A DNA stretch of 64,000 nucleotides, from positions 124,001 through 188,000 of the forward strand of contig NZ_CP048433.1 of assembly GCF_010509075.1 (NCBI RefSeq). Reading direction: 5' to 3'. The position numbers and the translations under genes were made by a program. The notes under the pieces are model-generated. The model was not told the origin of the DNA and searched no databases. It worked only from the letters and a program-made list of their open reading frames with translations. This stretch comes from Collinsella aerofaciens ATCC 25986. GTDB lineage: Bacteria; Actinomycetota; Coriobacteriia; Coriobacteriales; Coriobacteriaceae. Of this stretch, positions 1-64,000 are shown piece by piece; position 1 is the first letter of the stretch; each line of letters begins with the position of its first letter.

Positions 1-207
1 AAGAATCCCTGCGGCGCCCATAAGGATCGCCACGAGTGTATCGGCAAGGGCTACCTGGGTAGTGAAGAGTTTGGCGGCGGTATGCAGGTTATGCAGAATA
101 TTGTATCGAATGGCCGCTTGCGCGCATTGCCATTCATTTTGGAGACACCGAACGAACTTGCAGGTTATGCGGCTGAAATCAAATTGTTAAGGTCATTGCA
201 GCAGTGA
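1..207 (+). CDS. nfo: Endonuclease IV, C-terminal part (truncated by window start)
   Basis: The first 68 codons are the tail of an AP endonuclease of the Nfo family, which cuts DNA 5' of abasic sites during base excision repair. Visible family marks are GAHKDRHECIGKG (usually GS..DRHE.IG.G, containing metal ligands) and the late ETP motif, whose Glu is a zinc ligand, followed by a closing helix GYAAEIKLL. The reading frame runs in from the window edge, so the start and the N-terminal two thirds are missing. It ends at TGA 205-207. Confidence 0.85.
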   Translation, partial: KNPCGAHKDRHECIGKGYLGSEEFGGGMQVMQNIVSNGRLRALPFILETPNELAGYAAEIKLLRSLQQ

Positions 208-268
208 TGACTGTCATAAAGTGGAGTGCTCCATTCACGTTATGGGTTTGTTTCAATCAGTTTTCTAA

Positions 269-297
269 TTGCGGATTCTTCCAAGCGGGTGCATAAT
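269..297 (+). promoter_or_regulatory. Predicted sigma-70-type promoter of the amino-acid ABC operon
   Basis: TTGCGG (269-274) and CATAAT (292-297) are separated by 17 bp and lie about 60 bp before the start of the binding-protein gene. This is consensus matching only. Confidence 0.5.
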
Positions 298-313
298 AAC
301 CCTCAGTTTTTGC

Positions 314-337
314 AGACCCCTGAATCACGTGGGGTCT
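314..337. repeat. Hairpin just before the binding-protein RBS
   Basis: AGACCCC (314-320) and GGGGTCT (331-337) form a perfect 7-bp stem with a 10-nt loop, ending a few bases before the Shine-Dalgarno sequence GGAAGGAG. No T-run follows, so a leader hairpin or protein-binding site is more likely than a terminator. Confidence 0.4.
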
Positions 338-354
338 TTGGAAGGAGACTGATT

Positions 355-1215
355 ATGAAGCTGAAGAAGCTTGGCGCATTTGCCGCCACGGGTGCTATGG
401 CGCTCGCCCTCGCTCTGACGGGCTGCGGCTCGTCCAACGCCACCTCTGGTTCTGATGCCAGTTCCAGCAGCTCTGACGACGCTAAGGTCGAGAAGGTCGA
501 CGGTTCCAAGGAGTACGCGCTCGTCAAGGACGGTACGCTGACCGTCGGCACCTCTGCCGAGTACGCTCCGTTTGAGTACAAGGATGACAACGGCGATTAT
601 CAGGGCTTTGACCTTGAGCTCATCAAGGCTATCGGCGACAAGCTGGGCCTGGATGTCGAGTATGTCAACAATGACTTTGACACGCTGGTTCCGGGCGTCG
701 CTTCGGGCGCCAAATATGACGTCTCCATCGCGGCTATCACCGACACGCCCGAGCGTGAGAAGGAAGTCACTTTCTCCGATTCCTACTACATGGACGATCA
801 GGCTATCGTGACCAAGGTCGATAACACCGACATCACGGCCGACAACTTCAGCGAGAAGCTCAACAACGCCGACGCTACCATCATCGTCCAGTCTGGCTCG
901 ACCGCCGAGGCCTTTGCCCAGGAAAACTTCCCCAAGGCCAAGATTGTCCCCTACAAGGACGCCACCGAGTGCTTCAGCGCCCTGCAGTCCGATAAGGGCG
1001 ACGCCGTAGTCACCAACCGCTCCGTTGCCAGCCAGCTGACCGCCGAGCAGTTCAACACCTGCCAGACCATCAAGCAGATCAGCACCGGCGAGGAGTACGC
1101 CATCGCCATCAACCAGGGCAACACCAAGCTCAAGGACGACATCAACCAGGCCATCAAGGACCTGACTGACGACGGTACCGTTGACGCCCTCATGGCTAAG
1201 TACAACATCAAGTAA
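355..1215 (+). CDS. Polar amino-acid ABC transporter substrate-binding lipoprotein
   Basis: This is an extracellular solute receptor of the SBP_bac_3 family that feeds an amino acid to the permease encoded next. The 286-residue product starts with a lipoprotein signal peptide (lipobox LTGC, Cys24), followed by a Ser-rich linker and the two-lobe binding fold. GTSAEYAPFEYKDDNGDYQGFD and the following GLDVEYV...DTLVPGV are typical of this family, and the usual arginine contact region lies in SIAAITDTPEREK. ATG355 is chosen over upstream in-frame codons because GGAAGGAG precedes it and the signal peptide starts there. Binding protein, permease and ATPase form one operon. The exact amino acid is not readable from sequence. 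Confidence 0.9.
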   Translation: MKLKKLGAFAATGAMALALALTGCGSSNATSGSDASSSSSDDAKVEKVDGSKEYALVKDGTLTVGTSAEYAPFEYKDDNGDYQGFDLELIKAIGDKLGLDVEYVNNDFDTLVPGVASGAKYDVSIAAITDTPEREKEVTFSDSYYMDDQAIVTKVDNTDITADNFSEKLNNADATIIVQSGSTAEAFAQENFPKAKIVPYKDATECFSALQSDKGDAVVTNRSVASQLTAEQFNTCQTIKQISTGEEYAIAINQGNTKLKDDINQAIKDLTDDGTVDALMAKYNIK

Positions 1216-1331
1216 ATAGATGCTTGATTGCGCGTAGGCCCTTTCCGTTTTGCGGAGAGGGCCTTTGCGCTTCTCTCGACGGAGAGCGTTTCCGTCTCGT
1301 TTTGCCGGCAACTTCTACGATAGGAGCCACC

Positions 1332-2693
1332 TTGTCTCGATTGAACGAAGGGGCCATGGGTCGGCGTTTTCCGCTGCCCTCGATGCTCCAAAAACTAGCC
1401 TGCGCCCTAGCTGTGGCGCTCGCTTTGTTGTGCGCGGGGACAGCCGCGCCTTCGACCGCCCAGGCGCTTGAGACCGCAAAGATTACCGCCCGACCCAACA
1501 CCGGTTCGGGCAGCGCTGTGGTCGGCGGCACCGAGACGCGCATTACCTGGGAAGTTCAGGCCGATGCCGACGAGGAGCTGAGCGGTCTTTCTCTGACGTT
1601 TGTCGACGGCACAACGTTTGGTATCGATGACACGCGATTGACGATGCTCTCGGGCGAGGACCTCATGGATCGTACGCCCATGAAGCCCACGTGCAAGGCT
1701 GACGGCCAGACGCTCAAGATTGACTTTGGCGAGACGGCGCCTGCCGGCGGCTTTTTCCGTGTCGAGGTTTACGGCGTGACGTTTCCCGTCGAGGGCGGCG
1801 AAGAGGCCTTTAGCGGCACCTATACGCTCGCCGACGGTTCGACCAAGAAGATTTCCAAGATTCCGTCGGTGGAGATCAAGGGCGTGACGGCATTCGATAA
1901 CTTCCTGGCCGATCTTAAGGAGCAGCCGTGGGTCGAGGCCTGGAACTCCAATATGTTCCTGCGCCTGTTCTTAAACCCAGTCATTTTGGTCCAAAGCCTG
2001 CCGATCGTCTTTAAGGGCTTCCTTATGTCGCTCTCGATCGTGCTTGTGGCGTTTCCGCTGGCAATTCCCTTTGGCTTTGCCTTGTCGCTCATGCGCATCT
2101 CCAAGTCGCGCATCCTGCGCTGCCTCGCCGGCATCTATGTGAATATCATCCGCGGTACGCCGGCGTTCCTGCAGATCTATATCGCGTTCTTCGGTCTGCC
2201 GTTGGCCGGCGTCAAGGTTGATGACTACGTGCTTGGCGTTATCGTCATGGCCATGAACTCGTCTGCGTACCTATGCGAGATCTTCCGTGCCGGTATTCAA
2301 TCGATCCCCAAGGGCCAAAACGAGGCTGCGCGTTCGCTGGGCATGAACGCGTTCCAGACGCTGCTCTATGTCATGATTCCGCAGACGTTCCGTAATGTTT
2401 TGCCTACGCTGACCAGCGAGTTTATCTTGCTTTACAAGGATACGTCGCTGCTTGCCGCCGTGGGTGTGGTCGAGATCGTCATGAACGCCCGTACCATCGT
2501 GGCCACGACGGGCTCCATTACACCGTACGTGGTTGCCGCCCTGTTCTATCTGGTCATCACCCTGCCGCTCGCTCGCTTGGTGAGCGGTCTTGAGGCGAGG
2601 CTTTTGGGCACGGCCGAGACCAAGAAGAAGCGTCCCGCCAAGAGCGCCGGACAGGTTGTCGCGACGCCCGCCGATCACATCGCCGGTCTGTAA
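1332..2693 (+). CDS. Amino-acid ABC transporter permease with an N-terminal extracytoplasmic domain
   Basis: The C-terminal half (about residues 205-435) is a HisM/GlnP-type permease with multiple membrane helices and the EAA loop EAARSLGMNAFQTLLYVMIP that contacts the ATPase. Unusually, it is preceded by a signal-peptide-like segment (LACALAVALALLCAGTAAPS) and about 145 residues of soluble, beta-rich sequence before the first permease helix. That domain should face outside and may dock the binding protein. The start is placed at TTG1332 because AGGAG lies 5 nt upstream. ATG1356 is an alternative with AAGGGG only 2 nt away. It sits between the binding-protein and ATPase genes, 12 bp before the latter. 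Confidence 0.85.
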   Translation: MSRLNEGAMGRRFPLPSMLQKLACALAVALALLCAGTAAPSTAQALETAKITARPNTGSGSAVVGGTETRITWEVQADADEELSGLSLTFVDGTTFGIDDTRLTMLSGEDLMDRTPMKPTCKADGQTLKIDFGETAPAGGFFRVEVYGVTFPVEGGEEAFSGTYTLADGSTKKISKIPSVEIKGVTAFDNFLADLKEQPWVEAWNSNMFLRLFLNPVILVQSLPIVFKGFLMSLSIVLVAFPLAIPFGFALSLMRISKSRILRCLAGIYVNIIRGTPAFLQIYIAFFGLPLAGVKVDDYVLGVIVMAMNSSAYLCEIFRAGIQSIPKGQNEAARSLGMNAFQTLLYVMIPQTFRNVLPTLTSEFILLYKDTSLLAAVGVVEIVMNARTIVATTGSITPYVVAALFYLVITLPLARLVSGLEARLLGTAETKKKRPAKSAGQVVATPADHIAGL

Positions 2694-2705
2694 GGAGGTC
2701 CTATC

Positions 2706-3458
<753 letters not shown>

Positions 3459-3483
3459 CCGCTTTATATGACTGACATAGCAG

Positions 3484-3520
3484 AAAACGGGAGCCGGATG
3501 TGATCCGGCTCCCGTTTTTG
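3484..3520 (+). terminator. Rho-independent terminator, probably bidirectional
   Basis: AACGGGAGCCGGAT (3486-3499) and ATCCGGCTCCCGTT (3503-3516) form a perfect 14-bp stem with a 3-nt loop and a following T-run. A-rich sequence on the left would also serve the flavodoxin gene converging from the other strand. Confidence 0.9.
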
Positions 3521-3575
3521 TTGGGACGCGAATGTGTTTTGTTGCAATGCGCGTTGCGGGCGGAGCTCATTGCCG

Positions 3576-3995
3576 CTAGGCGAGCTCGGCTCCAAGGGCG
3601 CGGCAGGCCGCTTCGCTCTCATCATCGGGGGCGTCGTAGCAGATGACGGAATCGACGACGTTGACGCCCTCCTCGTCGGCGTCCGCCTTCCAGTTGTCCA
3701 TCCATTCGCCCTCGGCCCACGAATAAGAGCCAAAGAGGACGACCTTCTTGTCGCCGAGGGTCTCCTTGACCTCATCCCACATGGGCTGGAACTCATCATA
3801 TTCAAGCTCCTCGGAACCCATGGCGGGGCAGCCGAAGGCGATAGCGTCATAGCCAGCGGCCTTGTCTGCGGAGAAGTCGGCGCAGGAGATGACCTCTGCC
3901 TCGGCGCCGGCATCGGTTGCACCTTCGGCAACGAGGTTTGCCATGGCCTCGGTGTTGCCCGTGCCGCTCCAGTAGACGACGGCGATCTTGCTCAT
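3576..3995 (-). CDS. Flavodoxin
   Basis: This is a short-chain FMN electron carrier of 139 residues. The N-terminal phosphate-binding loop SGTGNTEAMA follows the first beta strand (KIAVVYW), and the isoalloxazine loops are in GCPAMGSEELEYDEF and GSYSWAEGEWMDNW, as in clostridial-type flavodoxins. AAAGGA precedes the ATG. It lies 46 bp downstream of a DUF3793 gene on the same strand. Flavodoxins replace ferredoxin when iron is scarce, so iron-responsive control of this pair is plausible but not proven. Confidence 0.93.
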   Translation of the reverse strand: MSKIAVVYWSGTGNTEAMANLVAEGATDAGAEAEVISCADFSADKAAGYDAIAFGCPAMGSEELEYDEFQPMWDEVKETLGDKKVVLFGSYSWAEGEWMDNWKADADEEGVNVVDSVICYDAPDDESEAACRALGAELA

Positions 3996-4041
3996 GTTGA
4001 GTCCTTTCAGTTGTGCGGCAGGTTGCCACGGCTTCTATGTT

Positions 4042-4746
4042 CTATCGGGTTGCCTGGGCAAGTTGCGCCAAGCTGTAGCCCTGCTGATAGACAAAGGTGA
4101 AGTATTGGGTGCAGGCGCGGTAGGCATCAAACGTCGCAAGTGCCTGCTCGACATTTGCGTAGACCTTCCAGGCCCCAAAGACCTTATAGTTCTCGCCGCG
4201 CTGGACGATAAACTCGTGCACGTCGTCGTAGGGATATCCTAGGAAGTAGCCTATTTCGTGCGGAAACTCGCAGGTGCAGTCGTTGCTGCAGCTAGCTTGC
4301 TGGGGTAGTGCGCATCGAGTCTGGCTACAGGCGCATTCCGCGACGTTATTACTCGCGAGCGTGATGCGTGATGCCAAATGCACAAGGCATGTCGAAAGGT
4401 CTCTCGTGTCGTAGCCTTCCGAGGCGAGCGCCGTTTTGGCGCAAGGGTCCGCGAAATAGGTGGTGAGGCTTTTGGCTCGGTACACGTACACGAGCGCTCC
4501 GCAGGGCCGCCAGACCAAAACACTCAGGTGGATGCCAAGCGGGTCAAGCTCGCGGTTGCACTGGGCGATAACGTTGAGCAGGCGTGCTCGGCGTTCTGCG
4601 ATGGTTTCTGTTGCGGTCGAGCCGTCCCCGTGGGCGTAGGTGCCTGGATAGGTAAAGAGCGATGCCGGCTTGATGCCCGCGAGCGTGGGGGAGCAGTTGC
4701 GCACGACTGCTGCCTGAAACGTTGGGATGTCTATGGTTCGAGTCAC
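4042..4746 (-). CDS. DUF3793 family protein
   Basis: This 234-residue cytoplasmic protein has the DUF3793 layout. An N-terminal catalytic-looking half is followed by a Cys-rich insert (CACSQTRCALPQQASCSNDC), then the diagnostic block FPHEIGYFLGYPYDDVHEFI, then FGAWKVYANVEQALATFDAY. The family has no established activity. It is commonly found beside flavodoxin and iron or haem genes in gut anaerobes, as here. The Cys cluster could bind a metal or iron-sulfur cluster, which is inference. It is probably co-transcribed with the flavodoxin gene. Confidence 0.75.
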   Translation of the reverse strand: MTRTIDIPTFQAAVVRNCSPTLAGIKPASLFTYPGTYAHGDGSTATETIAERRARLLNVIAQCNRELDPLGIHLSVLVWRPCGALVYVYRAKSLTTYFADPCAKTALASEGYDTRDLSTCLVHLASRITLASNNVAECACSQTRCALPQQASCSNDCTCEFPHEIGYFLGYPYDDVHEFIVQRGENYKVFGAWKVYANVEQALATFDAYRACTQYFTFVYQQGYSLAQLAQATR

Positions 4747-4777
4747 GTCGCTCCTTACGGATCTAAACTGTTAGCCT

Positions 4778-4838
4778 AGGAAAACTTATACACGAAAGTA
4801 AGCCATGGTCAACAAAAAAGTTTGAAGAGGAAAACTAA
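4778..4838. promoter_or_regulatory. Direct repeat AGGAAAACT in a divergent promoter region
   Basis: AGGAAAACTTA (4778-4788) and AGGAAAACTAA (4828-4838) are spaced exactly 50 bp apart between the divergent DUF3793 and HMA genes. The first copy abuts GTTAGCCTA, which resembles half of a DtxR/IdeR-type iron box. This could be a two-site operator. The identification is tentative. Confidence 0.3.
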
Positions 4839-4875
4839 TTGACCGAACGGACATGATTTTGGGTTAAGATGGGGA

Positions 4876-4891
4876 CACCCCATGGGGGTAT
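4876..4891. promoter_or_regulatory. Candidate CsoR-type copper operator
   Basis: CACCCCATGGGGGTAT contains a perfect 10-bp palindrome CCCCATGGGG and ends in GGGGGTAT, as in known CsoR operators of Gram-positives. It lies about 30 bp before a gene for a CxxC heavy-metal-binding domain, which fits copper control. Confidence 0.5.
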
Positions 4892-4919
4892 CTAGATAGT
4901 GCTACTGAAAGGGGAACGC

Positions 4920-5303
4920 ATGAGTGACTTGCTCAACCCTGCGAATCTCATCGTGCTGACCGTCATTGCCGTCGGCATGTTTTTTGGACTGCGTCGCATT
5001 GCCGCTTCGACACACGGGAAGAGTTGCTGCAGCGATGGTGCGAGCGGCAAGAAGGCCAAAAAGGTTGTGGTGGCAGACACCGACGAGTCCCACTACCCCT
5101 ATCGTGAGGAACTCCTTATCGGCGGCATGAGTTGCGACGGCTGCGCCCGGAATGTGACGAATGCCCTCAATGCGCTTGATGGCGTGTGGGCTACGGTAAC
5201 GTACGCGGACCACACGGCACGCGTGCGCTCGAAGCGCCCGGTTGATCGCGACACACTCGAGACGGCAGTGAGGGGTGCGGGCTATTACGTTATGAAAATG
5301 TAG
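4920..5303 (+). CDS. Membrane-anchored heavy-metal-associated (HMA, CopZ-like) domain protein
   Basis: This 127-residue protein has an N-terminal membrane segment (about residues 8-24), a Cys/Lys-rich linker (SCCSDG...KKAKK), and a C-terminal HMA fold. The metal-binding motif is GGMSCDGCARNV (GMxCxxC). Such domains carry Cu(I) or similar soft ions and pass them to P-type ATPases. CopZ itself is soluble, so the membrane anchor is less usual. ATG4920 is preferred over the ATG 21 nt upstream because GAAAGGGG lies just before it. A CsoR-like palindrome is upstream and no transporter gene is adjacent. Confidence 0.8.
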   Translation: MSDLLNPANLIVLTVIAVGMFFGLRRIAASTHGKSCCSDGASGKKAKKVVVADTDESHYPYREELLIGGMSCDGCARNVTNALNALDGVWATVTYADHTARVRSKRPVDRDTLETAVRGAGYYVMKM

Positions 5304-5469
5304 GCGTTGCCCTCTCCGGTGGGTACCAGCCTCCTGCCCATTGTGACTATCGGCATCCAAAAATTTGCGCAAAAATAACCTTTAGATGCGGCAAAAGTGG
5401 AGTTTGGTGACGGTTTGCGCGGAATTCGCTACCAATCGAGCATCTATGAACCCGTCCAAAAAATTACAG

Positions 5470-5485
5470 GTGTATATTTATACAC
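5470..5485. promoter_or_regulatory. Palindrome in the leader of the surface-protein gene
   Basis: GTGTATA and TATACAC form 7-bp arms around TT, about 90 bp before the start of the following surface-protein gene. It may be an operator. Nothing else was recognised in the 272-bp gap 5304-5575. Confidence 0.3.
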
Positions 5486-5575
5486 TGATTATTGCTGTGC
5501 TCAGATTGCAATTAACCGTGGACAGAAATGAAGAATGCTAAAACTGGGCTTTAGGACAGGGGAGGCTATAACCTT

Positions 5576-8128
5576 ATGAGACGAGTGGGAACACTTGGCT
5601 TGGTGGCAGCGCTTGCCGCTATCTTGGTATCGCCGCTGCCGGCGCACGCCGAAGACGCATCGGGTGCCGTTACCTACAATGCGGGAAATGGGTATTCCTT
5701 TGAGAAGCTCTCGCATCCTACGGTAGGAACGTCGCAGCCGGATGGCATCGTCGACTACCAGGGTAACGGTGCCGTTGCCGTTCCGGGCGCCGATGGTAAT
5801 ACGGCCAACAACGAAGGCGATCGCGGCCAGAGCTACACTTGGGCGGCTGCGAGCTATGGTGACTGGCTTTATGTGGGCACCTGCTATGCGGCGATGGGCA
5901 ACACGCTGACGCTCATGAACAGCACGCTGGGCGATTCCTTTGATGTCGAAACCATGCGCCTGACGCTGGAGGCCATGTTTAACGGTACCTTCTTCTATGG
6001 ACAGCAGAAGGAGGACGGCACGGCCGACAAGGACAGCGGCGGCATCTTGGTCAAGATCAATACCAAGACCGGTGAGACCAAGCTGCTACTCTCTGAATCG
6101 CTCAACGGCGTCGCTCCTTTGTTCCGCAATGCCGTGAGCTATAAGGGTAAGCTCTATTTCTGCGGCAGCGTCAGGACCAATGACGGCAAAGGCGGCCTGC
6201 CTGCTGTATACGAGATCGATCCTAAGACGGATGAGTACAAAGTTGTCTATCAGGGCCTTTCGAGCATGCAGGATTACGGTGCTGCCTACAAGCAGGGCAT
6301 TTCTACCGGTATCCGCGGCATGTGCGTCCATGATGGCCAGCTCGTCATCAGTAATGTGGGTAAAGACGCGAACGGTAATTTTGTGTCGACAATCCTGACG
6401 TCGTCTGACCCCTCGAAGGCCCAGGACAGCTTCACCGAGATTGCCAACTCGGAGACGCTGTTTGGCTATCCGGCGATTCGCTATCAGGACAGCATCTACG
6501 GCGGCGCCATTTGGGATATGGTCTCGTACAATGGCCATCTCTATGCGACCATCTGCACCGGTACGCCCGAGAACGCTCCCGATGATAATTCCATGCAGTC
6601 GTTTGCCATGGTCCGTGGCGACAAGAATGCCGACGGCAGCTATTCGTGGACTCCCATTGTCGGCGATCAGAAGACGGACGGTGCAAAGTACTGCTTTGGC
6701 ATCGATCCTGCCCGTACCCGTTCTGGCGCTGCCAACCTCATCGTCTACAACGACTACCTCTATATCGGTGAATACAACGACGAGGAGATTGCCCTCGAGC
6801 GCATCCTGTTCAACAAATCCAACACCGAAGAGGGCGGCAAGGGCAGCATGGGTGGCGTTGACTGCTCGTTTGTGAATGCCAATCTTGAGCAGTCGGTTAA
6901 CATCTATCGCATGGACAAGGACGAGAACATGGAGCTCGTCGTTGGCGATCGCACCGACATGTTCCCCGAGGGCGGTATTTCCGGCCTGACTTCGGGCTTT
7001 GGCCGAAACGAGAACCAGTACATTTGGCGCATGCAGAAGTTCGACGGCAAGCTGTATATCGGTACCTTTGATACCGCGAGCCTGCTTGAGCCGATCGGCC
7101 AGTTCTCCAATGGCGACATTATCGATATGACGCCCGAGGAGTGGGACTCTCAGGTTCAGCGCCTTAGGGACCTGCTCGATCACCTGCTCGACAAGAAATC
7201 GCCTGACGACCCCATCGTTCCCGTGAACACGCTTGCGGACGATGATTCAAACGAGGCCGTCGAGGTCGATGATTCGAACGAAGCTGCTGAGGTTGATGAT
7301 TCAAACAAGGCCGTCGATGTCGATGACGAGAAGACCGAGGTTGCTAAGGGCTTTGGCGATCTGAGCGATGCGCTGGAGGATGCCGCGGGCGGTCTTTGCG
7401 ATCAGGCCGCGACGATGTCCCAGGACTTTGAGGACGACGCCGCTTATGTCCAGAAGATCGATGGCGAGATCGCGTACTTCAAGTCCTTTGCCGACCAGTA
7501 TCAGGACATGCTCGATAGCTATGAGAGCCTTAAGCAGCAGTACGAGGATGCCTATGGCACCGAGCTGCCGAGCGATATTCAGGATGCGCTCGATAAGCTG
7601 CTGAGCGAGGAGAACCTCAAGAAGTTGCAGAGTGTCCTTACGTGCATGTGTTACCTGCGCGATGCCGAGCGCGGCTTTGATATGTATGTGACCGAGGACG
7701 GCGTGAACTTTACGACGCTGACGACCAATGGCTTTAACGATCCGTATAACCATGGTCTGCGCACCTTTGCGGTGACCAACCAGGGTCTGTGCCTTGGTAC
7801 CGCCAACCCGTTCTATGGTTGCCAGGTCTGGATCCAGCGCAAGGAGAATTCGGAGAATCCGGTTGATCCCGGTACTCCGGATCCGACGGAACCCACCGAT
7901 CCTTCGCAGCCGGGTGGCGGCGATCAGCCTGGCGGCAGCCAGACGGGTGGCAACGACCAGTCGAGCAGCACCACGACCACCGTCACGACGACCGCTAAGA
8001 AGACTCCGAAGGACGGCTCGCTGCCTCGCGCTGGCGACTCGACCCTCACGCTGGTCTTGGGATTGCTGGTTGCAGCTGCCGCAGTGCTTGGCATTGCTCT
8101 CGTCTTGCGCAAGCGTTCTCGTCGCTAG
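5576..8128 (+). CDS. Large cell-wall-anchored surface protein, propeller-like, LPRAG sorting signal
   Basis: The 850-residue exported protein has a signal peptide (about 1-26, ending AHA). At the C terminus, LPRAG (816-820) is followed by a hydrophobic helix and RKRSRR, the layout of a sortase signal with a variant motif. The body has recurring G-x-LYxG blocks (DWLYVGT, GKLYFCG, GHLYATI, DYLYIGE, GKLYIGT and a last GLCLGT), suggesting a beta-propeller. Before the last blade is an insertion with acidic DDSNEA repeats (about 555-590) and a predicted coiled coil. A Pro/Gly/Thr-rich stalk precedes the anchor. Function is unknown; a ligand-binding surface role is inferred. An AGGGGAGG RBS precedes ATG. 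Confidence 0.8.
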   Translation: MRRVGTLGLVAALAAILVSPLPAHAEDASGAVTYNAGNGYSFEKLSHPTVGTSQPDGIVDYQGNGAVAVPGADGNTANNEGDRGQSYTWAAASYGDWLYVGTCYAAMGNTLTLMNSTLGDSFDVETMRLTLEAMFNGTFFYGQQKEDGTADKDSGGILVKINTKTGETKLLLSESLNGVAPLFRNAVSYKGKLYFCGSVRTNDGKGGLPAVYEIDPKTDEYKVVYQGLSSMQDYGAAYKQGISTGIRGMCVHDGQLVISNVGKDANGNFVSTILTSSDPSKAQDSFTEIANSETLFGYPAIRYQDSIYGGAIWDMVSYNGHLYATICTGTPENAPDDNSMQSFAMVRGDKNADGSYSWTPIVGDQKTDGAKYCFGIDPARTRSGAANLIVYNDYLYIGEYNDEEIALERILFNKSNTEEGGKGSMGGVDCSFVNANLEQSVNIYRMDKDENMELVVGDRTDMFPEGGISGLTSGFGRNENQYIWRMQKFDGKLYIGTFDTASLLEPIGQFSNGDIIDMTPEEWDSQVQRLRDLLDHLLDKKSPDDPIVPVNTLADDDSNEAVEVDDSNEAAEVDDSNKAVDVDDEKTEVAKGFGDLSDALEDAAGGLCDQAATMSQDFEDDAAYVQKIDGEIAYFKSFADQYQDMLDSYESLKQQYEDAYGTELPSDIQDALDKLLSEENLKKLQSVLTCMCYLRDAERGFDMYVTEDGVNFTTLTTNGFNDPYNHGLRTFAVTNQGLCLGTANPFYGCQVWIQRKENSENPVDPGTPDPTEPTDPSQPGGGDQPGGSQTGGNDQSSSTTTTVTTTAKKTPKDGSLPRAGDSTLTLVLGLLVAAAAVLGIALVLRKRSRR

Positions 8129-8550
8129 GCTCGTCCGCGTAGCTCAATGTCCTGGATATCGTCGAAGTTGATGGCGATATCCCTGAGTTTGAGCAGCTTG
8201 AATGCGGGTAACGCTTCGTCGAGAATGCCCGTGCGGCTACGATAGCCGTACGTATCGTAATAGGTGACGCGCACCAAGTCGCCGCGTTTGAGGCCCTCGA
8301 GCTTTTGCGAAAGCTCGAGGGCTTTTTCTTCCGTGAGCTCACGTTTTTGCTCGACGGTGATTTCCTGCTTGCGCACGAGTTCGTAGTATCCCGTGAGGGC
8401 GGCAAAGGGCATAAACTGTGCGGCGCGGTTGGCGCGCACGGCACCGTTGGCAGTGAGGTTGGGGTCGGCTGCGCGGCGTCTGCCCTCGGGGTCCGCCAGG
8501 CGCTCGAAGGCGGTCGGCGGGCGCATGGGCTGTTGTTTGGGTTTAGGCAC
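8125..8550 (-). CDS. YolD-like protein
   Basis: This 141-residue protein resembles YolD/YqjX, small proteins encoded beside UmuC-type polymerases in Gram-positives. Recognisable segments are RAAQFMPFAALTGY near the start, the central helix EEKALELSQKLEGLKRGDLVRVTYYD, and a C-terminal beta region ending DIQDIEL. The GTG start at 8550 is chosen because GGAGG lies 5 nt upstream. It overlaps the polymerase stop by 8 nt, implying translational coupling. Its stop overlaps the convergent surface-protein stop by 3 nt. It is probably SOS-induced with the polymerase. The molecular role of this family is not established. Confidence 0.8.
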   Translation of the reverse strand: MPKPKQQPMRPPTAFERLADPEGRRRAADPNLTANGAVRANRAAQFMPFAALTGYYELVRKQEITVEQKRELTEEKALELSQKLEGLKRGDLVRVTYYDTYGYRSRTGILDEALPAFKLLKLRDIAINFDDIQDIELRGRA

Positions 8551-10048
8551 GGTGTCCTCCAACTTGATCGTTGCGCTCGCGCGCGGTGGCGCCGGCGGTA
8601 AAGCTTAATCCCTTGACGAGCGCGTTCTTGCCGTACTTGCCTTTCACGGCCAGGACGGCGCGCGCCAGGTCGCGCTCGCGCTCATCGGCCTCGATATCGC
8701 TGAACAGATCGATGGTGGCAAATTCCTCGGGCACAAGATTGCTAAAGCCCAGGTTGATGCGCTTGACCGGTCGTTTGGGATCGACAGTCTGCGCCCAGAG
8801 CTCATCGAAATAGCCCATGATCTTCTTGAACGAATTGGTACGCTCGGGCAGCTTTCGCGAGGCGTTGGAGTGCGCAAAGAGTGCGGCATAGCCACCACGC
8901 GGTTTGCCGCCATGCTCTCCCACAAAGATGCCATCGATTGCTTGCGCTTCGCGCACTAGGCGACGCCTTTCGTCATCGCGTTGGACGGGTTTGGGCGCAC
9001 GGGGTGCGAGCTCGGGGCCGGCGGTTGCGGCGGGCTCGACGCTCGACGTGCTCGAGCGCAGGTGCCCGCATCCGTCCACATATTGCGCTGTACCGCTGGC
9101 GTCGAGGCGGCGTATGTCGGCACGCTCGCTCGCATAACCCACAAAGAGCGAGATGCTGTCGCAGACCACGTGCTTATCGACTAAGTCCAACACGGCGTTG
9201 TCGACCATCTCGCGTAAGACGGTGTAGGCTTGCTCGTAGGCATAGCCCTTCGAGAGCACCTGTCCTGTGGTGGTTGAGGTTGCCTGCGGGCGATAGGCTT
9301 GGATATCGGCGATGGTCGTTGGCTCGCGCCCGAAGGCGTGGTCGATGAGATATTCGGCGTTGACGCCGAGCTCGTCGTAGAGCAGGTTTTCGTCGAGTGC
9401 GGCGACGCCCATCAGGTCGTAGACGCCGTATTTCTCGAGACGGGCCGCCACGCCGGGGCCGATGCCCCAGATGTCGGTGATGGGGCGGTGGGGCCAGATT
9501 TCTTTGCGAAAGGTTTCGTCGTCGAGTACGCCAATGCGGCTGGCTACGTGCTTGGCGGTGACGTCGAGTGCTACCTTGGCCTGGAATAGGTTGGGGCCGA
9601 TGCCGACCGTCGCCGTGATGCCGGTGCGCGCCAAGACCTCGTCGCGCAGCGTGCAGGCGAGCCCTTCCGCATCTGTGTGATAGAGGTCCAGATAGGGCGT
9701 CACGTCGATAAAGCACTCATCGATGGAGTAGACGTGCACGTCCTGGGGGCTGACGTATTCCAGATAGATGCCGTAGATTTGCGCCGACACTTCCATGTAG
9801 TGCTGCATGCGCGGTACGGCTTTGATGTAGTCGATGCCGTCGGGAATCTCAAACAGACGGCAGCGATTGTGAATCCCTAAGTCCTTCATGGCCTGTGTGA
9901 TGGCGAGGCAGATGGTCGTGCGCCCGCGCGATTCGTCGGCAACGACCAGGTTGGTGGTGAGCGGGTTGAGCCCGCGGTCGACGCACTCGACGCTGGCATA
10001 AAACGTCTTGAGGTCGATGCAGATATAGGTGTGACGCTCGTGCCCCAC
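8543..10048 (-). CDS. Y-family DNA polymerase (UmuC/UvrX type)
   Basis: This is an error-prone translesion polymerase of 501 residues. The palm motif YICIDLKTFYASVECV near the N terminus and YSIDECFIDVT hold the metal-binding Asp/Glu residues. The helix-hairpin-helix ITDIWGIGPGVAARLEKYGV follows, and the little-finger domain is interrupted by a Pro/Arg-rich linker (about residues 345-390). The start is set at GTG10048 behind GGGAGG. An upstream in-frame ATG would place the LexA box inside the coding region, so it is rejected. With the following YolD gene it matches the uvrX-yolD and yqjW-yqjX arrangement of bacilli. Confidence 0.9.
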   Translation of the reverse strand: MGHERHTYICIDLKTFYASVECVDRGLNPLTTNLVVADESRGRTTICLAITQAMKDLGIHNRCRLFEIPDGIDYIKAVPRMQHYMEVSAQIYGIYLEYVSPQDVHVYSIDECFIDVTPYLDLYHTDAEGLACTLRDEVLARTGITATVGIGPNLFQAKVALDVTAKHVASRIGVLDDETFRKEIWPHRPITDIWGIGPGVAARLEKYGVYDLMGVAALDENLLYDELGVNAEYLIDHAFGREPTTIADIQAYRPQATSTTTGQVLSKGYAYEQAYTVLREMVDNAVLDLVDKHVVCDSISLFVGYASERADIRRLDASGTAQYVDGCGHLRSSTSSVEPAATAGPELAPRAPKPVQRDDERRRLVREAQAIDGIFVGEHGGKPRGGYAALFAHSNASRKLPERTNSFKKIMGYFDELWAQTVDPKRPVKRINLGFSNLVPEEFATIDLFSDIEADERERDLARAVLAVKGKYGKNALVKGLSFTAGATARERNDQVGGHRA

Positions 10049-10077
10049 GCGTCCTCCCATCAAACACATGTTCTTAT

Positions 10078-10091
10078 CGAATATCTGTTCG
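10078..10091 (-). promoter_or_regulatory. LexA (SOS) box of the polymerase operon
   Basis: Read on the minus strand this is CGAACAGATATTCG, which fits the Gram-positive LexA consensus CGAAC-N4-GTTCG with one mismatch. It directly follows the -10 element, so LexA would block transcription. Confidence 0.8.
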
Positions 10092-10120
10092 ATAATACCC
10101 GCTCGTCCGGACATCGTCAA
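10092..10120 (-). promoter_or_regulatory. Promoter of the polymerase-YolD operon
   Basis: On the minus strand TTGACG (10120-10115) and TATTAT (10097-10092) are 17 bp apart, immediately upstream of the LexA box. Confidence 0.75.
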
Positions 10121-10158
10121 AACCTGTCAAAAAGGGACTGGTTTGTTTTGGTAGGTAT
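10121..10158. repeat. REP-like short repeat, family 1, copy a
   Basis: Contains ACCTGTCAAAAAGGGACTGG and GGTAGGT. About 35 of 39 positions match the copy at 59833-59868. Confidence 0.6.
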
Positions 10159-10222
10159 GGTCGTGCGGTTGGATCGGGTTTTTTAACGCAGCTCTAAAGA
10201 GTGCGAAACAGCTCGGAAAACC

Positions 10223-10810
10223 TTGCTTCGTAGCATGAGCCTAACGATTGATACCGCCTATGCGCACGGAAGGGTTGTGGGAAAGATGGTCAATTACGGG
10301 TTTGGTATGCCGACGCGCCTTGTTGCGGATGGAGACGTGGCTCGCTGGTGCGGACGATTGGTCGCTCACTACGGTGGCACCAAGGCGCTGGTCGTGTTGG
10401 GCGGTGACAAGCATACGCGCGATGAGCTTGTCTCGGCGGCACTTGGCTCGCTTGATCGAGCCCTACTCGAGCGCGTACTTTTCCGCTGCGGCTCGGTTGG
10501 GGGCGACGGGGGAGACGAACTGATCGACGAAGCCGTGGCCCTGGCGACCGACGAAGGCGTGGACTTTGTCCTGGCGATTGGCGATGCCGATACTGCTGGC
10601 TTTGCGCGCGAGCTCGCGCGTCGCATGGCGGCGCTCGATGCCGGCGAAGACGGTTTTGTCCCTTATGGATGCATTCTCTCGGAGGGCAAGGCGCCTGCTG
10701 TCGTGGGCACCGGTGAGGTTCCCGTTTTTGCCATTATCGCGCCCGAACTGCTGGAGGGCATCGGGTCTCCTCTGCGTGAGTTGCTCGGTAGCATCTGCGC
10801 CGCGGCCTAA
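10223..10810 (+). CDS. Half-length iron-containing alcohol dehydrogenase-like protein
   Basis: The 195-residue product matches the N-terminal nucleotide-binding half of the Fe-ADH/dehydroquinate-synthase fold: VNYGFGMPTRLVADG, then KALVVLGGDKHTRDEL, and VDFVLAIGDADTAGFAREL in place of the usual GGGS phosphate loop. The helical C-terminal domain with the metal-binding histidines is absent, so dehydrogenase activity is doubtful. It could be a decayed remnant or a small binding protein. The start is uncertain: TTG10223, ATG10235, GTG10277 (GGAAGG 3 nt upstream) and ATG10286 are all in frame. A REP-like palindrome follows the stop. Confidence 0.6.
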   Translation: MLRSMSLTIDTAYAHGRVVGKMVNYGFGMPTRLVADGDVARWCGRLVAHYGGTKALVVLGGDKHTRDELVSAALGSLDRALLERVLFRCGSVGGDGGDELIDEAVALATDEGVDFVLAIGDADTAGFARELARRMAALDAGEDGFVPYGCILSEGKAPAVVGTGEVPVFAIIAPELLEGIGSPLRELLGSICAAA

Positions 10811-10820
10811 TATTTGCCAT

Positions 10821-10884
10821 AAAAGGACGGGTTATTTTTGGTTGGTAAAGCGTTTGACCTGCCAAAATAAGCCTGTCCCTTTTT
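10821..10884. repeat. REP-like palindrome, family 1, full inverted copy c
   Basis: The arm AAAAGGACGGGTTATTTTTG (from 10821) is imperfectly complementary to the arm ending CAAAATAAGCCTGTCCCTTT (about 10862-10881). It forms a long hairpin between the Fe-ADH-like gene and pgi and may also terminate transcription. Confidence 0.6.
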
Positions 10885-11009
10885 AATCGGTTGCCGTTTG
10901 GGGGCCGATTGGCAACGCTCGCTGATTGTAGTCTTGACCTGCGCTAGAATAGTGGCATCTGAATGTCCGGGCGCATGGAGGCGTGCGCCCGTATGCTGAG
11001 GAGGACTCT

Positions 11010-12704
11010 ATGGCAACTGTTGCCGCACCTATCGATGCTACGTCGACTGCCGCTTGGAAGGCGCTCGAGGCTCATCAGGAGAAGCTCGAGGCCGAAGGTA
11101 TCGACCTCAAGGCCTGGTTCGCTGCTGACGCCGACCGCGTGAACAAGCTGAGCTTTGACGCCGGTGACCTGCACTTCGATCTGTCGAAGAACCTGGTGAC
11201 CGATGAGACCGTCAAGCTGCTGTGCGATCTTGCCCGCGAGGTGAAGCTCGAGGAGCGCCGCGACGCCATGTTCTCTGGCGAGCACATCAACACTACCGAG
11301 GACCGCGCTGTCCTGCACACCGCGCTGCGCCGCCCGGCAAGCGAGAAGGGCCAGCTCATCGTCGACGGCCAGGACGTCGTCGCCGACGTGCACGAGGTCC
11401 TCGACCGCATGTATGCCTTCGCCGAGCGCGTGCGCTCCGGTGAGTGGAAGGGCGTTACCGGCAAGAAGATCGAGCATCTGGTGTCCATCGGCATCGGCGG
11501 CTCCGACCTGGGCCCGGTCATGGCCTACGAGGCTCTGCGTCCCTATGCCGACGCCGGTATCGACTGCCGCTACATCTCCAACATCGACCCCAACGACCAG
11601 GCCGAGAAGCTCAAGGGCCTGGATCCCGAGACCACGCTCGTAATCATCGTCTCCAAGACCTTCACCACGCTCGAGACCCTCACCAACGCCCGCGAGGTCA
11701 AGACCTGGATGCTCGAGCAGCTCAAGGCTCAGGGCGCCATCGACGGCTCCGATGAGCAGAACGCCGAGGCCGTGGCAAAGCACTTCGTCGCCGTTTCCAC
11801 CGCACTCGAGAAGGTCGAGGCCTTCGGTATCGACCCCGCCAACGCCTTCGGTTTCTGGAACTGGGTTGGCGGCCGCTATTCCGTTGACTCCGCCGTGGGC
11901 CTGTCGCTGATCGTCGTGCTCGGCCCCGAGCGCTTCCAGCAGTTCCTCGAAGGCTTCCACGCCATCGACGAGTACTTCTGCAACACCCCGCTCGAGAACA
12001 ACGCCGTCGCGCTGATGGGCCTGCTCAATGTCTGGTACGTCAACTTCTTCGGTTCCAAGAGCCACGCCGTGCTTCCGTACTGCCAGTATCTGCACCGCTT
12101 CCCGGCCTACCTGCAGCAGCTCACCATGGAGTCCAACGGCAAGCATGTCCGCTGGGACGGCAGCGCCGTGACCTCTGACACCGGTGAGATCTTCTGGGGC
12201 GAGCCCGGTACCAACGGCCAGCATGCCTTCTACCAGCTGCTGCACCAGGGCACCGTGGTGGTTCCGGCCGATTTCATCGCCTTCGCCAATACCGCCAACC
12301 CTGCGACCGACAGCGGCCAGGATGTCCACGAGCTGTTCCTGGGCAACTTCCTGGCCCAGACCAAGGCGCTCGCCTTTGGTAAGACGGCCGATGAGGTTCG
12401 TGCCGAGGGCACGCCCGAGCAGATCGTCCCGGCCCGTTGCTTTGAGGGCAATCGCCCGACGACCTCGATCTTCGGCGACACGCTGACCCCGTTCGCACTC
12501 GGCGAGCTCATCGCCCTGTACGAGCACATCACGTTTGTCGAGGGCACGGTCTGGGGCATCGACTCCTACGACCAGTGGGGCGTCGAGCTGGGCAAGCAGC
12601 TTGCCAAGCAGATTACCCCGGCCTTCCACGATGACGCCGCCAAGGCCGAACAGGACGCTTCGACCCAGGCGCTCATCGAGTTCTATCGCGCGCATCGCAA
12701 GTAG
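11010..12704 (+). CDS. pgi: Glucose-6-phosphate isomerase
   Basis: This enzyme interconverts glucose-6-phosphate and fructose-6-phosphate in glycolysis and gluconeogenesis. The 564-residue protein shows [32 protein letters not shown], the signature [26 protein letters not shown] and the catalytic region [19 protein letters not shown]. The length fits the bacterial family. ATG11010 follows GAGGAGG at good distance; an in-frame ATG 27 nt upstream lacks an RBS. A TAGAAT -10-like element lies at 10945-10950. A strong terminator follows. Confidence 0.96.
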
Positions 12705-12725
12705 TTTTTACGGCCGAGTTGGCTT

Positions 12726-12748
12726 ATGGCTGAAAGGGGCCCGTATCC
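12726..12748. repeat. 23-bp direct repeat, left copy (in the pgi terminator)
   Basis: ATGGCTGAAAGGGGCCCGTA followed by TCC. The same 23 bp recur with one difference at 16226-16248, bounding the coupling-protein/ClpP segment. Confidence 0.65.
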
Positions 12749-12773
12749 GTTGGGATGCGGGCCCCTTTGCTTT
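12733..12773 (+). terminator. pgi terminator
   Basis: AAAGGGGCCCG (12733-12743) pairs with CGGGCCCCTTT (12758-12768), extended by an inner ATCC/GGAT stem, and is followed by a T-rich tract. Confidence 0.85.
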
Positions 12774-12843
12774 GCCGTGGTCCCGGGGCGCACGGCCTTT
12801 GTGGAACATCGCCGGGGCGCCGCGCGCTGCGAGAACCCTGCGC

Positions 12844-14148
12844 CTAGATCTCGGCCTCCGCATGGTCTCGCTGCGCCTCGGGCAGCTCCCCGTAGAGCGG
12901 ATGGTCTTCGAGCCTAAAGCGCTCGACCTGTTCGGGAGTGCGACCGCGCACAAAGAGCCACGAGCGATCGATCGGCGTCGCCATGAGCGTGCTGGGCAGC
13001 GCGTCGGCGCGGTCGGAAAACACCCGGGCACTCTCGGGATCCTGGAACGCCAGCACCAGATGCGTGTCGCAGTTGCCCATGATGGAGCGTGCGCGTGCCT
13101 CGCCATAGAGCGCATCGAGCTGGTTGGTCGACTGCAGCAGCAGCGTTGCCCAGATGTTGCGGCTTCGGATAATCGAGAGCACGTTGTCGATCTGGGGGAT
13201 CTGCAGATTTGCGAAGTCATCGAGCATAAAGCGCACGGGCACGGGCAGGCTGCCGTCGGGCTGCCTATCGGCCTCACGAATGAGGCCCATAAACGCCTGC
13301 GAAATAAAGAGGCCGGTCAGCGGATCGAGATTGCGGTCAATATCGCTCACGGTTACAAATAGGGCGCAGGGGGTGTGTCCCATGGAAGCGAAGTCCACCT
13401 GATGGCACTCACGATAGAGCTGTGCCGCACCGTCGAATCCCAGACACATGACCTTTTCGGCAAGGATGCCGACGATGCTCGCGTGCATGCGCTCGGCATT
13501 TTGCGTAATGGCGTAGCGCCGCCATAGCGAGAGGGCATAGCTTTGGGGGTCGATCGTGATCAGGTCGTCAAACAATCGACCCGTGGCACCGTCCTGCAGG
13601 TGCTCGATCAGCTTGATGACCGAGCTGATCGTCTGCTCGTCGGCGGGTAGCTGTTCGGTGACGTAGGCGATAAGACACGACAGCAGGTTTGCCGCCGCAT
13701 GATCCCAAAAAGGCTGGTTGTTGTCCTCGATGGGGCAGATGGCCTTTGCCACCGAGAGGATGTCCTGCTGGTTGGGCCTGCCGTCCGCCTTGCGGCGAAT
13801 GTGCCTCAGGGGGTTGTAGCCGCAGCGCTCGATGCCGGGCGCAAGGGCCGGGACGGTGTTGAGGTCGGCGAAGTTGAGACATTGCACGCGGTAGCCGTGG
13901 GCTGCCAGCACGGGTCCCACTTCGCGACAGAGCGTGCCTTTGGTGTCGAGCACGATGTAGCTTGCGTTCATTTGCAGCAGGTTGGGCTTGAGGACGTTTC
14001 GGGTCTTGCCGGCTCCCGAGGGGCCGATCACAAGTGCGTTGTTGTTGAGTCCCGTTTGGCGGGTGTCGCAGGAAAGCGTTCGATCCTTGGCGAGGATGGT
14101 GGACGATGCGGACTCAGATGCGGCGAGGCGGCTGGCGAGGTTAGACAT
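12844..14148 (-). CDS. Type IV coupling protein-like ATPase (VirD4/TraG family)
   Basis: Family members dock DNA-relaxase complexes onto conjugation channels. The 434-residue product has Walker A GPSGAGKT (42-49), YIVLDTKGTLCREVG, and a Walker B-type strand VRFMLDDFANLQIPQ (usually LDEFANLG), followed by ILLQSTNQLDALYG-like helicase-fold sequence. The N-terminal membrane helices usual in TraG/VirD4 are missing, so this resembles the shorter soluble forms. AGGAGG precedes ATG14148. An alternative upstream frame extension is low-complexity shadow sequence of the ClpP-like gene. The gene overlaps the ClpP-like stop by 8 nt, and no relaxase or integrase is visible nearby. Confidence 0.85.
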   Translation of the reverse strand: MSNLASRLAASESASSTILAKDRTLSCDTRQTGLNNNALVIGPSGAGKTRNVLKPNLLQMNASYIVLDTKGTLCREVGPVLAAHGYRVQCLNFADLNTVPALAPGIERCGYNPLRHIRRKADGRPNQQDILSVAKAICPIEDNNQPFWDHAAANLLSCLIAYVTEQLPADEQTISSVIKLIEHLQDGATGRLFDDLITIDPQSYALSLWRRYAITQNAERMHASIVGILAEKVMCLGFDGAAQLYRECHQVDFASMGHTPCALFVTVSDIDRNLDPLTGLFISQAFMGLIREADRQPDGSLPVPVRFMLDDFANLQIPQIDNVLSIIRSRNIWATLLLQSTNQLDALYGEARARSIMGNCDTHLVLAFQDPESARVFSDRADALPSTLMATPIDRSWLFVRGRTPEQVERFRLEDHPLYGELPEAQRDHAEAEI

Positions 14149-14758
14149 GGGCGACCTCCTTGGTGGTCGAGAGGATTTCGTGGGCAAAGCCGAGCTCGAC
14201 GGCGCGCTCGGCCGAAAGGTAGGTGTCTTTTGCAGTGAGGGACTGGATGCGCTTGGGCGTGAGGCCGCTGCGGTCCGAGAGGATTTGCGTGAGGGTCTTG
14301 CGGGTCTGCATGAGACGCCGGCTGGTTTCCTGTAGCGCAAGTGCCGAGCCGCCTGCCCCCTGGGGGATCAGCGGGTCGTGAATCATGAGCTCTGCATGGG
14401 GCGCCATGCGGCAATCGTCGCCGCCCATAAAGATCACGGCACCCATGGACGCGGCGAATTCCAGACAAACGGTGCGGATGGGGCACGATGCGAGGCGCAT
14501 GGCGTCATAGATCGCAAGACCCGATCGCACGCTTCCGCCGGCGCTGGCGACAAATATGGTGATGGGACGGCTGGGGTCGGTGGCATCGAGCAGGCGGATC
14601 TGCTGGCATAGGTCGTGAGCCATCGGGGTTTCGATGTTTCCCATGACGGAGAGCTCGCGACGGGCGAGCATCTCATCGTAAATGCTGGTGAGCGTGATAC
14701 CTCGGGCGGATTCACGCATGGTGAGGGGGCTGATGATGGGGGAATGATTGGTGTCCAT
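14141..14758 (-). CDS. ClpP-like serine protease of a mobile module
   Basis: The 205-residue protein has the ClpP/crotonase fold with all three catalytic positions in context: Ser in EFAASMGAVIFMGG (ClpP has AASMGA), His in HAELMIHDPLI, and Asp in AKDTYLSAERAVELGF. SAGGSVRSGLAIYDAM matches the ClpP oxyanion strand. It lacks the usual housekeeping neighbours (tig, clpX) and instead overlaps a conjugation-type ATPase gene, like accessory ClpP-family proteases on phages and integrative elements. The substrate is unknown; trimming of a transfer or head-like protein is speculation. ATG14758 is preceded by AAAGGAG. Confidence 0.85.
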   Translation of the reverse strand: MDTNHSPIISPLTMRESARGITLTSIYDEMLARRELSVMGNIETPMAHDLCQQIRLLDATDPSRPITIFVASAGGSVRSGLAIYDAMRLASCPIRTVCLEFAASMGAVIFMGGDDCRMAPHAELMIHDPLIPQGAGGSALALQETSRRLMQTRKTLTQILSDRSGLTPKRIQSLTAKDTYLSAERAVELGFAHEILSTTKEVAHV

Positions 14759-14821
14759 GAGGACTCCTTTCTGTTGGTGGTGTTGTGGAATAGAGTCGCT
14801 GCCCGCGGAGGGGCTGGCGGG

Positions 14822-15712
14822 CTACAGGGTTCGTCCGAGCCTGAGATCGAGCTCGGTTGTGGGGCAGGCTGCCTGTCCGTGCGGCTCGCAAGCGCCAAGG
14901 GCTCCAAAGCGATGGAGCGTTGCGACGGGCGTGGTGTAGGCGAGCCGCAGCTGATGCTCGATAGGGGCACATCCGTCATTTTTGTAATGAGCCGCGTAGT
15001 ACTGCGCGATGCTGGCGTTCATCTCGCTGCCATTGCGATGGCGCTCAAACTGGCGTCTGCAGGTCTCGATGATCTTTGATACCGACTTGGGTGCCGTCGC
15101 GGGAACAAGGGCGAGATAGCCCTCAAATAGCTCGTTGATGTTCAGGAGGCACAGCAGGTCGATCAGCGTCCTTATGGCCGCTCCCTCGGCGGAAAAGTGC
15201 GCGGTCATGCGGTTATATCGGTTGCGGTCGACGATGGCCGCATGGGGTCTTGGAGTTTTCTGCCCCGTGGTCCCGGGCTTTTGCCGCGCCTGTGTATTGA
15301 GCTCGACGTTGCAGCGCTTGAGGCCGTCCAACGGAAGGAACAGTGCGGTGCGCAGGGTGTTCCGCTTGCTTTCGAGTTCATGACGCTCGTCGGGTTCCCA
15401 TTCGAGCTTGAGTTTCGTGTCGAGCGCCGTAAGCATATGGGCTAGGCAGCCTACGGTAAGGACGCACGAATCGTTGTCGCGTTTTGGGGCATAGGGGTCT
15501 GTCAGCTTGCGAATGTCGGGGTCGCCCATGATCTTTGTGCAGCGCTTCAGCAGTTGAGGGTGGTCGGCCAAGATCGTCGCGAGCGGTAGCGACGCGTAGT
15601 TCTTGATGGTCGCGGCGGCAAAGGCGGCGTCATATTCGTTTGCATATGCTCGCTCAATTCGGGCATCCAGAATGCTTTTCTTACCGCCGTCTTCAGCGCG
15701 GTGGTTTGTCAT
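14822..15712 (-). CDS. Hypothetical protein of the transfer-like module
   Basis: The 296-residue product is not recognised. It is mostly helical and hydrophilic, without signal peptide or membrane segment, and carries several short Cys/His sites (NDSCVLTVGCLAHM, KRCNVEL, ETCRRQFERH, CEPHGQAACP). ATG15712 follows GGAG at 5 nt spacing. The upstream in-frame extension is His/Gln-rich and overlaps tandem repeats, so it is probably not translated. It is the first gene of a three-gene minus-strand operon with the ClpP-like and coupling ATPase genes. A DNA-binding or mobilisation role is possible from context only. Confidence 0.65.
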   Translation of the reverse strand: MTNHRAEDGGKKSILDARIERAYANEYDAAFAAATIKNYASLPLATILADHPQLLKRCTKIMGDPDIRKLTDPYAPKRDNDSCVLTVGCLAHMLTALDTKLKLEWEPDERHELESKRNTLRTALFLPLDGLKRCNVELNTQARQKPGTTGQKTPRPHAAIVDRNRYNRMTAHFSAEGAAIRTLIDLLCLLNINELFEGYLALVPATAPKSVSKIIETCRRQFERHRNGSEMNASIAQYYAAHYKNDGCAPIEHQLRLAYTTPVATLHRFGALGACEPHGQAACPTTELDLRLGRTL

Positions 15713-15728
15713 AGCTTCTCCAATCGGT

Positions 15729-15799
15729 TGATGTTCGTGCTGTTTGTTGATGTGTTGGTTGTCGTGAGTGATGTGCTTGCCGTGGGTGATGTGCTGACG
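15729..15799. repeat. Iterated TGATGT motifs (iteron-like)
   Basis: TGATGT recurs near 15729, 15748, 15769 and 15787 with 18-21 bp spacing. The last two units, GTGAGTGATGTGCTTGCC and GTGGGTGATGTGCTGACG, match at 14 of 18 positions. Possible origin iterons or repressor sites. Confidence 0.35.
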
Positions 15800-16225
15800 T
15801 TGGGGTGCTATGCGGTTTTCAATGAGCCCGTGAGGCAGTTGCTGCAGGGGTGGGATGGAACGGCCCATGCAAGGCGGAAGGCATCGTGCTCAAAATCGAG
15901 ACAGCAATGCCCTGGGTGCCTCACATGTGGCAGTTACCTCATTAAGTTGTCATTGCGTTTGGGGTTGTACTTTGCCGATCTTCCTTCTCTTACACGCTAA
16001 AACTCAAACTTCATATGCTCGATCTACTTAAAACCGCAACGGCGGTCTTTTTTCAACTTATATGTCGGAACGCGTCTTTGCAAGTACTTTTTTGCCTTTG
16101 TTTCAAATGGGGTGGTTTTGCAACCGTCACGCGCCACGCTATGCAAGCGTGTCCCGGCTCGGATAAGATGGTGCGATCGAGTTCTACCGCGCTCACCGCA
16201 GTAGTCTTTGTTGCTGAGATAGGTC

Positions 16226-16267
16226 ATGGCCGAAAGGGGCCCGTATCCCAACAGATACGGGCCCCTT
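16226..16267. repeat. 23-bp direct repeat, right copy, within a hairpin
   Basis: ATGGCCGAAAGGGGCCCGTA followed by TCC repeats 12726-12748 with one change. AAGGGGCCCGTATC (16234-16247) and GATACGGGCCCCTT (16254-16267) form a perfect 14-bp stem. No gene ends here on either strand, so it does not look like a native terminator. Confidence 0.65.
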
Positions 16268-16412
16268 GCTATTTAAATGGGCATGAGGGTGTATTGAGGG
16301 GGGTGTTCCTATAGTTTTGTCAACTGGGCAATGCTGTTTTCGAGATTGAATCGCGACATGCTAACGCCAGGCCTTTCGGCCGATGGGCTCCAATCTGTTC
16401 GGAGCGCTTCGA

Positions 16413-17570
16413 CTAGGCGGCGTAGGGCACCCTGTCCCGCATGATCGCGTAGATGACCTTCAGCCTCTTTCGTGCCAGCGCCTTGAGCGCCTTGCCGTGC
16501 GGCATGCCCCGCTCTCGGCACCTAGCGTAGTAATCGCCCCATCTTCCCTCTGTCCGGGTAAGGCAGTTGCACGAGAATATGAGCAGGTTCTTCAGCCTCT
16601 TGTTGCCTTGGCGCGATGCCGTCACCGAGGAGATCGAGGTCCCCGACTGGCGGTTGCGCGGCGCCAGGCCGCAGTACGACGCGAGCCTGTCGTGGCTTGG
16701 GAAGTCTTCGATATCTATGGAGATCGCGAGCTCGGAAGCGGTTTTGGGGCCGATCCCCGGCACCGTCAGGAGGCATCGGTAGGTATCGTCGCCCTCGAGG
16801 AGGGCGGATATCTCCGCCGTGATCACATCGATCTCCGCCGAGTTCTCGGAGATCCTGCGCGCGAGCAGCCTCACCGCCCGGTCCTCGGCGGCGATGGCCG
16901 CCGCGTCCGGCCTTGTCGAGGAGGCCGTCGAGCGGACGAGGGCCTCGATCTTGCCGCGCGCCGCCCCGCGCGTGAGCGCCGCCGCCCTGCGGGGCCCGGC
17001 GTCGGCCACCGACCAGGCCCCGCCGAGGGATGCCATGAGCCTCAGCTGGGGACCGTCGGACAGGTCGACCAACGCCTCGAAGGCGGGGCACGATTCCAGC
17101 AGGATGCTGCGCAGCCGGTTCTTGCTCCTGGTGTTTTCGCAGGTCAGGAAGTTTCTCTGGGCGGCCAGCGCCCTCGCCGCCGCGACCGTCGGGCCCGGAT
17201 CCCCGACCGGCAGGAGTGCGTCGGGGATGCCCAGCGCCGTCTTCGCGATGACCATTGCGTCCCGCTCGTCGGTCTTGGCGTCGCCGGCGAAGAGCCTGGC
17301 GGCCCCGTGTGCCGCGAGTCCCGGCAGGTACGCCGCCGACATCCCGGCCGCCTTGGCGCGGGCGAGCGCGAGGGCGCCTATGTTGCGCGACTGGTCGACG
17401 ACCACGAGCGCGTCGGGGAAGCGGCCGAACAGCGAGTCCAGATCGCCCTCCCTGTTCGCGACGGGGGCGCTCAGCAGTATCTCGCCGTCCCGGGTCGCGA
17501 CGCATGCCCAATGGGACAATTTCCCGACATCGAGCCCGATGACGGCTTCCGGCATTCTAGGTGGTGCCAC
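16413..17570 (-). CDS. IS110-family transposase (DEDD_Tnp_IS110 plus Transposase_20)
   Basis: This is a bridge-RNA-type recombinase of about 385 residues. The N-terminal RuvC-like DEDD domain begins IGLDVGKLSHWACV, continues with VVVDQSRN and ends with the KTDERDAMVIAK motif. The C-terminal domain has VPGIGPKTASELAISI and LASYCGLAPRNRQSGTS, holding the family's catalytic serine, then GNKRLKN. The second acidic position reads D rather than the common E, worth noting. GTG17570 is chosen because GGAGG lies 7-8 nt upstream. The frame is intact, so the element may be active. Confidence 0.9.
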   Translation of the reverse strand: MAPPRMPEAVIGLDVGKLSHWACVATRDGEILLSAPVANREGDLDSLFGRFPDALVVVDQSRNIGALALARAKAAGMSAAYLPGLAAHGAARLFAGDAKTDERDAMVIAKTALGIPDALLPVGDPGPTVAAARALAAQRNFLTCENTRSKNRLRSILLESCPAFEALVDLSDGPQLRLMASLGGAWSVADAGPRRAAALTRGAARGKIEALVRSTASSTRPDAAAIAAEDRAVRLLARRISENSAEIDVITAEISALLEGDDTYRCLLTVPGIGPKTASELAISIDIEDFPSHDRLASYCGLAPRNRQSGTSISSVTASRQGNKRLKNLLIFSCNCLTRTEGRWGDYYARCRERGMPHGKALKALARKRLKVIYAIMRDRVPYAA

Positions 17571-17585
17571 GGTGTTATCCTCCAA

Positions 17586-17791
17586 TCGGTAGGCCGATCG
17601 GAACCCCTCCCTGCGACACCCACATTACCTGGCCGTGGCGCTTGCGCCCGGCAGTTTCCTATCAGTCGTCCGGAGCGGCGAGCGCCCCCGGTGGCAACAC
17701 CCCCCGGGCCCTCTACGGGGCAGGGGCAGACGGCCATCCGGAGGCGCCCGATCGGCGGCCCCTCGGGGCTTGCCCGTATCGTAGGCAATGC
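17586..17791 (-). ncRNA. Candidate IS110 bridge RNA region
   Basis: IS110 elements encode a structured bridge RNA in the non-coding end 5' of the transposase. This 206-nt GC-rich flank has no ORF and contains short stems such as GCCC-CTCG-GGGC (17758-17769). The RNA itself and its loops were not modelled. Confidence 0.4.
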
Positions 17792-18025
17792 GCCGAATGC
17801 TCGCCATCGAAATTTATCGGTGGCCCACTTCAGACTGTAATGGGGATGTCTTGCTGTCGGCATCCGCCTGCGGTGCCATTCGCTGCCGTAAATTATACGT
17901 TTACGGCTAATTTCATACCACTTGTCGGAATGCGGACGCTGTCCTTGCATGCCGGGCGTACATTGAACGTGGTTTTTCGCGTGAAACCACGAATCGGTTG
18001 TCGGCCCTGAACAAGGAGGCCCAGC

Positions 18026-18700
18026 ATGACGCTTGCCAAACCCATCAATAAATACATCGACTATATCGATGCCCCCGAGGACACGTTTGAGCACTATGTC
18101 GAGAAGGCGTTAAAGTACAACTTTCGCTGCGTATTTGCGAACCTGCAGGAGTACGAGACGGGCCGCGCCATGCTCGAGGGCTCTGACATCGTCCTTGCCG
18201 GCGCTATCGACTTTCCCCAGGGCACTATGACGCTTGAGGAGAAGCTTGCGAGGTTTGAGGAATACGCTGCGTGTGGCTTTACCGAGATTGACTACGTTTT
18301 GAATCAGGGGTCGATCGAGAACCGCGATTTTGATGCCATCGAGCGCGAGATGACTACCATTGCTGATTTTTGTCGCGCGCATGGCATCACTGACAAGGTA
18401 ATCGTCGAGATGTGCAAGCTGGACGGCGACGACGCCGCCAAGCGCCGTGTATGCGAGATCGCGCTGGAGGCCAAGCCGGGATTCCTTAAGACGTCGACCG
18501 GCAGAAGCTTTGGCGGTGCTAAGCTCGAGGACGTGCGGCTGATGCACGAGGTGCTCGGCGATGCCGTGGCAATCAAGGCGGCGGGCGGTATCCATAATTA
18601 CGAAGAGGCTTGCGCATTCATCGAGGCCGGCGCCAGCGCGTTAGGTGCATCGGCGGGCATCGCGATCGTCGAGGGCGCACCGACGGATGAGCGTCGCTAG
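18026..18700 (+). CDS. deoC: Deoxyribose-phosphate aldolase
   Basis: DeoC cleaves 2-deoxyribose-5-phosphate to glyceraldehyde-3-phosphate and acetaldehyde in deoxynucleoside catabolism. The 224-residue TIM barrel shows EIDYVLNQGSIENRD, the Schiff-base lysine strand GFLKTSTGRSFGGAKLEDVRLM, and AVAIKAAGGIHNYEEACAFIEAGA with the second conserved lysine. The N-terminal block FANLQEY is less typical of E. coli DeoC, so a related aldolase remains possible. AAGGAGG precedes ATG18026. The 235 bp upstream (17792-18025) follow the IS element and contain no recognised regulator site. Confidence 0.85.
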   Translation: MTLAKPINKYIDYIDAPEDTFEHYVEKALKYNFRCVFANLQEYETGRAMLEGSDIVLAGAIDFPQGTMTLEEKLARFEEYAACGFTEIDYVLNQGSIENRDFDAIEREMTTIADFCRAHGITDKVIVEMCKLDGDDAAKRRVCEIALEAKPGFLKTSTGRSFGGAKLEDVRLMHEVLGDAVAIKAAGGIHNYEEACAFIEAGASALGASAGIAIVEGAPTDERR

Positions 18701-18849
18701 CAGACGTATTTGACCTGAGCGATAAAGCTTCACGACCACACGCCGTTCATGTTCGGGACAATATGACATTTTTCCCGTTGCAAACGGAGTCGCGGTGGCT
18801 GTTCTGTATGATGACTCAGACAAGGTTATTCAATGACAGGGAGGCATAT

Positions 18850-19692
18850 ATGGCAATCAAAGCCATCGCGATGGATATTGACGGTACGCTCACCAACGAC
18901 CAGAAAGTGATTAGCCCGCGTACGCGCGAGAAGCTGCTCGCGGCGCAGGAGTCGGGCATTAAGCTCATCTTGGCTTCGGGTCGTCCCGCATGGGGGCTGC
19001 ACGCCTTGGCGCAGGAGCTCGACCTTCAAAACCATGATGGTCTGCTAGTCGCTTTCAATGGCGCGCATGTGGTCGACGCTCAGACCGATGAGGTTCTTTT
19101 TGACCAGGCCATGCCGGCTGACGAGCTGCACCGTCTGATTGATCATCTGCAAAACTATGATGTGATCCCCATGATCTCGCTCGGTCGCGACTTGCATGTC
19201 GAGGACTCGTACCACTGCATGATTACGCTGCCGGATGGCTCGCAGAAAAACATTGTCAAATACGAGCGCGATGCCTGCGACCTTAAGATCCGCGAGGTCG
19301 AGAGCTTGCATGAGGTCGTGGACACTTATCCCGTGGACAAGCTGCTGACGGCGGGCGATCCGGCCTACCTGCAGGCGCATTACGAGGAGATGTATGCGCC
19401 CTTTAAGCAGACGCTTTCGGGCATGTTTACGGCCGACTGGTACTTTGAGTACACGGCGCCCGGTATTGACAAGGCCCGCGCGCTCGAGGGTGCCCTGCCC
19501 AAGCTCGGCATCGATGCCAGCGAGGTCGTATCGTTTGGCGACGGCCAGAACGACAAGTCCATGATCGAGTGGGCTGGTACCGGTGTTGCCATGGGAAACG
19601 CCGTCGATGAGGTTAAGGCTGTGGCCCAGATGGTGACCGCCAATAACAACGAAGATGGTATTGCGGTGGCGCTGGATAAGCTGCTGGGTTAG
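18850..19692 (+). CDS. HAD-superfamily hydrolase, Cof/YidA type
   Basis: This 280-residue cytoplasmic phosphatase of the HAD class IIB carries motif I AMDIDGTLTND, motif II LILASGRPAWGL, a cap domain in the middle, the motif III lysine around TAPGIDKARAL, and motif IV VVSFGDGQNDKSMIEWAG. Relatives dephosphorylate sugar phosphates or flavin nucleotides; the substrate cannot be read here. ATG18850 follows AGGGAGG, and an upstream in-frame extension lacks an RBS. It is probably transcribed with the next HAD gene or separated from it by a terminator at 19715. Confidence 0.88.
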   Translation: MAIKAIAMDIDGTLTNDQKVISPRTREKLLAAQESGIKLILASGRPAWGLHALAQELDLQNHDGLLVAFNGAHVVDAQTDEVLFDQAMPADELHRLIDHLQNYDVIPMISLGRDLHVEDSYHCMITLPDGSQKNIVKYERDACDLKIREVESLHEVVDTYPVDKLLTAGDPAYLQAHYEEMYAPFKQTLSGMFTADWYFEYTAPGIDKARALEGALPKLGIDASEVVSFGDGQNDKSMIEWAGTGVAMGNAVDEVKAVAQMVTANNNEDGIAVALDKLLG

Positions 19693-19714
19693 AATCGCCG
19701 ATAATGCATGGTTC

Positions 19715-19743
19715 GGGCGTCCGCTTGCGGGCGCCCTTTTGTT
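19715..19743 (+). terminator. Terminator after the Cof-type phosphatase gene
   Basis: GGGCGTCCGC and GCGGGCGCCC form a near-perfect 10-bp stem with a TT loop, followed by TTTTGTT. It ends just before the RBS of the next gene. Confidence 0.7.
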
Positions 19744-19755
19744 AGGGAGGGTGCC

Positions 19756-20415
19756 GTGTCCGCATTTCCGTTCGACGCCGTTATCTTTGACATGGACGGC
19801 GTCATTGTCGATACCGAGTATTACTACCTGGGCGAGACTGCCGCGTTTGCCAAGGAGCTTGGGCTTAACCTGACTCAAGAGGAGTTGAACGGGCAGGTTG
19901 GTACCTCGCATCAGTTCTTCCTGCGTATGCTGGTCGATTGGTTTGAGCGCGCCGGGAAGGGGCATTTAACTGGCGAGGAAGCGTTGATCCGTTGGGACGA
20001 GTGGGCGCATAAGCGTCCGCGCGACTATCAGGCTTTGATTAACCCAGGCGCCGTGGATACGATTCGAGAGCTGCCGCGCCGTGGCGTTCGCGTGGCGCTT
20101 GCCAGCTCGTCTCCCATGGATAGCATCGAGGAAGTGCTCAATGCGTGCGGGCTGTCGGATGCTTTTGAGTATGTGGTGAGCGGCGAGCAGTTTAAGGAGA
20201 GCAAGCCCGAGCCCGACATCTACCTGCATGCGCTGGACCTGCTGGGGCTGCCCGCGAATCGCTGCTGCTGCGTTGAGGATTCGGTGCCTGGCATCACTGC
20301 CGGCAAGCGAGCCGGCCTGACAGTTATTGCCAAGCGCGAGGAGCGCTTTGGCTTTAGCCAGGATGCCGCGGACAAGATTATCGACCAGCTGCCGGAGCTG
20401 CTCACGCTTTCTTAG
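19756..20415 (+). CDS. HAD-superfamily phosphatase, beta-phosphoglucomutase-like (class IA)
   Basis: The 219-residue protein has motif I VIFDMDGVIVDTEYYY, an alpha-helical cap, motif II VALASSSPMDS, motif III lysine in KESKPEPDIYL, and motif IV CCCVEDSVPGITAGKRAG. This pattern is shared by beta-phosphoglucomutases and small-molecule phosphatases. GTG19756 is chosen because GGGAGG precedes it and a terminator hairpin occupies the upstream in-frame sequence. Confidence 0.88.
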   Translation: MSAFPFDAVIFDMDGVIVDTEYYYLGETAAFAKELGLNLTQEELNGQVGTSHQFFLRMLVDWFERAGKGHLTGEEALIRWDEWAHKRPRDYQALINPGAVDTIRELPRRGVRVALASSSPMDSIEEVLNACGLSDAFEYVVSGEQFKESKPEPDIYLHALDLLGLPANRCCCVEDSVPGITAGKRAGLTVIAKREERFGFSQDAADKIIDQLPELLTLS

Positions 20416-20466
20416 GAGCGCGGTAGTTGCGCGTTTTTCGGGTCAGATGAGTAAATACCCGACATT

Positions 20467-20495
20467 TTGGTGCGGCAGCAAGCATACTTTATGCT
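20467..20495 (+). promoter_or_regulatory. Possible promoter of the GntR regulator gene
   Basis: TTGGTG (20467-20472) and TATGCT (20490-20495) are spaced by 17 bp, about 75 bp upstream of the regulator start. Confidence 0.4.
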
Positions 20496-20498
20496 AAT

Positions 20499-20539
20499 GC
20501 GGGCTTAAGGGCTTGTTGAATGCCCTTAAGCCCGCTTTT
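20499..20539 (+). terminator. Strong hairpin between the HAD gene and the GntR gene
   Basis: GCGGGCTTAAGGGC (20499-20512) and GCCCTTAAGCCCGC (20522-20535) form a perfect 14-bp stem with a 9-nt loop and a TTTT tail. Terminator for the upstream gene, or an attenuator if the promoter at 20467 is real. Confidence 0.8.
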
Positions 20540-20565
20540 GACTTAATTGGGCTGGGAGAGGGTAT

Positions 20566-21309
20566 ATGCCACCGACTGAAGGACTAACTGACGGTAAAGC
20601 AGCGATACCGCTGTACCAACAGGTTATCGATATCATTAAAAACGAAATCAATTCCGGTGCCTACAAGGCGGGCGCGCGGATACCCAACGAATTCGAATTG
20701 GCTGAGAACTATAAAGTTGGCCGCGTTACCGTGCGACGCGCTATTGAGGAGCTCGTCCAGCAGGGCTATCTAACGAAGCGGCAGGGGAAAGGCACGTTTG
20801 TCAATGCCCCCAAGCTTAAGCGCAAGATTCGCCAGAAGGATGACGTCCAGAGTTTTTCGGACGCATGCCGCGTTAACGGAATGGAGCCGGGGGCGTGCGT
20901 CATTTCGAGAAAGATACTGCCGGCAGATTCTACCGAAGCGCAGTTCTTTGGTGTTCCCGTTGGAACTGATTTGATTTGCGTTGAGCGTGTACGTACTGCC
21001 GATGGAGTCCCCGTCATGCTCGAGAACAACATATACGTTTACGAGGACAACGCCTATCTATCAACGGCACCTCTATCTAACCAATCCATTTTTGAGTTCG
21101 TGCGCAACCGAACGGGCCGCACGCCCGCGTTTACCGACCCGTGCACGCTCGAGATCGCGTGCGCGTCGCCCGAGGTCGCTCGGCTGTTGGCAGTTCCCGT
21201 TGGCGAACCCTTGTTTTATATGGAAGCCTTCTTTTTCGATGAGCAGCGGCGGCCGTTTATCATCGGTCGTCAGCGGATCGTTGGGTCTCGCTACGTTTTT
21301 GACATCTAG
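20566..21309 (+). CDS. GntR/HutC-family regulator with UTRA ligand domain (FrlR-like)
   Basis: This 247-residue transcription factor probably controls the eleven-gene sugar-amine cluster it heads. The N-terminal winged helix has IPLYQQVIDIIKNEI, RIPNEFELAENYKVGRVTVRRAIEELVQQGYLTKRQGKGTFV (GntR signature), and the C-terminal UTRA domain includes VERVRTADGVPVMLENNIYV and PFIIGRQRIVGSRYVFDI. E. coli frl and Salmonella fra loci are also controlled by GntR-type proteins. The likely ligand is a phosphorylated pathway intermediate, which is inference. GGGAGAGGG precedes ATG. Confidence 0.9.
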   Translation: MPPTEGLTDGKAAIPLYQQVIDIIKNEINSGAYKAGARIPNEFELAENYKVGRVTVRRAIEELVQQGYLTKRQGKGTFVNAPKLKRKIRQKDDVQSFSDACRVNGMEPGACVISRKILPADSTEAQFFGVPVGTDLICVERVRTADGVPVMLENNIYVYEDNAYLSTAPLSNQSIFEFVRNRTGRTPAFTDPCTLEIACASPEVARLLAVPVGEPLFYMEAFFFDEQRRPFIIGRQRIVGSRYVFDI

Positions 21310-21320
21310 GACATTGCGAA

Positions 21321-21358
21321 TGGAAACGCCCGGTGGATCATCTCACCGGGCGTTTCCA
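21321..21358. terminator. Hairpin after the GntR gene
   Basis: TGGAAACGCCCGGTG (21321-21335) and CACCGGGCGTTTCCA (21344-21358) form a perfect 15-bp stem. A T-run is lacking, so termination may be partial. Confidence 0.6.
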
Positions 21359-21419
21359 TACCGTTCACGGCGCGAACACAACCGTTCAACCGCGTTGCGG
21401 CAACCAGTTTGAAATTATC

Positions 21420-21448
21420 TTGATGAAGGAAAAAGCTGCTGGTAATCT
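21420..21448 (+). promoter_or_regulatory. Predicted promoter of the fructosamine-type operon
   Basis: TTGATG (21420-21425) and TAATCT (21443-21448) have 17-bp spacing, upstream of the palindrome at 21463 and the transporter gene. Confidence 0.45.
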
Positions 21449-21462
21449 ATGGGACGTCATAG

Positions 21463-21485
21463 AACGTTTGCCTTATGCAAACGTT
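21463..21485. promoter_or_regulatory. Candidate operator for the GntR regulator
   Basis: AACGTTTGC and GCAAACGTT are perfect 9-bp arms around CTTAT, starting 15 nt after the predicted -10 element. Binding there would block early elongation. Confidence 0.5.
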
Positions 21486-21527
21486 GAAGCGAGATGCGAT
21501 GCAGTCTCGAGTTCTTTGGAGGTATCT

Positions 21528-22991
21528 ATGTCAGATACGAAGGCGAAGAAGACAAACAGACGTTTTAAGTTCAAATTACCGCATGTCTATACGATCATGT
21601 TCTTGCTGATCGTTGTCTTTGCGGTCCTGACTTGGATCGTTCCCTCTGGTCAGTATCAGCGCAAGACGATTTCGACAGCGGCGGGCGAGCGTGAAGTCGC
21701 CGTTGCTGGAACCTATGAACAGGTCGATAAGAACTACACCGATTCCGAGACCGGCGAGACCATCAATCTGGGCCAGGATATCTTCGCGGTTCTGCAAGCG
21801 CCCACCAAGGGTATCCAAGAGGCTGCCGACGTCGTTGCGTTCGTCTTATTGATTGGCGGATCGTTCGCGATCATCACCAAGACCAACGCTTTGAATGCCG
21901 GCATGAGCCGTGTGATTAAAAAGCTCAAGAACAAGGACATCCTCATCATTCCCATCACGATGACATTGCTGTCCATTTGCGGCACTACGTTTGGTATGTC
22001 TGAGGAAGCCCTGCCGTTCTATGCCATCTTCATTCCCATCATGATGGGTATCGGTTATGACTCGATGACGGCATTCATCATCTGCTTCCTTGGTCCTAAC
22101 CTGGGATATTGTGCTTCGACCATCGACCCGTTTAATGTTTTGATCGCCCAAGGCATCATTGGCATCGAGGGTAATCCGCAACTGTGGCTGCGCGCCGTTT
22201 CTTGGGTCATCTTCACTGCCGTCGGTATCGCATGGGCCATGCGCTACGCCATGCGCGTCAAGAAAAACCCCGAGTCGTCCATTGTGTACGAGGACGATAA
22301 GCTCAAGCGTATTGAGTTTTCCGTGACCGATGCCTCCATCGAGGAAGAGTTCACTATCCGTCAGAAGCTCGTGCTTATCGATTTTGCTTGCGGTATGGGC
22401 ATTATCGTCTGGGGTCTTGTTACCCAGGGCTGGTACATGAATGAGATTTCCGCCGTGTTCCTTGGCATGGGCTTGCTTGCCGGTATCCTGGGCGGCCTTG
22501 ACCAGCAGACGATCGCAGAGGAGTTCGTTAAGGGTCTCGCCGACTTTGCGTACGCTGCCATCGTTATCGGTATCGCTCGCGGTATTCTGGTCATCGCCGA
22601 GGGCGGCATGATCATCGACACCATCCTCCAGGCGCTCGCTACCGCGCTTGCCGGTGCACCCGCCGCCGTCTACACCACGTTTATGTATATCGTCCTTGGC
22701 CTGCTCTCTTTGCTGGTTCCCTCGAGTTCTGGCCTGGCGGCGCTCACCATGCCCGTTATGGGCCCCCTGACCGAGCTCATGGGCCTCAATCCCGAGGCGG
22801 CCGTCACCGCGCTCCAGTTTGCCAACCAGACCATCAACACCATCAGCCCCGTGGCGGGCATGACGGTCGCTGGCCTTGCCGTGGCTAGGATTTCGTTTGG
22901 CCAATGGTGGAAGACCATTTGGAAGTTCTTCATTTTCATGGTCGTCTTTGGCCTGATCGTAACGGCAATCTCTGGCATGCTTCCGGTGTAG
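21528..22991 (+). CDS. YfcC-family membrane transporter
   Basis: This integral membrane protein of 487 residues has about a dozen hydrophobic helices and resembles YfcC/DcuC-like carriers: LPHVYTIMFLLIVVFAVLTWIVPSGQYQR near the start, then DVVAFVLLIGGSFAIITKTNALNAG, and a late LLVPSSSGLAALTMPVMGPL. These carriers move anionic or amino-acid-like solutes. As the only transporter of the cluster, it is the presumed importer of the amine-sugar or its product; E. coli frl uses a different permease family. ATG21528 follows TGGAGG. It is the first gene behind the operator, and its stop is 9 bp before the next start. Confidence 0.85.
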   Translation: MSDTKAKKTNRRFKFKLPHVYTIMFLLIVVFAVLTWIVPSGQYQRKTISTAAGEREVAVAGTYEQVDKNYTDSETGETINLGQDIFAVLQAPTKGIQEAADVVAFVLLIGGSFAIITKTNALNAGMSRVIKKLKNKDILIIPITMTLLSICGTTFGMSEEALPFYAIFIPIMMGIGYDSMTAFIICFLGPNLGYCASTIDPFNVLIAQGIIGIEGNPQLWLRAVSWVIFTAVGIAWAMRYAMRVKKNPESSIVYEDDKLKRIEFSVTDASIEEEFTIRQKLVLIDFACGMGIIVWGLVTQGWYMNEISAVFLGMGLLAGILGGLDQQTIAEEFVKGLADFAYAAIVIGIARGILVIAEGGMIIDTILQALATALAGAPAAVYTTFMYIVLGLLSLLVPSSSGLAALTMPVMGPLTELMGLNPEAAVTALQFANQTINTISPVAGMTVAGLAVARISFGQWWKTIWKFFIFMVVFGLIVTAISGMLPV

Positions 22992-23000
22992 GTGGTTGTG

Positions 23001-24584
23001 ATGTCTGATCGTTTGACGGTCCTGACGTCTAAGAGCGTCTTTACCGGTACGGGGGACCTGCCGTTTGAAGGTTTCGTAGCGGTCCGTGGCAATCGAATTG
23101 AGGCTGTTGGCACCAAGTGTGAGGTAGCTTCGTATTTGACCCAGGCGGACGAGGTAGTTGACCTGGGCGACCGCACCGTCATGCCTGGCCTGATCGACGT
23201 GCATACCTTCTATACAGGCTGGGCGCTGCGGACATTGGGGTCTGATCTGTCCGGCATCGCCGATGCCAAAGAGGCCGTGTCGCTCTTGCGCGCATGGAAA
23301 GAAGATCATCCGGATTGCGCGGCGGCTTTTGGCCACAACCTACCCGAAACGTTGGCATCGGATGCCGAGAACGCAAATACGGCAGCTGTGTTTGACGATT
23401 GTTTTGGCGATATCCCCGTCGTCTGCTTTACACCAGGAGCGGGGACCTGCGTTCTCAACGCTGCCGCCAGTGCGCGATACGGCTTTACACCCCAGGCGTG
23501 CTATGCCGAGAAGATCTGGCGCATGATGAGCGATTTCCTCGCGCTGCCCGAGGTGCGTGCCGGGTATTCGGACTACATGAGCATGCTTAACGAGCGCGGC
23601 GTTACCGCCATCAAGGAGATGGCGTTTGATGACTACTACGGCTTTGCCGACGAAATGGCTCGCCGTGAGGAATCTGGTGAGCTGACGGTTCGCGTCTCTA
23701 TGATGTCGCAGCCGGTGGGTGCCGGTGCAAATCTGGCATATGCCCGCGAGGCGCGAGAGCGCTTCCGGGGACCGTTCGTTCGTTTTTCTGGCTTCAACCG
23801 TATGACCGATCGCGGCGTATGGGCGGGGCTTGCCGAGATGATAGACCCCTATGAGGACACGGCCGATGCGGGCGCTGCCGGCAAGACGGTCGTCGAGGAG
23901 CCAGAGTGGGATCTGATTGAGAACGAGCTGCGTGCAATTGATGCTGACGGCTTCCGATATTCCTTGCATTGCCAGGGCGATGGCGCCGTTCGTCGCACCG
24001 TGGCGCTCTATGCCTCGCTGCCTCGAGACGAGCATGGACGGATGCTTCGCCGCCATGCGATTACCGATCTCGAGAACTCTGACCCGACCGATCTTGTCGA
24101 GTTTGGCAAGTTAGGTGGAATTTGCGAGGTCTATCCGCAGATTCTGACGCTGGACCGGCGCGAGGATTGCCTGTCGATGATGCGTCGACAAATTGGCGAG
24201 ACGCGACTTTTGCACAGCTGGAATCGCCGCGGCATGGAAGATTCCGGATGCACAGTGTGCTGCGGCACGGATCTGCCGCTGCTGATTCCGAGCCTGGGCG
24301 AGTCAATCTACAGCGCGTGCGGCGGATTCTTCGCCGACGGACTGCCCGTGAATGAGGTCAACACGCTGACGCTTGTCGAGCTCTTGCGCGCTTGGACTGC
24401 CGGGGGCGCGTACGACCTGATGCGCGAAGACGAGCTGGGTACGCTCGAGGTTGGCAAGCTTGCCGATATCTGCGTGCTCGATCGGGATGTGTTCGACCTC
24501 GATTATCGCGACGCACGCGATCTTGCGGTTGATATGACGATGTCGGACGGACAAATCGTGTTCGATCGAAATAAGGAGGCATAA
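23001..24584 (+). CDS. Amidohydrolase family 3 protein (YtcJ-like metal hydrolase)
   Basis: The 527-residue protein begins with the beta-sandwich VAVRGNRIEAVG and the barrel entry TVMPGLIDVHTFYTG. In canonical amidohydrolases the first motif is HxH, but here it reads DVHTF, so the first ligand pair is altered. FRYSLHCQGDGAVRRTVALY and GCTVCCGTDLPLL supply later metal-site positions, and the closing GTLEVGKLADICVLDRD is typical. Relatives hydrolyse amide or imine bonds. In this operon it may release an amine from a conjugate, which is inference. ATG23001 is preferred behind AGGTGG; GTG22992 directly abuts the transporter stop. Confidence 0.78.
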   Translation: MSDRLTVLTSKSVFTGTGDLPFEGFVAVRGNRIEAVGTKCEVASYLTQADEVVDLGDRTVMPGLIDVHTFYTGWALRTLGSDLSGIADAKEAVSLLRAWKEDHPDCAAAFGHNLPETLASDAENANTAAVFDDCFGDIPVVCFTPGAGTCVLNAAASARYGFTPQACYAEKIWRMMSDFLALPEVRAGYSDYMSMLNERGVTAIKEMAFDDYYGFADEMARREESGELTVRVSMMSQPVGAGANLAYAREARERFRGPFVRFSGFNRMTDRGVWAGLAEMIDPYEDTADAGAAGKTVVEEPEWDLIENELRAIDADGFRYSLHCQGDGAVRRTVALYASLPRDEHGRMLRRHAITDLENSDPTDLVEFGKLGGICEVYPQILTLDRREDCLSMMRRQIGETRLLHSWNRRGMEDSGCTVCCGTDLPLLIPSLGESIYSACGGFFADGLPVNEVNTLTLVELLRAWTAGGAYDLMREDELGTLEVGKLADICVLDRDVFDLDYRDARDLAVDMTMSDGQIVFDRNKEA

Positions 24585-24585
24585 G

Positions 24586-25437
24586 ATGTCTGAATCCAAA
24601 CCGACGCTGCGCCGCGAGCAGATTGCGGGCATGAATATCCACTACATCATGTGGTCGCTCGATTACTTCCTTGATGTGCAGCAGCGTTTGGGCTTTGAGT
24701 CCATTGAGCTGTGGTGTGCAGAGCCGCATGTGACGCTCGACCACACGGGCTACTTTGAGGCTGAGGTCCTGGCGAAAAAGGCTGCAGACCGTGGGCTTAG
24801 GTATCGTACTCTGTGCCCCGAGAACGTTGTCTATCCTTGGCAGTACTGCGCACGCAAACCGCTGCATGAACAGCGCAGCCTGGCGTACTTTAAGCACGGC
24901 ATTGAGCTTGCCGAGGTACTTGGGTGCGACCGTATGTCCGTCAACTCGGGCTGGGGCGACTGGGACGAGGACCGCGAGGAAGCCTGGAAGCGCAGCCGCG
25001 AGCACTTGTCCATTCTGGCGGAGTATGCCGGCGAGCACGGTCTGGTGCTTACGATGGAAAGTCTGCGTCCCGAGGAGAGCAACCTTGTGACGACGGTTTC
25101 CGATGCGAAGCGCATGATTGACGAGGTCGCGAGCCCGTACTTACAGCCCATGGTTGATACAACCGCGATGGGCGTTGCAGGCGAGACGCTCGAGGACTGG
25201 TTTGCCGCCTTTGGTGATGGGGCAATTCACGAGATGCACTTTATCGACGGTGACCCGTATGGCCATCTGGTGTGGGGCGATGGCAAGCACGATATGGACG
25301 CCTTCGTCGCCACGCTCAACGCCCATGGTTTCGACGGCATGCTGGGCCAGGAAATCACGGACGGTCGTTACTACGATGATCCGGCGGCGGCAGATACCAA
25401 GAACATGGCCGCATTCGAGAAATATCTGATTGACTAA
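24586..25437 (+). CDS. Sugar-phosphate isomerase/epimerase-type TIM barrel, FrlC-like
   Basis: The 283-residue AP-endonuclease-2-fold protein resembles E. coli FrlC (fructoselysine/psicoselysine 3-epimerase): FESIELWCAEPH early, LTMESLRPEESNLVTTVSDAKRM with the metal-ligand Glu, YLQPMVDTTAM with the next ligand, and EMHFIDGDPYGHLVWGDGKHDM carrying the His and Asp/Glu positions. The expected reaction is C3 epimerisation of an Amadori-type sugar amine so that the kinase and deglycase can act. It lies one base after the preceding stop and directly before the FrlB-like gene, matching the frl arrangement. Confidence 0.8.
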   Translation: MSESKPTLRREQIAGMNIHYIMWSLDYFLDVQQRLGFESIELWCAEPHVTLDHTGYFEAEVLAKKAADRGLRYRTLCPENVVYPWQYCARKPLHEQRSLAYFKHGIELAEVLGCDRMSVNSGWGDWDEDREEAWKRSREHLSILAEYAGEHGLVLTMESLRPEESNLVTTVSDAKRMIDEVASPYLQPMVDTTAMGVAGETLEDWFAAFGDGAIHEMHFIDGDPYGHLVWGDGKHDMDAFVATLNAHGFDGMLGQEITDGRYYDDPAAADTKNMAAFEKYLID

Positions 25438-25498
25438 AACAACTATCGGCCACGCAGCCAACGTCATTGATTGCGGCCAAACAAGAAAGGAACTGGAT

Positions 25499-26467
25499 AT
25501 GAACGCACACGATCTGATCAAAGAGGCAATTGCCGAGAAGGGCAAGTTCGACAGCGTCTACTGGATTGCTTGCGGTGGCTCCATGATCGATTTGATCCCG
25601 GCCCATGAGCTTCTGCAGCGCGAGGCAACCACCTTCACTTCGTATATCTATACGGCTCGCGAGTTCGATATCATGCGTCCGCGTCGTCTGGGCGAGAAGT
25701 CCCTGGTCATCGCTTGTAGCCACAGTGGCAACACCCCTGAGGTCGTCGAGGGCTGCGAGATTGCCCTTGCTGCCGGCGCTACGGTGATCGCCCAGACCGA
25801 CAACGCTGGATCTAAGATCGACTCCGGCAAGTGGACCACGTGGGTCTACCCGTGGGGCGAGGGCGTGCCGCAGGCCGAGGTCCCCGCTGGCATTTCGCTG
25901 TCGCTTGCGGCAGAGCTGCTCGATCAGCAGGAGGGTTACGTCGATCTTGCCGATATGTATGCCGGTATCGCCGAGATGGATAAGATTCTTCCCCCGGCAC
26001 GCGAGAAGGTAAATGCCGAGCTGGGCGATCGCTTTGCCAAGCTTTGCCAGGAGCACGAGTTCTTCTATATTCTGGGCAGCGGTCCCAACTTTAGCCAGAC
26101 CTACGGTTTCGCTATCTGCTCTCTTATGGAGATGCAGTGGCAGCACTGCAGCTACATCCACTCTGCCGAGTACTTCCATGGCCCCTTCGAGGCTACTCAG
26201 GATGGCGTTTTTTACTTCCTGCAGATGGGCTCCAGCGAGTGCCGTGCTATGGACGAGCGCGCCCTGGCGTTCCTTAAGACGCATACCGATACGCTGATGG
26301 TGCTCGATGCCAAGGAGTACGGTATGGAAGCCGTGCCGGCGAGCGTCCGTGCCTATCTGGACCCGGTGCTGTTCTACGCCATGAACTGCGAGCTGCGTGC
26401 TGCACGCGGCAAGGTGTTTGATCACGACCCCGATTTCCGTCGCTATATGGGTGTTGTCGAGTACTAG
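25499..26467 (+). CDS. SIS-domain fructosamine-6-phosphate deglycase, FrlB/FraB-like
   Basis: The predicted enzyme splits a phosphorylated Amadori product (such as fructoselysine-6-P) into glucose-6-P and the free amine. The 322-residue double-SIS protein shows VYWIACGGSMIDL, LVIACSHSGNTPEVVEG (phosphosugar loop), FYILGSGPNFSQTYGFAICSLMEM, HSAEYFHGPFEA (catalytic Glu/His region) and the C terminus DHDPDFRRYMGVVEY, which closely follows the E. coli FrlB tail. GAAAGGAA precedes ATG25499. pgi elsewhere in this window would channel the glucose-6-P. Which amine is released is not visible. Confidence 0.85.
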   Translation: MNAHDLIKEAIAEKGKFDSVYWIACGGSMIDLIPAHELLQREATTFTSYIYTAREFDIMRPRRLGEKSLVIACSHSGNTPEVVEGCEIALAAGATVIAQTDNAGSKIDSGKWTTWVYPWGEGVPQAEVPAGISLSLAAELLDQQEGYVDLADMYAGIAEMDKILPPAREKVNAELGDRFAKLCQEHEFFYILGSGPNFSQTYGFAICSLMEMQWQHCSYIHSAEYFHGPFEATQDGVFYFLQMGSSECRAMDERALAFLKTHTDTLMVLDAKEYGMEAVPASVRAYLDPVLFYAMNCELRAARGKVFDHDPDFRRYMGVVEY

Positions 26468-26481
26468 AAGGGACAAAGGCC

Positions 26482-27345
26482 ATGGCATTTAACGTTAATG
26501 CGCTCGGATTTGGCGACAACGTCGTCGATCGCTACGAGCATATCCACACCATGTATCCCGGCGGCAATGCGGTGAACTTCGCCGTTTATGCCAAGAAATG
26601 CGGTGCCGCACGCTCCGCATACATGGGCATTTTTGGCAATGATGCCGCTGCCGAGCATGTCATTGCAAGCCTCGAGGATGAGGGTATCGAGCTTGACAAG
26701 TGCGAGCAGATGATTGGCGAGAACGGAGCGGCTCGCGTGACCGTCGTTGACGGTGACCGTGTCTTCCTTGGCTCCAACGAGGGCGGTATCCGTGGCGATG
26801 CGCGCTATGTCCTCGATCGCTTTGACCTTGCGTACATGAAGCAGTTCGATGTGGTTCATTCGGGCAACTATTGCTTCACCGAGCGCGAGCTGCCCAAGTT
26901 GAAGGCTGCGGGCGTCACGGTCTCTTTTGACTTTTCGGACGACTCCACCGACGAGTACTACGAGCAGATTGCGCCCTACGTCGATTTCGCTTTCTTTAGT
27001 GCGGCGGATGCCGCGAGTGAGGACGAGATTCGCGAACGTCTGGCATGGGTGAAGGGCCTGGGTCCGCGTTTTGTGTCGGCTACGGCGGGCGCCGAGGGCT
27101 GCATTGCTTACGACGGCGAGCGCTATTACCGCCAGCTGGCTAAACCGGTAACGGACATGAAGGATACCATGGGGGCGGGCGACTCGTTCCTCACCTCGTT
27201 TTTGATGTGCTATCTCGATTCCGCCAAGCGTGGTGAGGATGGCGCCGAGGCCATCGAACGCGCGCTCGACTTTGCTGCCGGGTTTGCCTCGACCGTGTGC
27301 GGTATGGAAGGTTCTTGGGGCCACGGAGCGCCAATCGTCGAATAG
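26482..27345 (+). CDS. PfkB-family kinase, FrlD-like (fructosamine 6-kinase), copy 1
   Basis: The 287-residue ribokinase-fold protein begins ALGFGDNVVDRY and has PGGNAVNFAVYAKKCG (substrate Gly-Gly), VVHSGNYCF, DFSDDST and the catalytic signature DTMGAGDSFLTSFL with the base Asp. It resembles E. coli FrlD, which phosphorylates the C6 hydroxyl of fructoselysine. It follows the FrlB-like gene by 14 bp with AAGGGACAAAGG before the ATG. A 109-bp gap with a hairpin separates it from the second kinase. Confidence 0.83.
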   Translation: MAFNVNALGFGDNVVDRYEHIHTMYPGGNAVNFAVYAKKCGAARSAYMGIFGNDAAAEHVIASLEDEGIELDKCEQMIGENGAARVTVVDGDRVFLGSNEGGIRGDARYVLDRFDLAYMKQFDVVHSGNYCFTERELPKLKAAGVTVSFDFSDDSTDEYYEQIAPYVDFAFFSAADAASEDEIRERLAWVKGLGPRFVSATAGAEGCIAYDGERYYRQLAKPVTDMKDTMGAGDSFLTSFLMCYLDSAKRGEDGAEAIERALDFAAGFASTVCGMEGSWGHGAPIVE

Positions 27346-27415
27346 CTTAAGAAAGCGTACGGCGGTCTGGCTATGAGGCCTTGGACAGCCGATGCAAAAC
27401 AATAAGCGAAACGCG

Positions 27416-27450
27416 AAAAGGGGGCTCGCCATGTGGTGGGTCCCCTTTTG
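27416..27450 (+). terminator. Intra-operon hairpin between the two FrlD-like genes
   Basis: AAAAGGGG (27416-27423) pairs with CCCCTTTT (27442-27449), with inner CGCC/GGTG pairing. It lies in the only long gap inside the operon and may reduce read-through or stabilise mRNA. Confidence 0.65.
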
Positions 27451-27466
27451 AACATTGGAGAAGACC

Positions 27467-28267
27467 ATGGGTATTAAAGCGTGCGCGGCTGGTTTTTGCT
27501 GTGCGGACGTCTATCAAAACATCGGCGTGTTCTATCCGACTGGTAATGGCATTGACTGGGGTATCCATCTTGCACGAATGGGCGTTTCGGTATCCGCCGT
27601 GTCGGTTGTCGGCAAGGACGAGTACGGAGACAAGATGAGAGAGGCGCTGGCCGCTGAGGGGCTCGATATCTCACATCTGCGGGTGGAGGATGGCGACACC
27701 TCGGTGATGCTCATGGCATTGAAAGACGGCGTCGATCGCGTGCATCTCGAGGCAATCGATGGCGTAATGGAGACATATCGACCGAATGAAGATGACCGGG
27801 CGTTTATCCTAGAGCATGACATCATTCATACCGACCTGTTTGGCAATTGTTTGGACCTCCTGCCCGAATGGCACGATGCGGGCAAGACGGTGGTTATGGA
27901 CTTCTCGGTGTTCAGCCAGGATCCCGAATATGCATGTGAGAATCATTTTCCCTACGTTGACTACGCATTTATGTCGTTTGAAGAGGACACTCCGGAGCTA
28001 CGAGACTGGGTACGCCACGTGCAGGAATTGGGACCGCGCGTTGCGGTTGCCACGCTTGGCGAGAAGGGAAGCATTGCCTATGACGGTGAGCGCTTCTATG
28101 AGTGCGGGATCGTACCGGCGGAGAAGGTCGTTAATACCGTGGGTGCCGGCGACTCGTATATTGCCGGGTTTACCAAGGGCGTGATCGATGGCCTTGATAT
28201 TCCGGCGTGTATGAAGGCGGGCGCTGAGCTGTCGTCCCGAGTGATTGGTTCGTTTGAGCCGTACTAG
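27467..28267 (+). CDS. PfkB-family kinase, FrlD-like, copy 2
   Basis: A second ribokinase-fold enzyme of 266 residues: GFCCADVYQNIGVFYPTGNGIDWGIHLA at the substrate end, VVGKDEYGDKM, HTDLFGN, VVMDFSVFSQD, GPRVAVATLGEKGSIAYDGERF and the catalytic loop NTVGAGDSYIAGF. The substrate motif PTGNGIDW replaces the usual GGNAxN, so this paralogue probably acts on a different sugar amine or epimer from copy 1. ATG27467 follows TTGGAG. Two FrlD-like kinases in one operon are unusual. Confidence 0.8.
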   Translation: MGIKACAAGFCCADVYQNIGVFYPTGNGIDWGIHLARMGVSVSAVSVVGKDEYGDKMREALAAEGLDISHLRVEDGDTSVMLMALKDGVDRVHLEAIDGVMETYRPNEDDRAFILEHDIIHTDLFGNCLDLLPEWHDAGKTVVMDFSVFSQDPEYACENHFPYVDYAFMSFEEDTPELRDWVRHVQELGPRVAVATLGEKGSIAYDGERFYECGIVPAEKVVNTVGAGDSYIAGFTKGVIDGLDIPACMKAGAELSSRVIGSFEPY

Positions 28268-28294
28268 GGTCAAATGCCTGGAAAGGAGTACGAA

Positions 28295-29155
28295 ATGGTT
28301 ATCGACATGTTGGTTCAGCCCATGCTCTACGGCGAGATCTGTACACCGGGTGATGAGCCTGATGGATTCGGTTTTTGGTCACGAGAATTTGGTATGGGGC
28401 ATATGGGTCCCATGGATTGGGACGAGCTTCAAGTTGAGATGGACGTCTGCGATGTGCAGAAGAGCTTGCTCATGCCGCTCGATGTAACCACGGCATGCGG
28501 AGGGCATTTTGGCACCAATGACCAGATTGCCATGCTGGTTGCCGCGCATCCCGATCGTCTGTGGGGATTTGCGAGCGTAGATCCGCGGGTGAGCAGTGCC
28601 GCAGGCGAATTGGAGCGCGCCTTTACCGAGCTGGGGGCAAAGGGGCTTTGTCTGCATCCGGCAAAGCAGGGTTTTGACCCCGATGATGCTGTGGCTGAGC
28701 CGCTTTACGAGCTGTGCGAGCGCTATAACAAGCCGGTGGTTTTCCATGCCGGTATGTCTTGGGAGCCGGGCGCAGAGCTCTCGCGCAGTAACCCGCTTGC
28801 ATTTGAGCACACAATCGCAACGCATCCAAATGTGCGTTTTAGTTTGACCCACTTTGGCTGGCCCTGGGTGCGCGAGACCGTGGCGATGCTGCTCAAGTAT
28901 CCCAACTGCTACACGGACACCTCTATCACTTACATCGATTCGCCCGAGGAGATGATGCAGCGTCTTTTCACGGTCGATATGGGGCCGCTGTGGTATGAGC
29001 GCGCGCTATCGCATCAAGTGATGTTCGCCAGCAATACGCCGCGTTTCCGTGCGTTCAAACTCAAGCGGGCGCTCGATACCGTGTCCATGCGCGATGATGC
29101 GCGAGAAAGGCTCTACTGGGGTAATGCCCTGCGTTTTCTTGAAGGGGATGAGTGA
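28295..29155 (+). CDS. Amidohydrolase family 2 (TIM-barrel) protein
   Basis: The 286-residue protein is a metal-dependent hydrolase or decarboxylase-type barrel: VIDMLVQPMLYGEI at the start, DRLWGFASVDPRVS, GLCLHPAKQGF, PVVFHAGMSWEPG (metal-site His), NVRFSLTHFGWPWVRETVAM (next His) and a late HQVMFASNTPRFRAF where the Asp ligand normally sits. The usual N-terminal HxH is not evident, so the metal site is probably reduced. Relatives cleave lactones or decarboxylate acids. Its role in this operon is unknown. AAAGGAG precedes ATG28295, and its stop overlaps the next start. Confidence 0.75.
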   Translation: MVIDMLVQPMLYGEICTPGDEPDGFGFWSREFGMGHMGPMDWDELQVEMDVCDVQKSLLMPLDVTTACGGHFGTNDQIAMLVAAHPDRLWGFASVDPRVSSAAGELERAFTELGAKGLCLHPAKQGFDPDDAVAEPLYELCERYNKPVVFHAGMSWEPGAELSRSNPLAFEHTIATHPNVRFSLTHFGWPWVRETVAMLLKYPNCYTDTSITYIDSPEEMMQRLFTVDMGPLWYERALSHQVMFASNTPRFRAFKLKRALDTVSMRDDARERLYWGNALRFLEGDE

Positions 29156-29586
29156 ACATGGTGACGCTCGAGACATTGAGCTATCTATCGACTGCTCCGG
29201 ACCAGTTCATCGATATTACCGAAGACGTGCACGCTGCCATCGAACGCAGCTCGGTGACCAATGGCTTGGCAGCGATTATTTTGTCGCATACGACCTGTGG
29301 AATCGTGGTAAACGAGGGGCTGCCCTGCGTGGAGACGGATCTTATGGAGACGCTTGATCGCATCGCCCCACTCGATGCCCCCTATGCGCATGCACACTTC
29401 CTGCCGAGCTATGGAGCCACCGGCAACAACTCCTGTGGGCATATCAAGAGCATGATTTGTGGAAACAGTTGCTTCTTTCCCGTCCAAGATGGCCACATCG
29501 TGTGCGGAAGTGCCCAGAACATCTATCTTGCGGAGTTTGACGGTCCGCAGAAGCGAAAAGTGTACGTCGAGGTGCTGGGGGAGTAA
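29152..29586 (+). CDS. YjbQ/UPF0047 family protein
   Basis: This small beta-sandwich protein of 144 residues matches the YjbQ family: FIDITEDVHAAIERSSVTNGLAAIILSHTTCGIVVNE with the conserved HTT, then AHFLPSYGATGNNSCGHIKSMICGNS (usually NGHAHLK), and the closing AQNIYLAEFDGPQKRKVYVEVLG. Some members complement thiamine-phosphate synthase mutants, but the physiological role is unsettled. Its presence in a sugar-amine operon is unexpected. GTG29152 overlaps the previous TGA (GTGA), with GGGG 5 nt upstream; ATG29158 is an alternative. Confidence 0.82.
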   Translation: MNMVTLETLSYLSTAPDQFIDITEDVHAAIERSSVTNGLAAIILSHTTCGIVVNEGLPCVETDLMETLDRIAPLDAPYAHAHFLPSYGATGNNSCGHIKSMICGNSCFFPVQDGHIVCGSAQNIYLAEFDGPQKRKVYVEVLGE

Positions 29587-29619
29587 CGTCCCCGCGATAA
29601 CCCTATGAAGGAGCACGCT

Positions 29620-30429
29620 ATGTCGTTTCTAACCTCGATGTTCAAGACCGAAAAGCCGGTTATCGGAATGCTGCACCTGCGTCCTCTGCCGGGCGATCCA
29701 CTGTATTACCCGGGCGGAAGCGTGTCGCAGGTCGTGGAAGCCGCCAAGCGCGATCTCGAGGCGTTGCAGCAGGGCGGTGTCGATGGCATTTTGATTACCA
29801 ATGAGCTCTCGATGCCCTATGAGCAGCACGTTTCTCCCTCAACCCTTGCATCGGTGGGCTATGTAATCGGGACTCTATCCCATGATCTGTCGACCCCTTG
29901 GGGAGCTGAGGCTATTTACGACGGTGATGCCACAATCGAGCTGTGCGCCGCCGTCGACGCGCAGTTCACACGCTGCAATTTTTGCGGTGCCTGGGCCGGT
30001 GATCTCGGGCTGATTAACCGAGATTTCGCTCACACCATGCGTCGCAAGGCGGCGCTGCGCTTGGACGACCTCAAGCTTTTTCACTTCATCACGAGCGAGG
30101 GGGAGGTTTATCTCAACGACCGCACGACTGCGGACATTGCCGATTCACTTCTCTTTAATTGCCTTCCGGATGCAATGGTCATCGGCGGTTCGGCTGCCGG
30201 TCGTGGCGCTTCGGGCGAGCTTGCCGATGAAGTCCGCGAGCGTGTTGGCGAAGTACCCGTGGTATGTGGCACCGGTTGTCGCGAAAATACCGTGGCTGAC
30301 GTATTTGCTCACTACGATGGCGCGTTTGTCGGCACCTGCTTAAAGCGCGACGGAAGGCTGGATGCCCCGGTTGATGTTGAGCGGGTAGCTCGTTTTATGG
30401 CTGCCGCTCGTACGGCGCGAGGGGAGTAG
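29620..30429 (+). CDS. BtpA/SgcQ family TIM-barrel protein
   Basis: The 269-residue protein shows the BtpA pattern: PVIGMLHLRPLPGDPLY near the start, VVEAAKRDLEALQQGGVDGILITNE, a central Cys-rich FTRCNFCGAWAGD, and late MVIGGSAAGRGASGEL plus VPVVCGTGCRENTVADVF. BtpA was linked to photosystem I assembly and SgcQ to a sugar operon in E. coli; sugar-operon members are thought to be sugar-processing barrels, but no reaction is proven. AAGGAG precedes ATG29620, which favours it over the ATG 15 nt upstream. It is followed 6 bp later by the FGGY kinase. Confidence 0.8.
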   Translation: MSFLTSMFKTEKPVIGMLHLRPLPGDPLYYPGGSVSQVVEAAKRDLEALQQGGVDGILITNELSMPYEQHVSPSTLASVGYVIGTLSHDLSTPWGAEAIYDGDATIELCAAVDAQFTRCNFCGAWAGDLGLINRDFAHTMRRKAALRLDDLKLFHFITSEGEVYLNDRTTADIADSLLFNCLPDAMVIGGSAAGRGASGELADEVRERVGEVPVVCGTGCRENTVADVFAHYDGAFVGTCLKRDGRLDAPVDVERVARFMAAARTARGE

Positions 30430-30435
30430 GCACCT

Positions 30436-31953
30436 ATGGCGCTCTATCTGGGTATTGATATTGGGACAAGCGCCTCTAAAGGCGTTTTAATCGATGATCG
30501 ATGCAACATCGTTTGCCAAGCCTCTTGTGGACATGAGACGGACAACCCGTGTGACGGATGGTACCAGCATGATGCGGAGGCAGTTTGGTGGGGCGATTTT
30601 TGCCGCTTGTCGCGCGAGCTGGTGGCGCGATCGGGGGTTAACGCGGCACAGATCGGATGCGTGGGCCTTTCCGCATTGGGTTGCGACTGTGTGCCGGTCG
30701 ATACCGAGTGCAACGCGCTGGCGCCCGCGATTTTGTATGGAGTCGATGCACGTTCGAAGCCGCAGATTGACGAGCTTCTTTCCGAATATGGGTCAGACCG
30801 CGCACGCGAGCTTTTCGGGCACGATCCCTGTTCGTCAGATATTGCTCCCAAGATCTTGTGGTTTAAGGAGAATATGCCCGAGGTGCACGAACGTGCCGCG
30901 AAGTTCCTGACGGCGTCGTCGTTTCTATGCGCAAAGTTGACGGGGCGTTTTACGGTGGACCGTTATTTGGCGGAGGATTTTCTTCCCCTATACGACCGCT
31001 TCACTTGGAAGGTTGATGCTCGGGAATGTGCTCGTTTCTGCCGGCCTGACCAGATGGCGGAGGTAATGTCGGCTACCGATATTGCCGGGGTGATTACGCA
31101 GCGTGCGGCTGAGGCGACGGGGCTCGCGGCAGGGACACCTGTCTTAGTGGGAACGGGCGATTCTGGTGCCGAGGCCATTTCGACGGGTGTATTCCGTCCC
31201 GGCGATATGATGGTTCAGTTGGGGAGTACGGCGTATTTCATCTACCTAGCTGATCATATGATCGATGATGCCCGCCTGTGGCCGGGGACGTTTATCATTC
31301 CCGGAACTTACGGGATCTGCGCGGGGACCAATACGGCGGGCGCACTCACATCGTGGCTGCGCCAAGAGCTGTATCGCGACGCCGTAGAGGCCGAGGGCCA
31401 CGGTGGTCCCGATGCCTATTCGGTTATGGCGCATGATGCCGCCGATGTGGCGCCGGGTGCCGATGGGCTCCTGTGTCTGCCGTACTTTGCGGGGGAGCGT
31501 ACTCCGCTTAACGATCCCGAGGCACGTGGCGTCTTCTTTGGCCTGACCGGAAGGCATACGCGAGCCCATATGGTTCGCGCCGCCTTGGAAGGCGTCGCGT
31601 ATACCGTTGCATCCCATGTCGACATTATCGAGCGAGAGCATGGACTGCCAATTGGGCGCATTATGCTTGTCGGAGGTGGAACCAAGAATCCAGTTTGGAT
31701 GCAGGCTATCGCCGACGTATGCGGGCGCGAGGTCTCGGTTGCCAAGGTTACGGTGGGCGCATGCTTCGGTGATGCCATCATGGCAGCTCTCGCAGGTGGC
31801 GCCTATGCATCATGGGATGAGCTCGCCCAAGTCCTTGGCGTTGCGCAAACAATCGTGCCCGATATGGCTGCCCACGAGTTATATGCATCGCGTCGTCATA
31901 TCTTTGACGAATTGTATGCACGCAACCGTGATCTCATGCACGAATTGGTGTAA
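30436..31953 (+). CDS. FGGY-family carbohydrate kinase (xylulokinase-like)
   Basis: The 505-residue sugar kinase has an N-terminal ATP-binding lobe LGIDIGTSASKGVLIDD, GCVGLSALGCDCVPVD, the central TPVLVGTGDSGAEAISTGVFRPGDMMVQLGSTAYF, and the C-terminal nucleotide site IMLVGGGTKNPVWMQAIADVCG. Length and order fit xylulose/ribulose kinases. It is the last gene of the cluster, so it likely phosphorylates a ketose released elsewhere in the pathway. The substrate is unknown. The ATG is 6 bp after the BtpA-like stop, and a terminator-like REP hairpin follows. Confidence 0.88.
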   Translation: MALYLGIDIGTSASKGVLIDDRCNIVCQASCGHETDNPCDGWYQHDAEAVWWGDFCRLSRELVARSGVNAAQIGCVGLSALGCDCVPVDTECNALAPAILYGVDARSKPQIDELLSEYGSDRARELFGHDPCSSDIAPKILWFKENMPEVHERAAKFLTASSFLCAKLTGRFTVDRYLAEDFLPLYDRFTWKVDARECARFCRPDQMAEVMSATDIAGVITQRAAEATGLAAGTPVLVGTGDSGAEAISTGVFRPGDMMVQLGSTAYFIYLADHMIDDARLWPGTFIIPGTYGICAGTNTAGALTSWLRQELYRDAVEAEGHGGPDAYSVMAHDAADVAPGADGLLCLPYFAGERTPLNDPEARGVFFGLTGRHTRAHMVRAALEGVAYTVASHVDIIEREHGLPIGRIMLVGGGTKNPVWMQAIADVCGREVSVAKVTVGACFGDAIMAALAGGAYASWDELAQVLGVAQTIVPDMAAHELYASRRHIFDELYARNRDLMHELV

Positions 31954-31975
31954 TGCTGCCGAATTGTACTGCCTA

Positions 31976-32021
31976 CCAATAGGGACTGCGTTGTGCGATT
32001 CGCATGTCCCTTGGCATTTTT
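31976..32021 (+). terminator. Terminator-like hairpin at the end of the operon
   Basis: AGGGAC (31981-31986) and GTCCCT (32006-32011) plus inner GCG/CGC and outer CCA/TGG pairs form an imperfect stem followed by ATTTTT. Its GGGAC core recalls the REP-like repeats elsewhere in the window. Confidence 0.55.
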
Positions 32022-32032
32022 GCCCACAGGGG

Positions 32033-32815
32033 TTAGCGAAGGTCAAAAACAGCGTGCGCATTTGCTAAAACTACCGACTCGATGCGCTTTGCGTCACAGT
32101 TTTTGAGTGAGGCAATGCGCATCGAGGTCCTTGTGAGCGATCTGATGAGCGACTGTGCGCTTGTTTCTGTGTTTGGCTCGGCTGGCGCATCGGTCTCGAG
32201 CAGTAAACGATCGAGTGGAATCTGTCGTGCGTATTCGCGTCCTCGTTTAGACGCGAGCATGCGTTCGTTGACGGAAAAATAGCAGCCTGCATCGCGTGCG
32301 CGGACAAGCTCGTCCGAGGTGCCGCTAAACCAGTGGAAGATGATAACGGGGGAATCGGGGTTTGGGATGAGTAGTCCATGCGATTCGAGGACGTCCAGTA
32401 CGGCTTCTGCCGAACGAACGGCGTGAATTGATATCACGCGCCCGGTAAGAGGATGCTGCACGAGCGCATCGCAGAGCCGGTTAAGTGCCTGTATTTGTAG
32501 CTGCTCACTTCCAGCAAAGCGCGCGGAAAAGTCGAGCCCGATCTCACCGATGTAGCGTTCTTGGGCAGCAACTTCGCAAAGCAGATTGACTTCGACAAAA
32601 CCGCAGTGGCCATCGGCGAGCCACCAGGGGTGAAGCCCAACGCCGGCGATGATGCCTGGTTGGCGACAGGCGCGCTCGTTTGCGGCCGAAAAGTCGCGCG
32701 GATTGACGCCGCAGTCAAATAGACCCAAGCCCAGCGCCGTCGCCTCATCGGCAACGGCGTCCGGGTGAGCCATTAAATCAAGATGGCAGTGTGCATCAAA
32801 TAACCGGGGCTCCAT
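32033..32815 (-). CDS. tatD: TatD-family metal-dependent DNase
   Basis: The 260-residue TIM-barrel nuclease carries the metal ligands in order: FDAHCHLDL (HxH), YIGEIGLDF (Glu), RVISIHAV (His), VIIFHWFSG (His) and LLLETDAPAEP (Asp). The family has 3'-5' exonuclease activity implicated in repair and DNA turnover. It is encoded 14 bp after tcdA on the same strand, with GGAG about 8 nt before its ATG inside the tcdA end region, so the two are likely co-transcribed. It converges on the fructosamine cluster. Confidence 0.88.
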   Translation of the reverse strand: MEPRLFDAHCHLDLMAHPDAVADEATALGLGLFDCGVNPRDFSAANERACRQPGIIAGVGLHPWWLADGHCGFVEVNLLCEVAAQERYIGEIGLDFSARFAGSEQLQIQALNRLCDALVQHPLTGRVISIHAVRSAEAVLDVLESHGLLIPNPDSPVIIFHWFSGTSDELVRARDAGCYFSVNERMLASKRGREYARQIPLDRLLLETDAPAEPNTETSAQSLIRSLTRTSMRIASLKNCDAKRIESVVLANAHAVFDLR

Positions 32816-32829
32816 CTCGGTGCGCTCCG

Positions 32830-33627
32830 CTAGTCCAGACGTTGGCCATCGGAGCGTACGCGCTCAGTGCCGCGGCCGCTGATCTGGCGGATAACCTCGC
32901 CGGCAATCATCTGGCCCATGATGGGCGGCATAAAGCTGGCGGTTCCCAGCTCGGTGCGCTCGTGGATGTTGGAAGGGTCGCGGGGCTGTGTCTTAACCGA
33001 TTCCTCGCAGCTAAACAGTACATGCAGGCTCTTGATTCCGCGCTTCTTGCATTCTTTGCGCATGATGCGGCTCATGGGGTCACGTACCGTATCGAAAATG
33101 TCGGCAAAGCGGAGGCACTCGGGATGGAGCTTGTTGGCCCCGCCCATGGAGCTAACCAAACGAATGTCGTGGTCCTGAGTATATTTGGCAATGGTGAGCT
33201 TGGCCGAGATGGTGTCGATGGCGTCGACGACGTAGTCGAGCTTGCCGTCCGTCTGCTCCAAAACGCTCACGAAGAAATCATCGATGTTGTCGCTCAGCAG
33301 GTATTCGGTGCGCTTGATGACGGTAGCGGTAGGGTTGATGTCGTGAATCATAGCCTCCATGACGTCGACTTTGCGCTTGCCGACGGTGCTGTGAAAGGCG
33401 ATGGCCTGGCGATTGATATTGCTGGGCGCGATGATGTCCTTATCCAGAATGACGAAATGACCGATGCCGCCGCGGGCGAGTGCCTCGCAGCAGTTGGAGC
33501 CCACGCCTCCGCAGCCGAGCACTAGCACCGTAGCATCGGCGAGCTTATCGAGTGCCTCGCGGCCCATGATAATCTCGAGCTTGGTGTCGCGTGTCTCGAT
33601 GGCGGCTGCGGCAGCGGTTTCGGTCAT
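32830..33627 (-). CDS. tcdA: tRNA threonylcarbamoyladenosine dehydratase (TcdA/CsdL, ThiF-E1 family)
   Basis: This ATP-dependent E1-like enzyme converts t6A to cyclic ct6A at tRNA position 37. The 265-residue protein has the nucleotide loop VLVLGCGGVGSNCCEALARGGIG, the acidic strand FVILDKDIIAPSNINRQ with Arg/Asn ATP contacts, and DYVVDAIDTISAKLTI. FSCEESVKTQ lies near the catalytic-loop region, and TASFMPPIMGQMIAGEVIRQI closes the domain as in TcdA. GGAGGA precedes ATG33627. Other ThiF/HesA members are less likely given the length and C terminus. Confidence 0.88.
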   Translation of the reverse strand: MTETAAAAAIETRDTKLEIIMGREALDKLADATVLVLGCGGVGSNCCEALARGGIGHFVILDKDIIAPSNINRQAIAFHSTVGKRKVDVMEAMIHDINPTATVIKRTEYLLSDNIDDFFVSVLEQTDGKLDYVVDAIDTISAKLTIAKYTQDHDIRLVSSMGGANKLHPECLRFADIFDTVRDPMSRIMRKECKKRGIKSLHVLFSCEESVKTQPRDPSNIHERTELGTASFMPPIMGQMIAGEVIRQISGRGTERVRSDGQRLD

Positions 33628-33734
33628 AAATATCCTCCGATGGGGAAGCAGGTCGTGTTTTAGCTATCGCCATTATAGGTAATCGCCCATAGGTTGCGAT
33701 GGCGTTTGCTTTGATGTGGTTTGAAGCATTGCGA

Positions 33735-33772
33735 TTAGATAGTTAGACAAACATCTAAATATTGAGTATAGT
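33735..33772 (+). promoter_or_regulatory. sdpRI promoter with inverted-repeat operator
   Basis: TTAGAC (33743-33748) and TATAGT (33767-33772) are 18 bp apart. TTAGAT (33735-33740) and ATCTAA (33753-33758) are inverted arms spanning the -35 and spacer, suited to repression by the ArsR-type product. Confidence 0.55.
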
Positions 33773-33806
33773 GTGCACGTCATGAGAGATGATGAGAGGA
33801 GGTCTT

Positions 33807-34085
33807 ATGCCGGGAGAGGGTTTTAAGGCGCTTGCCGATCCAACGCGACGGCGCATTTTGGAGTTGCTGCGCGAGGGCAATTGCACGGCGGGGGAGCTTG
33901 CCGAGCATTTCGATATCAGTAAGCCGTCGCTGAGCCATCACTTGGCGACGCTCAAAAACGCCGGGTTGGTGACCGACGAGCGCCATGGCCAAAACATCGT
34001 ATACAGCTTAAACACCACCGTCATGCAGGATTTAATTGGCTGGTTTATGGGCTTTACAAACACTGAAGGTGATAAGGATGAATAA
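33807..34085 (+). CDS. sdpR: ArsR-family repressor, SdpR-like
   Basis: This 92-residue winged-helix regulator has FKALADPTRRRILELLREGNCTAGELAEHF, recognition helix ISKPSLSHHLATLKNAGLV and the wing DERHGQNIVYSLNTT. No metal-binding Cys pair of classical ArsR proteins is present, as in SdpR autorepressors. GAGGAGG precedes ATG33807. It overlaps the SdpI-type gene by 8 nt, the same two-gene layout as Bacillus sdpRI, where SdpR represses the operon and is relieved by the membrane partner. Confidence 0.85.
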   Translation: MPGEGFKALADPTRRRILELLREGNCTAGELAEHFDISKPSLSHHLATLKNAGLVTDERHGQNIVYSLNTTVMQDLIGWFMGFTNTEGDKDE

Positions 34086-34782
34086 CGAAAACAAGGGCAT
34101 TCACCCCACGGGGGTATCGTCGCGCGTGTGGATTGCGCTGGTCGCTCTGTGCGTCGCCAATGTCGTAGCGCACCTCATGGTGATGCCGAGCTTGCCTGCG
34201 CAGATTCCCACGCACTGGGGCGCGAACGGCGCCGTCGACGGTTGGGGTCCTAGCTGGATGGCCTCCGCGCTCGGCGTGCTGCCTCTGGCGCTTCTCGCAA
34301 TGTTCCGCATGGTGCCGCGCATCGACCCCAAAGGTGAGGCATATCGAACCTCGGGCAAGTTCTACCAGGGCTTCGTAATCGCCTCCACCTTGTTCATGTG
34401 CGCCATAAGCTGGCTGGGAGAGCTTACGGTCTGGGGCGTGGTGCCGTCGGTCGGTTCGGTTAACGTGCTGATTTCCGGTGTTGTCGGTTTGCTATTCATC
34501 GGCGTAGGCAACTACTTGCCGCGTGTGAAGCAGAACTATACGCTCGGTATCAAGACACCTTGGGCGCTTGCCGATCCCGAGAACTGGCGCCGTACTCAGC
34601 GTTTTGGCGGCGCCTGCTTTATGGTGCTGGGTATTGGCCTGATTGTGATGGGCGTGGCAGGCAGCGTGCTTTCGAGTGAAGTCGTCGCCGCGGTGATTGC
34701 GGTTCTGGCGTTTGGTTCGGTTGGAGCCGTCTACGTCTACTCGTATCTGTTGTGGCGCAAATCGCAGCGAGCCGCTCGTTAA
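34078..34782 (+). CDS. sdpI: SdpI-family membrane protein (immunity/signal-transduction type)
   Basis: The 234-residue membrane protein contains the DUF1648 motif LPAQIPTHWGANGAVDGWGP after the first helix, further helices around 75-160, and the SdpI signature NYLPRVKQNYTLGIKTPWALADPENWRRTQRFGG. In Bacillus SdpI gives immunity to the SdpC toxin and sequesters SdpR at the membrane. No SdpABC toxin genes are visible here, so it may answer to a foreign or different signal. Its start lies inside the sdpR stop region, indicating coupling. Confidence 0.85.
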   Translation: MNNENKGIHPTGVSSRVWIALVALCVANVVAHLMVMPSLPAQIPTHWGANGAVDGWGPSWMASALGVLPLALLAMFRMVPRIDPKGEAYRTSGKFYQGFVIASTLFMCAISWLGELTVWGVVPSVGSVNVLISGVVGLLFIGVGNYLPRVKQNYTLGIKTPWALADPENWRRTQRFGGACFMVLGIGLIVMGVAGSVLSSEVVAAVIAVLAFGSVGAVYVYSYLLWRKSQRAAR

Positions 34783-34847
34783 GGTTGCGGAAAACTAGCG
34801 TACGCAGTTCATAGTATGCTCCGGGGGACTTTTCCCAGGTAGTATTA

Positions 34848-34875
34848 GGGGGTGTGGGCAACCATGCCCCTTTTT
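34848..34875 (+). terminator. Terminator after sdpI
   Basis: GGGGTGTG and CATGCCCC form an 8-bp stem (with wobble pairs), followed by TTTTT, 66 bp after the sdpI stop. The rest of the 184-bp gap before ettA has no clear feature. Confidence 0.6.
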
Positions 34876-34966
34876 CGTTACGTTTCAGAGCTGGTTTTCT
34901 CATTTCGTTTCCACTAAAGCGAAACAAGAATAGGGAAACAGCAGGTAGAAAGGATAAAACAGGCAA

Positions 34967-36646
34967 ATGGCGGAGTTCATCTACCAGATGTATCAGGCTC
35001 GCAAGGCCCATGGCGACAAGGTAATCCTTGACGACGTGACCCTGAGCTTCTACCCCGGTGCCAAGATCGGCGTCGTGGGCCCCAACGGTATGGGCAAGTC
35101 GACCCTGCTCAAGATCATGGCCGGCATCGAGGAGGTCTCCAACGGCGATGCCAGGCTCACCCCCGGCTACACCGTGGGTATCCTGCAGCAGGAGCCGCCG
35201 CTCGATGACGACAAGACCGTCATCGAGAACGTGCGCATGGCATTTGGCGACATGATCGCCAAGGTCGATCGCTTCAATAAGATCGGCGAGGAGATGTGCG
35301 ACCCGGATTGCGACATGGACGCCCTCATGGCCGAGATGGGCAAGCTCCAGGACGAGATCGACGCCGCCGACGGCTGGGATATCGATTCCAAGCTCGGCCA
35401 GGCCATGGACGCCCTGCAGCTGCCCGATTCTGACATGCCGGTTAATGTGCTTTCCGGCGGCGAGCGCCGTCGCGTGGCCCTGCGCAAGCTGCTGCTCGAG
35501 GCTCCCGACCTGCTGCTGCTCGACGAGCCCACGAACCACCTGGACGCCGAGTCGATCCTGTGGCTCGAGCATTTCCTGCACAACTACCAGGGCGCCGTTC
35601 TGGCTGTCACGCACGATCGCTACTTCCTGGATAACGTTGCCGAGTGGATCTGCGAGGTCGACCGCGGTCACCTCTATCCCTACAAGGGCAACTACTCCAC
35701 GTATCTGGAGACCAAGGCTGCGCGTATCGAGGCACAGGGCAACCGCGATGCCAAGCTCGCCAAGCGCATGGAGGCCGAGCTCGAGTGGGTACGCAGCTCG
35801 CCCAAGGCTCGCCAGGCCAAGAACAAGGCCCGTCTGGCTCGCTACGAGGAGATGGAGGCCGAGGCCCGCGCAAGCCAGAAGCTCGACTGGACCGACATTC
35901 GCATTCCTGTGGGCCCGCGTTTGGGCAACAAGGTGCTCGAGGCCCATCACCTGCACAAAGAGTTCGATGGCCGCGTGCTTATCGACGACCTTTCGTTCAC
36001 CCTGCCGCGCAACGGCATCGTGGGCGTCATCGGCCCCAACGGCGTCGGTAAGACCACGCTGTTCAAGACGATTGTGGGTCTGGAGCCGCTGACTTCGGGC
36101 GAGCTCGAGGTGGGCGAGACCGTCAAGATTTCTTACGTCGACCAGAACCGTTCCGGCATCGACCCCGATAAGAACCTGTGGGAGGTCGTCTCGGATGGCC
36201 TGGACCACATGATGGTCGGCGAGACTGAGGTTCCGAGCCGCGCTTATGTGGCGAGCTTTGGCTTTAAGGGCCAGGACCAGCAGAAGCGCGCTGGCGTACT
36301 ATCCGGTGGCGAGCGCAACCGTCTGAACTTGGCACTCACGCTCAAGCAGGGCGGCAACCTGCTGCTCCTCGACGAGCCCACGAACGACCTCGACGTCGAG
36401 ACGCTGTCCTCGCTCGAAGCGGCGCTGCTCGAGTTCCCGGGCTGCTCGGTGGTCATTAGCCACGACCGTATGTTCCTGGACCGCGTCGCCACGCACATTC
36501 TGGCGTGGGAGGGCACCGACGAGAATCCGGGCAACTGGTATTGGTTCGAGGGCAACTTCGAGGCCTATCAGGCCAACCGCATCGAGCGCCTGGGCGAGGA
36601 TGCAGCCCAGCCGCATCGTATTCACCGTAAGCTGACGCGCGACTAG
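34967..36646 (+). CDS. ettA: Energy-dependent translational throttle protein EttA (ABC-F)
   Basis: This is a soluble ABC-F ATPase that binds the ribosomal E site and gates elongation according to ATP level. The 559 residues hold two ABC domains: Walker A VGPNGMGKST and GPNGVGKTT, signatures LSGGERRRVALRKLLL and LSGGERNRLNLALTL, and Walker B motifs LLLLDEPTNHLD and LLLLDEPTNDLD. The linker between them carries the helical P-site tRNA interaction motif (KARQAKNKARLARYEEM). Length and linker match EttA rather than Uup or antibiotic-resistance ABC-F proteins. A structured 3' element follows directly. Confidence 0.92.
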   Translation: MAEFIYQMYQARKAHGDKVILDDVTLSFYPGAKIGVVGPNGMGKSTLLKIMAGIEEVSNGDARLTPGYTVGILQQEPPLDDDKTVIENVRMAFGDMIAKVDRFNKIGEEMCDPDCDMDALMAEMGKLQDEIDAADGWDIDSKLGQAMDALQLPDSDMPVNVLSGGERRRVALRKLLLEAPDLLLLDEPTNHLDAESILWLEHFLHNYQGAVLAVTHDRYFLDNVAEWICEVDRGHLYPYKGNYSTYLETKAARIEAQGNRDAKLAKRMEAELEWVRSSPKARQAKNKARLARYEEMEAEARASQKLDWTDIRIPVGPRLGNKVLEAHHLHKEFDGRVLIDDLSFTLPRNGIVGVIGPNGVGKTTLFKTIVGLEPLTSGELEVGETVKISYVDQNRSGIDPDKNLWEVVSDGLDHMMVGETEVPSRAYVASFGFKGQDQQKRAGVLSGGERNRLNLALTLKQGGNLLLLDEPTNDLDVETLSSLEAALLEFPGCSVVISHDRMFLDRVATHILAWEGTDENPGNWYWFEGNFEAYQANRIERLGEDAAQPHRIHRKLTRD

Positions 36647-36649
36647 ATC

Positions 36650-36676
36650 GTTACGCGGTTTTCCAAACCGCGTAAC
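36650..36676 (+). repeat. 3'-end hairpin after ettA
   Basis: GTTACGCGGTTT and AAACCGCGTAAC form a perfect 12-bp stem with loop TCC, starting 4 bp after the ettA stop. A very similar hairpin follows dapH at 46491-46518. Confidence 0.75.
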
Positions 36677-36690
36677 TGCTCGACGCTGCG

Positions 36691-36788
36691 CGGGTCGCAA
36701 GCACCCCATCTTGCCGTTCAAGCCGTCGCTCGCGTACCGAAGTACGCGTCGCTCCTCTTTCACGGCAACCTGGGGCACTTGCGGCCCG
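36691..36788 (+). repeat. Structured 3'-end element, copy A
   Basis: Outer arms CGGGTCGCAAGCACCCCA and TGGGGCACTTGCGGCCCG, middle stem TTGCCGT/ACGGCAA, inner hairpin CGCGTAC-CGAA-GTACGCG. Conserved unpaired segments are TTCAAGCCGTCG and GCTCCTCTTTC. It matches copy B at 62549 (reverse orientation) almost throughout and copy C at 46380 in the conserved segments. Confidence 0.75.
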
Positions 36789-36860
36789 CTCGCTGTTGGT
36801 TACGCAACATCAACAAATAAAAACGGCTCAAATCCTGATTTGGATTTGAGCCGTTTGTCG

Positions 36861-38156
36861 TTACTGCTCGGGTTCTTCGACTTTATCGATGGTCCAGGCG
36901 GCTCCGAGACCGCCGGTGGTGTTGCGGCGGATGCGCACGGTGACTTCGTGGCGCTCGCCGGCTTGCGTGTAGCGCAGAGGGAAGCTTGCGCGGTTTCGCG
37001 CGGCCTCGATGGTACCGCGCTCGCGGGCGATCCAGTAGTACTCGCCGACGATGCCGAGCGTGTCGGCGCCGTAGGGGAGATAGGTTGACAGCTGGTGCAG
37101 AAGCGGGCCGGGGCAGAAGACCTCGGTTGCGAAATCGACGGGGAAGTCCTCGGGGATGGCGGGCGCTACGGGTGCGGGGGCCGGTACCATCGTCGGTGCG
37201 AAGGCCTGCTCATTGACGGGCGTCACCTCGATGACGGGCGCGGGTTCGGCGCCGAGTACTGATTCGGTGTCCGCTTTCGGCATCACCGCGGAATCTGCGG
37301 GTTCGACGATGGCAGGTGCGTCTGCGGTCGCGGTGTCGAACTCGACTTGCGGAGCGCTCTGATTCTCGACGCTCGACTTTGCCTCGATGGGCGTGGATGC
37401 CATGGTGGTGATGCCGGCGTTTGCGTTCTCGGGGTCATAGACGACCGTGAGCGAGATGGCGGGCTGCGGTGCCTCGGGCTCCGGCGCCGACTCGGTAGCG
37501 CCTTGATCGGCGGGCTCGTCGGACTGATCGTCCTCGGTCTTGTCACCAAAGACATCGCTGTTTTGGAATGCAGACGTCTCGGGCCGGTCAGCGGCTTCTT
37601 CGGTTGTCGACTTGGGAGCTTCGTTGAGCTCCGCAGTGGTTTCCTGCTCAGATATGACTTCGGGATCGGTCGTGGCGGTGGTTTCGGCTTCCGCTGTTAC
37701 CTCAATAGCGGCTTCGATCTCTGCCTCGGGCTCGGGTTCCGGCACGGCTTCAACCATGACTTCGGGCTCGGGACGCTTAACGTGCTTGGGACGCACGGCC
37801 TTGAGGTCCTTCTCACCGCGCTTTTTCTTTTTGTAGGACTGCTTGGCGCCCTTGGCAGCCTTGGGCTTGTCCTCGCCCTTGGCAAGGGCGGCATCCCAGG
37901 CCTCGTTGGCGATGACGGTGGCATACAGGCGACCGCCCTTAAAGACGGTCAGCTTAATGCAGTCGTCGAGCTCCTCGAGCAGCTCACGCGTGGACTCAAA
38001 GCCCAGGTCATAAGCGGTCATGTCGCCGGCGGCGAGCGCCTCCTCGACCTGTGTCATAAACGTTTGCTTGCCGCACCCAATCGCGTCGCGCAGCAGGCGA
38101 TACAGATAGATGTGGTTGCCCAGCGAAAGCGTGGGCCTAACTATTGTCTTGCTCAT
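36861..38156 (-). CDS. Hypothetical protein with helical N-terminal domain and acidic linker
   Basis: The 431-residue protein is not assigned to a family. Residues about 1-105 form a compact predicted domain (NHIYLYRLLRDAIGCG, then LGFESTRELLEELDDCIKLTVFKGGRLYATV) that recalls an OST-HTH/LOTUS-like RNA-binding module. A basic patch (QSYKKKKRGEKDLKAVRPKHVKR) is followed by about 200 residues of Glu/Pro/Ala/Thr-rich disorder and a C-terminal beta domain with LPYGADTLGIVGEYYWIARERGTIE. No signal peptide. GAGGAG precedes ATG38156. RNA binding is inference. Confidence 0.65.
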   Translation of the reverse strand: MSKTIVRPTLSLGNHIYLYRLLRDAIGCGKQTFMTQVEEALAAGDMTAYDLGFESTRELLEELDDCIKLTVFKGGRLYATVIANEAWDAALAKGEDKPKAAKGAKQSYKKKKRGEKDLKAVRPKHVKRPEPEVMVEAVPEPEPEAEIEAAIEVTAEAETTATTDPEVISEQETTAELNEAPKSTTEEAADRPETSAFQNSDVFGDKTEDDQSDEPADQGATESAPEPEAPQPAISLTVVYDPENANAGITTMASTPIEAKSSVENQSAPQVEFDTATADAPAIVEPADSAVMPKADTESVLGAEPAPVIEVTPVNEQAFAPTMVPAPAPVAPAIPEDFPVDFATEVFCPGPLLHQLSTYLPYGADTLGIVGEYYWIARERGTIEAARNRASFPLRYTQAGERHEVTVRIRRNTTGGLGAAWTIDKVEEPEQ

Positions 38157-38296
38157 GGCAAATCTCCTCTTTACACATGTAAAGCATCTTACCATCGCAT
38201 AGCGTTCGCCATGGCGGCGCCCAAGGCAAACGGGCGCGAACCGCTTTCGATTCGCGCCCGTTGTACAGGTCGGTTATCTATGAGAGGCAAATGTAC

Positions 38297-39259
38297 TTAG
38301 TTGCCCGATGCCGTGCCTTGGCTCGAGTTGTCAGATGCCGTGCCGGACGCGGTTCCACTCGAGCTGTTCGAGCCGTTGGTGTTGTTGCTGTCTGCTGTGC
38401 CCGTTCCCGAAGTGGTGTCGCTCGTCTGGCCGCCCGTGCTCGGCTGCGAACCGCCAGTCGTTTGGCTTGAGTCGGTCGTGCCGGACGGCGTGCTACTGCT
38501 GGCCGTAGAGGAATCGGTGCCCTGCGATTGGTTTTGGGTGTTCGAGGACGAATTGGCAGAGGTAGAACTGTCTTGCGTATCGTCCGTCTGCGCCTGCTGA
38601 TCTTGCGACTGGGTGTTGCCATTTGCATCGCTCTCGGTCGTGCGCGACGACAGGATTGGCTCGGGACGCTCGCCCAGACCCTCACCGGCAGTGGTGATAA
38701 GGATGGCGCCGGCGCAGGCGATGACCGCGACGATGGCGATGGCGATCGAGAAGACGATGACCTTCTTTTGTGTCTGGCTGCGCTCTGCCGCCGCCTTGGC
38801 GCGCAGACTGTTGGGGGCGACGCGCGCCGTGGTCGCGCGTCCCGCAACCTGGCGCATCTCCTGCGTAGTCGCGGCGCCGCCCAGGTGCTCCTCGGCATTA
38901 AGCTCAACGGGCTCATAGGCGCCGGCGGGGTAGTCGACGTCGGCGTGCGTACCTTTGAGGGCTTTGGCGCTGGCAGAGATAAAGTGGCGGTAGACCTGCG
39001 AGGACACAACGGTGATGACCGAGCTCACGGCGGCGCCAATTACTGAACCAGCGATGCCGATCTTTGAAGCAAGCGCCACGCTCGTGGCGGCAGCTGCGGC
39101 GCCGGCGATGATCTGGGGAATGGAAATGTCGTCGAACAGGCCCTTTTTGGGCGCGATGGCCATGGTCTGTCCAATGGAATGGTTCTCGTGTACGCCGTTG
39201 TTGAGCGATGCCGGCGTCATGACGCGCGTGCGCGGCGCGTCGGTGTACTTGGTTGTCAT
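38297..39259 (-). CDS. Hypothetical membrane protein with Ser/Thr-rich extracellular tail
   Basis: The 320-residue product is unrecognised. A hydrophobic Ala-rich stretch (about 40-75: IIAGAAAAATSVALASKIGIAGSVIGAAV) and a clear transmembrane helix VIVFSIAIAIVAVIACAGAI (about 175-195) are followed by a long low-complexity Ser/Thr/Gly/Gln/Asn tail to the C terminus, probably outside the cell and perhaps glycosylated. GGGAGG precedes ATG39259. Its role is unknown. It is transcribed separately from the upstream nadE gene, which diverges from it. Confidence 0.6.
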   Translation of the reverse strand: MTTKYTDAPRTRVMTPASLNNGVHENHSIGQTMAIAPKKGLFDDISIPQIIAGAAAAATSVALASKIGIAGSVIGAAVSSVITVVSSQVYRHFISASAKALKGTHADVDYPAGAYEPVELNAEEHLGGAATTQEMRQVAGRATTARVAPNSLRAKAAAERSQTQKKVIVFSIAIAIVAVIACAGAILITTAGEGLGERPEPILSSRTTESDANGNTQSQDQQAQTDDTQDSSTSANSSSNTQNQSQGTDSSTASSSTPSGTTDSSQTTGGSQPSTGGQTSDTTSGTGTADSNNTNGSNSSSGTASGTASDNSSQGTASGN

Positions 39260-39462
39260 ACGGGGTCCTCCCGGTGTAAATCTGCTTCGTTTCGTGTAGC
39301 CATCAGGGTACCCACCAGATGTGAATCGTACGTGACATTTAACAGATACCATCAACTCATCAATTGCTCACCAAGTTGGTGGGATGCGGTTCCACCCGGC
39401 GGTTGAACTACAATAGGACTTGCTAATTGTTGTGAATGGCGTCTACGCACGGGAGCATTCTT

Positions 39463-41442
39463 ATGAATCTTCACCTTTCTCAGTCTGATGGCTTTTTGCG
39501 TGTGGCGGCGGCCTCGCCGCGGATTCGCGTGGCCGATGTCGAGGGCAATGCCGAGGTTGCGCTGGCGGCTGTTCGCGAGGCTACCGAGCGCGGCGTTCGC
39601 GCGCTGGTGCTGCCCGAGCTTAACCTGACCGGCTATACCGCGGCTGATCTGTTCCATAACCGCACACTGCTGCATGCCTGCGAGGCGGCACTTGTGCACA
39701 TTCTCGATGAAACCCGCGATCTGCCGATTGTCTTTACCATCGGTCTTCCCGTTGCAGTTGCCGAGAATATCTACAACTGCGCTGCCGTGTGCTGCGCGGG
39801 CGAGCTTTTGGGTCTTACGGCCAAGAAGTATCTGCCCAACTATGGCGAGTTCTATGAGCGTCGCTGGTTTGCTCCGTCGCCTGCGGATCCCGTGTGGGTT
39901 GAATTTGCCGGTCAGGGTCCGGTTCCGCTGGGTTCGGGGCTTGTCTACCGCTGCTGTGATGAGGGTGCCGAGGATATGGTGCTGGGCGTTGAGGTCTGCG
40001 AGGACCTGTGGGTGCCGGCGCCCCCTTCGACCGAGATGGCGCTTGCCGGTGCGACGGTGATCCTCAATCCGTCGGCTTCGGACGAGATTATCGGTAAGGC
40101 GGATTACCGCCGCAGCCTCATCTCTAACCAGAGCGCACGCCTGTACTGCGCCTATGCCTACGCGGACGCGAGCGAGGGCGAGTCCACGACCGACATGGTC
40201 TTTGCGGGCGAGAACCTTATCTACGAAAATGGCTCCAAGCTCGCCGCCACCAAACTGCTTACCTGCGATATGGCCATCGCCGACGTTGACCTTGACCGCC
40301 TGGTTGCCGAGCGCCGTCGCTCGACGACGTGGGCGCGCACCGACGATGCGCCGGAGGCCACGACCGTTGAGTTTTCGTTTGAGGGCGTGCTGGCCGAAGA
40401 ACCTGTCTTGCGCGATGCCTGCGATATCGACCGCGTTTTCCCGCGCGCGCCCTTTGTGCCGGCCGACCACGGCGACCTGGCCGAGCGCTGCGAGACCATC
40501 CTCGACCTGCAGACTGCGGGCCTCAAGACCCGCCTCGCCCATACGGGTACCAAGGCTGCGGTCATCGGCCTTTCGGGCGGCTTGGACTCCACGCTAGCGC
40601 TGCTTGTGACCGTGCGTGCCTTCGATGCGCTGGGGCTGCCGCGCACGGGTATCACGGCGGTCTCCATGCCAGGTTTTGGCACGACGCACCGCACTAAGTC
40701 CAATGCCGAGTCGCTCGCTCGTGACTTGGGTGTGAGCTTCCGCGAGGTCTCAATCCATGCTGCCGTGGAACAGCACTTTAAGGATATCGAGCATGATCCG
40801 GCCGTGCAGGACGTGACCTACGAGAACAGCCAGGCCCGCGAGCGTACGCAGATCCTGATGGATCTGGCCAACCAGGCTGGCGGTTTTGTCATTGGCACGG
40901 GCGACCTGTCGGAGCTGGCGCTCGGCTGGGCTACCTATAACGGCGACCACATGAGCATGTACGCCGTCAACGCGAGCGTGCCCAAGACGCTTGTGCGCCA
41001 TCTGGTGCGCTATGCCGCCGATGTCTTTGGCGGGCGTATTGCCGAGGTCTTGCTCGATATCCTCGATACGCCGGTGTCCCCCGAGCTTCTGCCGCCCACG
41101 GGCGACGGCGAGATTGCGCAGAGGACCGAGGATTTGGTGGGCCCGTACGAGCTGCACGACTACTTCCTCTACTACCTGCTACGTTTTGGCTTTGAGCCGG
41201 GCAAGATCTACCACATGGCGCTCAAGAGCTTTGAGGGCGTCTACGATGTCAAGACCGTCCACACGTGGCTACGTACGTTCTACCGCCGCTTCTTTGCCCA
41301 GCAGTTTAAGCGCAGCTGCCTGCCCGATGGTCCCAAGGTGGGATCGGTGACGCTCAGCCCGCGCGGCGATTGGCGTATGCCGAGTGACGCTAGCTCGTGT
41401 CTGTGGCTTGCGCAGATCGACGCGCTCAATCCAGTTGACTAA
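39463..41442 (+). CDS. nadE: Glutamine-dependent NAD+ synthetase
   Basis: The last step of NAD synthesis amidates nicotinate adenine dinucleotide using glutamine. The 659-residue fusion has an N-terminal nitrilase-type glutaminase domain: Glu in LVLPELNLTGYTAADLF, Lys in GLTAKKYLPNYGEFYE, and the nucleophile Cys in VLGVEVCEDLWVP. The C-terminal synthetase domain has P-loop IGLSGGLDSTLALL and GTGDLSELALGWATYNGDHMSMY. ATG39463 follows GGGAG. A TACAAT -10-like site (39409-39414) and a CACCAA-G-TTGGTG palindrome (39369-39381) lie upstream and may be its control region. Confidence 0.95.
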   Translation: MNLHLSQSDGFLRVAAASPRIRVADVEGNAEVALAAVREATERGVRALVLPELNLTGYTAADLFHNRTLLHACEAALVHILDETRDLPIVFTIGLPVAVAENIYNCAAVCCAGELLGLTAKKYLPNYGEFYERRWFAPSPADPVWVEFAGQGPVPLGSGLVYRCCDEGAEDMVLGVEVCEDLWVPAPPSTEMALAGATVILNPSASDEIIGKADYRRSLISNQSARLYCAYAYADASEGESTTDMVFAGENLIYENGSKLAATKLLTCDMAIADVDLDRLVAERRRSTTWARTDDAPEATTVEFSFEGVLAEEPVLRDACDIDRVFPRAPFVPADHGDLAERCETILDLQTAGLKTRLAHTGTKAAVIGLSGGLDSTLALLVTVRAFDALGLPRTGITAVSMPGFGTTHRTKSNAESLARDLGVSFREVSIHAAVEQHFKDIEHDPAVQDVTYENSQARERTQILMDLANQAGGFVIGTGDLSELALGWATYNGDHMSMYAVNASVPKTLVRHLVRYAADVFGGRIAEVLLDILDTPVSPELLPPTGDGEIAQRTEDLVGPYELHDYFLYYLLRFGFEPGKIYHMALKSFEGVYDVKTVHTWLRTFYRRFFAQQFKRSCLPDGPKVGSVTLSPRGDWRMPSDASSCLWLAQIDALNPVD

Positions 41443-41510
41443 GGTTGGCTAAATTGAACCAATACGGGGGTTGCAAGCGTTACACTTTTGCAATCTGATG
41501 GCCCGTATCG

Positions 41511-41542
41511 CGCGGCGCTCTTGTCGGAGCGCCGCGTTTTTT
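41511..41542 (+). terminator. nadE terminator
   Basis: CGCGGCGCTC (41511-41520) and GAGCGCCGCG (41527-41536) form a 10-bp GC stem followed by TTTTTT. Confidence 0.9.
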
Positions 41543-41560
41543 ATATCGAAAGGTGGCACC

Positions 41561-42724
41561 ATGCAGGCATCGCAGCGTCTCGACCGCTTTGGCGCGGAGG
41601 TCTTCGCCTCGCTCAACAACAAGCTTCTCGCGCTGAAGGCTCAGGGCAAGACCATTTACAACATGAGCGTGGGCACGCCCGACTTTAAGCCGTACGACCA
41701 CGTGGTCGAGGCGCTCACGCAGGCAGCCCAAGATCCCGAGATGTGGAAGTATGCCCTGCGCGACCTGCCCGAACTCAAGCAAGCCGTGTGCGATTACTAT
41801 GAGCGTCGCTTTGGCGTTTCGGGCATTACGCCGTCTATGGTGCAGTCGTGCAACGGCACGCAGGAGGGCGTGGGCCATTTGGGCCTGGCCCTGCTCGATC
41901 CGGGTGACACCATTCTGGTTCCCGATCCGTGCTACCCGGTCTTTGAGGCGGGTGCCAAGATCGCCGATGCCAAGCTCGAATACTATCCGCTGGTTGCCGA
42001 GCATAATTACCTGCCCTATGTGGCGGGTATCGATCCCGAGGTGGCCGATCGTGCCAAGTATATGATCGTGTCGCTGCCCGCGAACCCGGTCGGCTCGGTG
42101 GGTACGCCCGAGGTCTACGAGGAGATTATCGCTTTCGCCCGCGAGCACGACCTGCTCATCGTCCATGACAACGCATACTCCGACATCGTGTTCGACGGCG
42201 AGCCGGGCGGCAGCTTCTTGCAGTATCCCGGCGCGCTCGAGGTGGGCGTTGAGTTCTTCTCGCTTTCCAAGTCGTTTAACGTCACCGGTGCCCGCATCGG
42301 CTTTTTGGTCGGTCGCGAGGATGTAGTCTCGGCCTTTGCCAAGCTGCGCGGCCAGATCGACTTCGGTATGTTCTTCCCGATCCAGAAGGCCGCCATCGCC
42401 TGCCTGAACGGTCCGCGCGATGAGGTCGAGGCGCAGCGTCTGAAGTACCAGGAGCGCCGCGATGCCCTGTGCGACGGTCTTGAGGGCCTGGGCTGGGAGC
42501 GTCCCAACGCGCATGGCTCTATGTTTGTGTGGGCCAAGCTTCCCGGTGGTCGCACCGATTCCATGGCGTTTTGCGAGGAGCTCATGGAGAAGGCCGGCGT
42601 TGTGGTGACGCCGGGCGCGAGTTTTGGTCCTTCGGGCGAGGGGCACGTGCGCATGGCGCTGGTCCTGCCGCCCGATCAGATCGCTTTGGCTGTCGAGGCC
42701 ATTCGCGAGGCGGGCCTGTATTAG
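41561..42724 (+). CDS. Class I/II PLP-dependent aminotransferase (PatA-like)
   Basis: The 387-residue fold-type I aminotransferase shows NMSVGTPDFKPYDHVVEAL, CNGTQEGVGHLGLALLDPGDTILVPDPCYPVF, LPANPVGSVGTPEVYEEI, HDNAYSDIVFDGE and the PLP-lysine site SLSKSFNVTGARIGFLVG. It resembles the group including LL-DAP aminotransferase, PatA and alanine aminotransferases. Because the window encodes the acetylated DAP route (dapH, dapL candidates), this enzyme could supply N-acetyl-DAP transamination, but it is not in that operon. ATG41561 follows AAAGGTGG just after the nadE terminator. Confidence 0.85.
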   Translation: MQASQRLDRFGAEVFASLNNKLLALKAQGKTIYNMSVGTPDFKPYDHVVEALTQAAQDPEMWKYALRDLPELKQAVCDYYERRFGVSGITPSMVQSCNGTQEGVGHLGLALLDPGDTILVPDPCYPVFEAGAKIADAKLEYYPLVAEHNYLPYVAGIDPEVADRAKYMIVSLPANPVGSVGTPEVYEEIIAFAREHDLLIVHDNAYSDIVFDGEPGGSFLQYPGALEVGVEFFSLSKSFNVTGARIGFLVGREDVVSAFAKLRGQIDFGMFFPIQKAAIACLNGPRDEVEAQRLKYQERRDALCDGLEGLGWERPNAHGSMFVWAKLPGGRTDSMAFCEELMEKAGVVVTPGASFGPSGEGHVRMALVLPPDQIALAVEAIREAGLY

Positions 42725-42867
42725 AAACCTGTTTCGGCCCGTCAATAGCTCGAAACCGATTTCGTGCAGTTATTTTACGAATACTGCAAACAATTTCGGT
42801 AAACGGTCGATTTTCGGCTGCGAATAGGGGCATAATCAAAGTCCCGATTGGATGTATTGGGATTACG

Positions 42868-42900
42868 ACAAGCCGCTCGGGTCGTTCCCGGGCGGCTTGT
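42868..42900 (+). promoter_or_regulatory. Leader hairpin upstream of ldh
   Basis: ACAAGCCGCTCGGG (42868-42881) and CCCGGGCGGCTTGT (42887-42900) form a 14-bp stem with one mismatch, ending 25 nt before the ldh start. CATAAT (42831-42836) upstream may be a -10 element. Terminator of the previous unit or an ldh leader structure. Confidence 0.5.
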
Positions 42901-42925
42901 TTGTGGAGAGAGATGGGAGTTTCTA

Positions 42926-43876
42926 ATGGTTAACGAGAAGAAGGTCGCTATTGTCGGCTGCGGTTTCGTCGGTTCGTCTTCGGCGTTCGCTCTGATGCAG
43001 AGCGGTCTGTTCTCCGAGATGGTCCTCATCGACGTGGACAAGAACCGCGCCGAGGGTGAGGCTCTGGATATCGCGCACGGCATGACGTTTGCCGAGCCGA
43101 TGAAGATCTACGCCGGCGATTATTCCGATGTCGCCGACGCCGCCATGATCGTCGTCACCGCTGGCGCTGCCCAGAAGCCCGGTGAGACCCGCCTGGACCT
43201 GGTCAACAAGAACGTTAACATCTTTAAGTCCATTATCCCCGAGATTAAGAAGTCCGGCTTCGACGGCATTCTGCTAATCGTCTCCAACCCGGTTGATGTT
43301 CTGACCTATGCTGCCATCAAGATGTCCGGCCTGCCCGAGGGCCATGTCATCGGCTCCGGCACCGTGCTCGACACTGGCCGTCTGCAGCAGATGCTTGGTG
43401 CCCACGTCGAGGTTGACCCGCGCGATGTCCAGGCCTATGTCATGGGCGAGCACGGCGACTCCGAGTTTGTCGCTTGGTCCAGCGCTCAGGTTGCTGGCGT
43501 TCCGCTGAACACCTTCTGCGAGCTTCACGGTCATCTGGAGCACGAGGCTGCCGAGAAGCGTATCGCCGAGGACGTCAAGAACTCCGCCTACACCATCATC
43601 GAGAAGAAGCACGCCACCTACTACGGCGTCGCCATGGCCGTCAAGCGCATCTGCACCGCCGTTATGCGCGATGAGCAGACCGTTCTGCCCGTTTCCTCGC
43701 TCATGGTGGGCGAGTATGGCCTGTCCGATCTGGCTATCTCCATGCCGACGGTCGTTGGCCGCGACGGCGTCGTCTGCCGCGTCCCCGTGCCGCTGAACGA
43801 TGACGAGCAGCATGAGCTCACCGCCTCCGCCAAGGCCCTCAAGGACATCATCGACAGCGTCGACTTCTCCTGCTAA
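42926..43876 (+). CDS. ldh: L-lactate dehydrogenase
   Basis: This enzyme reduces pyruvate to L-lactate, regenerating NAD+ in fermentation. The 316-residue protein has the NAD loop VAIVGCGFVGSSSAFALM, the acidic LIDVDKNRAEGEALDIAHG, VTAGAAQKPGETRLDLV (mobile loop with Arg), IVSNPVDVLTY, the active-site His in MGEHGDSEFVAWS and YYGVAMAVKRI. Gln in the loop favours lactate over malate dehydrogenase. ATG42926 follows GGGAGT, and a terminator lies 32 bp after the stop. Confidence 0.93.
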   Translation: MVNEKKVAIVGCGFVGSSSAFALMQSGLFSEMVLIDVDKNRAEGEALDIAHGMTFAEPMKIYAGDYSDVADAAMIVVTAGAAQKPGETRLDLVNKNVNIFKSIIPEIKKSGFDGILLIVSNPVDVLTYAAIKMSGLPEGHVIGSGTVLDTGRLQQMLGAHVEVDPRDVQAYVMGEHGDSEFVAWSSAQVAGVPLNTFCELHGHLEHEAAEKRIAEDVKNSAYTIIEKKHATYYGVAMAVKRICTAVMRDEQTVLPVSSLMVGEYGLSDLAISMPTVVGRDGVVCRVPVPLNDDEQHELTASAKALKDIIDSVDFSC

Positions 43877-43907
43877 ATCAAGCTCGCTAGAGCGAAAAGC
43901 TACAATG

Positions 43908-43943
43908 AAGGCGTCCGGGTCCACACGGCCCGGGCGCCTTTTT
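43908..43943 (+). terminator. ldh terminator
   Basis: AAGGCGTCCGGG and CCCGGGCGCCTT form a stem with one mismatch, followed by TTTT. A REP-like repeat begins at its end. Confidence 0.8.
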
Positions 43944-43973
43944 GGTGCAAAGTAACCTGACCCCAATGCACCA
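43943..43973. repeat. REP-like repeat, family 2, copy d
   Basis: TGGTGCA and TGCACCA arms enclose AAGTAACCTGACCCCAA. A nearly identical copy lies at 45154-45188 on the other side of the next gene. Confidence 0.65.
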
Positions 43974-43990
43974 TAGTTGATGGGAGGGCC

Positions 43991-45151
43991 ATGTCGGATT
44001 CGCCTAATTTTTTGACCTATGCCCAGACAGCGTTTGATCCGTTTGAGGAACGGCCGTTCTGCGCGGTGGATAGCCTGGTCTTTGCGTGGTTGTCCTATTT
44101 GCGTTTGCCGGGTGATATGGCGGAGCTGACGAACTGGCAGGGCCTAGACGTACGCGAGCTGCTGCGCGCCGAGTGCTACCAAGACATGATTGGCGACCTG
44201 TGGGATCCGGAGGGGAGTCGTGCCCTGTTGGAGGCTGTGGCAGCAAGCCCTCGCTACCGTGGCGTTCGTGTTTGCGGCTATCGTAGCGTGAGTGATGCCG
44301 AGACAACGGAGCAGTTTGCGGCCATGACGTTCCGATTTCCGGCGGGGTTTAGCTATCTTGCCTTCCGGGGGACCGACAGCACGATTGTGGGCTGGAAAGA
44401 GGACTTTAACATGGCGTTCCGGTGTCCTGTGCCGGCCCAGGAATCCGCGGCGCGTTATGTAGACGAGGCGGCGGATGCGATTGACGGGCCGCTTTTGTGC
44501 GGAGGTCATTCCAAGGGTGGAAACCTTGCGGTGTACGGTGCGGCGATGTGCCCCGATGTCGCCCGTGAGCGAATCGAACGGGCGTATTCCCATGATGGTC
44601 CGGGCTTCGTCGAGGAGTTTCTGAGCGGCAACGCCTTCGCCGATCTATCCGGTCGAATCGACAAGACGCTACCTCGGTCGTCGATCTTTGGCATGATGTT
44701 CGAGACACAGGAGGACTATGCCATCGTTGAGAGCACCGAGTTCAGCCTGCTTCAGCATAATCCCTTTAGCTGGGTGGTTGATGGTCGCGACTTCGTGTAC
44801 TGTGAGCGCCTGTCCGCCGGTGCTCGATACGTTGATGGCTCCATTCGCGAGATGCTGCTTGCGGTGTCGCCTAACGAGCGCGAGCGTTTTGTAGATGCGT
44901 TGTTCTCCGTGCTTGAGGCTACGGGTGCTGAGCGGTTTGCGGATATCGCTGGGAATCTGCGCGAGAGCCTGCCCGTGATGCTCCAGGCTGCGCAAGGCTT
45001 TGACAAGGATACGCGACGCTTTGTCTCGCAGACTATCGTTGCGATTCTTAAGTGTGCGCTTCTGCCCAAACGTCCCCAGATCGACATGCCCGCTGCCGGC
45101 AAGAGCTTGGCAGAACAGCTCGAGGCTTGGCAGTCCGAGCTCCTGCGCTAA
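43991..45151 (+). CDS. DUF2974 (Mbeg1-like) alpha/beta-hydrolase protein
   Basis: The 386-residue cytoplasmic protein resembles DUF2974 lipase-like proteins. FSYLAFRGTDSTIVGWKEDFNMAF matches the lipase substrate strand, GGHSKGGNLAVYGAAM is the nucleophile elbow (GHSKGGN, Ser in a GxSxG-type motif), YSHDGPGFVEEF follows, and ERFVDALFSVLEATG is in the helical tail. No signal peptide is present. The natural substrate is unknown. The gene is bracketed by two copies of a REP-like repeat and has its own weak RBS (GGGAGGGCC) before ATG43991. Confidence 0.8.
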   Translation: MSDSPNFLTYAQTAFDPFEERPFCAVDSLVFAWLSYLRLPGDMAELTNWQGLDVRELLRAECYQDMIGDLWDPEGSRALLEAVAASPRYRGVRVCGYRSVSDAETTEQFAAMTFRFPAGFSYLAFRGTDSTIVGWKEDFNMAFRCPVPAQESAARYVDEAADAIDGPLLCGGHSKGGNLAVYGAAMCPDVARERIERAYSHDGPGFVEEFLSGNAFADLSGRIDKTLPRSSIFGMMFETQEDYAIVESTEFSLLQHNPFSWVVDGRDFVYCERLSAGARYVDGSIREMLLAVSPNERERFVDALFSVLEATGAERFADIAGNLRESLPVMLQAAQGFDKDTRRFVSQTIVAILKCALLPKRPQIDMPAAGKSLAEQLEAWQSELLR

Positions 45152-45153
45152 CC

Positions 45154-45188
45154 ATTGGTGCAAAGCAACCTGTCCCCGATGCACCAAT
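45154..45188. repeat. REP-like repeat, family 2, copy e
   Basis: ATTGGTGCA and TGCACCAAT (9-bp arms) enclose AAGCAACCTGTCCCCGA, matching copy d. Confidence 0.65.
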
Positions 45189-45262
45189 CTTCGATGCGCC
45201 TGGGGCGGGATCGACCGCTATACTGGTTCGTGCCGAAATCGATCTAGAACGGAATGCCGTAT

Positions 45263-46267
45263 ATGAAAATCAATCACGCGATTCTGCATATCCTGGACTT
45301 TGACTCTGCCGTCAACGTTATGAGCCAGCGCGAGCTCGATATCGAGAGCCGCACCGTGCGTAATTTCGTAACCACGCACCTGCGGCGCGCTCGTACCTCG
45401 GCTGATAACAAGCGTGCCACGTTTGCCGAGAACTCCGCATTCGGCGGCGAGCTCAAGGGCTATTTCTTTGGTGAGCGTGAGTTCGTGGATCTGTCTCAGC
45501 AGATTGCGGAGTTCATCTCTTCCGAACTTACCAAGGCCGAGAAAGCCGAGTCCACTGACGTGCTTGTGGCGGACTTTGATGACGATGAGGATGCCCGCTG
45601 GTTTGCCGTGATGCTGCTGGGCTCCAAGCAGGCTTTTATGCACGAGGTGGGTCGCGAAGAGGGCGAGGTGCGCAACGACATTGCGCGCCACTACGCCATT
45701 CTGCCGAATCCCTCGCAAAAGGTGCCGAGCTATGCAATCGTGCGTGCAAGCACCATGGAGATCGGCTATGTGGATAAGAAGCGCAAGATTGCCGGCGAGG
45801 ATCGCATGCTCATTCCCGATGGCCTGCTGCAGTGCGACACGGGGGTATCGGGCAAGGAGGTCATCGACACCGTGACGCGTGTGGTCGAGGAAGTCGCCGA
45901 GGAGCACGGTGCCAACACGGCTGTAGCACTCGCCAAGGTTAAGGCTGCTGTTGCCGAGAAAGTTGAGGATGACGAGGAACTGCCCCCTTGGGATATCGTC
46001 GATGAGGTCTTTGAGGACGAGCCGGTTATCAAGGAGAGCGTGCGCGCGGCACTGACTGAGGAGAAGGTGCCTGAGCGTGTGCCCGTGGAGCGCAAGCAGG
46101 TCGAACGCGCGGCGGTGCGCAACCACAAGATCCGTACCGACACGGGCATCGAGATCAGCTTCCCGGCCGAGATGGGTTCGAACTCTGAGTACATCGAGTT
46201 TGTCAACGAGCCCAACGGCCTCATCTCCATCGAGCTCAAGAACATCGGAAGTATTGAGAATCGATAA
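45263..46267 (+). CDS. Nucleoid-associated protein (NA37/NdpA family)
   Basis: The 334-residue protein begins KINHAILHILDFDSAVNVMSQREL, typical of the NA37 family, then has a central domain (ADFDDDEDARWFAVMLLGSKQAFMHEV) and HYAILPNPSQKVPSYAIVRAS. A charged Glu/Val-rich helix-forming segment (about 205-275) precedes a C-terminal DTGIEISFPAEM...IEFVNEPNGLISIELKNIG region. Family members associate with the nucleoid; the precise role is unclear. ATG45263 with GGAA 8 nt upstream is preferred over ATG45254. A strong terminator follows. Confidence 0.78.
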   Translation: MKINHAILHILDFDSAVNVMSQRELDIESRTVRNFVTTHLRRARTSADNKRATFAENSAFGGELKGYFFGEREFVDLSQQIAEFISSELTKAEKAESTDVLVADFDDDEDARWFAVMLLGSKQAFMHEVGREEGEVRNDIARHYAILPNPSQKVPSYAIVRASTMEIGYVDKKRKIAGEDRMLIPDGLLQCDTGVSGKEVIDTVTRVVEEVAEEHGANTAVALAKVKAAVAEKVEDDEELPPWDIVDEVFEDEPVIKESVRAALTEEKVPERVPVERKQVERAAVRNHKIRTDTGIEISFPAEMGSNSEYIEFVNEPNGLISIELKNIGSIENR

Positions 46268-46291
46268 ACTGCTCTTGGACGTTGCAAAAAA

Positions 46292-46326
46292 CAAAGGCCG
46301 AAGCCTTTTGGGACTTCGGCCTTTTT
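46292..46326 (+). terminator. Terminator of the nucleoid-protein gene
   Basis: AAAGGCCGAAG (46292-46302) and CTTCGGCCTTT (46313-46323) form an 11-bp stem followed by more T residues. Confidence 0.88.
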
Positions 46327-46379
46327 TGTTTTCGGCTTGGTTGCTGACATTGCGCCGCAGGTTGAGCACACGTCAGCGA

Positions 46380-46477
46380 AAACGCCCCTAGGCGAGCAAG
46401 GTGACGCGAAAGAGGAGGGCATTGACCTTCTGGTTATGCCCGACGATTGAACGTCAGATTGCCGCCTAGGGGCGTTT
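46380..46477 (-). repeat. Structured 3'-end element, copy C
   Basis: Outer arms AAACGCCCCTAGGCG and CGCCTAGGGGCGTTT (15-bp perfect), middle stem TGACG/CGTCA, inner GGGCAT/ATGCCC. Read on the minus strand it shares CGTTCAATCGTCG and CTCCTCTTTC with copies A and B although the stem sequences differ. Confidence 0.7.
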
Positions 46478-46490
46478 GCAGCGTCGGGTC

Positions 46491-46518
46491 GTTACGGCGT
46501 TTGGTAAAACGCCGTAAC
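46491..46518 (-). repeat. 3'-end hairpin after dapH
   Basis: GTTACGGCGTTT and AAACGCCGTAAC form a 12-bp stem, 2 bp after the dapH stop and 13 bp before element C. The geometry matches ettA and element A. Confidence 0.75.
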
Positions 46519-46520
46519 TA

Positions 46521-47240
46521 TTAAAGCTGGCGCAGGCCCTCTTCCAGGCCGGTCTTGCTGTCGGTCTTCTCGTCGCGCATCTTGATGGCGCGGGCGGGGA
46601 CACCGGCCACGACGGCGCCGGCGGGGACGTCCTCGACGCACACGGCGCCGGCGGCAACTACAGCACCCTTGCCCACGTGCACGCCTTCCAGGACCACGGC
46701 GTTTGCGCCGATCATGACATCGTCCTCGATGATGACGGGCGTGGCGCTGGCGGGCTCCACAACGCCTGCCAGCACGGTGCCGGCGCCGATGTGGCAGTTC
46801 TTGCCCACGGTGGCGCGACCGCCCAGCACGGCGCCCATATCGATCATGGAACCCTCGCCGATAACGGAGCCGATGTTGATGATGGCGCCCATCATGATGA
46901 CGGCACGGTCGCCAATCTCGACGCGGTCGCGGATGATCGCGCCCGGCTCGATGCGGGCGTTGATGCCCTTAAGGTCGAGCATGGGCACGGCGGAGTTGCG
47001 GCAATCGTTTTCAACGTCGTAGTAATCGATGGAATCGGCATTGGCGTCCAGGATGGTCTTGAGCTCGTCCCAGTCGCCAAAGACGGTCTTGCCGCGACGG
47101 CCGCCGTAGACATGTGCGTCGCCCCAGGCAACCTTCATGCCCGGCTTCTCGCGCACGTACAGCTTGACGGGCGTCTTTTTGGGCGCGGTGGCGATGTAGT
47201 TGATAATCTCCTGTGCATCCATCTCGGCTGCGTTGCTCAT
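46521..47240 (-). CDS. dapH: Tetrahydrodipicolinate N-acetyltransferase
   Basis: This enzyme acetylates tetrahydrodipicolinate in the acetylase branch of the diaminopimelate/lysine pathway. The 239-residue protein has the short N-terminal DapH domain ([22 protein letters not shown]), then a left-handed beta-helix of hexapeptide repeats ([51 protein letters not shown]) and the acyl-CoA end [18 protein letters not shown]. Length and N terminus fit Bacillus DapH, not the longer succinyl-type DapD. It is the last gene of the riboswitch-controlled operon, 39 bp after dapB, with GGAGAG before its ATG. Confidence 0.92.
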
Positions 47241-47279
47241 TTGCTATCTCTCCTTTGGGTGGATTCGGTTGATACCTGG

Positions 47280-48020
47280 TTAGGCAAACATGACCTTGTC
47301 GAACGTATAGAAGCCGGGTTCGCGGGTGACGAGCTTCTGCGCGGCTGCCAAGGCGCCGTTGACAAAGATCTGACGGCTCGTGGCGCGGTGGGTGAGCGTG
47401 ACCTCCTCGTCCTGGCCAAAGAAGCTCACCTCGTGCACGCCGGCGACGGTGCCGCCGCGCAGCGAGTGCATACCGATTTCCTTGGGATCGCGTGCTCCGC
47501 ACATGCCCTCGCGGCCATAGACGGGGTGGTAGCCTGCCTCGGGCTCGGCTTCGACGACGGCGTCGAGCAGTAGCTTGGCAGTGCCGCTGGGGGCGTCGAC
47601 CTTTTGGTTGTGGTGCGTCTCGACGATTTCGCAGTCAAAGCCGGGCAGCTCGCGTGTAGCCTGCGCTACCAGATGGCGCAGGGCTGCGATACCGATGGAG
47701 TAATTGCCCGAGTGCATAACGCGGGTGTTCTGGCCCAGCTCACGCAGGCGGTCCATCTGCTCGGGGGTGTAGCCTGTGGTGCCTGAGACCAACGCCGCGC
47801 CCGTGCGCTCGACATAGGCGACGACGGCGTCGAAGGTCGCGACGTTCGAGAAGTCGATGATGACGTCGGCAGCCGGTGCGTTCTCGAGCTCGCTCAAATC
47901 GAAGCCAATCTGGGCCACGATATCAAAAACGGGCTGCCCGGCGGCGTCGACAATGCCTTCGGCGGTAGTGCGGATGAGCGAGCCCATGCGGCCCGTTCCC
48001 ATAATGACGGTCTTAATCAA
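47280..48020 (-). CDS. dapB: 4-hydroxy-tetrahydrodipicolinate reductase
   Basis: This NAD(P)H-dependent reductase is the second dap-specific step of lysine biosynthesis. The 246-residue protein has the nucleotide loop MGTGRMGSLI, VIIDFSNVATFDAVV, SGTTGYTPEQ, and the catalytic block CEIVETHHNQKVDAPSGTAKLL with the conserved HH and Lys. It starts at TTG48020 within the dapA stop region (8-nt overlap), with GGGAG upstream, so translation is coupled to the preceding fusion gene. Confidence 0.93.
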   Translation of the reverse strand: MIKTVIMGTGRMGSLIRTTAEGIVDAAGQPVFDIVAQIGFDLSELENAPAADVIIDFSNVATFDAVVAYVERTGAALVSGTTGYTPEQMDRLRELGQNTRVMHSGNYSIGIAALRHLVAQATRELPGFDCEIVETHHNQKVDAPSGTAKLLLDAVVEAEPEAGYHPVYGREGMCGARDPKEIGMHSLRGGTVAGVHEVSFFGQDEEVTLTHRATSRQIFVNGALAAAQKLVTREPGFYTFDKVMFA

Positions 48021-50322
48021 GTAGACCAGCTCCCTTCAGAGCATCGGTAAGTGCGGCTCGCGTGTCGTCTGCCATGGGGCACAGCGGCATACGGTAGTTT
48101 GCCTCGATCATGCCCATCTGGGCGAGCGCTTCCTTGACGGGGATGGGGTTGACCTCGCTAAAGAGGGCGTTGATGAGCGGCTGGCCGGCAATCTGGATAT
48201 CGCGGGCGCGCGCTACGTCGCCGTCCAGATAAGCGCGGCACATGTCGTGTACAAGCTGCGGCTGCACGTCGGCCCACACGCTGATGGTGCCCGAAGCGCC
48301 CAGGCTCATGAGCGGCACTGTGAGTGCATCCTCGCCCGAGTACATGCGGAAATCGTCGGACAGCAGGTGGGCGATCTTGGCCGCGTAGGCGACGTTGCCC
48401 GAGGCCTCCTTGATGCCCATGATGTTGGGGTGCGCGGCTAGGCGCTCTACGTTGCGCTCGCTGATACCGCAGCCGCAGCGGCCGGGGATGTTGTACAGGA
48501 TGCAGGGGATGTCAACGGCATCGGCGACGGTCTTAAAGTGCTGATAGATACCCTCTTCGTTGGACTTGTTGTAGTAGGGGGTAATGAGCAGCAGGCCGTC
48601 GGCTCCCAAGCCCTGGTAAGTAAGCGACTTGGTGAGCATGGTCTGCGTGGAGTTGGAGCCTGAGCCGGCGATGACGGGGACGCGTCCTGCAACATGCTTG
48701 ACCACGGCGGCGACGACGGAGTTGTCCTCGTCATCGGTCATCGTGGCGCTCTCGCCGGTGGTGCCCAGGGTGAGAATGGCGTCGGTGCCATTTTGCAAGT
48801 GGAAATCGATAAGGCGCTCGAGCGCGTCAAAGTCGACACTGCCGTCCTTTTTAAACGGCGTAACCAGGGCGACGATTGAGCCCTCGAGATTGCGGATGTC
48901 CATGTTCTTCTCCTTCGCCTCCGCGATCTGGATGCGTTTGTTCCATTGAGCTGCGACTGCCAGGCGCTCGTCTTGGGCGCGACGGCGGGCGCTTTCGGCG
49001 CGCGACTTGGCCAGCAGCTCTCGGCCGCACGGCAGCACGTCGAGCGTGGAAAAGTAATCGCCCGGGCGCTCGGCGCGGCGGATGAGGTCGGCCGCGCCAT
49101 CGGGGCGCAGCAGGACCTCGGCGGAGCGCAGACGTCCGTTGTAGTTGTAGCCCATGGAGTAGCCATGCGCACCGGTATCGTGGATTACAAGCAGGTCACC
49201 CATGTCGATATGCGGCAGCTCGCGGTCGATGGCGAACTTGTCGTTGTTTTCGCACAGGTTGCCCGTGATATCGTACGTGTTCGTGACGGGAGCTGCGGAC
49301 TTGTCGGGGCCACCCGGCTGGCCCATCACTGTAACGTGGTGGTAAGCGCCATACATGGCAGGACGAATGAGGTCGACGGCACTTGCGTCCACGCCGATAT
49401 AGTCTTTGTAGATCCGCTTTTCGTGAATGGCCTTGGTGACCAGGCACCCGTAGGGGCCCATCATAAAGCGGCCCATCTCGGTGCAGATCGCCACATCGCC
49501 CATGCCGGCGGGAACCAGGATCTCGTCGTAGGCCGCGTGTACACCCTCGCCGATGGCGTGGATGTCATTGGCCTGCTGCTCGGGCAGGTAGGGGATACCC
49601 ACACCGCCGGACAGATTGATAAAGGCGACATGTGCACCGGTCTCGCGCTCCAGGCGCACGGCAAGTTCAAAGAGGATTCGCGCGAGCTTGGGGTAGTAAT
49701 CGTTGGTGACGGTGTTGCTGGCAAGGAAGGCATGGATGCCAAAGTCCTCGGCGCCCTTGGCCTTGAGCATGCGGAAGGCATCAAAGAGCTGCTCGGTGGT
49801 CATGCCGTACTTGGAATCGCCCGGGTTGTCCATAATGCCGTTGGAAAGCTGGAACAGGCCGCCCGGGTTAAAACGGCAGCTCACCGTCTTGGGGATGGGT
49901 CCCGCGACGCGCTCGTAAAACTCAATGTGGCTGATATCGTCGAAGTTGACGATGGCGCCCAACTTGTCGGCAAGCTCAAAGTCTGCCGCCGGCGTGTCGT
50001 TGGACGAGAACATGATGTCATGGCCGGTGATGCCCAGCGAGCGGGCGATCATGAGCTCGGTATAGCTCGAGCAATCGCAGCCGCAGCCGTATTCGTTGAG
50101 AATTGAGATAAGGGCCGGGTTGGGGTTGGCCTTGACGGCAAAGTACTCCTTAAACCCCGGGTTCCACGCAAAGGCGTCGCGCACTTCTTGCATGTTGCGG
50201 CGGATACCCGCCTCGTCGTATAGATGAAACGGCGTGGGGAACTGCTCGACGATATGCTCGAGTGTCTCCTTGTCCACAAACGGCTGCTTGGCCGCATATG
50301 CCTCGTTGGGGGTCAATGCCAT
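48013..50322 (-). CDS. lysA-dapA: LysA-DapA fusion: diaminopimelate decarboxylase plus 4-hydroxy-tetrahydrodipicolinate synthase
   Basis: A single 769-codon frame joins two lysine-pathway enzymes. The LysA-like PLP barrel (about 1-425) has EYFAVKANPNPAL (PLP lysine), CDCSSYTELMIA, INLSGGVGIPYL, CTEMGRFMMGPYG and GNLCENNDKFAIDRELP with the active-site Cys; YSMGYNYNGRLRSAEV closes it. After a charged linker (about 430-473), DapA starts at Met474: IVALVTPFKKDGSVDFDAL, LGTTGESATM, YYNKSNEEGIYQHF, YNIPGRCG and Schiff-base Lys in GIKEASGN. AAGGAG lies 7 nt before that internal ATG (48903), so free DapA of 296 residues may also be made. First gene behind the lysine riboswitch. Confidence 0.88.
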   Translation of the reverse strand: MALTPNEAYAAKQPFVDKETLEHIVEQFPTPFHLYDEAGIRRNMQEVRDAFAWNPGFKEYFAVKANPNPALISILNEYGCGCDCSSYTELMIARSLGITGHDIMFSSNDTPAADFELADKLGAIVNFDDISHIEFYERVAGPIPKTVSCRFNPGGLFQLSNGIMDNPGDSKYGMTTEQLFDAFRMLKAKGAEDFGIHAFLASNTVTNDYYPKLARILFELAVRLERETGAHVAFINLSGGVGIPYLPEQQANDIHAIGEGVHAAYDEILVPAGMGDVAICTEMGRFMMGPYGCLVTKAIHEKRIYKDYIGVDASAVDLIRPAMYGAYHHVTVMGQPGGPDKSAAPVTNTYDITGNLCENNDKFAIDRELPHIDMGDLLVIHDTGAHGYSMGYNYNGRLRSAEVLLRPDGAADLIRRAERPGDYFSTLDVLPCGRELLAKSRAESARRRAQDERLAVAAQWNKRIQIAEAKEKNMDIRNLEGSIVALVTPFKKDGSVDFDALERLIDFHLQNGTDAILTLGTTGESATMTDDEDNSVVAAVVKHVAGRVPVIAGSGSNSTQTMLTKSLTYQGLGADGLLLITPYYNKSNEEGIYQHFKTVADAVDIPCILYNIPGRCGCGISERNVERLAAHPNIMGIKEASGNVAYAAKIAHLLSDDFRMYSGEDALTVPLMSLGASGTISVWADVQPQLVHDMCRAYLDGDVARARDIQIAGQPLINALFSEVNPIPVKEALAQMGMIEANYRMPLCPMADDTRAALTDALKGAGLLD
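48910..48915 (-). promoter_or_regulatory. Internal Shine-Dalgarno before the DapA part
   Basis: AAGGAG on the minus strand, 7 nt upstream of ATG48903, inside the linker of the fusion gene. It could allow independent DapA translation. Confidence 0.6.
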
Positions 50323-50393
50323 GTCCCGTAAACCTCGCTATCCAGACGGCGCCATCTGCGCATCGAATCCGCATAGCGTGGACCCAATGTCCG

Positions 50394-50550
50394 GATAGCG
50401 CTCCCGCATTGCTGCAGACAGTCCTGTGGGTGTTTCCCACAGGCCCACCAGGTTGTTCGTGCCCGAAAAACCCAGTTCGGCGGGTTTCGCCTCCCCACGG
50501 GGTCAAAGCCTGCCGGCTCGCCCGCGGCTCTTCGTGCCCGCGCCTCTATC
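50394..50550 (-). ncRNA. Lysine riboswitch (L box)
   Basis: Read on the minus strand, P1 is GATAGAGGCGC with GCGCTATC at the end. Between them are the L-box landmarks GAGGCGCGGGCACGAAGAG, GGGGAGGCGAAACCCGCCGAA and GGACTGTCTGCAGCAATGCG. The RNA sits directly before the lysA-dapA-dapB-dapH operon. The P1 3' strand (CGCTATCC) has an 8-nt complement GGATAGCG at 50343-50336 just upstream of the lysA start, suggesting translational control; no terminator follows. Confidence 0.88.
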
Positions 50551-50578
50551 AAGTGGTAAAGACCCTATCACGTTGCAC

Positions 50579-50607
50579 TTTACCAAACAAGAGTATTCGT
50601 ATATAAC
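50579..50607 (+). promoter_or_regulatory. Possible promoter of the dapL candidate
   Basis: TTTACC (50579-50584) and TATAAC (50602-50607) have 17-bp spacing, divergent from the lysine riboswitch. Confidence 0.4.
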
Positions 50608-50700
50608 GTTTAAAAAATGCAGCAATATGCTGGAAACATGTGTGCCACAATCCTGTATCACAATAAGTTGCAACAGATGTGCCTCACGAAGGGATTCTCT

Positions 50701-51888
50701 ATGACCGAGCTCCAAGAACTCCGTCGCTATCGCCGCGATCTCCATCGCATTCCGGAGCTCGATTTCGATCTTCCGCAGACTATCGCCTATATCGAGGGCG
50801 TGTTGGCGCCGCTCGCTTGCGAGGTGACCCATCCGTGTCCCAGCTGCGTCTGCGCTTTCTTCGACGCTGGCGTTGGTGCCGCGCGTGCCACGGCGATTCG
50901 CGCCGATATGGATGCGCTGCCCATCGCGGAGGCGACGGGAGCGGCCTTTGCCTCGATCCATCCCGGCAAGATGCACGCTTGCGGACATGACGGACACATG
51001 GCCATGGCACTTGCCGCCGCGACGTATGTCGACCGTACGATTCGCGAGCAGCCGGGCGCCATTAGGCGCAACGTTCTCTTTGTGTTCCAGCCGGCCGAGG
51101 AAACGACCGGTGGTGCCAAGACGGTATGCGAGAGCGGTGTGTTCGAGCGCTATGGGGCTGACCGCATTTTTGGCTTCCATGTGTGGCCCGATCTGCCTGC
51201 CGGCACGTTGGCGAGTTGTTCCGGTCCGCTGCTGGCGCGTTCGAGTGAGACACACATTCATATTCACGGGACGAGCATCCATATCGCTAAGACCTATGGC
51301 GTTCCGGTCGAGGAGTCGCACGATGTGGCGCTGGCGGCGGCAAAGTTCCTGGTTGCCGAGCGCGAGCTGATGGACGAGCTGGGTGCCGATGAGCCCTGCA
51401 TCGGTAAGTTTGGCCTGCTGCAGGCCGGCACCGTCTGCAATGCGGTGGCGGGGGAGGCCCATGTTGCCGGTAGCTTGCGTGTGTTTACGGACGCCATGTT
51501 CGACCGTGCGCGCGAGGGCGTACGCCGTGCGCTCGACGAGGCGTGCACCGCAACGGGCTGTACGTACGATCTCGACTTTGCCGAGGGCTATCCGCCAGTC
51601 GATAACGACCCCGAGTTGTTTGCCCACATTGCGCCTGCCTTGCCCGAGCTGCAACTTGTGGACGAGCCGCTGTTAATTGCCGAGGACTTTGCTTTCTATC
51701 AGCGCCATCTGCCGGGCGTGTTCTTCTTGCTGGGCACGGGCGTGCCAGAAGGACAAGAAAACCCGATCGACGCTGATGACTGCCCAGCCTATGCGATGAG
51801 CGCTCTGCATACCGATACCATGCTCTTTGACGAGGAGATTCTTCTCAAAGGCCTCGATGTCTACAAACGATTGCTTTTGCTTGACTAA
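50701..51888 (+). CDS. dapL: M20D peptidase, probable N-acetyldiaminopimelate deacetylase
   Basis: The 395-residue zinc hydrolase begins LQELRRYRRDLHRIPELDFD and has RADMDALPIAEATG, the metal site MHACGHDGHMAMAL, the catalytic Glu in FQPAEETTGGAKTV, FHVWPDLPAGTL and the C-terminal LLIAEDFAFYQRHLPGVFFLLG. This strongly resembles Bacillus DapL (YkuR). Divergent placement next to a dap operon containing dapH supports deacetylation of N-acetyl-LL-DAP. General N-acyl-amino-acid amidohydrolases share the fold, so the symbol rests on context. ATG50701 follows AAGGGA. Confidence 0.75.
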   Translation: MTELQELRRYRRDLHRIPELDFDLPQTIAYIEGVLAPLACEVTHPCPSCVCAFFDAGVGAARATAIRADMDALPIAEATGAAFASIHPGKMHACGHDGHMAMALAAATYVDRTIREQPGAIRRNVLFVFQPAEETTGGAKTVCESGVFERYGADRIFGFHVWPDLPAGTLASCSGPLLARSSETHIHIHGTSIHIAKTYGVPVEESHDVALAAAKFLVAERELMDELGADEPCIGKFGLLQAGTVCNAVAGEAHVAGSLRVFTDAMFDRAREGVRRALDEACTATGCTYDLDFAEGYPPVDNDPELFAHIAPALPELQLVDEPLLIAEDFAFYQRHLPGVFFLLGTGVPEGQENPIDADDCPAYAMSALHTDTMLFDEEILLKGLDVYKRLLLLD

Positions 51889-51918
51889 GGCGCAAAGGAC
51901 TATTTGTTCTAGAAAACA

Positions 51919-51939
51919 CGAACAAACGTACGATATAAT
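51919..51939 (+). promoter_or_regulatory. higBA promoter with LexA-like box
   Basis: CGAACAAACGTACG (51919-51932) fits CGAAC-N4-GTTCG with one mismatch and abuts TATAAT (51934-51939). TTTGTTC/GAACAAA inverted arms (51903-51909, 51920-51926) overlap it and may be the HigA operator. Confidence 0.5.
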
Positions 51940-51990
51940 AGAGATGTAAGTCTATAGAAACGTTTGACGTTACTAACGTAAGGCGATACT

Positions 51991-52272
51991 ATGATTGCAT
52001 CGTATAAAGATGAGGATACCGAACGCTTTGCCATGGGTGTGCGGGTCAGGAGGTTCGTGCCCTTTGAGCGTGTTGCGTTGAGGAAGATTCGCCAACTGCA
52101 GGTTTGTGCTTCGCTTGATGATCTTCGCGTTCCACCGGGCAACCGCCTGGAAGCTTTGAAGGGCGATCGTGCCGGTCAATATAGCATCCGTGTTAACGAG
52201 CGCTATCGGGTCTGTTTTGAGTGGAGACAGGAGATGGCTTGGAATGTCGAAATCGTCGATTATCACAAGTGA
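51991..52272 (+). CDS. higB: HigB-like toxin (RelE/ParE superfamily)
   Basis: The 93-residue protein is a probable ribosome-dependent mRNA interferase. VRVRRFVPFERVALRKIRQLQVCASLDDLRVPPGNRLEALKGDRAGQYSIRVNERYRVCFEW matches the HigB plasmid-killer fold, including the C-terminal basic RVNERYRV strand. Toxin-first order with an overlapping antitoxin gene is the diagnostic higBA layout. Its start ATG51991 follows TAAGG. The promoter carries a LexA-like box, so the pair may respond to DNA damage. Confidence 0.87.
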   Translation: MIASYKDEDTERFAMGVRVRRFVPFERVALRKIRQLQVCASLDDLRVPPGNRLEALKGDRAGQYSIRVNERYRVCFEWRQEMAWNVEIVDYHK

Positions 52273-52585
52273 TGAGACTTCGGCCGATTTGCTGTCGCCG
52301 GTGACTCCTGGTGAGCTTCTCAAAGAGGAGTTTCTTGTTCCCATGGGCATTTCTCAATATCGCCTTGCGAAAGAGACTGGGATTCCGGCTCAGCGTATCG
52401 GGCAGATTGTCTTGGGAAAACGTCGCGTGACGGCCGACACCGACCTCCGTCTTTGCCGTTATTTTGGCCTGACGGATGGTTATTGGCTGCGCGCTCAGGT
52501 GGCGTTTGACCTTGAGGCCGAGAAAAGGCGGATCGAACCGGAACTCGACAAGATCGTTCCTGTTCAGCAGGCTATCGCACTGTAG
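52244..52585 (+). CDS. higA: HigA-like antitoxin (XRE helix-turn-helix)
   Basis: The 113-residue protein neutralises HigB and probably represses the operon. SPVTPGELLKEEFLVPMGISQYRLAKETGIPAQRIGQIVLGKRRVTADTDLRLCRYFGLTDGYWLRAQ is the VapI/HigA helix-turn-helix with recognition helix around AQRIGQIVLG, and a short C-terminal tail follows. ATG52244 overlaps the toxin gene by 29 nt with AGGAG about 10 nt upstream. The longer upstream frame is inside higB and unlikely. Confidence 0.87.
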   Translation: MSKSSIITSDETSADLLSPVTPGELLKEEFLVPMGISQYRLAKETGIPAQRIGQIVLGKRRVTADTDLRLCRYFGLTDGYWLRAQVAFDLEAEKRRIEPELDKIVPVQQAIAL

Positions 52586-52614
52586 TGCTCAAAGATGATG
52601 GGGGTGGCGCGGCG

Positions 52615-52938
52615 ATGAGGCGACGCCGACAGTCTGCCGTATATAGTCCGGGTGGATGCGGGTGCGGTTTGCTGCTGCTTCCGGTTATTGCTGTGAGCAT
52701 TGGCGTGATGTTTGCGCTTGCCGGGCTTGCCGCGGCGGCGCTCGTGCTGTTTATCACTGCCATCGGCGTGACGATTTGGCTCTGCCGCAATCGCGAGCAA
52801 CGCCGTGCCGACGGTAAAACCAATGTCGGCTGGGTCGTCTTTCTGATCATTGCGTACCTGCTGAGTGCCAGCTACCTTGTTTTCTTTGTCCTGTTGATGA
52901 TCAGTGCCTTTACCGGGGAATCCGTCACGGTGGGTTGA
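52615..52938 (+). CDS. Small membrane protein, function unknown
   Basis: The 107-residue protein has two hydrophobic segments (LLLLPVIAVSIGVMFALAGLAAAALVLFITAIGVTIWL and VGWVVFLIIAYLLSASYLVFFVLLMISA) separated by a charged loop with NREQRRADGKTN, after a basic N terminus MRRRRQSAV and a Cys-Gly patch GGCGCG. It does not match a family I recognise. ATG52615 is chosen; the GTG overlapping the higA stop has no RBS. It may ride on the higBA transcript. Confidence 0.6.
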   Translation: MRRRRQSAVYSPGGCGCGLLLLPVIAVSIGVMFALAGLAAAALVLFITAIGVTIWLCRNREQRRADGKTNVGWVVFLIIAYLLSASYLVFFVLLMISAFTGESVTVG

Positions 52939-53044
52939 TGCACTGCCAGCAGACGGTCGCGCGCAGTGCGTTTGCTCGGCGTTTGGATAACTGCATTGGT
53001 CGTTTACCGCAGCCTTAGCTCTCAGCTAATGAATTCAAGTTCAA

Positions 53045-53096
53045 TCCTTCCTACGATGTGCTGTGTACCGGCACGGTAGCCGGATCGTAGGAAGGA
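53045..53096 (+). promoter_or_regulatory. Hairpin that hides the RBS of the FxLYD gene
   Basis: TCCTTCCTACGAT (53045-53057) and ATCGTAGGAAGGA (53084-53096) are perfect 13-bp arms; the right arm is the Shine-Dalgarno region of the next gene (ATG53103). An inner CCGGC/GCCGG stem lies in the loop. Confidence 0.65.
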
Positions 53097-53102
53097 TGAA
53101 TA

Positions 53103-53546
53103 ATGGCAAAAGAGGGAAAGAAGCCAATCGGCAAGATTGTCCTAGGCATCATCGTGGTGCTGGTTATTGTCGGTGCCGTGGGCTCTATGGGCGGCAACTC
53201 AACCGATTCGTCTGCGAGCGATTCGGCAAAACCTGCCGAGACGACACGGCAGGCTGAGGAGCAAAAAGAACCGCAAGAACCGTATACCATTGCTGACGAG
53301 GCTGAAGACACTTCCAATCAGTTTACCTATAAGATCACGGGCACCCTGACCAATAACACGGACAAGGAAAAGAGCTACATTCAGATTGAATATGTTCTGT
53401 ATGATGCCGATGGCAACCAGGTTGGAACGGCTCTTGCAAACACCAATCATCTGAAGGCGGGCGGCTCCTGGAAGTTCGAGGCGCTGGGTACGGTGTCTCC
53501 CGACCAGGTTGCTAGCTGGGAGCGTTCGGACGTAAGCGGTTTCTAG
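53103..53546 (+). CDS. Membrane-anchored FxLYD-domain protein
   Basis: The 147-residue protein has an N-terminal uncleaved anchor (IGKIVLGIIVVLVIVGAVGSMGG), a Ser/Glu-rich linker and a C-terminal FxLYD domain: FTYKITGTLTNNTDKEKSYIQIEYVLYDADGNQVGTALANTNHLKAGGSWKFEA. Such domains are extracytoplasmic and of unknown ligand. Its RBS AGGAAGGA is fully contained in a 13-bp hairpin arm, so translation is likely conditional. Confidence 0.78.
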   Translation: MAKEGKKPIGKIVLGIIVVLVIVGAVGSMGGNSTDSSASDSAKPAETTRQAEEQKEPQEPYTIADEAEDTSNQFTYKITGTLTNNTDKEKSYIQIEYVLYDADGNQVGTALANTNHLKAGGSWKFEALGTVSPDQVASWERSDVSGF

Positions 53547-53578
53547 CATGTTGCATGCACTGGGGGAGGTGAAGTCGT

Positions 53579-54001
53579 ATGTCCGATAAAAAGCTGACCG
53601 AGGAGTTGCTCAATGAGCTTCTCGATGCGCCGAACATCGATGGCTATATCAGGGAGCACGACTTTGCCGCCCCGTCGCTTTCGGACTACCTGAAGCAGCT
53701 ACTGCAGGAAAAGGGCTTGGAGCGCTCGCGCGTGGTCCGTATGGCTGATCTCAATGAGACCTTTGGCTATCAGATCTTTACCGGTGCGCGTCATCCGAGT
53801 CGCAATAAGGTGCTGCAGATTGCCTTTGCGATGGCGCTGACGCTCAAAGAGACCAACCGTGCGCTGACGGCTGCCGGGGTAAGCGTCCTTAACTGCAAGG
53901 ACCGCCGCGATGCGATTATCATCTTTTGCATCGATCGCGGGTGCAGTCTCCAAAAGGTCAACGAGGAACTGTATCGCTTTGGCGAGGAGACGGTGAGTTA
54001 G
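53579..54001 (+). CDS. Small cytoplasmic protein paired with a Ser/Thr kinase
   Basis: The 140-residue product lacks membrane segments. PSLSDYLKQLLQEKGLERSRVVRMADLNETFGYQIFTGARHPSRNKVLQIAFAMAL looks like a divergent XRE-type helix-turn-helix (RMADLNETFGYQIFTG), followed by LKETNRALTAAGVSVL and RRDAIIIFCIDRGCSLQKVNEELYRFGE. It lies about 100 bp before a membrane-bound kinase gene. I know this arrangement from gut Clostridia and Coriobacteria, but no function is established. It could be the kinase substrate or a regulator. GGGGGAGG precedes ATG. Confidence 0.7.
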   Translation: MSDKKLTEELLNELLDAPNIDGYIREHDFAAPSLSDYLKQLLQEKGLERSRVVRMADLNETFGYQIFTGARHPSRNKVLQIAFAMALTLKETNRALTAAGVSVLNCKDRRDAIIIFCIDRGCSLQKVNEELYRFGEETVS

Positions 54002-54099
54002 CGGCTGATATCTGAGCCGGTAGAGCTGTCGAACAACGATGCAAACGAACGGGGCGCGGATGCCATGGGGTGTCTGCGCCCTGCGCTATGATGGAGGCT

Positions 54100-55479
54100 A
54101 TGGATACTCAGAGCCCAACATATTCCGATGACGAGCTGACCGCAGCGCTTGCCGAGCACCTGGCGTCGCTCGATCGCGACGACAGCTATCGCGTGGAGCG
54201 TGTACTTAAGCGCTCGTCCGTTGAAGCAACCGAGCTCGTGTACTTTGAAGGAACCGGCGGTGGTTCGCTCGGCCCCTTTGTCCGTAAACGCATCGATGCT
54301 TCGGCTCAAATCGGCGGGGCATACGAGCGTCTGTTTGCCGCTCAGCGGGCAGGCAGGCGTTTTGAGCACCTGCCCAGAATCGTCGATTGTCGTCGTGTGG
54401 GCGACGAGCTCAACGTGGTTATGGAATACATCGAAGGGGAGACGCTCGGGGCGCTGGTGGACCGTCTGGGAGCCACCCCCGATTATGCGCGTGAATTGTA
54501 TCCTGCCCTATGCGATGCCGTGGGCGAGCTCCACGCCGGTTTTGCAATAGCGGGGGAGACGTCGGCGCCGGTGATCCATCGTGACCTCAAGCCGTCGAAT
54601 ATCATCGTGACAGGTGCCAACTATACGCCTGATGACGGCCTGACATTTTCATCGCTGGTGATTATCGACTTGGGGATCGCTCGCGTATGGCGCGACGGCG
54701 CCGATGCCGACACCGTCAAGTTTGGGACACGGCCCTATGCGCCGCCCGAGCAGTATGGGTTTGGGCAGACGAGCGTGCGAAGCGACGTCTACGCACTTGG
54801 CGCCCTGTTGTTCTTCTGCTTGACGGGAGTCGATCCTAAACCAGGGCTCGACCTGCGCGAGCAATGCGAGGCGCGTGGCATTCCCGCTCCACTTGCCGAT
54901 GCCGTCTGCATGTCGATGGCGCTCGACCCGGCCAAGCGTTTTGCGAGTGCGGAAGCATTGGGACGGGCGACGCGCGCGGCATACGATCTAAGTCGCCCCG
55001 TGCGGCCTCTTGCGCCTGTGGCTGTCCGTACTCCGGCCTCGGAGACGGTGTTGACGCCCCAAGGGCTCCAGAACCCCGCGGGGCTTCCTAGGTCTGCCGC
55101 CTCCGCTGCATGCGGTCTGCTCTCTCGCGGTCCGGAGTCTTTGGGGCGCATTTGGAATACGCTCGTCTGTTTCTCGCTGCTCGTGTTCTTTGCCGGTAGT
55201 CACTTTGCCGTCTTTCATCCCACCGGAGCAACCCAAAGCTACCCGACGTGGCTTCTCATAATCGAGTATTTTTTCTTTGTCGATGGCCTTATGGTGCTTA
55301 TGCATTTTGCGCTGCTCGATAAGCGCCGTCTTCGTCGGCGATTCGCATTGCTCGACAGCTATCGCGGCAAGAAGCTCGCGAAACTCTGGCTCAAGGCATT
55401 GGGTGTGCTGCTCCTATGCATGATCGTCATAGTTGCGGTTGCCAATGCGACCGGCGTCGTCGATACCTCCGCTACCTAA
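54100..55479 (+). CDS. Membrane-anchored serine/threonine protein kinase
   Basis: The 459-residue protein has a Hanks-type kinase domain (about 30-300). YRVERVLKRSSVEATELVY starts it, catalytic loop VIHRDLKPSNIIVTG and VIIDLGIARVW (DLG instead of DFG) are intact, the activation segment ends GTRPYAPPEQYG, and SDVYALGALLFFCLTG follows. The C terminus has three or so membrane helices (NTLVCFSLLVFFAGSHFAVF, TWLLIIEYFFFVDGLMVLM, ALGVLLLCMIVIVAVANA). No PASTA repeats, so it is not a PknB-type wall sensor. The start is uncertain (ATG54100, ATG54088, GTG54070). Pairs with the preceding small protein. Confidence 0.82.
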   Translation: MDTQSPTYSDDELTAALAEHLASLDRDDSYRVERVLKRSSVEATELVYFEGTGGGSLGPFVRKRIDASAQIGGAYERLFAAQRAGRRFEHLPRIVDCRRVGDELNVVMEYIEGETLGALVDRLGATPDYARELYPALCDAVGELHAGFAIAGETSAPVIHRDLKPSNIIVTGANYTPDDGLTFSSLVIIDLGIARVWRDGADADTVKFGTRPYAPPEQYGFGQTSVRSDVYALGALLFFCLTGVDPKPGLDLREQCEARGIPAPLADAVCMSMALDPAKRFASAEALGRATRAAYDLSRPVRPLAPVAVRTPASETVLTPQGLQNPAGLPRSAASAACGLLSRGPESLGRIWNTLVCFSLLVFFAGSHFAVFHPTGATQSYPTWLLIIEYFFFVDGLMVLMHFALLDKRRLRRRFALLDSYRGKKLAKLWLKALGVLLLCMIVIVAVANATGVVDTSAT

Positions 55480-55483
55480 AAGA

Positions 55484-55506
55484 AAAGGGCCCCATTGGGG
55501 CCCTTT
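55484..55506. terminator. Bidirectional terminator between kinase and hydrolase genes
   Basis: AAAGGGCCCC and GGGGCCCTTT form a perfect 10-bp stem with loop ATT; T-rich sequence follows in the minus direction. Confidence 0.8.
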
Positions 55507-55516
55507 GCAGTTGCAC

Positions 55517-56650
55517 TTAGATGCGGTTCATCTGAGCGGCGACTTTGTTGTACCAGTCCTGCCACGTGGGCGGGCAGTACTTTTTGGCTGCTGCCGGGGT
55601 AAGGGTGGAGCCGTAGTTGGCGCCCAGATAGGCAACGTGAGCGGAGATGCCCTCGCTCCAGCTGCCAAAGCTGCGCCAACCGCCGCCACGGGCACTCCAG
55701 CCCCAGGCGTTGTAAGAATTGGCGCAATAAGCGCCCTTGGTGCTCTCGATGCAGGCGATGGCGGGGGACCAACGGGGGTCGACACCGGTATTCCAAGCGG
55801 CGACGGCAAAGTTATAGCCCTGGCCTGCCATGGGGGAGCCGGCGAGATAATTGTCGATGCGGCTCGTCCACTCATTAATGAACGAATCGTAATCGGAGCT
55901 ACCGGTATTGGCGTTGTTCACCGTGGTGTCGATGGTGGTGTTGGTGTTGGTGGCCTGGCTGCTGGAATTGCTGCCGCTTACGCCCTCGCCCGAGAGCTTC
56001 TCGGCGGCAGCGGCCTTATCGGCCTCAAGCTTGGCAAGCTCGGCGGCATTTTCCTGCTCGGCTTTTGCCTGTGCCTCGCTGCGGAGCTGCTGGGCCTGCG
56101 CCAGCGCATCCTCGGCGTTTTTCTGCTCTGCCTCAAGCTGAGACTTGGCTTGCTGGAGCTCGGCTTTGTTCTGCTCGAGTTCGGTTTGCATGTTATTGAG
56201 CTGCTCGATCTCGTCGACGCTCGAGCTCGTGATCTGGTTGGTGTATTTGCAGGTCGTGATGAACTCACCCAGGCTCTGCGCGTTGACCAGGAAGCTCACG
56301 ATGGGATTGGTGCCCTTCTGATACTTGTACAGATCGCGCATGGCGGAGCTTGCCTTGGCCTGCTGCTCGGGAAGCTTAGCCTCGATTTCCTCGATGCTTG
56401 CCTCATTGGAGTCAATCTGCTTTTGCAGGTCATCGAGTTTGGTGCGGGCGTCGTTGTAGGCGCTCGTGGCGGCTTCGATCTTCTGCTGGGCTGCGGAAAG
56501 CTGGTCCTGCGTTGCCTGCGAGGCGGCATACGCCGCAACGGGGGAGAGCATCGGCGTGGCCGTCAGCGCAACGGCGAGCGCGGCGCTCGTGATGATACGA
56601 GCCGGCTTCGACGCAATGAGCGCTGCGGTGCGATGATTCGAATGCTGCAT
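55517..56650 (-). CDS. Secreted cell-wall hydrolase: coiled coil plus glucosaminidase/lysozyme-like domain
   Basis: The 377-residue exported protein has a signal peptide (about 1-43, ending AAYAAS), a long coiled coil (about 45-215; QDQLSAAQQKIEAATSAYNDARTKLDDLQKQI and following Glu/Gln-rich heptads) as in PcsB/CwlO-type proteins, and a Ser/Asn/Thr linker. The C-terminal lysozyme-like domain has YNFAVAAWNTGVDPRWSPAIACIESTKG (probable catalytic Glu), NAWGWSARGGGWRSFGSWSEGISAHVAYL. Coiled-coil hydrolases of this build are usually controlled by FtsEX, which is inference. ATG56650 follows AGAGGGA. Confidence 0.8.
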   Translation of the reverse strand: MQHSNHRTAALIASKPARIITSAALAVALTATPMLSPVAAYAASQATQDQLSAAQQKIEAATSAYNDARTKLDDLQKQIDSNEASIEEIEAKLPEQQAKASSAMRDLYKYQKGTNPIVSFLVNAQSLGEFITTCKYTNQITSSSVDEIEQLNNMQTELEQNKAELQQAKSQLEAEQKNAEDALAQAQQLRSEAQAKAEQENAAELAKLEADKAAAAEKLSGEGVSGSNSSSQATNTNTTIDTTVNNANTGSSDYDSFINEWTSRIDNYLAGSPMAGQGYNFAVAAWNTGVDPRWSPAIACIESTKGAYCANSYNAWGWSARGGGWRSFGSWSEGISAHVAYLGANYGSTLTPAAAKKYCPPTWQDWYNKVAAQMNRI

Positions 56651-56713
56651 CCAGTCCCTCTGCAATCAATCGTAGGTTATGGTTCGAGGTGTATTCTACT
56701 ACTGCTTTCGACC

Positions 56714-56757
56714 TCAACTTGAACCTTAAAGGTCCCAAAGGGTCAAGTTGAACTTGA
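56714..56757. promoter_or_regulatory. Cluster of TCAASTTGA motifs
   Basis: TCAACTTGA (56714-56722) and TCAAGTTGAACTTGA (56743-56757, itself a 7+1+7 palindrome) lie upstream of the hydrolase gene. Probable operator sites of an unknown regulator. Confidence 0.4.
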
Positions 56758-56884
56758 GGCTTTGGCTTTGACCTGCAGTTATGATGAATTGTTGAGAAAC
56801 CATAGAGTTCAACTTTAACGTTACGGCACCCTATTGCAACGGGATTCTTGGCTGTAAAAGCTACTTCAACGTGGGATTTTGCAA

Positions 56885-57517
56885 CTACAGGGTTCCTTCG
56901 CGACGAGCCTGCTCCACCTCTTTGAGTGCGTCGGCGGGAGTGAAGGAACAGGTGCCATCGCCGAGCTTGACCACCTGTATGTCGTCGCCGGTATGGGCTT
57001 CTCCGCCTTGTAGCACCACGCCGAAAATGCCCTCGTGGGGAAAGATACAGTCGCCGGCGAGATAGTAGATGGCACAGCGGGTGTGGCAGACCTTGCCGAT
57101 CTGACTGATTTCGACCAGGACATCGTTGCCAATCTTGAGCTGCGTTCCCAGGGGGAGCGAGAGCAGGTTGATGCCCTGGGTTGTGAAGTTCTCGCCAAAG
57201 TCGCCCTCGTGCACATCGAGCCCGCGCGCCTGCGCCGTCTGGATAGACTCTGCAGCTAAAAAGGAAACCTGGCGGTGCCAATGCCCGGCGTGCGCATCGG
57301 AGGCGAGGCCAAATTGCTCTATAACGGTGTCGTGTCCATCGGCGACGGGCGACTTGCGCGTGCCCTTGTGTGCCGACGTGTTGATCGAGACGATGCGGGC
57401 GGGTCCGTTGTAGGCGTCGTTTGCCGTGCACAGGGGAGCGGTCGCTTTCGCACGTTCCGCCAGCTCGCGCCTCGCGGCATTGAGGATGGGATTATCGGTC
57501 GGATGGTCTTGGGGCAC
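56885..57517 (-). CDS. MOSC-domain protein
   Basis: The 210-residue protein has the beta-barrel MOSC fold found in molybdenum-cofactor sulfurases. RIVSINTSAHKGTRKSP opens the domain, HRQVSFLAAESIQTAQARGLDVHEGDFGENFTTQGINLLSLPLGTQLKIG is characteristic, and IGKVCHTRCAIYYLAGDCIFPHEGIFGVVLQGG carries the conserved Cys. Standalone MOSC proteins are thought to deliver sulfur or modify Moco; no Moco genes are adjacent here. GTG57517 follows GAAAGG at 7 nt. Confidence 0.82.
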   Translation of the reverse strand: MPQDHPTDNPILNAARRELAERAKATAPLCTANDAYNGPARIVSINTSAHKGTRKSPVADGHDTVIEQFGLASDAHAGHWHRQVSFLAAESIQTAQARGLDVHEGDFGENFTTQGINLLSLPLGTQLKIGNDVLVEISQIGKVCHTRCAIYYLAGDCIFPHEGIFGVVLQGGEAHTGDDIQVVKLGDGTCSFTPADALKEVEQARREGTL

Positions 57518-57739
57518 GTGTGCGCCTTTCGCTCGAAGATGTCAATACGCTGAATCCTACAACAACGGTAGGTTCATTGCCCATTGTCATACAACGGTGG
57601 GCGCCGTCTTCGTGCTGGACGAATACGTCGATTGCCATAGATACGGTGGAGCTTTGGGCGCCGGCGGCTTGGCACGCTAGAATAAATCAGTTGCGCAAAG
57701 ACCGCCCGTTGTGTGGGCAGTTCATGATAGGAAGTTTCC

Positions 57740-58996
57740 ATGGCATTGCAATTTACAGAGCGCGAGTTCATTCCCGTGCTGCTTGGTGGCGACATCAACG
57801 CCTATTCGGTGGCGCGCGCCTTCTACGAGGAGTACCAGGTCAAGAGTCTGGTCTTTGGCAAGTATCAGACGGGTCCCGCGTACCGCAGCCAGATTATCGA
57901 CTACACGCCCAACGTGGATATCGACACCATGCCCGTGATGCTCAAAACCGTCAACGGCATTGCCCAAGCGCATGCCGACAAGACTATTGTCCTTGTGGGC
58001 TGTGGCGACAACTATGTCGCTCTCGTGGCTCAAGCCAAGGATGCTCATGAGCTGGCGGATAACATCGTCGCTCCCTACGCGCCCTACAGCATGCTCGAGC
58101 AGTGCCAGAAGAAGGAGATCTTCTACGAGCTGTGCGAGAAGCATGGCGTGCCCTATCCGCACACGTTTACCTTTACCAAGGCGATGCTCAATGCCCAGGG
58201 TGAGGCGCCTGCCGAAGTGCTCGACCAGATCGATTTTCCTTACCCGATGATTCTGAAGCCTTCTGACGGCATCATGTGGTGGCAGCATGAGTTCGAGGGC
58301 CAGAAGAAGGCCTATGAGATTGCCGACCGCGCCGAGCTGGAACAGGTCATTCGCGATTCGTATGCCAGCGGCTACACCGACGACCTGATCTTGCAGGATC
58401 GCGTGCCCGGCAACGACGAGTACATGCGCGTGCTCACCAGCTATTCCGACCGCAACGGCAAGGTCCGCATGATGTGCCTGGGTCACGTGCTGCTCGAGGA
58501 GCATCAGCCCCACGGTGTCGGCAACCATGCCTGTATCATTACCGAGCCCAATGACGAGCTCATGGGCGGCGTGCGCAAGCTGCTCGAGGACCTGAACTTT
58601 GTAGGTTATTCCAACTTTGACGTTAAGTACGACGAGCGCGACGGCTCGTTTAAGTTCTTCGATTTCAACACGCGCCAGGGCCGCAGCAACTACTACGTTA
58701 CCAACAGCGGCTTTAACGTTGCCAAGTATGTGGTGGACGAGTATGTGTTCGACCGCCCGTTTGAGCCGGAGTTTGTGACGGCACAGGACGAGGCGCTGTG
58801 GATGGTCGTTCCCATGGGCGTCGTCGACAAGTACGTCAAGGATCCCGAGCTGCGCGCTAAGGTGCATCGCCTGGACAAGGAAGGCAAGGGCGCCGACCCT
58901 TCGTTTATGAAGGGCGACTTTGTCTTTAATCGCTGGCTGCGCATGTGGCACACCAAGCTGCGCCACTTTAAGCTGTTCAAGACGTATTACAAGTAG
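57740..58996 (+). CDS. ATP-grasp ligase, probable D-aspartate ligase
   Basis: The 418-residue ATP-grasp enzyme resembles Enterococcus Asl(fm), which adds D-aspartate to the lysine side chain of peptidoglycan precursors. FIPVLLGGDINAYSVARAFYEEYQVKSLVFGKYQTGPAYRS forms the N-terminal domain, YPMILKPSDGIMWW and LILQDRVPGNDEYMRVLTSY are in the ATP-grasp core, and FFDFNTRQGRSNYYVTNSG contains the metal-binding Asp/Asn. Length equals the known enzyme. The next gene encodes an aspartate racemase, which supports the assignment. TAGGAA precedes ATG; a possible promoter is TTGGGC/TAGAAT with 18-bp spacing. Confidence 0.8.
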   Translation: MALQFTEREFIPVLLGGDINAYSVARAFYEEYQVKSLVFGKYQTGPAYRSQIIDYTPNVDIDTMPVMLKTVNGIAQAHADKTIVLVGCGDNYVALVAQAKDAHELADNIVAPYAPYSMLEQCQKKEIFYELCEKHGVPYPHTFTFTKAMLNAQGEAPAEVLDQIDFPYPMILKPSDGIMWWQHEFEGQKKAYEIADRAELEQVIRDSYASGYTDDLILQDRVPGNDEYMRVLTSYSDRNGKVRMMCLGHVLLEEHQPHGVGNHACIITEPNDELMGGVRKLLEDLNFVGYSNFDVKYDERDGSFKFFDFNTRQGRSNYYVTNSGFNVAKYVVDEYVFDRPFEPEFVTAQDEALWMVVPMGVVDKYVKDPELRAKVHRLDKEGKGADPSFMKGDFVFNRWLRMWHTKLRHFKLFKTYYK

Positions 58997-59080
58997 ATGA
59001 GCGCGGCGCCCGTCCGGTTTGCTTCGGGCGGGCGCGGGTATGATACGCGCAATTGCGCAAGCGTCACCAAGGAGGCGGCG

Positions 59081-59827
59081 ATGGAAAAGCTGGGAGTTAT
59101 CGGCGGTATGGGCGCCGAGGCCACGTCGTATTACTACGACCAGGTGGTGCGTCATACGGCTGCTGCCTGCGATCAGGAACATATCGACATGGTGGTGCTC
59201 TCCAAGTCGACCATGCCCGACCGCACGTTGGCCATTAAGACCGGCGAGCATGCCAAGCTGCTGGCGACCATGAAAGAGTGCGCCCAGGCACTCGAGTCGC
59301 TGGGCTGTGCGCACATTGCCATTCCCTGCAACACGTCGCACTACTTCTACGACCAGATCCAGTCGTTTACGAAGGTGCCGATTATCCACATGCCGCGTGA
59401 GTCGGTGCGCTATGCTCTGGCCGGTGCGGTGATGGGGGAGTGCGAGTTCGATCCCAACCTGAGTATGCCGGCCGAGCCGGTGCACAAGATTGGCATTATG
59501 GGAACCGATGGCACCGTGGGCGCGGGCGTCTACGGCCGCGAATGTAAGGCTGCGGGTGTTGAGGTTGTCTATCCCAGCGAGAAACGTCAGAACGATGTGA
59601 TGTCGCTTATCTACGATGATGTGAAGGCCGGGCGTGAGCCCGATATGGATAAGTTCGACCGTGTGATGTGGGAGTTTGCCCGTAGCGGCTGCGACCGCGT
59701 CATTCTGGCCTGCACCGAGCTCTCGGTGCTGCAAAAGTACCGAGAGATGCCCGAGATCACCCTCGACGCCATGGATGTCCTGGTGCGCGAATCCATCATC
59801 CGCAGCGGCGCTCCCTACCGCCTCTAG
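59081..59827 (+). CDS. Aspartate/glutamate racemase family protein (probable aspartate racemase)
   Basis: The 248-residue cofactor-independent racemase shows LGVIGGMGAEATSYYYDQVV at the start, the first catalytic Cys in AHIAIPCNTSHYFYDQI, KIGIMGTDGTVGAGVYGRE, and the second Cys in CDRVILACTELSVL. GGMGxxAT and the TEL motif are typical of aspartate racemases. It should make the D-aspartate used by the ligase encoded just upstream. AAGGAGG precedes ATG59081. A REP-like repeat and a strong terminator follow. Confidence 0.87.
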   Translation: MEKLGVIGGMGAEATSYYYDQVVRHTAAACDQEHIDMVVLSKSTMPDRTLAIKTGEHAKLLATMKECAQALESLGCAHIAIPCNTSHYFYDQIQSFTKVPIIHMPRESVRYALAGAVMGECEFDPNLSMPAEPVHKIGIMGTDGTVGAGVYGRECKAAGVEVVYPSEKRQNDVMSLIYDDVKAGREPDMDKFDRVMWEFARSGCDRVILACTELSVLQKYREMPEITLDAMDVLVRESIIRSGAPYRL

Positions 59828-59832
59828 CTTCC

Positions 59833-59868
59833 GACCTGTCAAAAAGGGACAGGTTAATTTTGGTAGGT
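59833..59868. repeat. REP-like short repeat, family 1, copy b
   Basis: ACCTGTC (59834-59840) and GACAGGT (59848-59854) form a 7-bp stem, followed by TAATTTTGGTAGGT. Nearly identical to 10121-10158. Confidence 0.65.
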
Positions 59869-59887
59869 TTTATCTGGTGAAACAGTA

Positions 59888-59924
59888 AAGGCCTCGGCTC
59901 GTTTGGTGCGAGCCGAGGCCTTTT
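59888..59924. terminator. Bidirectional terminator between racemase and ecfT
   Basis: AAGGCCTCGGCTCG and CGAGCCGAGGCCTT form a perfect 14-bp stem with a 7-nt loop and TT tail, between convergent genes. Confidence 0.88.
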
Positions 59925-59952
59925 GCGTTGGGTGGTTGCTGCCGGTGGTGAA

Positions 59953-60699
59953 CTAGAACAGGAAGCCGATGGCGATGAGGGCGATGCTGACGATGAGTAC
60001 GGCGATGTCCAGGCCCTTGATGGGGTAGCGCTTGTACGAGCTGGCGCGCGTACGCAGATAGAAGCCGCGCTGTTCTGCCGCCAAGGCTGTGGCATCGGTC
60101 TTGCCCACGCTCGAGATGAGCAGTGGCACACACAGTGGCAGCATGAGCTTAAGCTTCTTGATGGGGTTCTTGGTGTCGTACTCGACGCCGCGCGCGGTCT
60201 GCGCTTCCATGATGGCGTTCATCTCCTGACCAAACACCGGCACAAAGCGCAGCGCCGTGGTAAAGGTGAAGGCATAGCGATACGGCACGTGCAGCACCTC
60301 GACGCAGGCGTTGGCAAGGTCGTTGAGCTTGGTCACCATGAGCATGAGGATGAGCGGTAACGCCACACCCAGCAGGCGCAGACAGGCCTTCGATCCCGTG
60401 ATGAGACCCGTGTCGGTGATAAAGCCCCACACCACGTTGCCATCGCGCATAAAGGCCAGCTGGAGCACCAGCATGATAAGCGCGAGCGGAATCAGCAACT
60501 TGAGCAGCGAGAACAGACGGTCGACGACGCCGGCATAGGCACCCAGCGCAAGGGTGAGTGCCAAAAAGCCCAGCAGCGCCACGTAGGTGTCGGACAAGAA
60601 GATGCCGACGATGATGGCGGCGGCGAGGCCCAGTTTGACGACGGGATTCAGGCGATGCAGCAGCGTATCGCCCGGCATATAGTCGATGACGTTAACCAC
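59953..60699 (-). CDS. ecfT: ECF transporter transmembrane component EcfT
   Basis: The 248-residue membrane protein couples the ATPases to the substrate-binding S component. HRLNPVVKLGLAAAIIVGIFL begins the membrane domain, several helices follow, and the coupling helices carry Arg motifs ALRFVPVFGQEMNAIMEAQTARGVE and ALAAEQRGFYLRTRASSY (xRG signatures). GTG60699 overlaps the ecfA stop by 8 nt with AAGGAG upstream, so it is translated with ecfA. Confidence 0.9.
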   Translation of the reverse strand: MVNVIDYMPGDTLLHRLNPVVKLGLAAAIIVGIFLSDTYVALLGFLALTLALGAYAGVVDRLFSLLKLLIPLALIMLVLQLAFMRDGNVVWGFITDTGLITGSKACLRLLGVALPLILMLMVTKLNDLANACVEVLHVPYRYAFTFTTALRFVPVFGQEMNAIMEAQTARGVEYDTKNPIKKLKLMLPLCVPLLISSVGKTDATALAAEQRGFYLRTRASSYKRYPIKGLDIAVLIVSIALIAIGFLF

Positions 60700-62443
60700 G
60701 GCGGACCATCTCCTTGGTAATGCGAACGATATCGGTGACCTCGCTCACCTGCGCAAAAGCGGGGGAGACGGAGGATGCCAAGCGGCGCGAGAGTTCAATG
60801 ACCTGGGGCGGCTCCACGTAGGCACGCTGCATGAGCTCAATATTCGAGAACAGCTCGTGCGTGCGTCCGCGGTCGAGGATACGGCCGTCGGCCATCACAA
60901 CAATACGTTCGGCAAAGTCGGAAACGACTTCCATATCGTGGCAGACCATGATTACGGCGCAGCCGCGCTCGGCCATGGTGCGTACCGTTTCCATGACGGT
61001 CATGCACTCACGGTAGTCAAGGCCGCTCGTGGGTTCGTCGAGTACTACGATCTTGGGCTCTACGACCACGACGGAGGCGAGCGCCACCATTTGTCGCTGG
61101 CCGCGCGAAAGCGAGAAGGGCGCCTCGTCGGCGGGCAGGCCAAAGCGGTCGATGACGAGCTGAGCACGACGCAGGGCCTCGGCGCGGTCGATGCCGGCAA
61201 GCTCCAGTCCAAAAGCGACCTCGTCGAGCACGGTATCCTTGCAGATCTGGCGGTCGGGGTTTTGGAAGAGCGTTGCGACCTCGCGGGCGATGCGACTTGT
61301 GGGGACCGCGGCGGTGTCCAGGCCCGTAACGCGCACGCTGCCCGAGGCAGGCTTAAGCAGGCCCGTGAGCAGTTTGGTGAGCGTGGTCTTGCCGGCGCCG
61401 TTTTGGCCGACGATGCCCACGAGCTCGCCAGGATAGAGCGTAAGGCTAAGGTCGTGGACGGCAGCGCCGCCGTTGGGGTAGGCAAACTCAACGTGATCGA
61501 AGGTGAGCACGGGTTCGGCGTCCTTGGCATGAGGGCGCAACGACGGTGCGTGCGGTGAGCCGGCGGGTGCCTGAATGTCGCTGCTTGCGTGTGCGGGGTC
61601 GACAATGCCCGAAATCAGGCGCTCGGCCTCATCGACATCCAAGCAAGGGGTACCGCTTACCAGGCCATCGGCCTCGAGGCTATTGAAGATACGCGTGACG
61701 CGAGGGCAGTCGACGCCGATGGCACAGAGCTCGTCGGTATGCGCGAAGACCTCGTGTGGTTCGCCCTGCAGCGCGATTTCGCCATGGTTGAGCACGAGCA
61801 CGCGGTTGCAGTACTCCGAGAGCAGGGCGACCTTTTGCTCAACGACGACGATGGTGATTCCAAGTGTGCGGTTTGCCTCACGCAGCGTCTCGAAGACCAA
61901 CGTGGAGCTGGCGGGGTCGAGTGCCGCGGTGGGCTCGTCGAGAACCAAGACGCGCGGACGCATGGCGAGGATGGCGGCGATGGCTACCTTTTGCTTCTGT
62001 CCGCCCGAAAGGGTGGCGATCTCGCGGTCGCGCAGGTCGCTGATGCCGACGGTCTCGAGCGTTTCGCTCACGCGCTGCTCGATCTGGTCGTGGGGAACGC
62101 CAAAGTTCTCGAGGCCAAAGAGCATCTCGTCCTCAACGACCGAGGCGACCATCTGCGTGTCGATATCCTGCAGCACGCTGCCGACGATTTGCGACACGTC
62201 GGTGAGCGAGGCTTCGCAGGTGTCGTGGCCGTCAACCATGACGGACCCAAAGAACGTGCCGGTGTAGTGGTGGGGCACGGCACCCGACAGGCAGGCGGCA
62301 AGCGTGGACTTGCCGGCGCCCGAGGGCCCGATGATGCCGATGAAATCTCCCTTGTTCACGCTGAGCGAGATGTGGCTGAGCGCCTGCTCGGTCTGCGTGC
62401 CATAGGAGAACGAGACATCGTCGACGTTGATGATCGTTTCCAT
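60692..62443 (-). CDS. ECF transporter ATPase, two ABC domains fused (EcfA-EcfA')
   Basis: The 583-residue protein fuses the two ATPases usually encoded separately. Domain 1 (about 1-270) has IGPSGAGKSTLAACLSG, TLSGGQKQKVAIAAILA and VLVLDEPTAALD. Domain 2 (about 310-560) has VGQNGAGKTTLTKLLTG, SLSRGQRQMVALASVVV and IVVLDEPTSGLD. Gln loops are VLQDIDTQM and LFQNPDRQI, as in ECF modules. It lies between the S component and EcfT in a minus-strand set; AAAGG precedes ATG62443. A 214-bp gap with two hairpin elements separates it from the S gene. Confidence 0.92.
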   Translation of the reverse strand: METIINVDDVSFSYGTQTEQALSHISLSVNKGDFIGIIGPSGAGKSTLAACLSGAVPHHYTGTFFGSVMVDGHDTCEASLTDVSQIVGSVLQDIDTQMVASVVEDEMLFGLENFGVPHDQIEQRVSETLETVGISDLRDREIATLSGGQKQKVAIAAILAMRPRVLVLDEPTAALDPASSTLVFETLREANRTLGITIVVVEQKVALLSEYCNRVLVLNHGEIALQGEPHEVFAHTDELCAIGVDCPRVTRIFNSLEADGLVSGTPCLDVDEAERLISGIVDPAHASSDIQAPAGSPHAPSLRPHAKDAEPVLTFDHVEFAYPNGGAAVHDLSLTLYPGELVGIVGQNGAGKTTLTKLLTGLLKPASGSVRVTGLDTAAVPTSRIAREVATLFQNPDRQICKDTVLDEVAFGLELAGIDRAEALRRAQLVIDRFGLPADEAPFSLSRGQRQMVALASVVVVEPKIVVLDEPTSGLDYRECMTVMETVRTMAERGCAVIMVCHDMEVVSDFAERIVVMADGRILDRGRTHELFSNIELMQRAYVEPPQVIELSRRLASSVSPAFAQVSEVTDIVRITKEMVRRG

Positions 62444-62461
62444 GGATACCTTTCATAGTCA

Positions 62462-62505
62462 TTGGGGACGTTCTTTAATGACTAGTCGTTTAAGAACGTC
62501 CCCAA
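62462..62505. repeat. Palindromic hairpin between S component and ecfA
   Basis: TTGGGGACGTTCTT (62462-62475) and AAGAACGTCCCCAA (62492-62505) form a perfect 14-bp stem; GACTAGTCGTTT in the loop recurs as GCTAGTCGTTT after it. GGGGAC ends recall the REP-like repeats. Confidence 0.7.
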
Positions 62506-62548
62506 AAGCTAGTCGTTTGGGACAGTCTTTGGTGGTGAAGCACGGAGA

Positions 62549-62651
62549 CGGCTTTACGAGGGGCCCCAGGTTGGCGCAAGAAAGAGGAGCGAAGCGTACT
62601 TGGGTACGCGAGCGACGAATGAACGCCAAGATGGGGTGGCTCGTAAAGCCG
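62549..62651 (-). repeat. Structured 3'-end element, copy B
   Basis: Outer arms CGGCTTTACGAG (62549-62560) and CTCGTAAAGCCG (62640-62651), inner GCGTAC/GTACGC, middle TTGGCG/CGCCAA. On the minus strand it nearly equals copy A in the core but has different outer arms. It starts 6 bp after the S-component stop. Confidence 0.75.
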
Positions 62652-62657
62652 AGCGGG

Positions 62658-63233
62658 TTAGTTGAGCCTAAGAGCCTTCTGGATGGGCAGGTAGAGGGCG
62701 CCGACCAGAATGGCGTTAAAGACGGCGGTCATGGCAACGACGGGCAGCATGGCGGCGGCGAGCTCGCCTACCACGCCGAGCATGGCCATCTTGATGACCA
62801 TGAAGATGACGCCGGAGACAAAGGTGGTCAGGAAGGTTGCAACAATGGCGATGGCGGGCTTGACCTGACCGTTCTTGCCGGCGGCGTTGACGATGCCGGC
62901 CATGAGCATGGCGGCGATGCCCTCGGCGGCAAAATCGACGAACGGCGAAGTGGTGGTGATCTGGATCACGGCAGCCGAGATGAGGCCAATGACGAGCGCC
63001 TGACCGATGTTGGGGCGAACGACCAGAATGGTGAGGCAGAAGGCCGAGATGATGAACTCGGGGCTGATCATACCGCCCGAAATGCTCGAGACTGCCTTGC
63101 CGACGGTGAAGTTGAGGATGAAGCCGGCGGCGAGCAGGATGGCGAGCAGGACGAGGGCACGGACATCGAGTTTGCCGCGGTCGGCGGTCTGGACGGTGCG
63201 GGGCTGGGCGGTGGCGGTGGTGTTCTGAGACAT
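62658..63233 (-). CDS. ECF transporter S component, probable tryptophan binder (TrpP-like)
   Basis: The 191-residue membrane protein has about five or six helices (ALVLLAILLAAGFILNFTVG, ISPEFIISAFCLTILVV, ALVIGLISAAVIQITTT, IAIVATFLTTFVSGVIFMVI, AMLPVVAMTAVFNAILVGAL). Its PEFIISAFCL and TTTSPFVDFAAEG blocks resemble the TrpP family. The specificity call comes mainly from the leader: a short peptide with Trp-Trp-Trp and a terminator precede it, a classical tryptophan attenuator. AAAGGA precedes ATG63233. It should dock onto EcfT and the fused ATPase encoded downstream. Confidence 0.8.
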   Translation of the reverse strand: MSQNTTATAQPRTVQTADRGKLDVRALVLLAILLAAGFILNFTVGKAVSSISGGMISPEFIISAFCLTILVVRPNIGQALVIGLISAAVIQITTTSPFVDFAAEGIAAMLMAGIVNAAGKNGQVKPAIAIVATFLTTFVSGVIFMVIKMAMLGVVGELAAAMLPVVAMTAVFNAILVGALYLPIQKALRLN

Positions 63234-63279
63234 GGTGAAAATCCTTTCAAAAAGGGGAGTGTAAGAGAAAAACGGAGGC

Positions 63280-63409
63280 GCGTGATGCGAATGCGATCGG
63301 GCTCGAGATAGAAAAAGGCCCCCGGTCGAAACCGGAGGCCTTCCAATCACCTAGAGCGCAAAAGCAGGCGTGAGGGACTCACTGTCGACCGATCGTATTC
63401 GCATCACGC
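63280..63409. repeat. Long inverted repeat enclosing the trp-leader terminator
   Basis: 63280-63300 and 63389-63409 are complementary at 20 of 21 positions. One arm is in the leader-peptide codons just after the Trp run, the other lies beyond the terminator. Confidence 0.8.
63312..63344 (-). terminator. Attenuator terminator of the tryptophan-transporter leader
   Basis: On the minus strand AAGGCC-T-CCGGT, loop TTCG, ACCGG-G-GGCCTT, then TTTC. It lies between the Trp leader peptide and the S-component gene. Confidence 0.85.
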
Positions 63410-63447
63410 CACCACCAGTTGTTGAGAGACTTCATCGTGTTCTTCAT
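63379..63447 (-). CDS. Tryptophan leader peptide (attenuation sensor)
   Basis: This is a 22-codon ORF: Met-Lys-Asn-Thr-Met-Lys-Ser-Leu-Asn-Asn, then Trp-Trp-Trp (63417-63409), then RDANTIGRQ and TGA. AAAGGAG lies 8 nt before the ATG. It is followed by a terminator and then by the ECF S-component gene. Three consecutive Trp codons directly ahead of a terminator are the hallmark of trp attenuation: scarce charged tRNA-Trp stalls the ribosome and favours read-through. A second in-frame ATG 18 nt upstream lacks an RBS. Confidence 0.82.
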   Translation of the reverse strand: MKNTMKSLNNWWWRDANTIGRQ

Positions 63448-63505
63448 GTCGGTGGCTCCTTTCATGGTGCCGTGGCGCGGTCGCACCTTGTTGCTGTTGC
63501 GCTGC

Positions 63506-63514
63506 ACTATAGCA
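63506..63514 (-). promoter_or_regulatory. Extended -10 promoter element of the trp leader
   Basis: TGCTATAGT on the minus strand (63514-63506) is an extended -10 element about 60 nt upstream of the leader ATG. No good -35 was seen. Confidence 0.45.
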
Positions 63515-63540
63515 CAGCAAAGTGTGTGCGGGGAAATCTT

Positions 63541-63571
63541 TTTTAAAAAGATTTCAGGCGGGTTTCCCGCC
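63541..63571 (-). terminator. Second terminator after the LPTTG gene
   Basis: On the minus strand GGCGGG-AAA-CCCGCC followed by TGAAATCTTTTT. Confidence 0.75.
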
Positions 63572-63574
63572 GGT

Positions 63575-63627
63575 CAAAAGAGCGGGCTGAGCGGGCGAGG
63601 CTGCCATTGCTGCCTTGTCCGCTCAGC
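63575..63627 (-). terminator. First terminator after the LPTTG gene
   Basis: On the minus strand GCTGAGCGG and CCGCTCAGC form a 9-bp stem with extra inner pairing, followed by CTTTT. Confidence 0.7.
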
Positions 63628-63634
63628 TAAGACG

Positions 63635-64000
63635 TTACCCCTTATTGCGACGGTAGAGGAAGTAACCGCCCGCGGAGATGACGGCAACGCCAGCGATGGC
63701 GAATGCGGCCACCATGCGGCCATCAAAACGATCACCGGTGGTGGGCAGGCCGCCCTTGGTGTTCGTCTTGTTGGTGGTTACCGTGGTCGTGGTGTCCGAC
63801 TTGCCAGGCTTCTCGGGCTTGGTGGTGGGCTGCTCGGGCTTAGCGGGCTGCTCGGGGGTACCGGGCTGCTCGGGAGTACCAGGCTGATCCGGGGTTACCG
63901 GGTCGGTGGCAAGAGCGTCCTTGGCGTAGGTGATGGACACCTTGAGGCCGTTGGTCTCGGTGTTCAGGTCGCTCGGGGTGAAGGGCTGGTCGAAGTTTTC
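63635..64000 (-). CDS. LPXTG-anchored surface protein, C-terminal part (cut by window end)
   Basis: The visible 121 residues are the end of a secreted protein. A short folded part (FTPSDLNTETNGLKVSITYAKDAL) is followed by a Pro-rich stalk with repeated PGTPEQ / PAKPEQ units and a Thr stretch, the sortase motif LPTTG, a hydrophobic helix (MVAAFAIAGVAVISAGGYFL) and the basic tail YRRNKG. It should be covalently attached to peptidoglycan by a sortase. The N-terminal domains and function lie outside the window. Confidence 0.9.
   Translation of the reverse strand, partial: ENFDQPFTPSDLNTETNGLKVSITYAKDALATDPVTPDQPGTPEQPGTPEQPAKPEQPTTKPEKPGKSDTTTTVTTNKTNTKGGLPTTGDRFDGRMVAAFAIAGVAVISAGGYFLYRRNKG

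Follow-up and report, generated by a model that had tools for sequence, protein, structure and literature searches.

The palindromes that follow stop codons in Collinsella aerofaciens ATCC 25986 are probably copies of a non-autonomous mobile repeat, REP/ERIC-like in kind, which would fold as single-stranded DNA for a putative enzyme acting in trans. In this gut-bacterial genus the repeat reaches up to 48 copies per genome behind core genes (pheS, gyrB, dapH) and lies outside any Rfam family: it falls below the gathering score of every family, the permissive matches being sub-threshold and mostly to miRNA-type hairpins. A first-pass annotation of this DNA had proposed that structure is under selection, whether at the level of RNA or in a mobile DNA hairpin. 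The data support such selection, and presence or absence among close relatives, tandem copies and lineage-specific copy numbers together favour the mobile-DNA branch.

The window is the whole 64,000-nucleotide stretch analysed. Re-reading of the sequence finds all three elements that had been annotated in it, A, B and C, in their places. Their parts are:

36650..36676, plus strand: small 5' hairpin of Element A (GTTACGCGG..CCGCGTAAC), read from the sequence, 3 nt past the ettA stop
36691..36788, plus strand: large hairpin of Element A, as first delimited; folding z -6.5
36694..36784, minus strand: conserved core of Element A on the structured (complement) strand; covariance model, 78.6 bits, E 1.2e-22
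46380..46477, minus strand: large hairpin of Element C in gene-sense orientation; folding z -6.8
46385..46474, plus strand: core of Element C on the structured strand; covariance model, 97.3 bits, E 1.2e-28
46491..46518, minus strand: small hairpin of Element C (GTTACGGCG..CGCCGTAAC), directly past the dapH stop; copy L020
62549..62651, minus strand: large hairpin of Element B, of the second type, without a small hairpin; folding z -7.4
62555..62646, plus strand: core of Element B on the structured strand; covariance model, 74.0 bits, E 3.3e-21

The outer, middle and inner stems of the three elements are complementary, as the annotation had described them. Its extents hold for the large hairpins; A and C additionally carry a small hairpin of their own at the stop codon (ettA, 36644-36646; dapH, 46521-46523, minus strand), forming a two-hairpin unit. 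Element B is flanked by two genes of one strand. Family searches bear out two of the gene names, EttA and a DapH-type N-acetyltransferase. The third, an ECF S component, is weak, its protein giving only a sub-threshold TrpP match (23.8 bits against a cut-off of 27.2); its gene adjoins that of a two-domain ABC ATPase.

Folding energies of A, B and C lie 6.5 to 7.7 SD under those of dinucleotide shuffles and are equalled by 0 of 200 shuffles. An unfiltered covariance-model search of the window returns E < 1e-20 for these three and nothing else, followed by six weaker matches (E 0.0035-0.98), two of which mirror A and C on the opposite strand. Exact matches to the motif pair TTCANNCGTCG..CTCCTCTTTC number two in the window against 0.00 expected, the exact pattern missing Element A by one additional base there, and 11 matches in the genome against 0 for a reversed control pattern.

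Further copies in related genomes, which the annotation had named as a check, are plentiful. With a covariance model built on 12 own-genome copies (R1), the genome itself yields 45 copies with E < 1e-9 and three weaker matches (E 0.098-0.17); matches occur in 32 of the 35 genomes of the genus, this one included, and in 5 of 23 other genomes of the order. Copy numbers across the 35 genus genomes are uneven: 0 in 3, 1-4 in 6 and 34-48 in 16. The three genomes with 0 R1 matches are G001, G014 and G025, and a second model gives weak matches in G001 (E 0.024) and G014 (E 0.0025). A species-named scan found the element in Collinsella species, Enorma massiliensis and one Atopobiaceae MAG among 80 of at least 120 matches; two of its loci (L254, L266) were confirmed with R1, and the MAG copy is very Collinsella-like (85.8 bits), so that mis-binning is possible. 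Phage carriage was rejected: of four exact pattern matches in viral contigs, only one reaches E <= 1 with R1 (13.9 bits).

In the commoner type, 27 of the 45 own copies, a small hairpin with a perfect stem of 9 bp or more precedes the large one; in the other 18 the small hairpin is missing or imperfect. In the copies read, the two-hairpin unit starts 0-7 nt past the stop codon. The gene strand carries CGCTG at both feet of the large hairpin (GACGCTGC .. TCGCTGAC) in 21 of the 27 two-hairpin own copies, and a genome from another family of the order (G051) has the same two-hairpin plan with a similar CGCTG at the feet. CGCTG may serve as the core at which cleavage or exchange takes place.

It is the strand complementary to the gene strand that adopts the selected fold. 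With Y denoting the gene-sense strand and R its complement, the R core runs GAAAGAGGAG, inner hairpin, CGACGATTGA, and its arms form a near-continuous helix that combines covarying Watson-Crick stems with three tandem 5'-GA-3'/3'-AG-5' modules, in the order GA/AG, two Watson-Crick pairs, GA/AG, one pair, GA/AG, two pairs, inner stem. In the window, Element A has its G·A halves on the strand opposite 36717-36728 and 36752-36761, as the complements of these two stretches; in Element B the halves are 62580-62589 and 62613-62623 themselves, and in Element C 46408-46417 (GAAAGAGGAG) and 46441-46451 (CGACGATTGAA). A small G-rich internal motif lies about 6 bp below the G·A modules, and many copies contain a tandem UG/GU pair, as seen in the second type.

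A palindrome conserved as DNA mimics RNA covariation on both strands, which is relevant to annotation; a strand test, setting G·A and G·U against their complements, reveals the strand that folds. Applied to 85 of 94 matches (identical cores, matches below 80 nt and named weak loci being left out), a strand-neutral count gives 443 G·A mismatches on R and 9 on Y, together with 191 and 74 G·U pairs, of which the isolated wobbles number 52 and 29. R is the more stable strand in 81 of the 85 copies, with RNA and equally with DNA parameters, and with RNA parameters the mean difference in stability is about 11 and 13 kcal/mol in two sets. The 85 copies also contain 217 mismatches of other kinds (A·A, U·U, G·G, C·C), so the helix is not fully continuous.

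Among 70 aligned rows, the module nearest the middle stem has G·A at its two positions in 63 and 65 rows. In the two remaining modules, each of the four positions is G·A in 37-49 rows and Watson-Crick in 16-21, the remainder being mainly G·G (9 rows at one position). All six positions are G·A or Watson-Crick in 58-68 of the 70 rows, and behave as paired helix positions more than as loops. The two motifs that the annotation had taken to be unpaired are in fact pairing partners on the complement strand, joined largely by tandem G·A. Its proposal that CTCCTCTTTC is a free motif complementary to Shine-Dalgarno sequences was rejected: the complement, GAAAGAGGAG, makes tandem G·A pairs with CGACGATTGA, and because CTCCTCTTTC is one side of a helix whose four inner G·A positions are Watson-Crick in 16-21 of 70 rows, mostly so where they are not G·A, a free anti-Shine-Dalgarno role is unsupported.

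The strand asymmetry would also be compatible with an RNA transcribed off the complement strand. Such an RNA, antisense to the upstream gene, would bind a protein through its G·A helix and might itself be copied back into DNA. Tandem G·A, tandem UG/GU and C(UUCG)G-containing loops are typical of RNA, and in an alphaproteobacterium (G173, below) three of six copies lie 9-13 nt upstream of tRNA genes in the same sense. Such a transcript would, however, be antisense to the operon wherever the element stands in a tandem gene pair, and the strand preference is the same with DNA parameters; we consider this reading improbable.

The stems covary strongly. All 26 pairs change on both sides in some rows (mean in shuffles, 20.6), and the covariation score is 0.470 against 0.124 +/- 0.008 for shuffles and at most 0.088 for slid controls. 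The alignment behind these values (A7, 70 rows) is structure-fitted, which favours structure, the shuffles leave relatedness in place, and one wrong-strand row (L266) was kept for both the covariation and the G·A counts. In a sequence-only alignment of 12 copies, RNAalifold finds compensated changes in 12 of 22 pairs. The larger alignment thereby yields the covariation whose absence the annotation had listed as evidence against its proposal. That the elements are ordinary intrinsic terminators or chance look-alike palindromes is scarcely credible, even given their location behind genes and the stability of their hairpins: copy number, E-values (E < 1e-20), covariation and the conserved G·A core refute it, and on reading A and C a T tract is absent after each, separate terminator-like hairpins with T runs lying beyond.

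A simple gene caller based on codon bias places the upstream neighbour on Y for 41 of the 45 own copies, with 25 copies between tandem and 14 between convergent genes. The core starts within about 52 nt of the upstream gene's stop in 35 of the 45; for comparison, 17.5% of the window's intergenic bases lie within 60 nt of a stop. Six of the 41 Y-oriented copies stand 110-1320 nt from the stop by the same caller, and the remaining four of the 45 are inverted with their other end 21-49 nt from the neighbouring gene's stop, so still behind a stop. In other genomes the upstream gene is on Y in 38 of 49 matches. Neighbours identified by family search include pheS/pheT, rplK/rplA, rpoB, rpsG, gyrB and nrdD, several as pieces below the whole-protein cut-off; fusA, gyrA, fabG/fabF, cysS, rplX/rplE and nrdG were recognised by eye. 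Orientation is also regionally biased (10/13, 16/19 and 8/9 loci in three blocks, 41 loci). Replication strand is a doubtful cause of the orientation: GC skew is too faint to identify the leading strand, and B and C are oriented with their own genes, against the trend of their block.

This placement brings in the main rival, a structured RNA within the mRNA: a gene-sense hairpin of 3' untranslated or intercistronic regions that protects 3' ends, tunes translation termination or separates the cistrons of operons. The gene-sense orientation and nearby stops accord with it, as do copies that stand, in one genome or another, behind pheS, gyrB, rplK, rplA, rpsG and nrdD or in front of rpoB, and A and C sit between the stop codon and a terminator-like hairpin. 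Ribosome stalling is reported, in passages of PMC12306157, for REPs no more than 15 nt from a stop codon. The selected non-canonical pairs, G·A and most G·U, are nevertheless on the opposite strand, single sites turn over (ettA, pheS-pheT), and in G173 the upstream gene, taken from plain ORFs, is on the other strand in five of six copies. A DNA-level role fits this reversal better than one fixed mRNA role, and a function in the message is, on balance, unlikely.

Among 23 readable ettA loci (30 loci from 39 genomes, 7 unlocated) the site behind the gene is filled in 9 and unfilled in 14, as judged by reading up to 260 nt past the stop, with one unfilled locus ending at a contig edge. The EttA C-terminus is 100% identical in 9/9 filled and 7/14 unfilled loci. 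Within the genus, the pheS-pheT gap contains the element in 12 of 22 genomes. Outside it the count is 0 of 8, and the gap is 13-40 nt long in the five of these eight where it could be placed. One genome (G034) has two different copies in tandem there, and of three others (G000, G007, G023), whose pheT starts are 98-100% identical, the first has one copy, the second a different copy and the third none. The gap appears to be a hot spot. Its conserved position was rejected as functional proof: since near relatives have none or a different copy, repeated insertion is likelier. Depending on the genome, the gap (L217-L222) holds the element, other palindromic repeats, both or nothing.

At dapH the site is filled in 7/7 genomes examined, this one and six of six relatives, so some copies appear to be retained, perhaps because they serve a function. 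Between close genomes the inner stems and the small hairpin vary there as entire units, and two or more dapH loci have arms of mixed type, which suggests exchange between copies. Aligned pairs of filled and empty sites reveal no clear target-site duplication; the cleanest site (L127/L219) carries other repeats, which blur the junctions. Short, multi-copy, palindromic and, as far as presence and absence in sequence indicate, mobile, the element has the attributes of MITE/ERIC-like repeats.

From strand-specific folding, mobile-repeat behaviour and the opposite gene orientation in G173, we infer a DNA hairpin recognised on one strand. In the mobile-hairpin mechanism favoured here, the complement strand would fold once single-stranded; a putative enzyme acting in trans would recognise the G·A modules and then excise, copy or insert the element. 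Insertions may survive behind stop codons because little else is tolerated there. The gene-sense bias may reflect selection, because an inverted copy would put the more stable hairpin into the mRNA; the surviving orientation would give the message the weaker version. Any influence on mRNA ends, or on how the upstream gene is translated, would be incidental.

Candidate enzymes are the genome's own RAYT / IS200-like transposases, with the repeat as their REP family. PF01797 genes occur in 37 of 58 genomes and are missing from G001 and G025, both R1-negative; RAYTs act on single-stranded hairpins, according to parts of PMC8266576; and the small hairpin is REP-sized, GTAG preceding or overlapping its start in 6 of 27 copies. 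Against this, the element adjoins 0 of 28 PF01797 loci scanned, of roughly 80 places found. Four genomes (G005, G031, G032, G051) have elements and no PF01797 match, G014 has the gene and no R1 match, and the inverted repeat that flanks one RAYT gene (L191) is another one, of 51 nt. Near PF01797 loci there are two weak matches (13.9 and 14.3 bits) and one true element match, about 2.5 kb from the gene in a deliberately longer stretch. As far as tested, the RAYT gene is rejected as the linked enzyme, and movement by it is very improbable. Nor does R1 find a split or long parent copy at E <= 1 among 150 of 1622 candidates scored in the own genome.

Integron attC sites are located behind stop codons and conserve structure over sequence. 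Their folded bottom strand is the preferred one, according to passages of PMC6393395. Predicted stability and mismatch asymmetry suggest that the bottom strand is likewise the folded one here, whereas the element adjoins chromosomal housekeeping genes rather than cassette arrays. ERIC- and MITE-like palindromes share its general form (roughly 100-190 bp, many copies, imperfect palindrome, extragenic); in portions of PMC10969869, 3' untranslated regions are given as the main location of a Coxiella MITE, and Yersinia genes are said to have ERIC at their 3' ends. The present element differs in its one-strand tandem G·A helix and its phylum, and neither a clear MITE-type target duplication nor, in the own genome, a parent insertion sequence was found. 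Sections of PMC3733652 describe REPs as palindromes mostly downstream of coding regions, often as dimers, the CGTC-tagged ones also without a dedicated transposase and defined by an unpaired CGTC at one end, an 8-9 bp stem starting A-T and a short CCA-like tail; 'Actinobacteria' has 0 occurrences in that paper. REPs are 20-40 bp with a terminal unpaired tag, against about 90-100 nt or more for the main hairpin here. The small hairpin is of REP size, as in GTAG-tagged REPs, but has GTAG at or overlapping its start in those six copies only. CGTC lies inside the G·A helix, paired on the complement strand, and the stems differ from those of CGTC-tagged REPs; unlike RAYT-associated REPs, the element stands beside none of the PF01797 genes scanned.

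Collinsella-1 RNA (RF01700), also a structured candidate RNA of this genome, was rejected as its identity, being a single locus elsewhere (C1:980022-980214). A 2010 survey listed 104 candidate RNAs (PMC2864571, in part), and a human-microbiome RNA screen one Collinsella candidate, upstream of L7/L12 (PMC8040213, in part). In the portions of the literature searched, this Collinsella repeat is nowhere described, and the family of mobile DNA hairpins is apparently undescribed so far.

Similar hairpins seem, from sequence comparison, to recur rarely in proteobacteria. Seven of the 80 listed matches, of at least 120, are outside the Coriobacteria, with about 10 chance matches expected in the collection by our own estimate. 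R1 accepts four of the seven (L308, L273, L264, L316) and not L292, L297 or L312, at scores inflated by selection on the exact motif. The accepted hairpins, one in each genome, come from Erythrobacter, from two Novosphingobium and from a MAG of Dechloromonas; all share the core and add a long outer stem to it. Two other, weak matches do not display the three modules, and the second model finds 0 matches in the Dechloromonas genome (G065), although its copy is in the model.

Independent support comes from a single genome of 189 others in a class search that scored 22 candidates per genome: the alphaproteobacterium G173, found without motif preselection. It has six matches to the second model at E <= 0.05, one of them partial, in which the G·A modules are kept and the two-pair spacer changes from AA/UU to AC/GU. 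The three copies upstream of tRNA genes precede tRNA-Gly, tRNA-Trp and tRNA-Ser, with R in the tRNA sense. Several copies (e.g. L390, L391, L386) lie inside an extra copy-specific inverted repeat, e.g. TACCAAA..TTTGGTA, as if inserted into a palindrome loop or extended outward.

Common descent, transfer or convergence may each account for this shared architecture. The one-strand tandem G·A signature, common to the rare proteobacterial hairpins, points to a putative conserved recognition partner. A bolder extension, which we offer as speculative and rather doubtful, is a cross-phylum class of mobile single-stranded DNA hairpins with a triple tandem G·A helix (GA-2bp-GA-1bp-GA) and an unrecognised enzyme, inserting into transcription-exposed DNA behind terminating ribosomes or, in the alphaproteobacterium, beside tRNA genes. 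If true, it would account for both the strand bias and the stop-codon targeting.

Other repeats occur in the same intergenic regions. An inverted pair of TTGGGGACGTTCTTNAANGACTAGTC at window 62462-62505 represents a second repeat family, also present beside other element copies (L005, L008, L009) and resembling the repeat at the RAYT gene in L191. A tail like ACTTATGCTCAACCTGCGG stands behind several copies, e.g. at window 46355-46373 on the minus strand, and behind ettA in G061 (L146), where the element is absent. Gene 3' regions seem to be assembled from several recurring modules. Elsewhere, the window's sole match at the Rfam release 15 gathering level is a lysine riboswitch (50388-50556, minus strand, 79.3 bits). 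Directly downstream of it, a 769-aa ORF (48013-50322, minus strand) matches pyridoxal-dependent decarboxylase domains and, after them, a DHDPS domain, and so appears to be a fusion of LysA with DapA.
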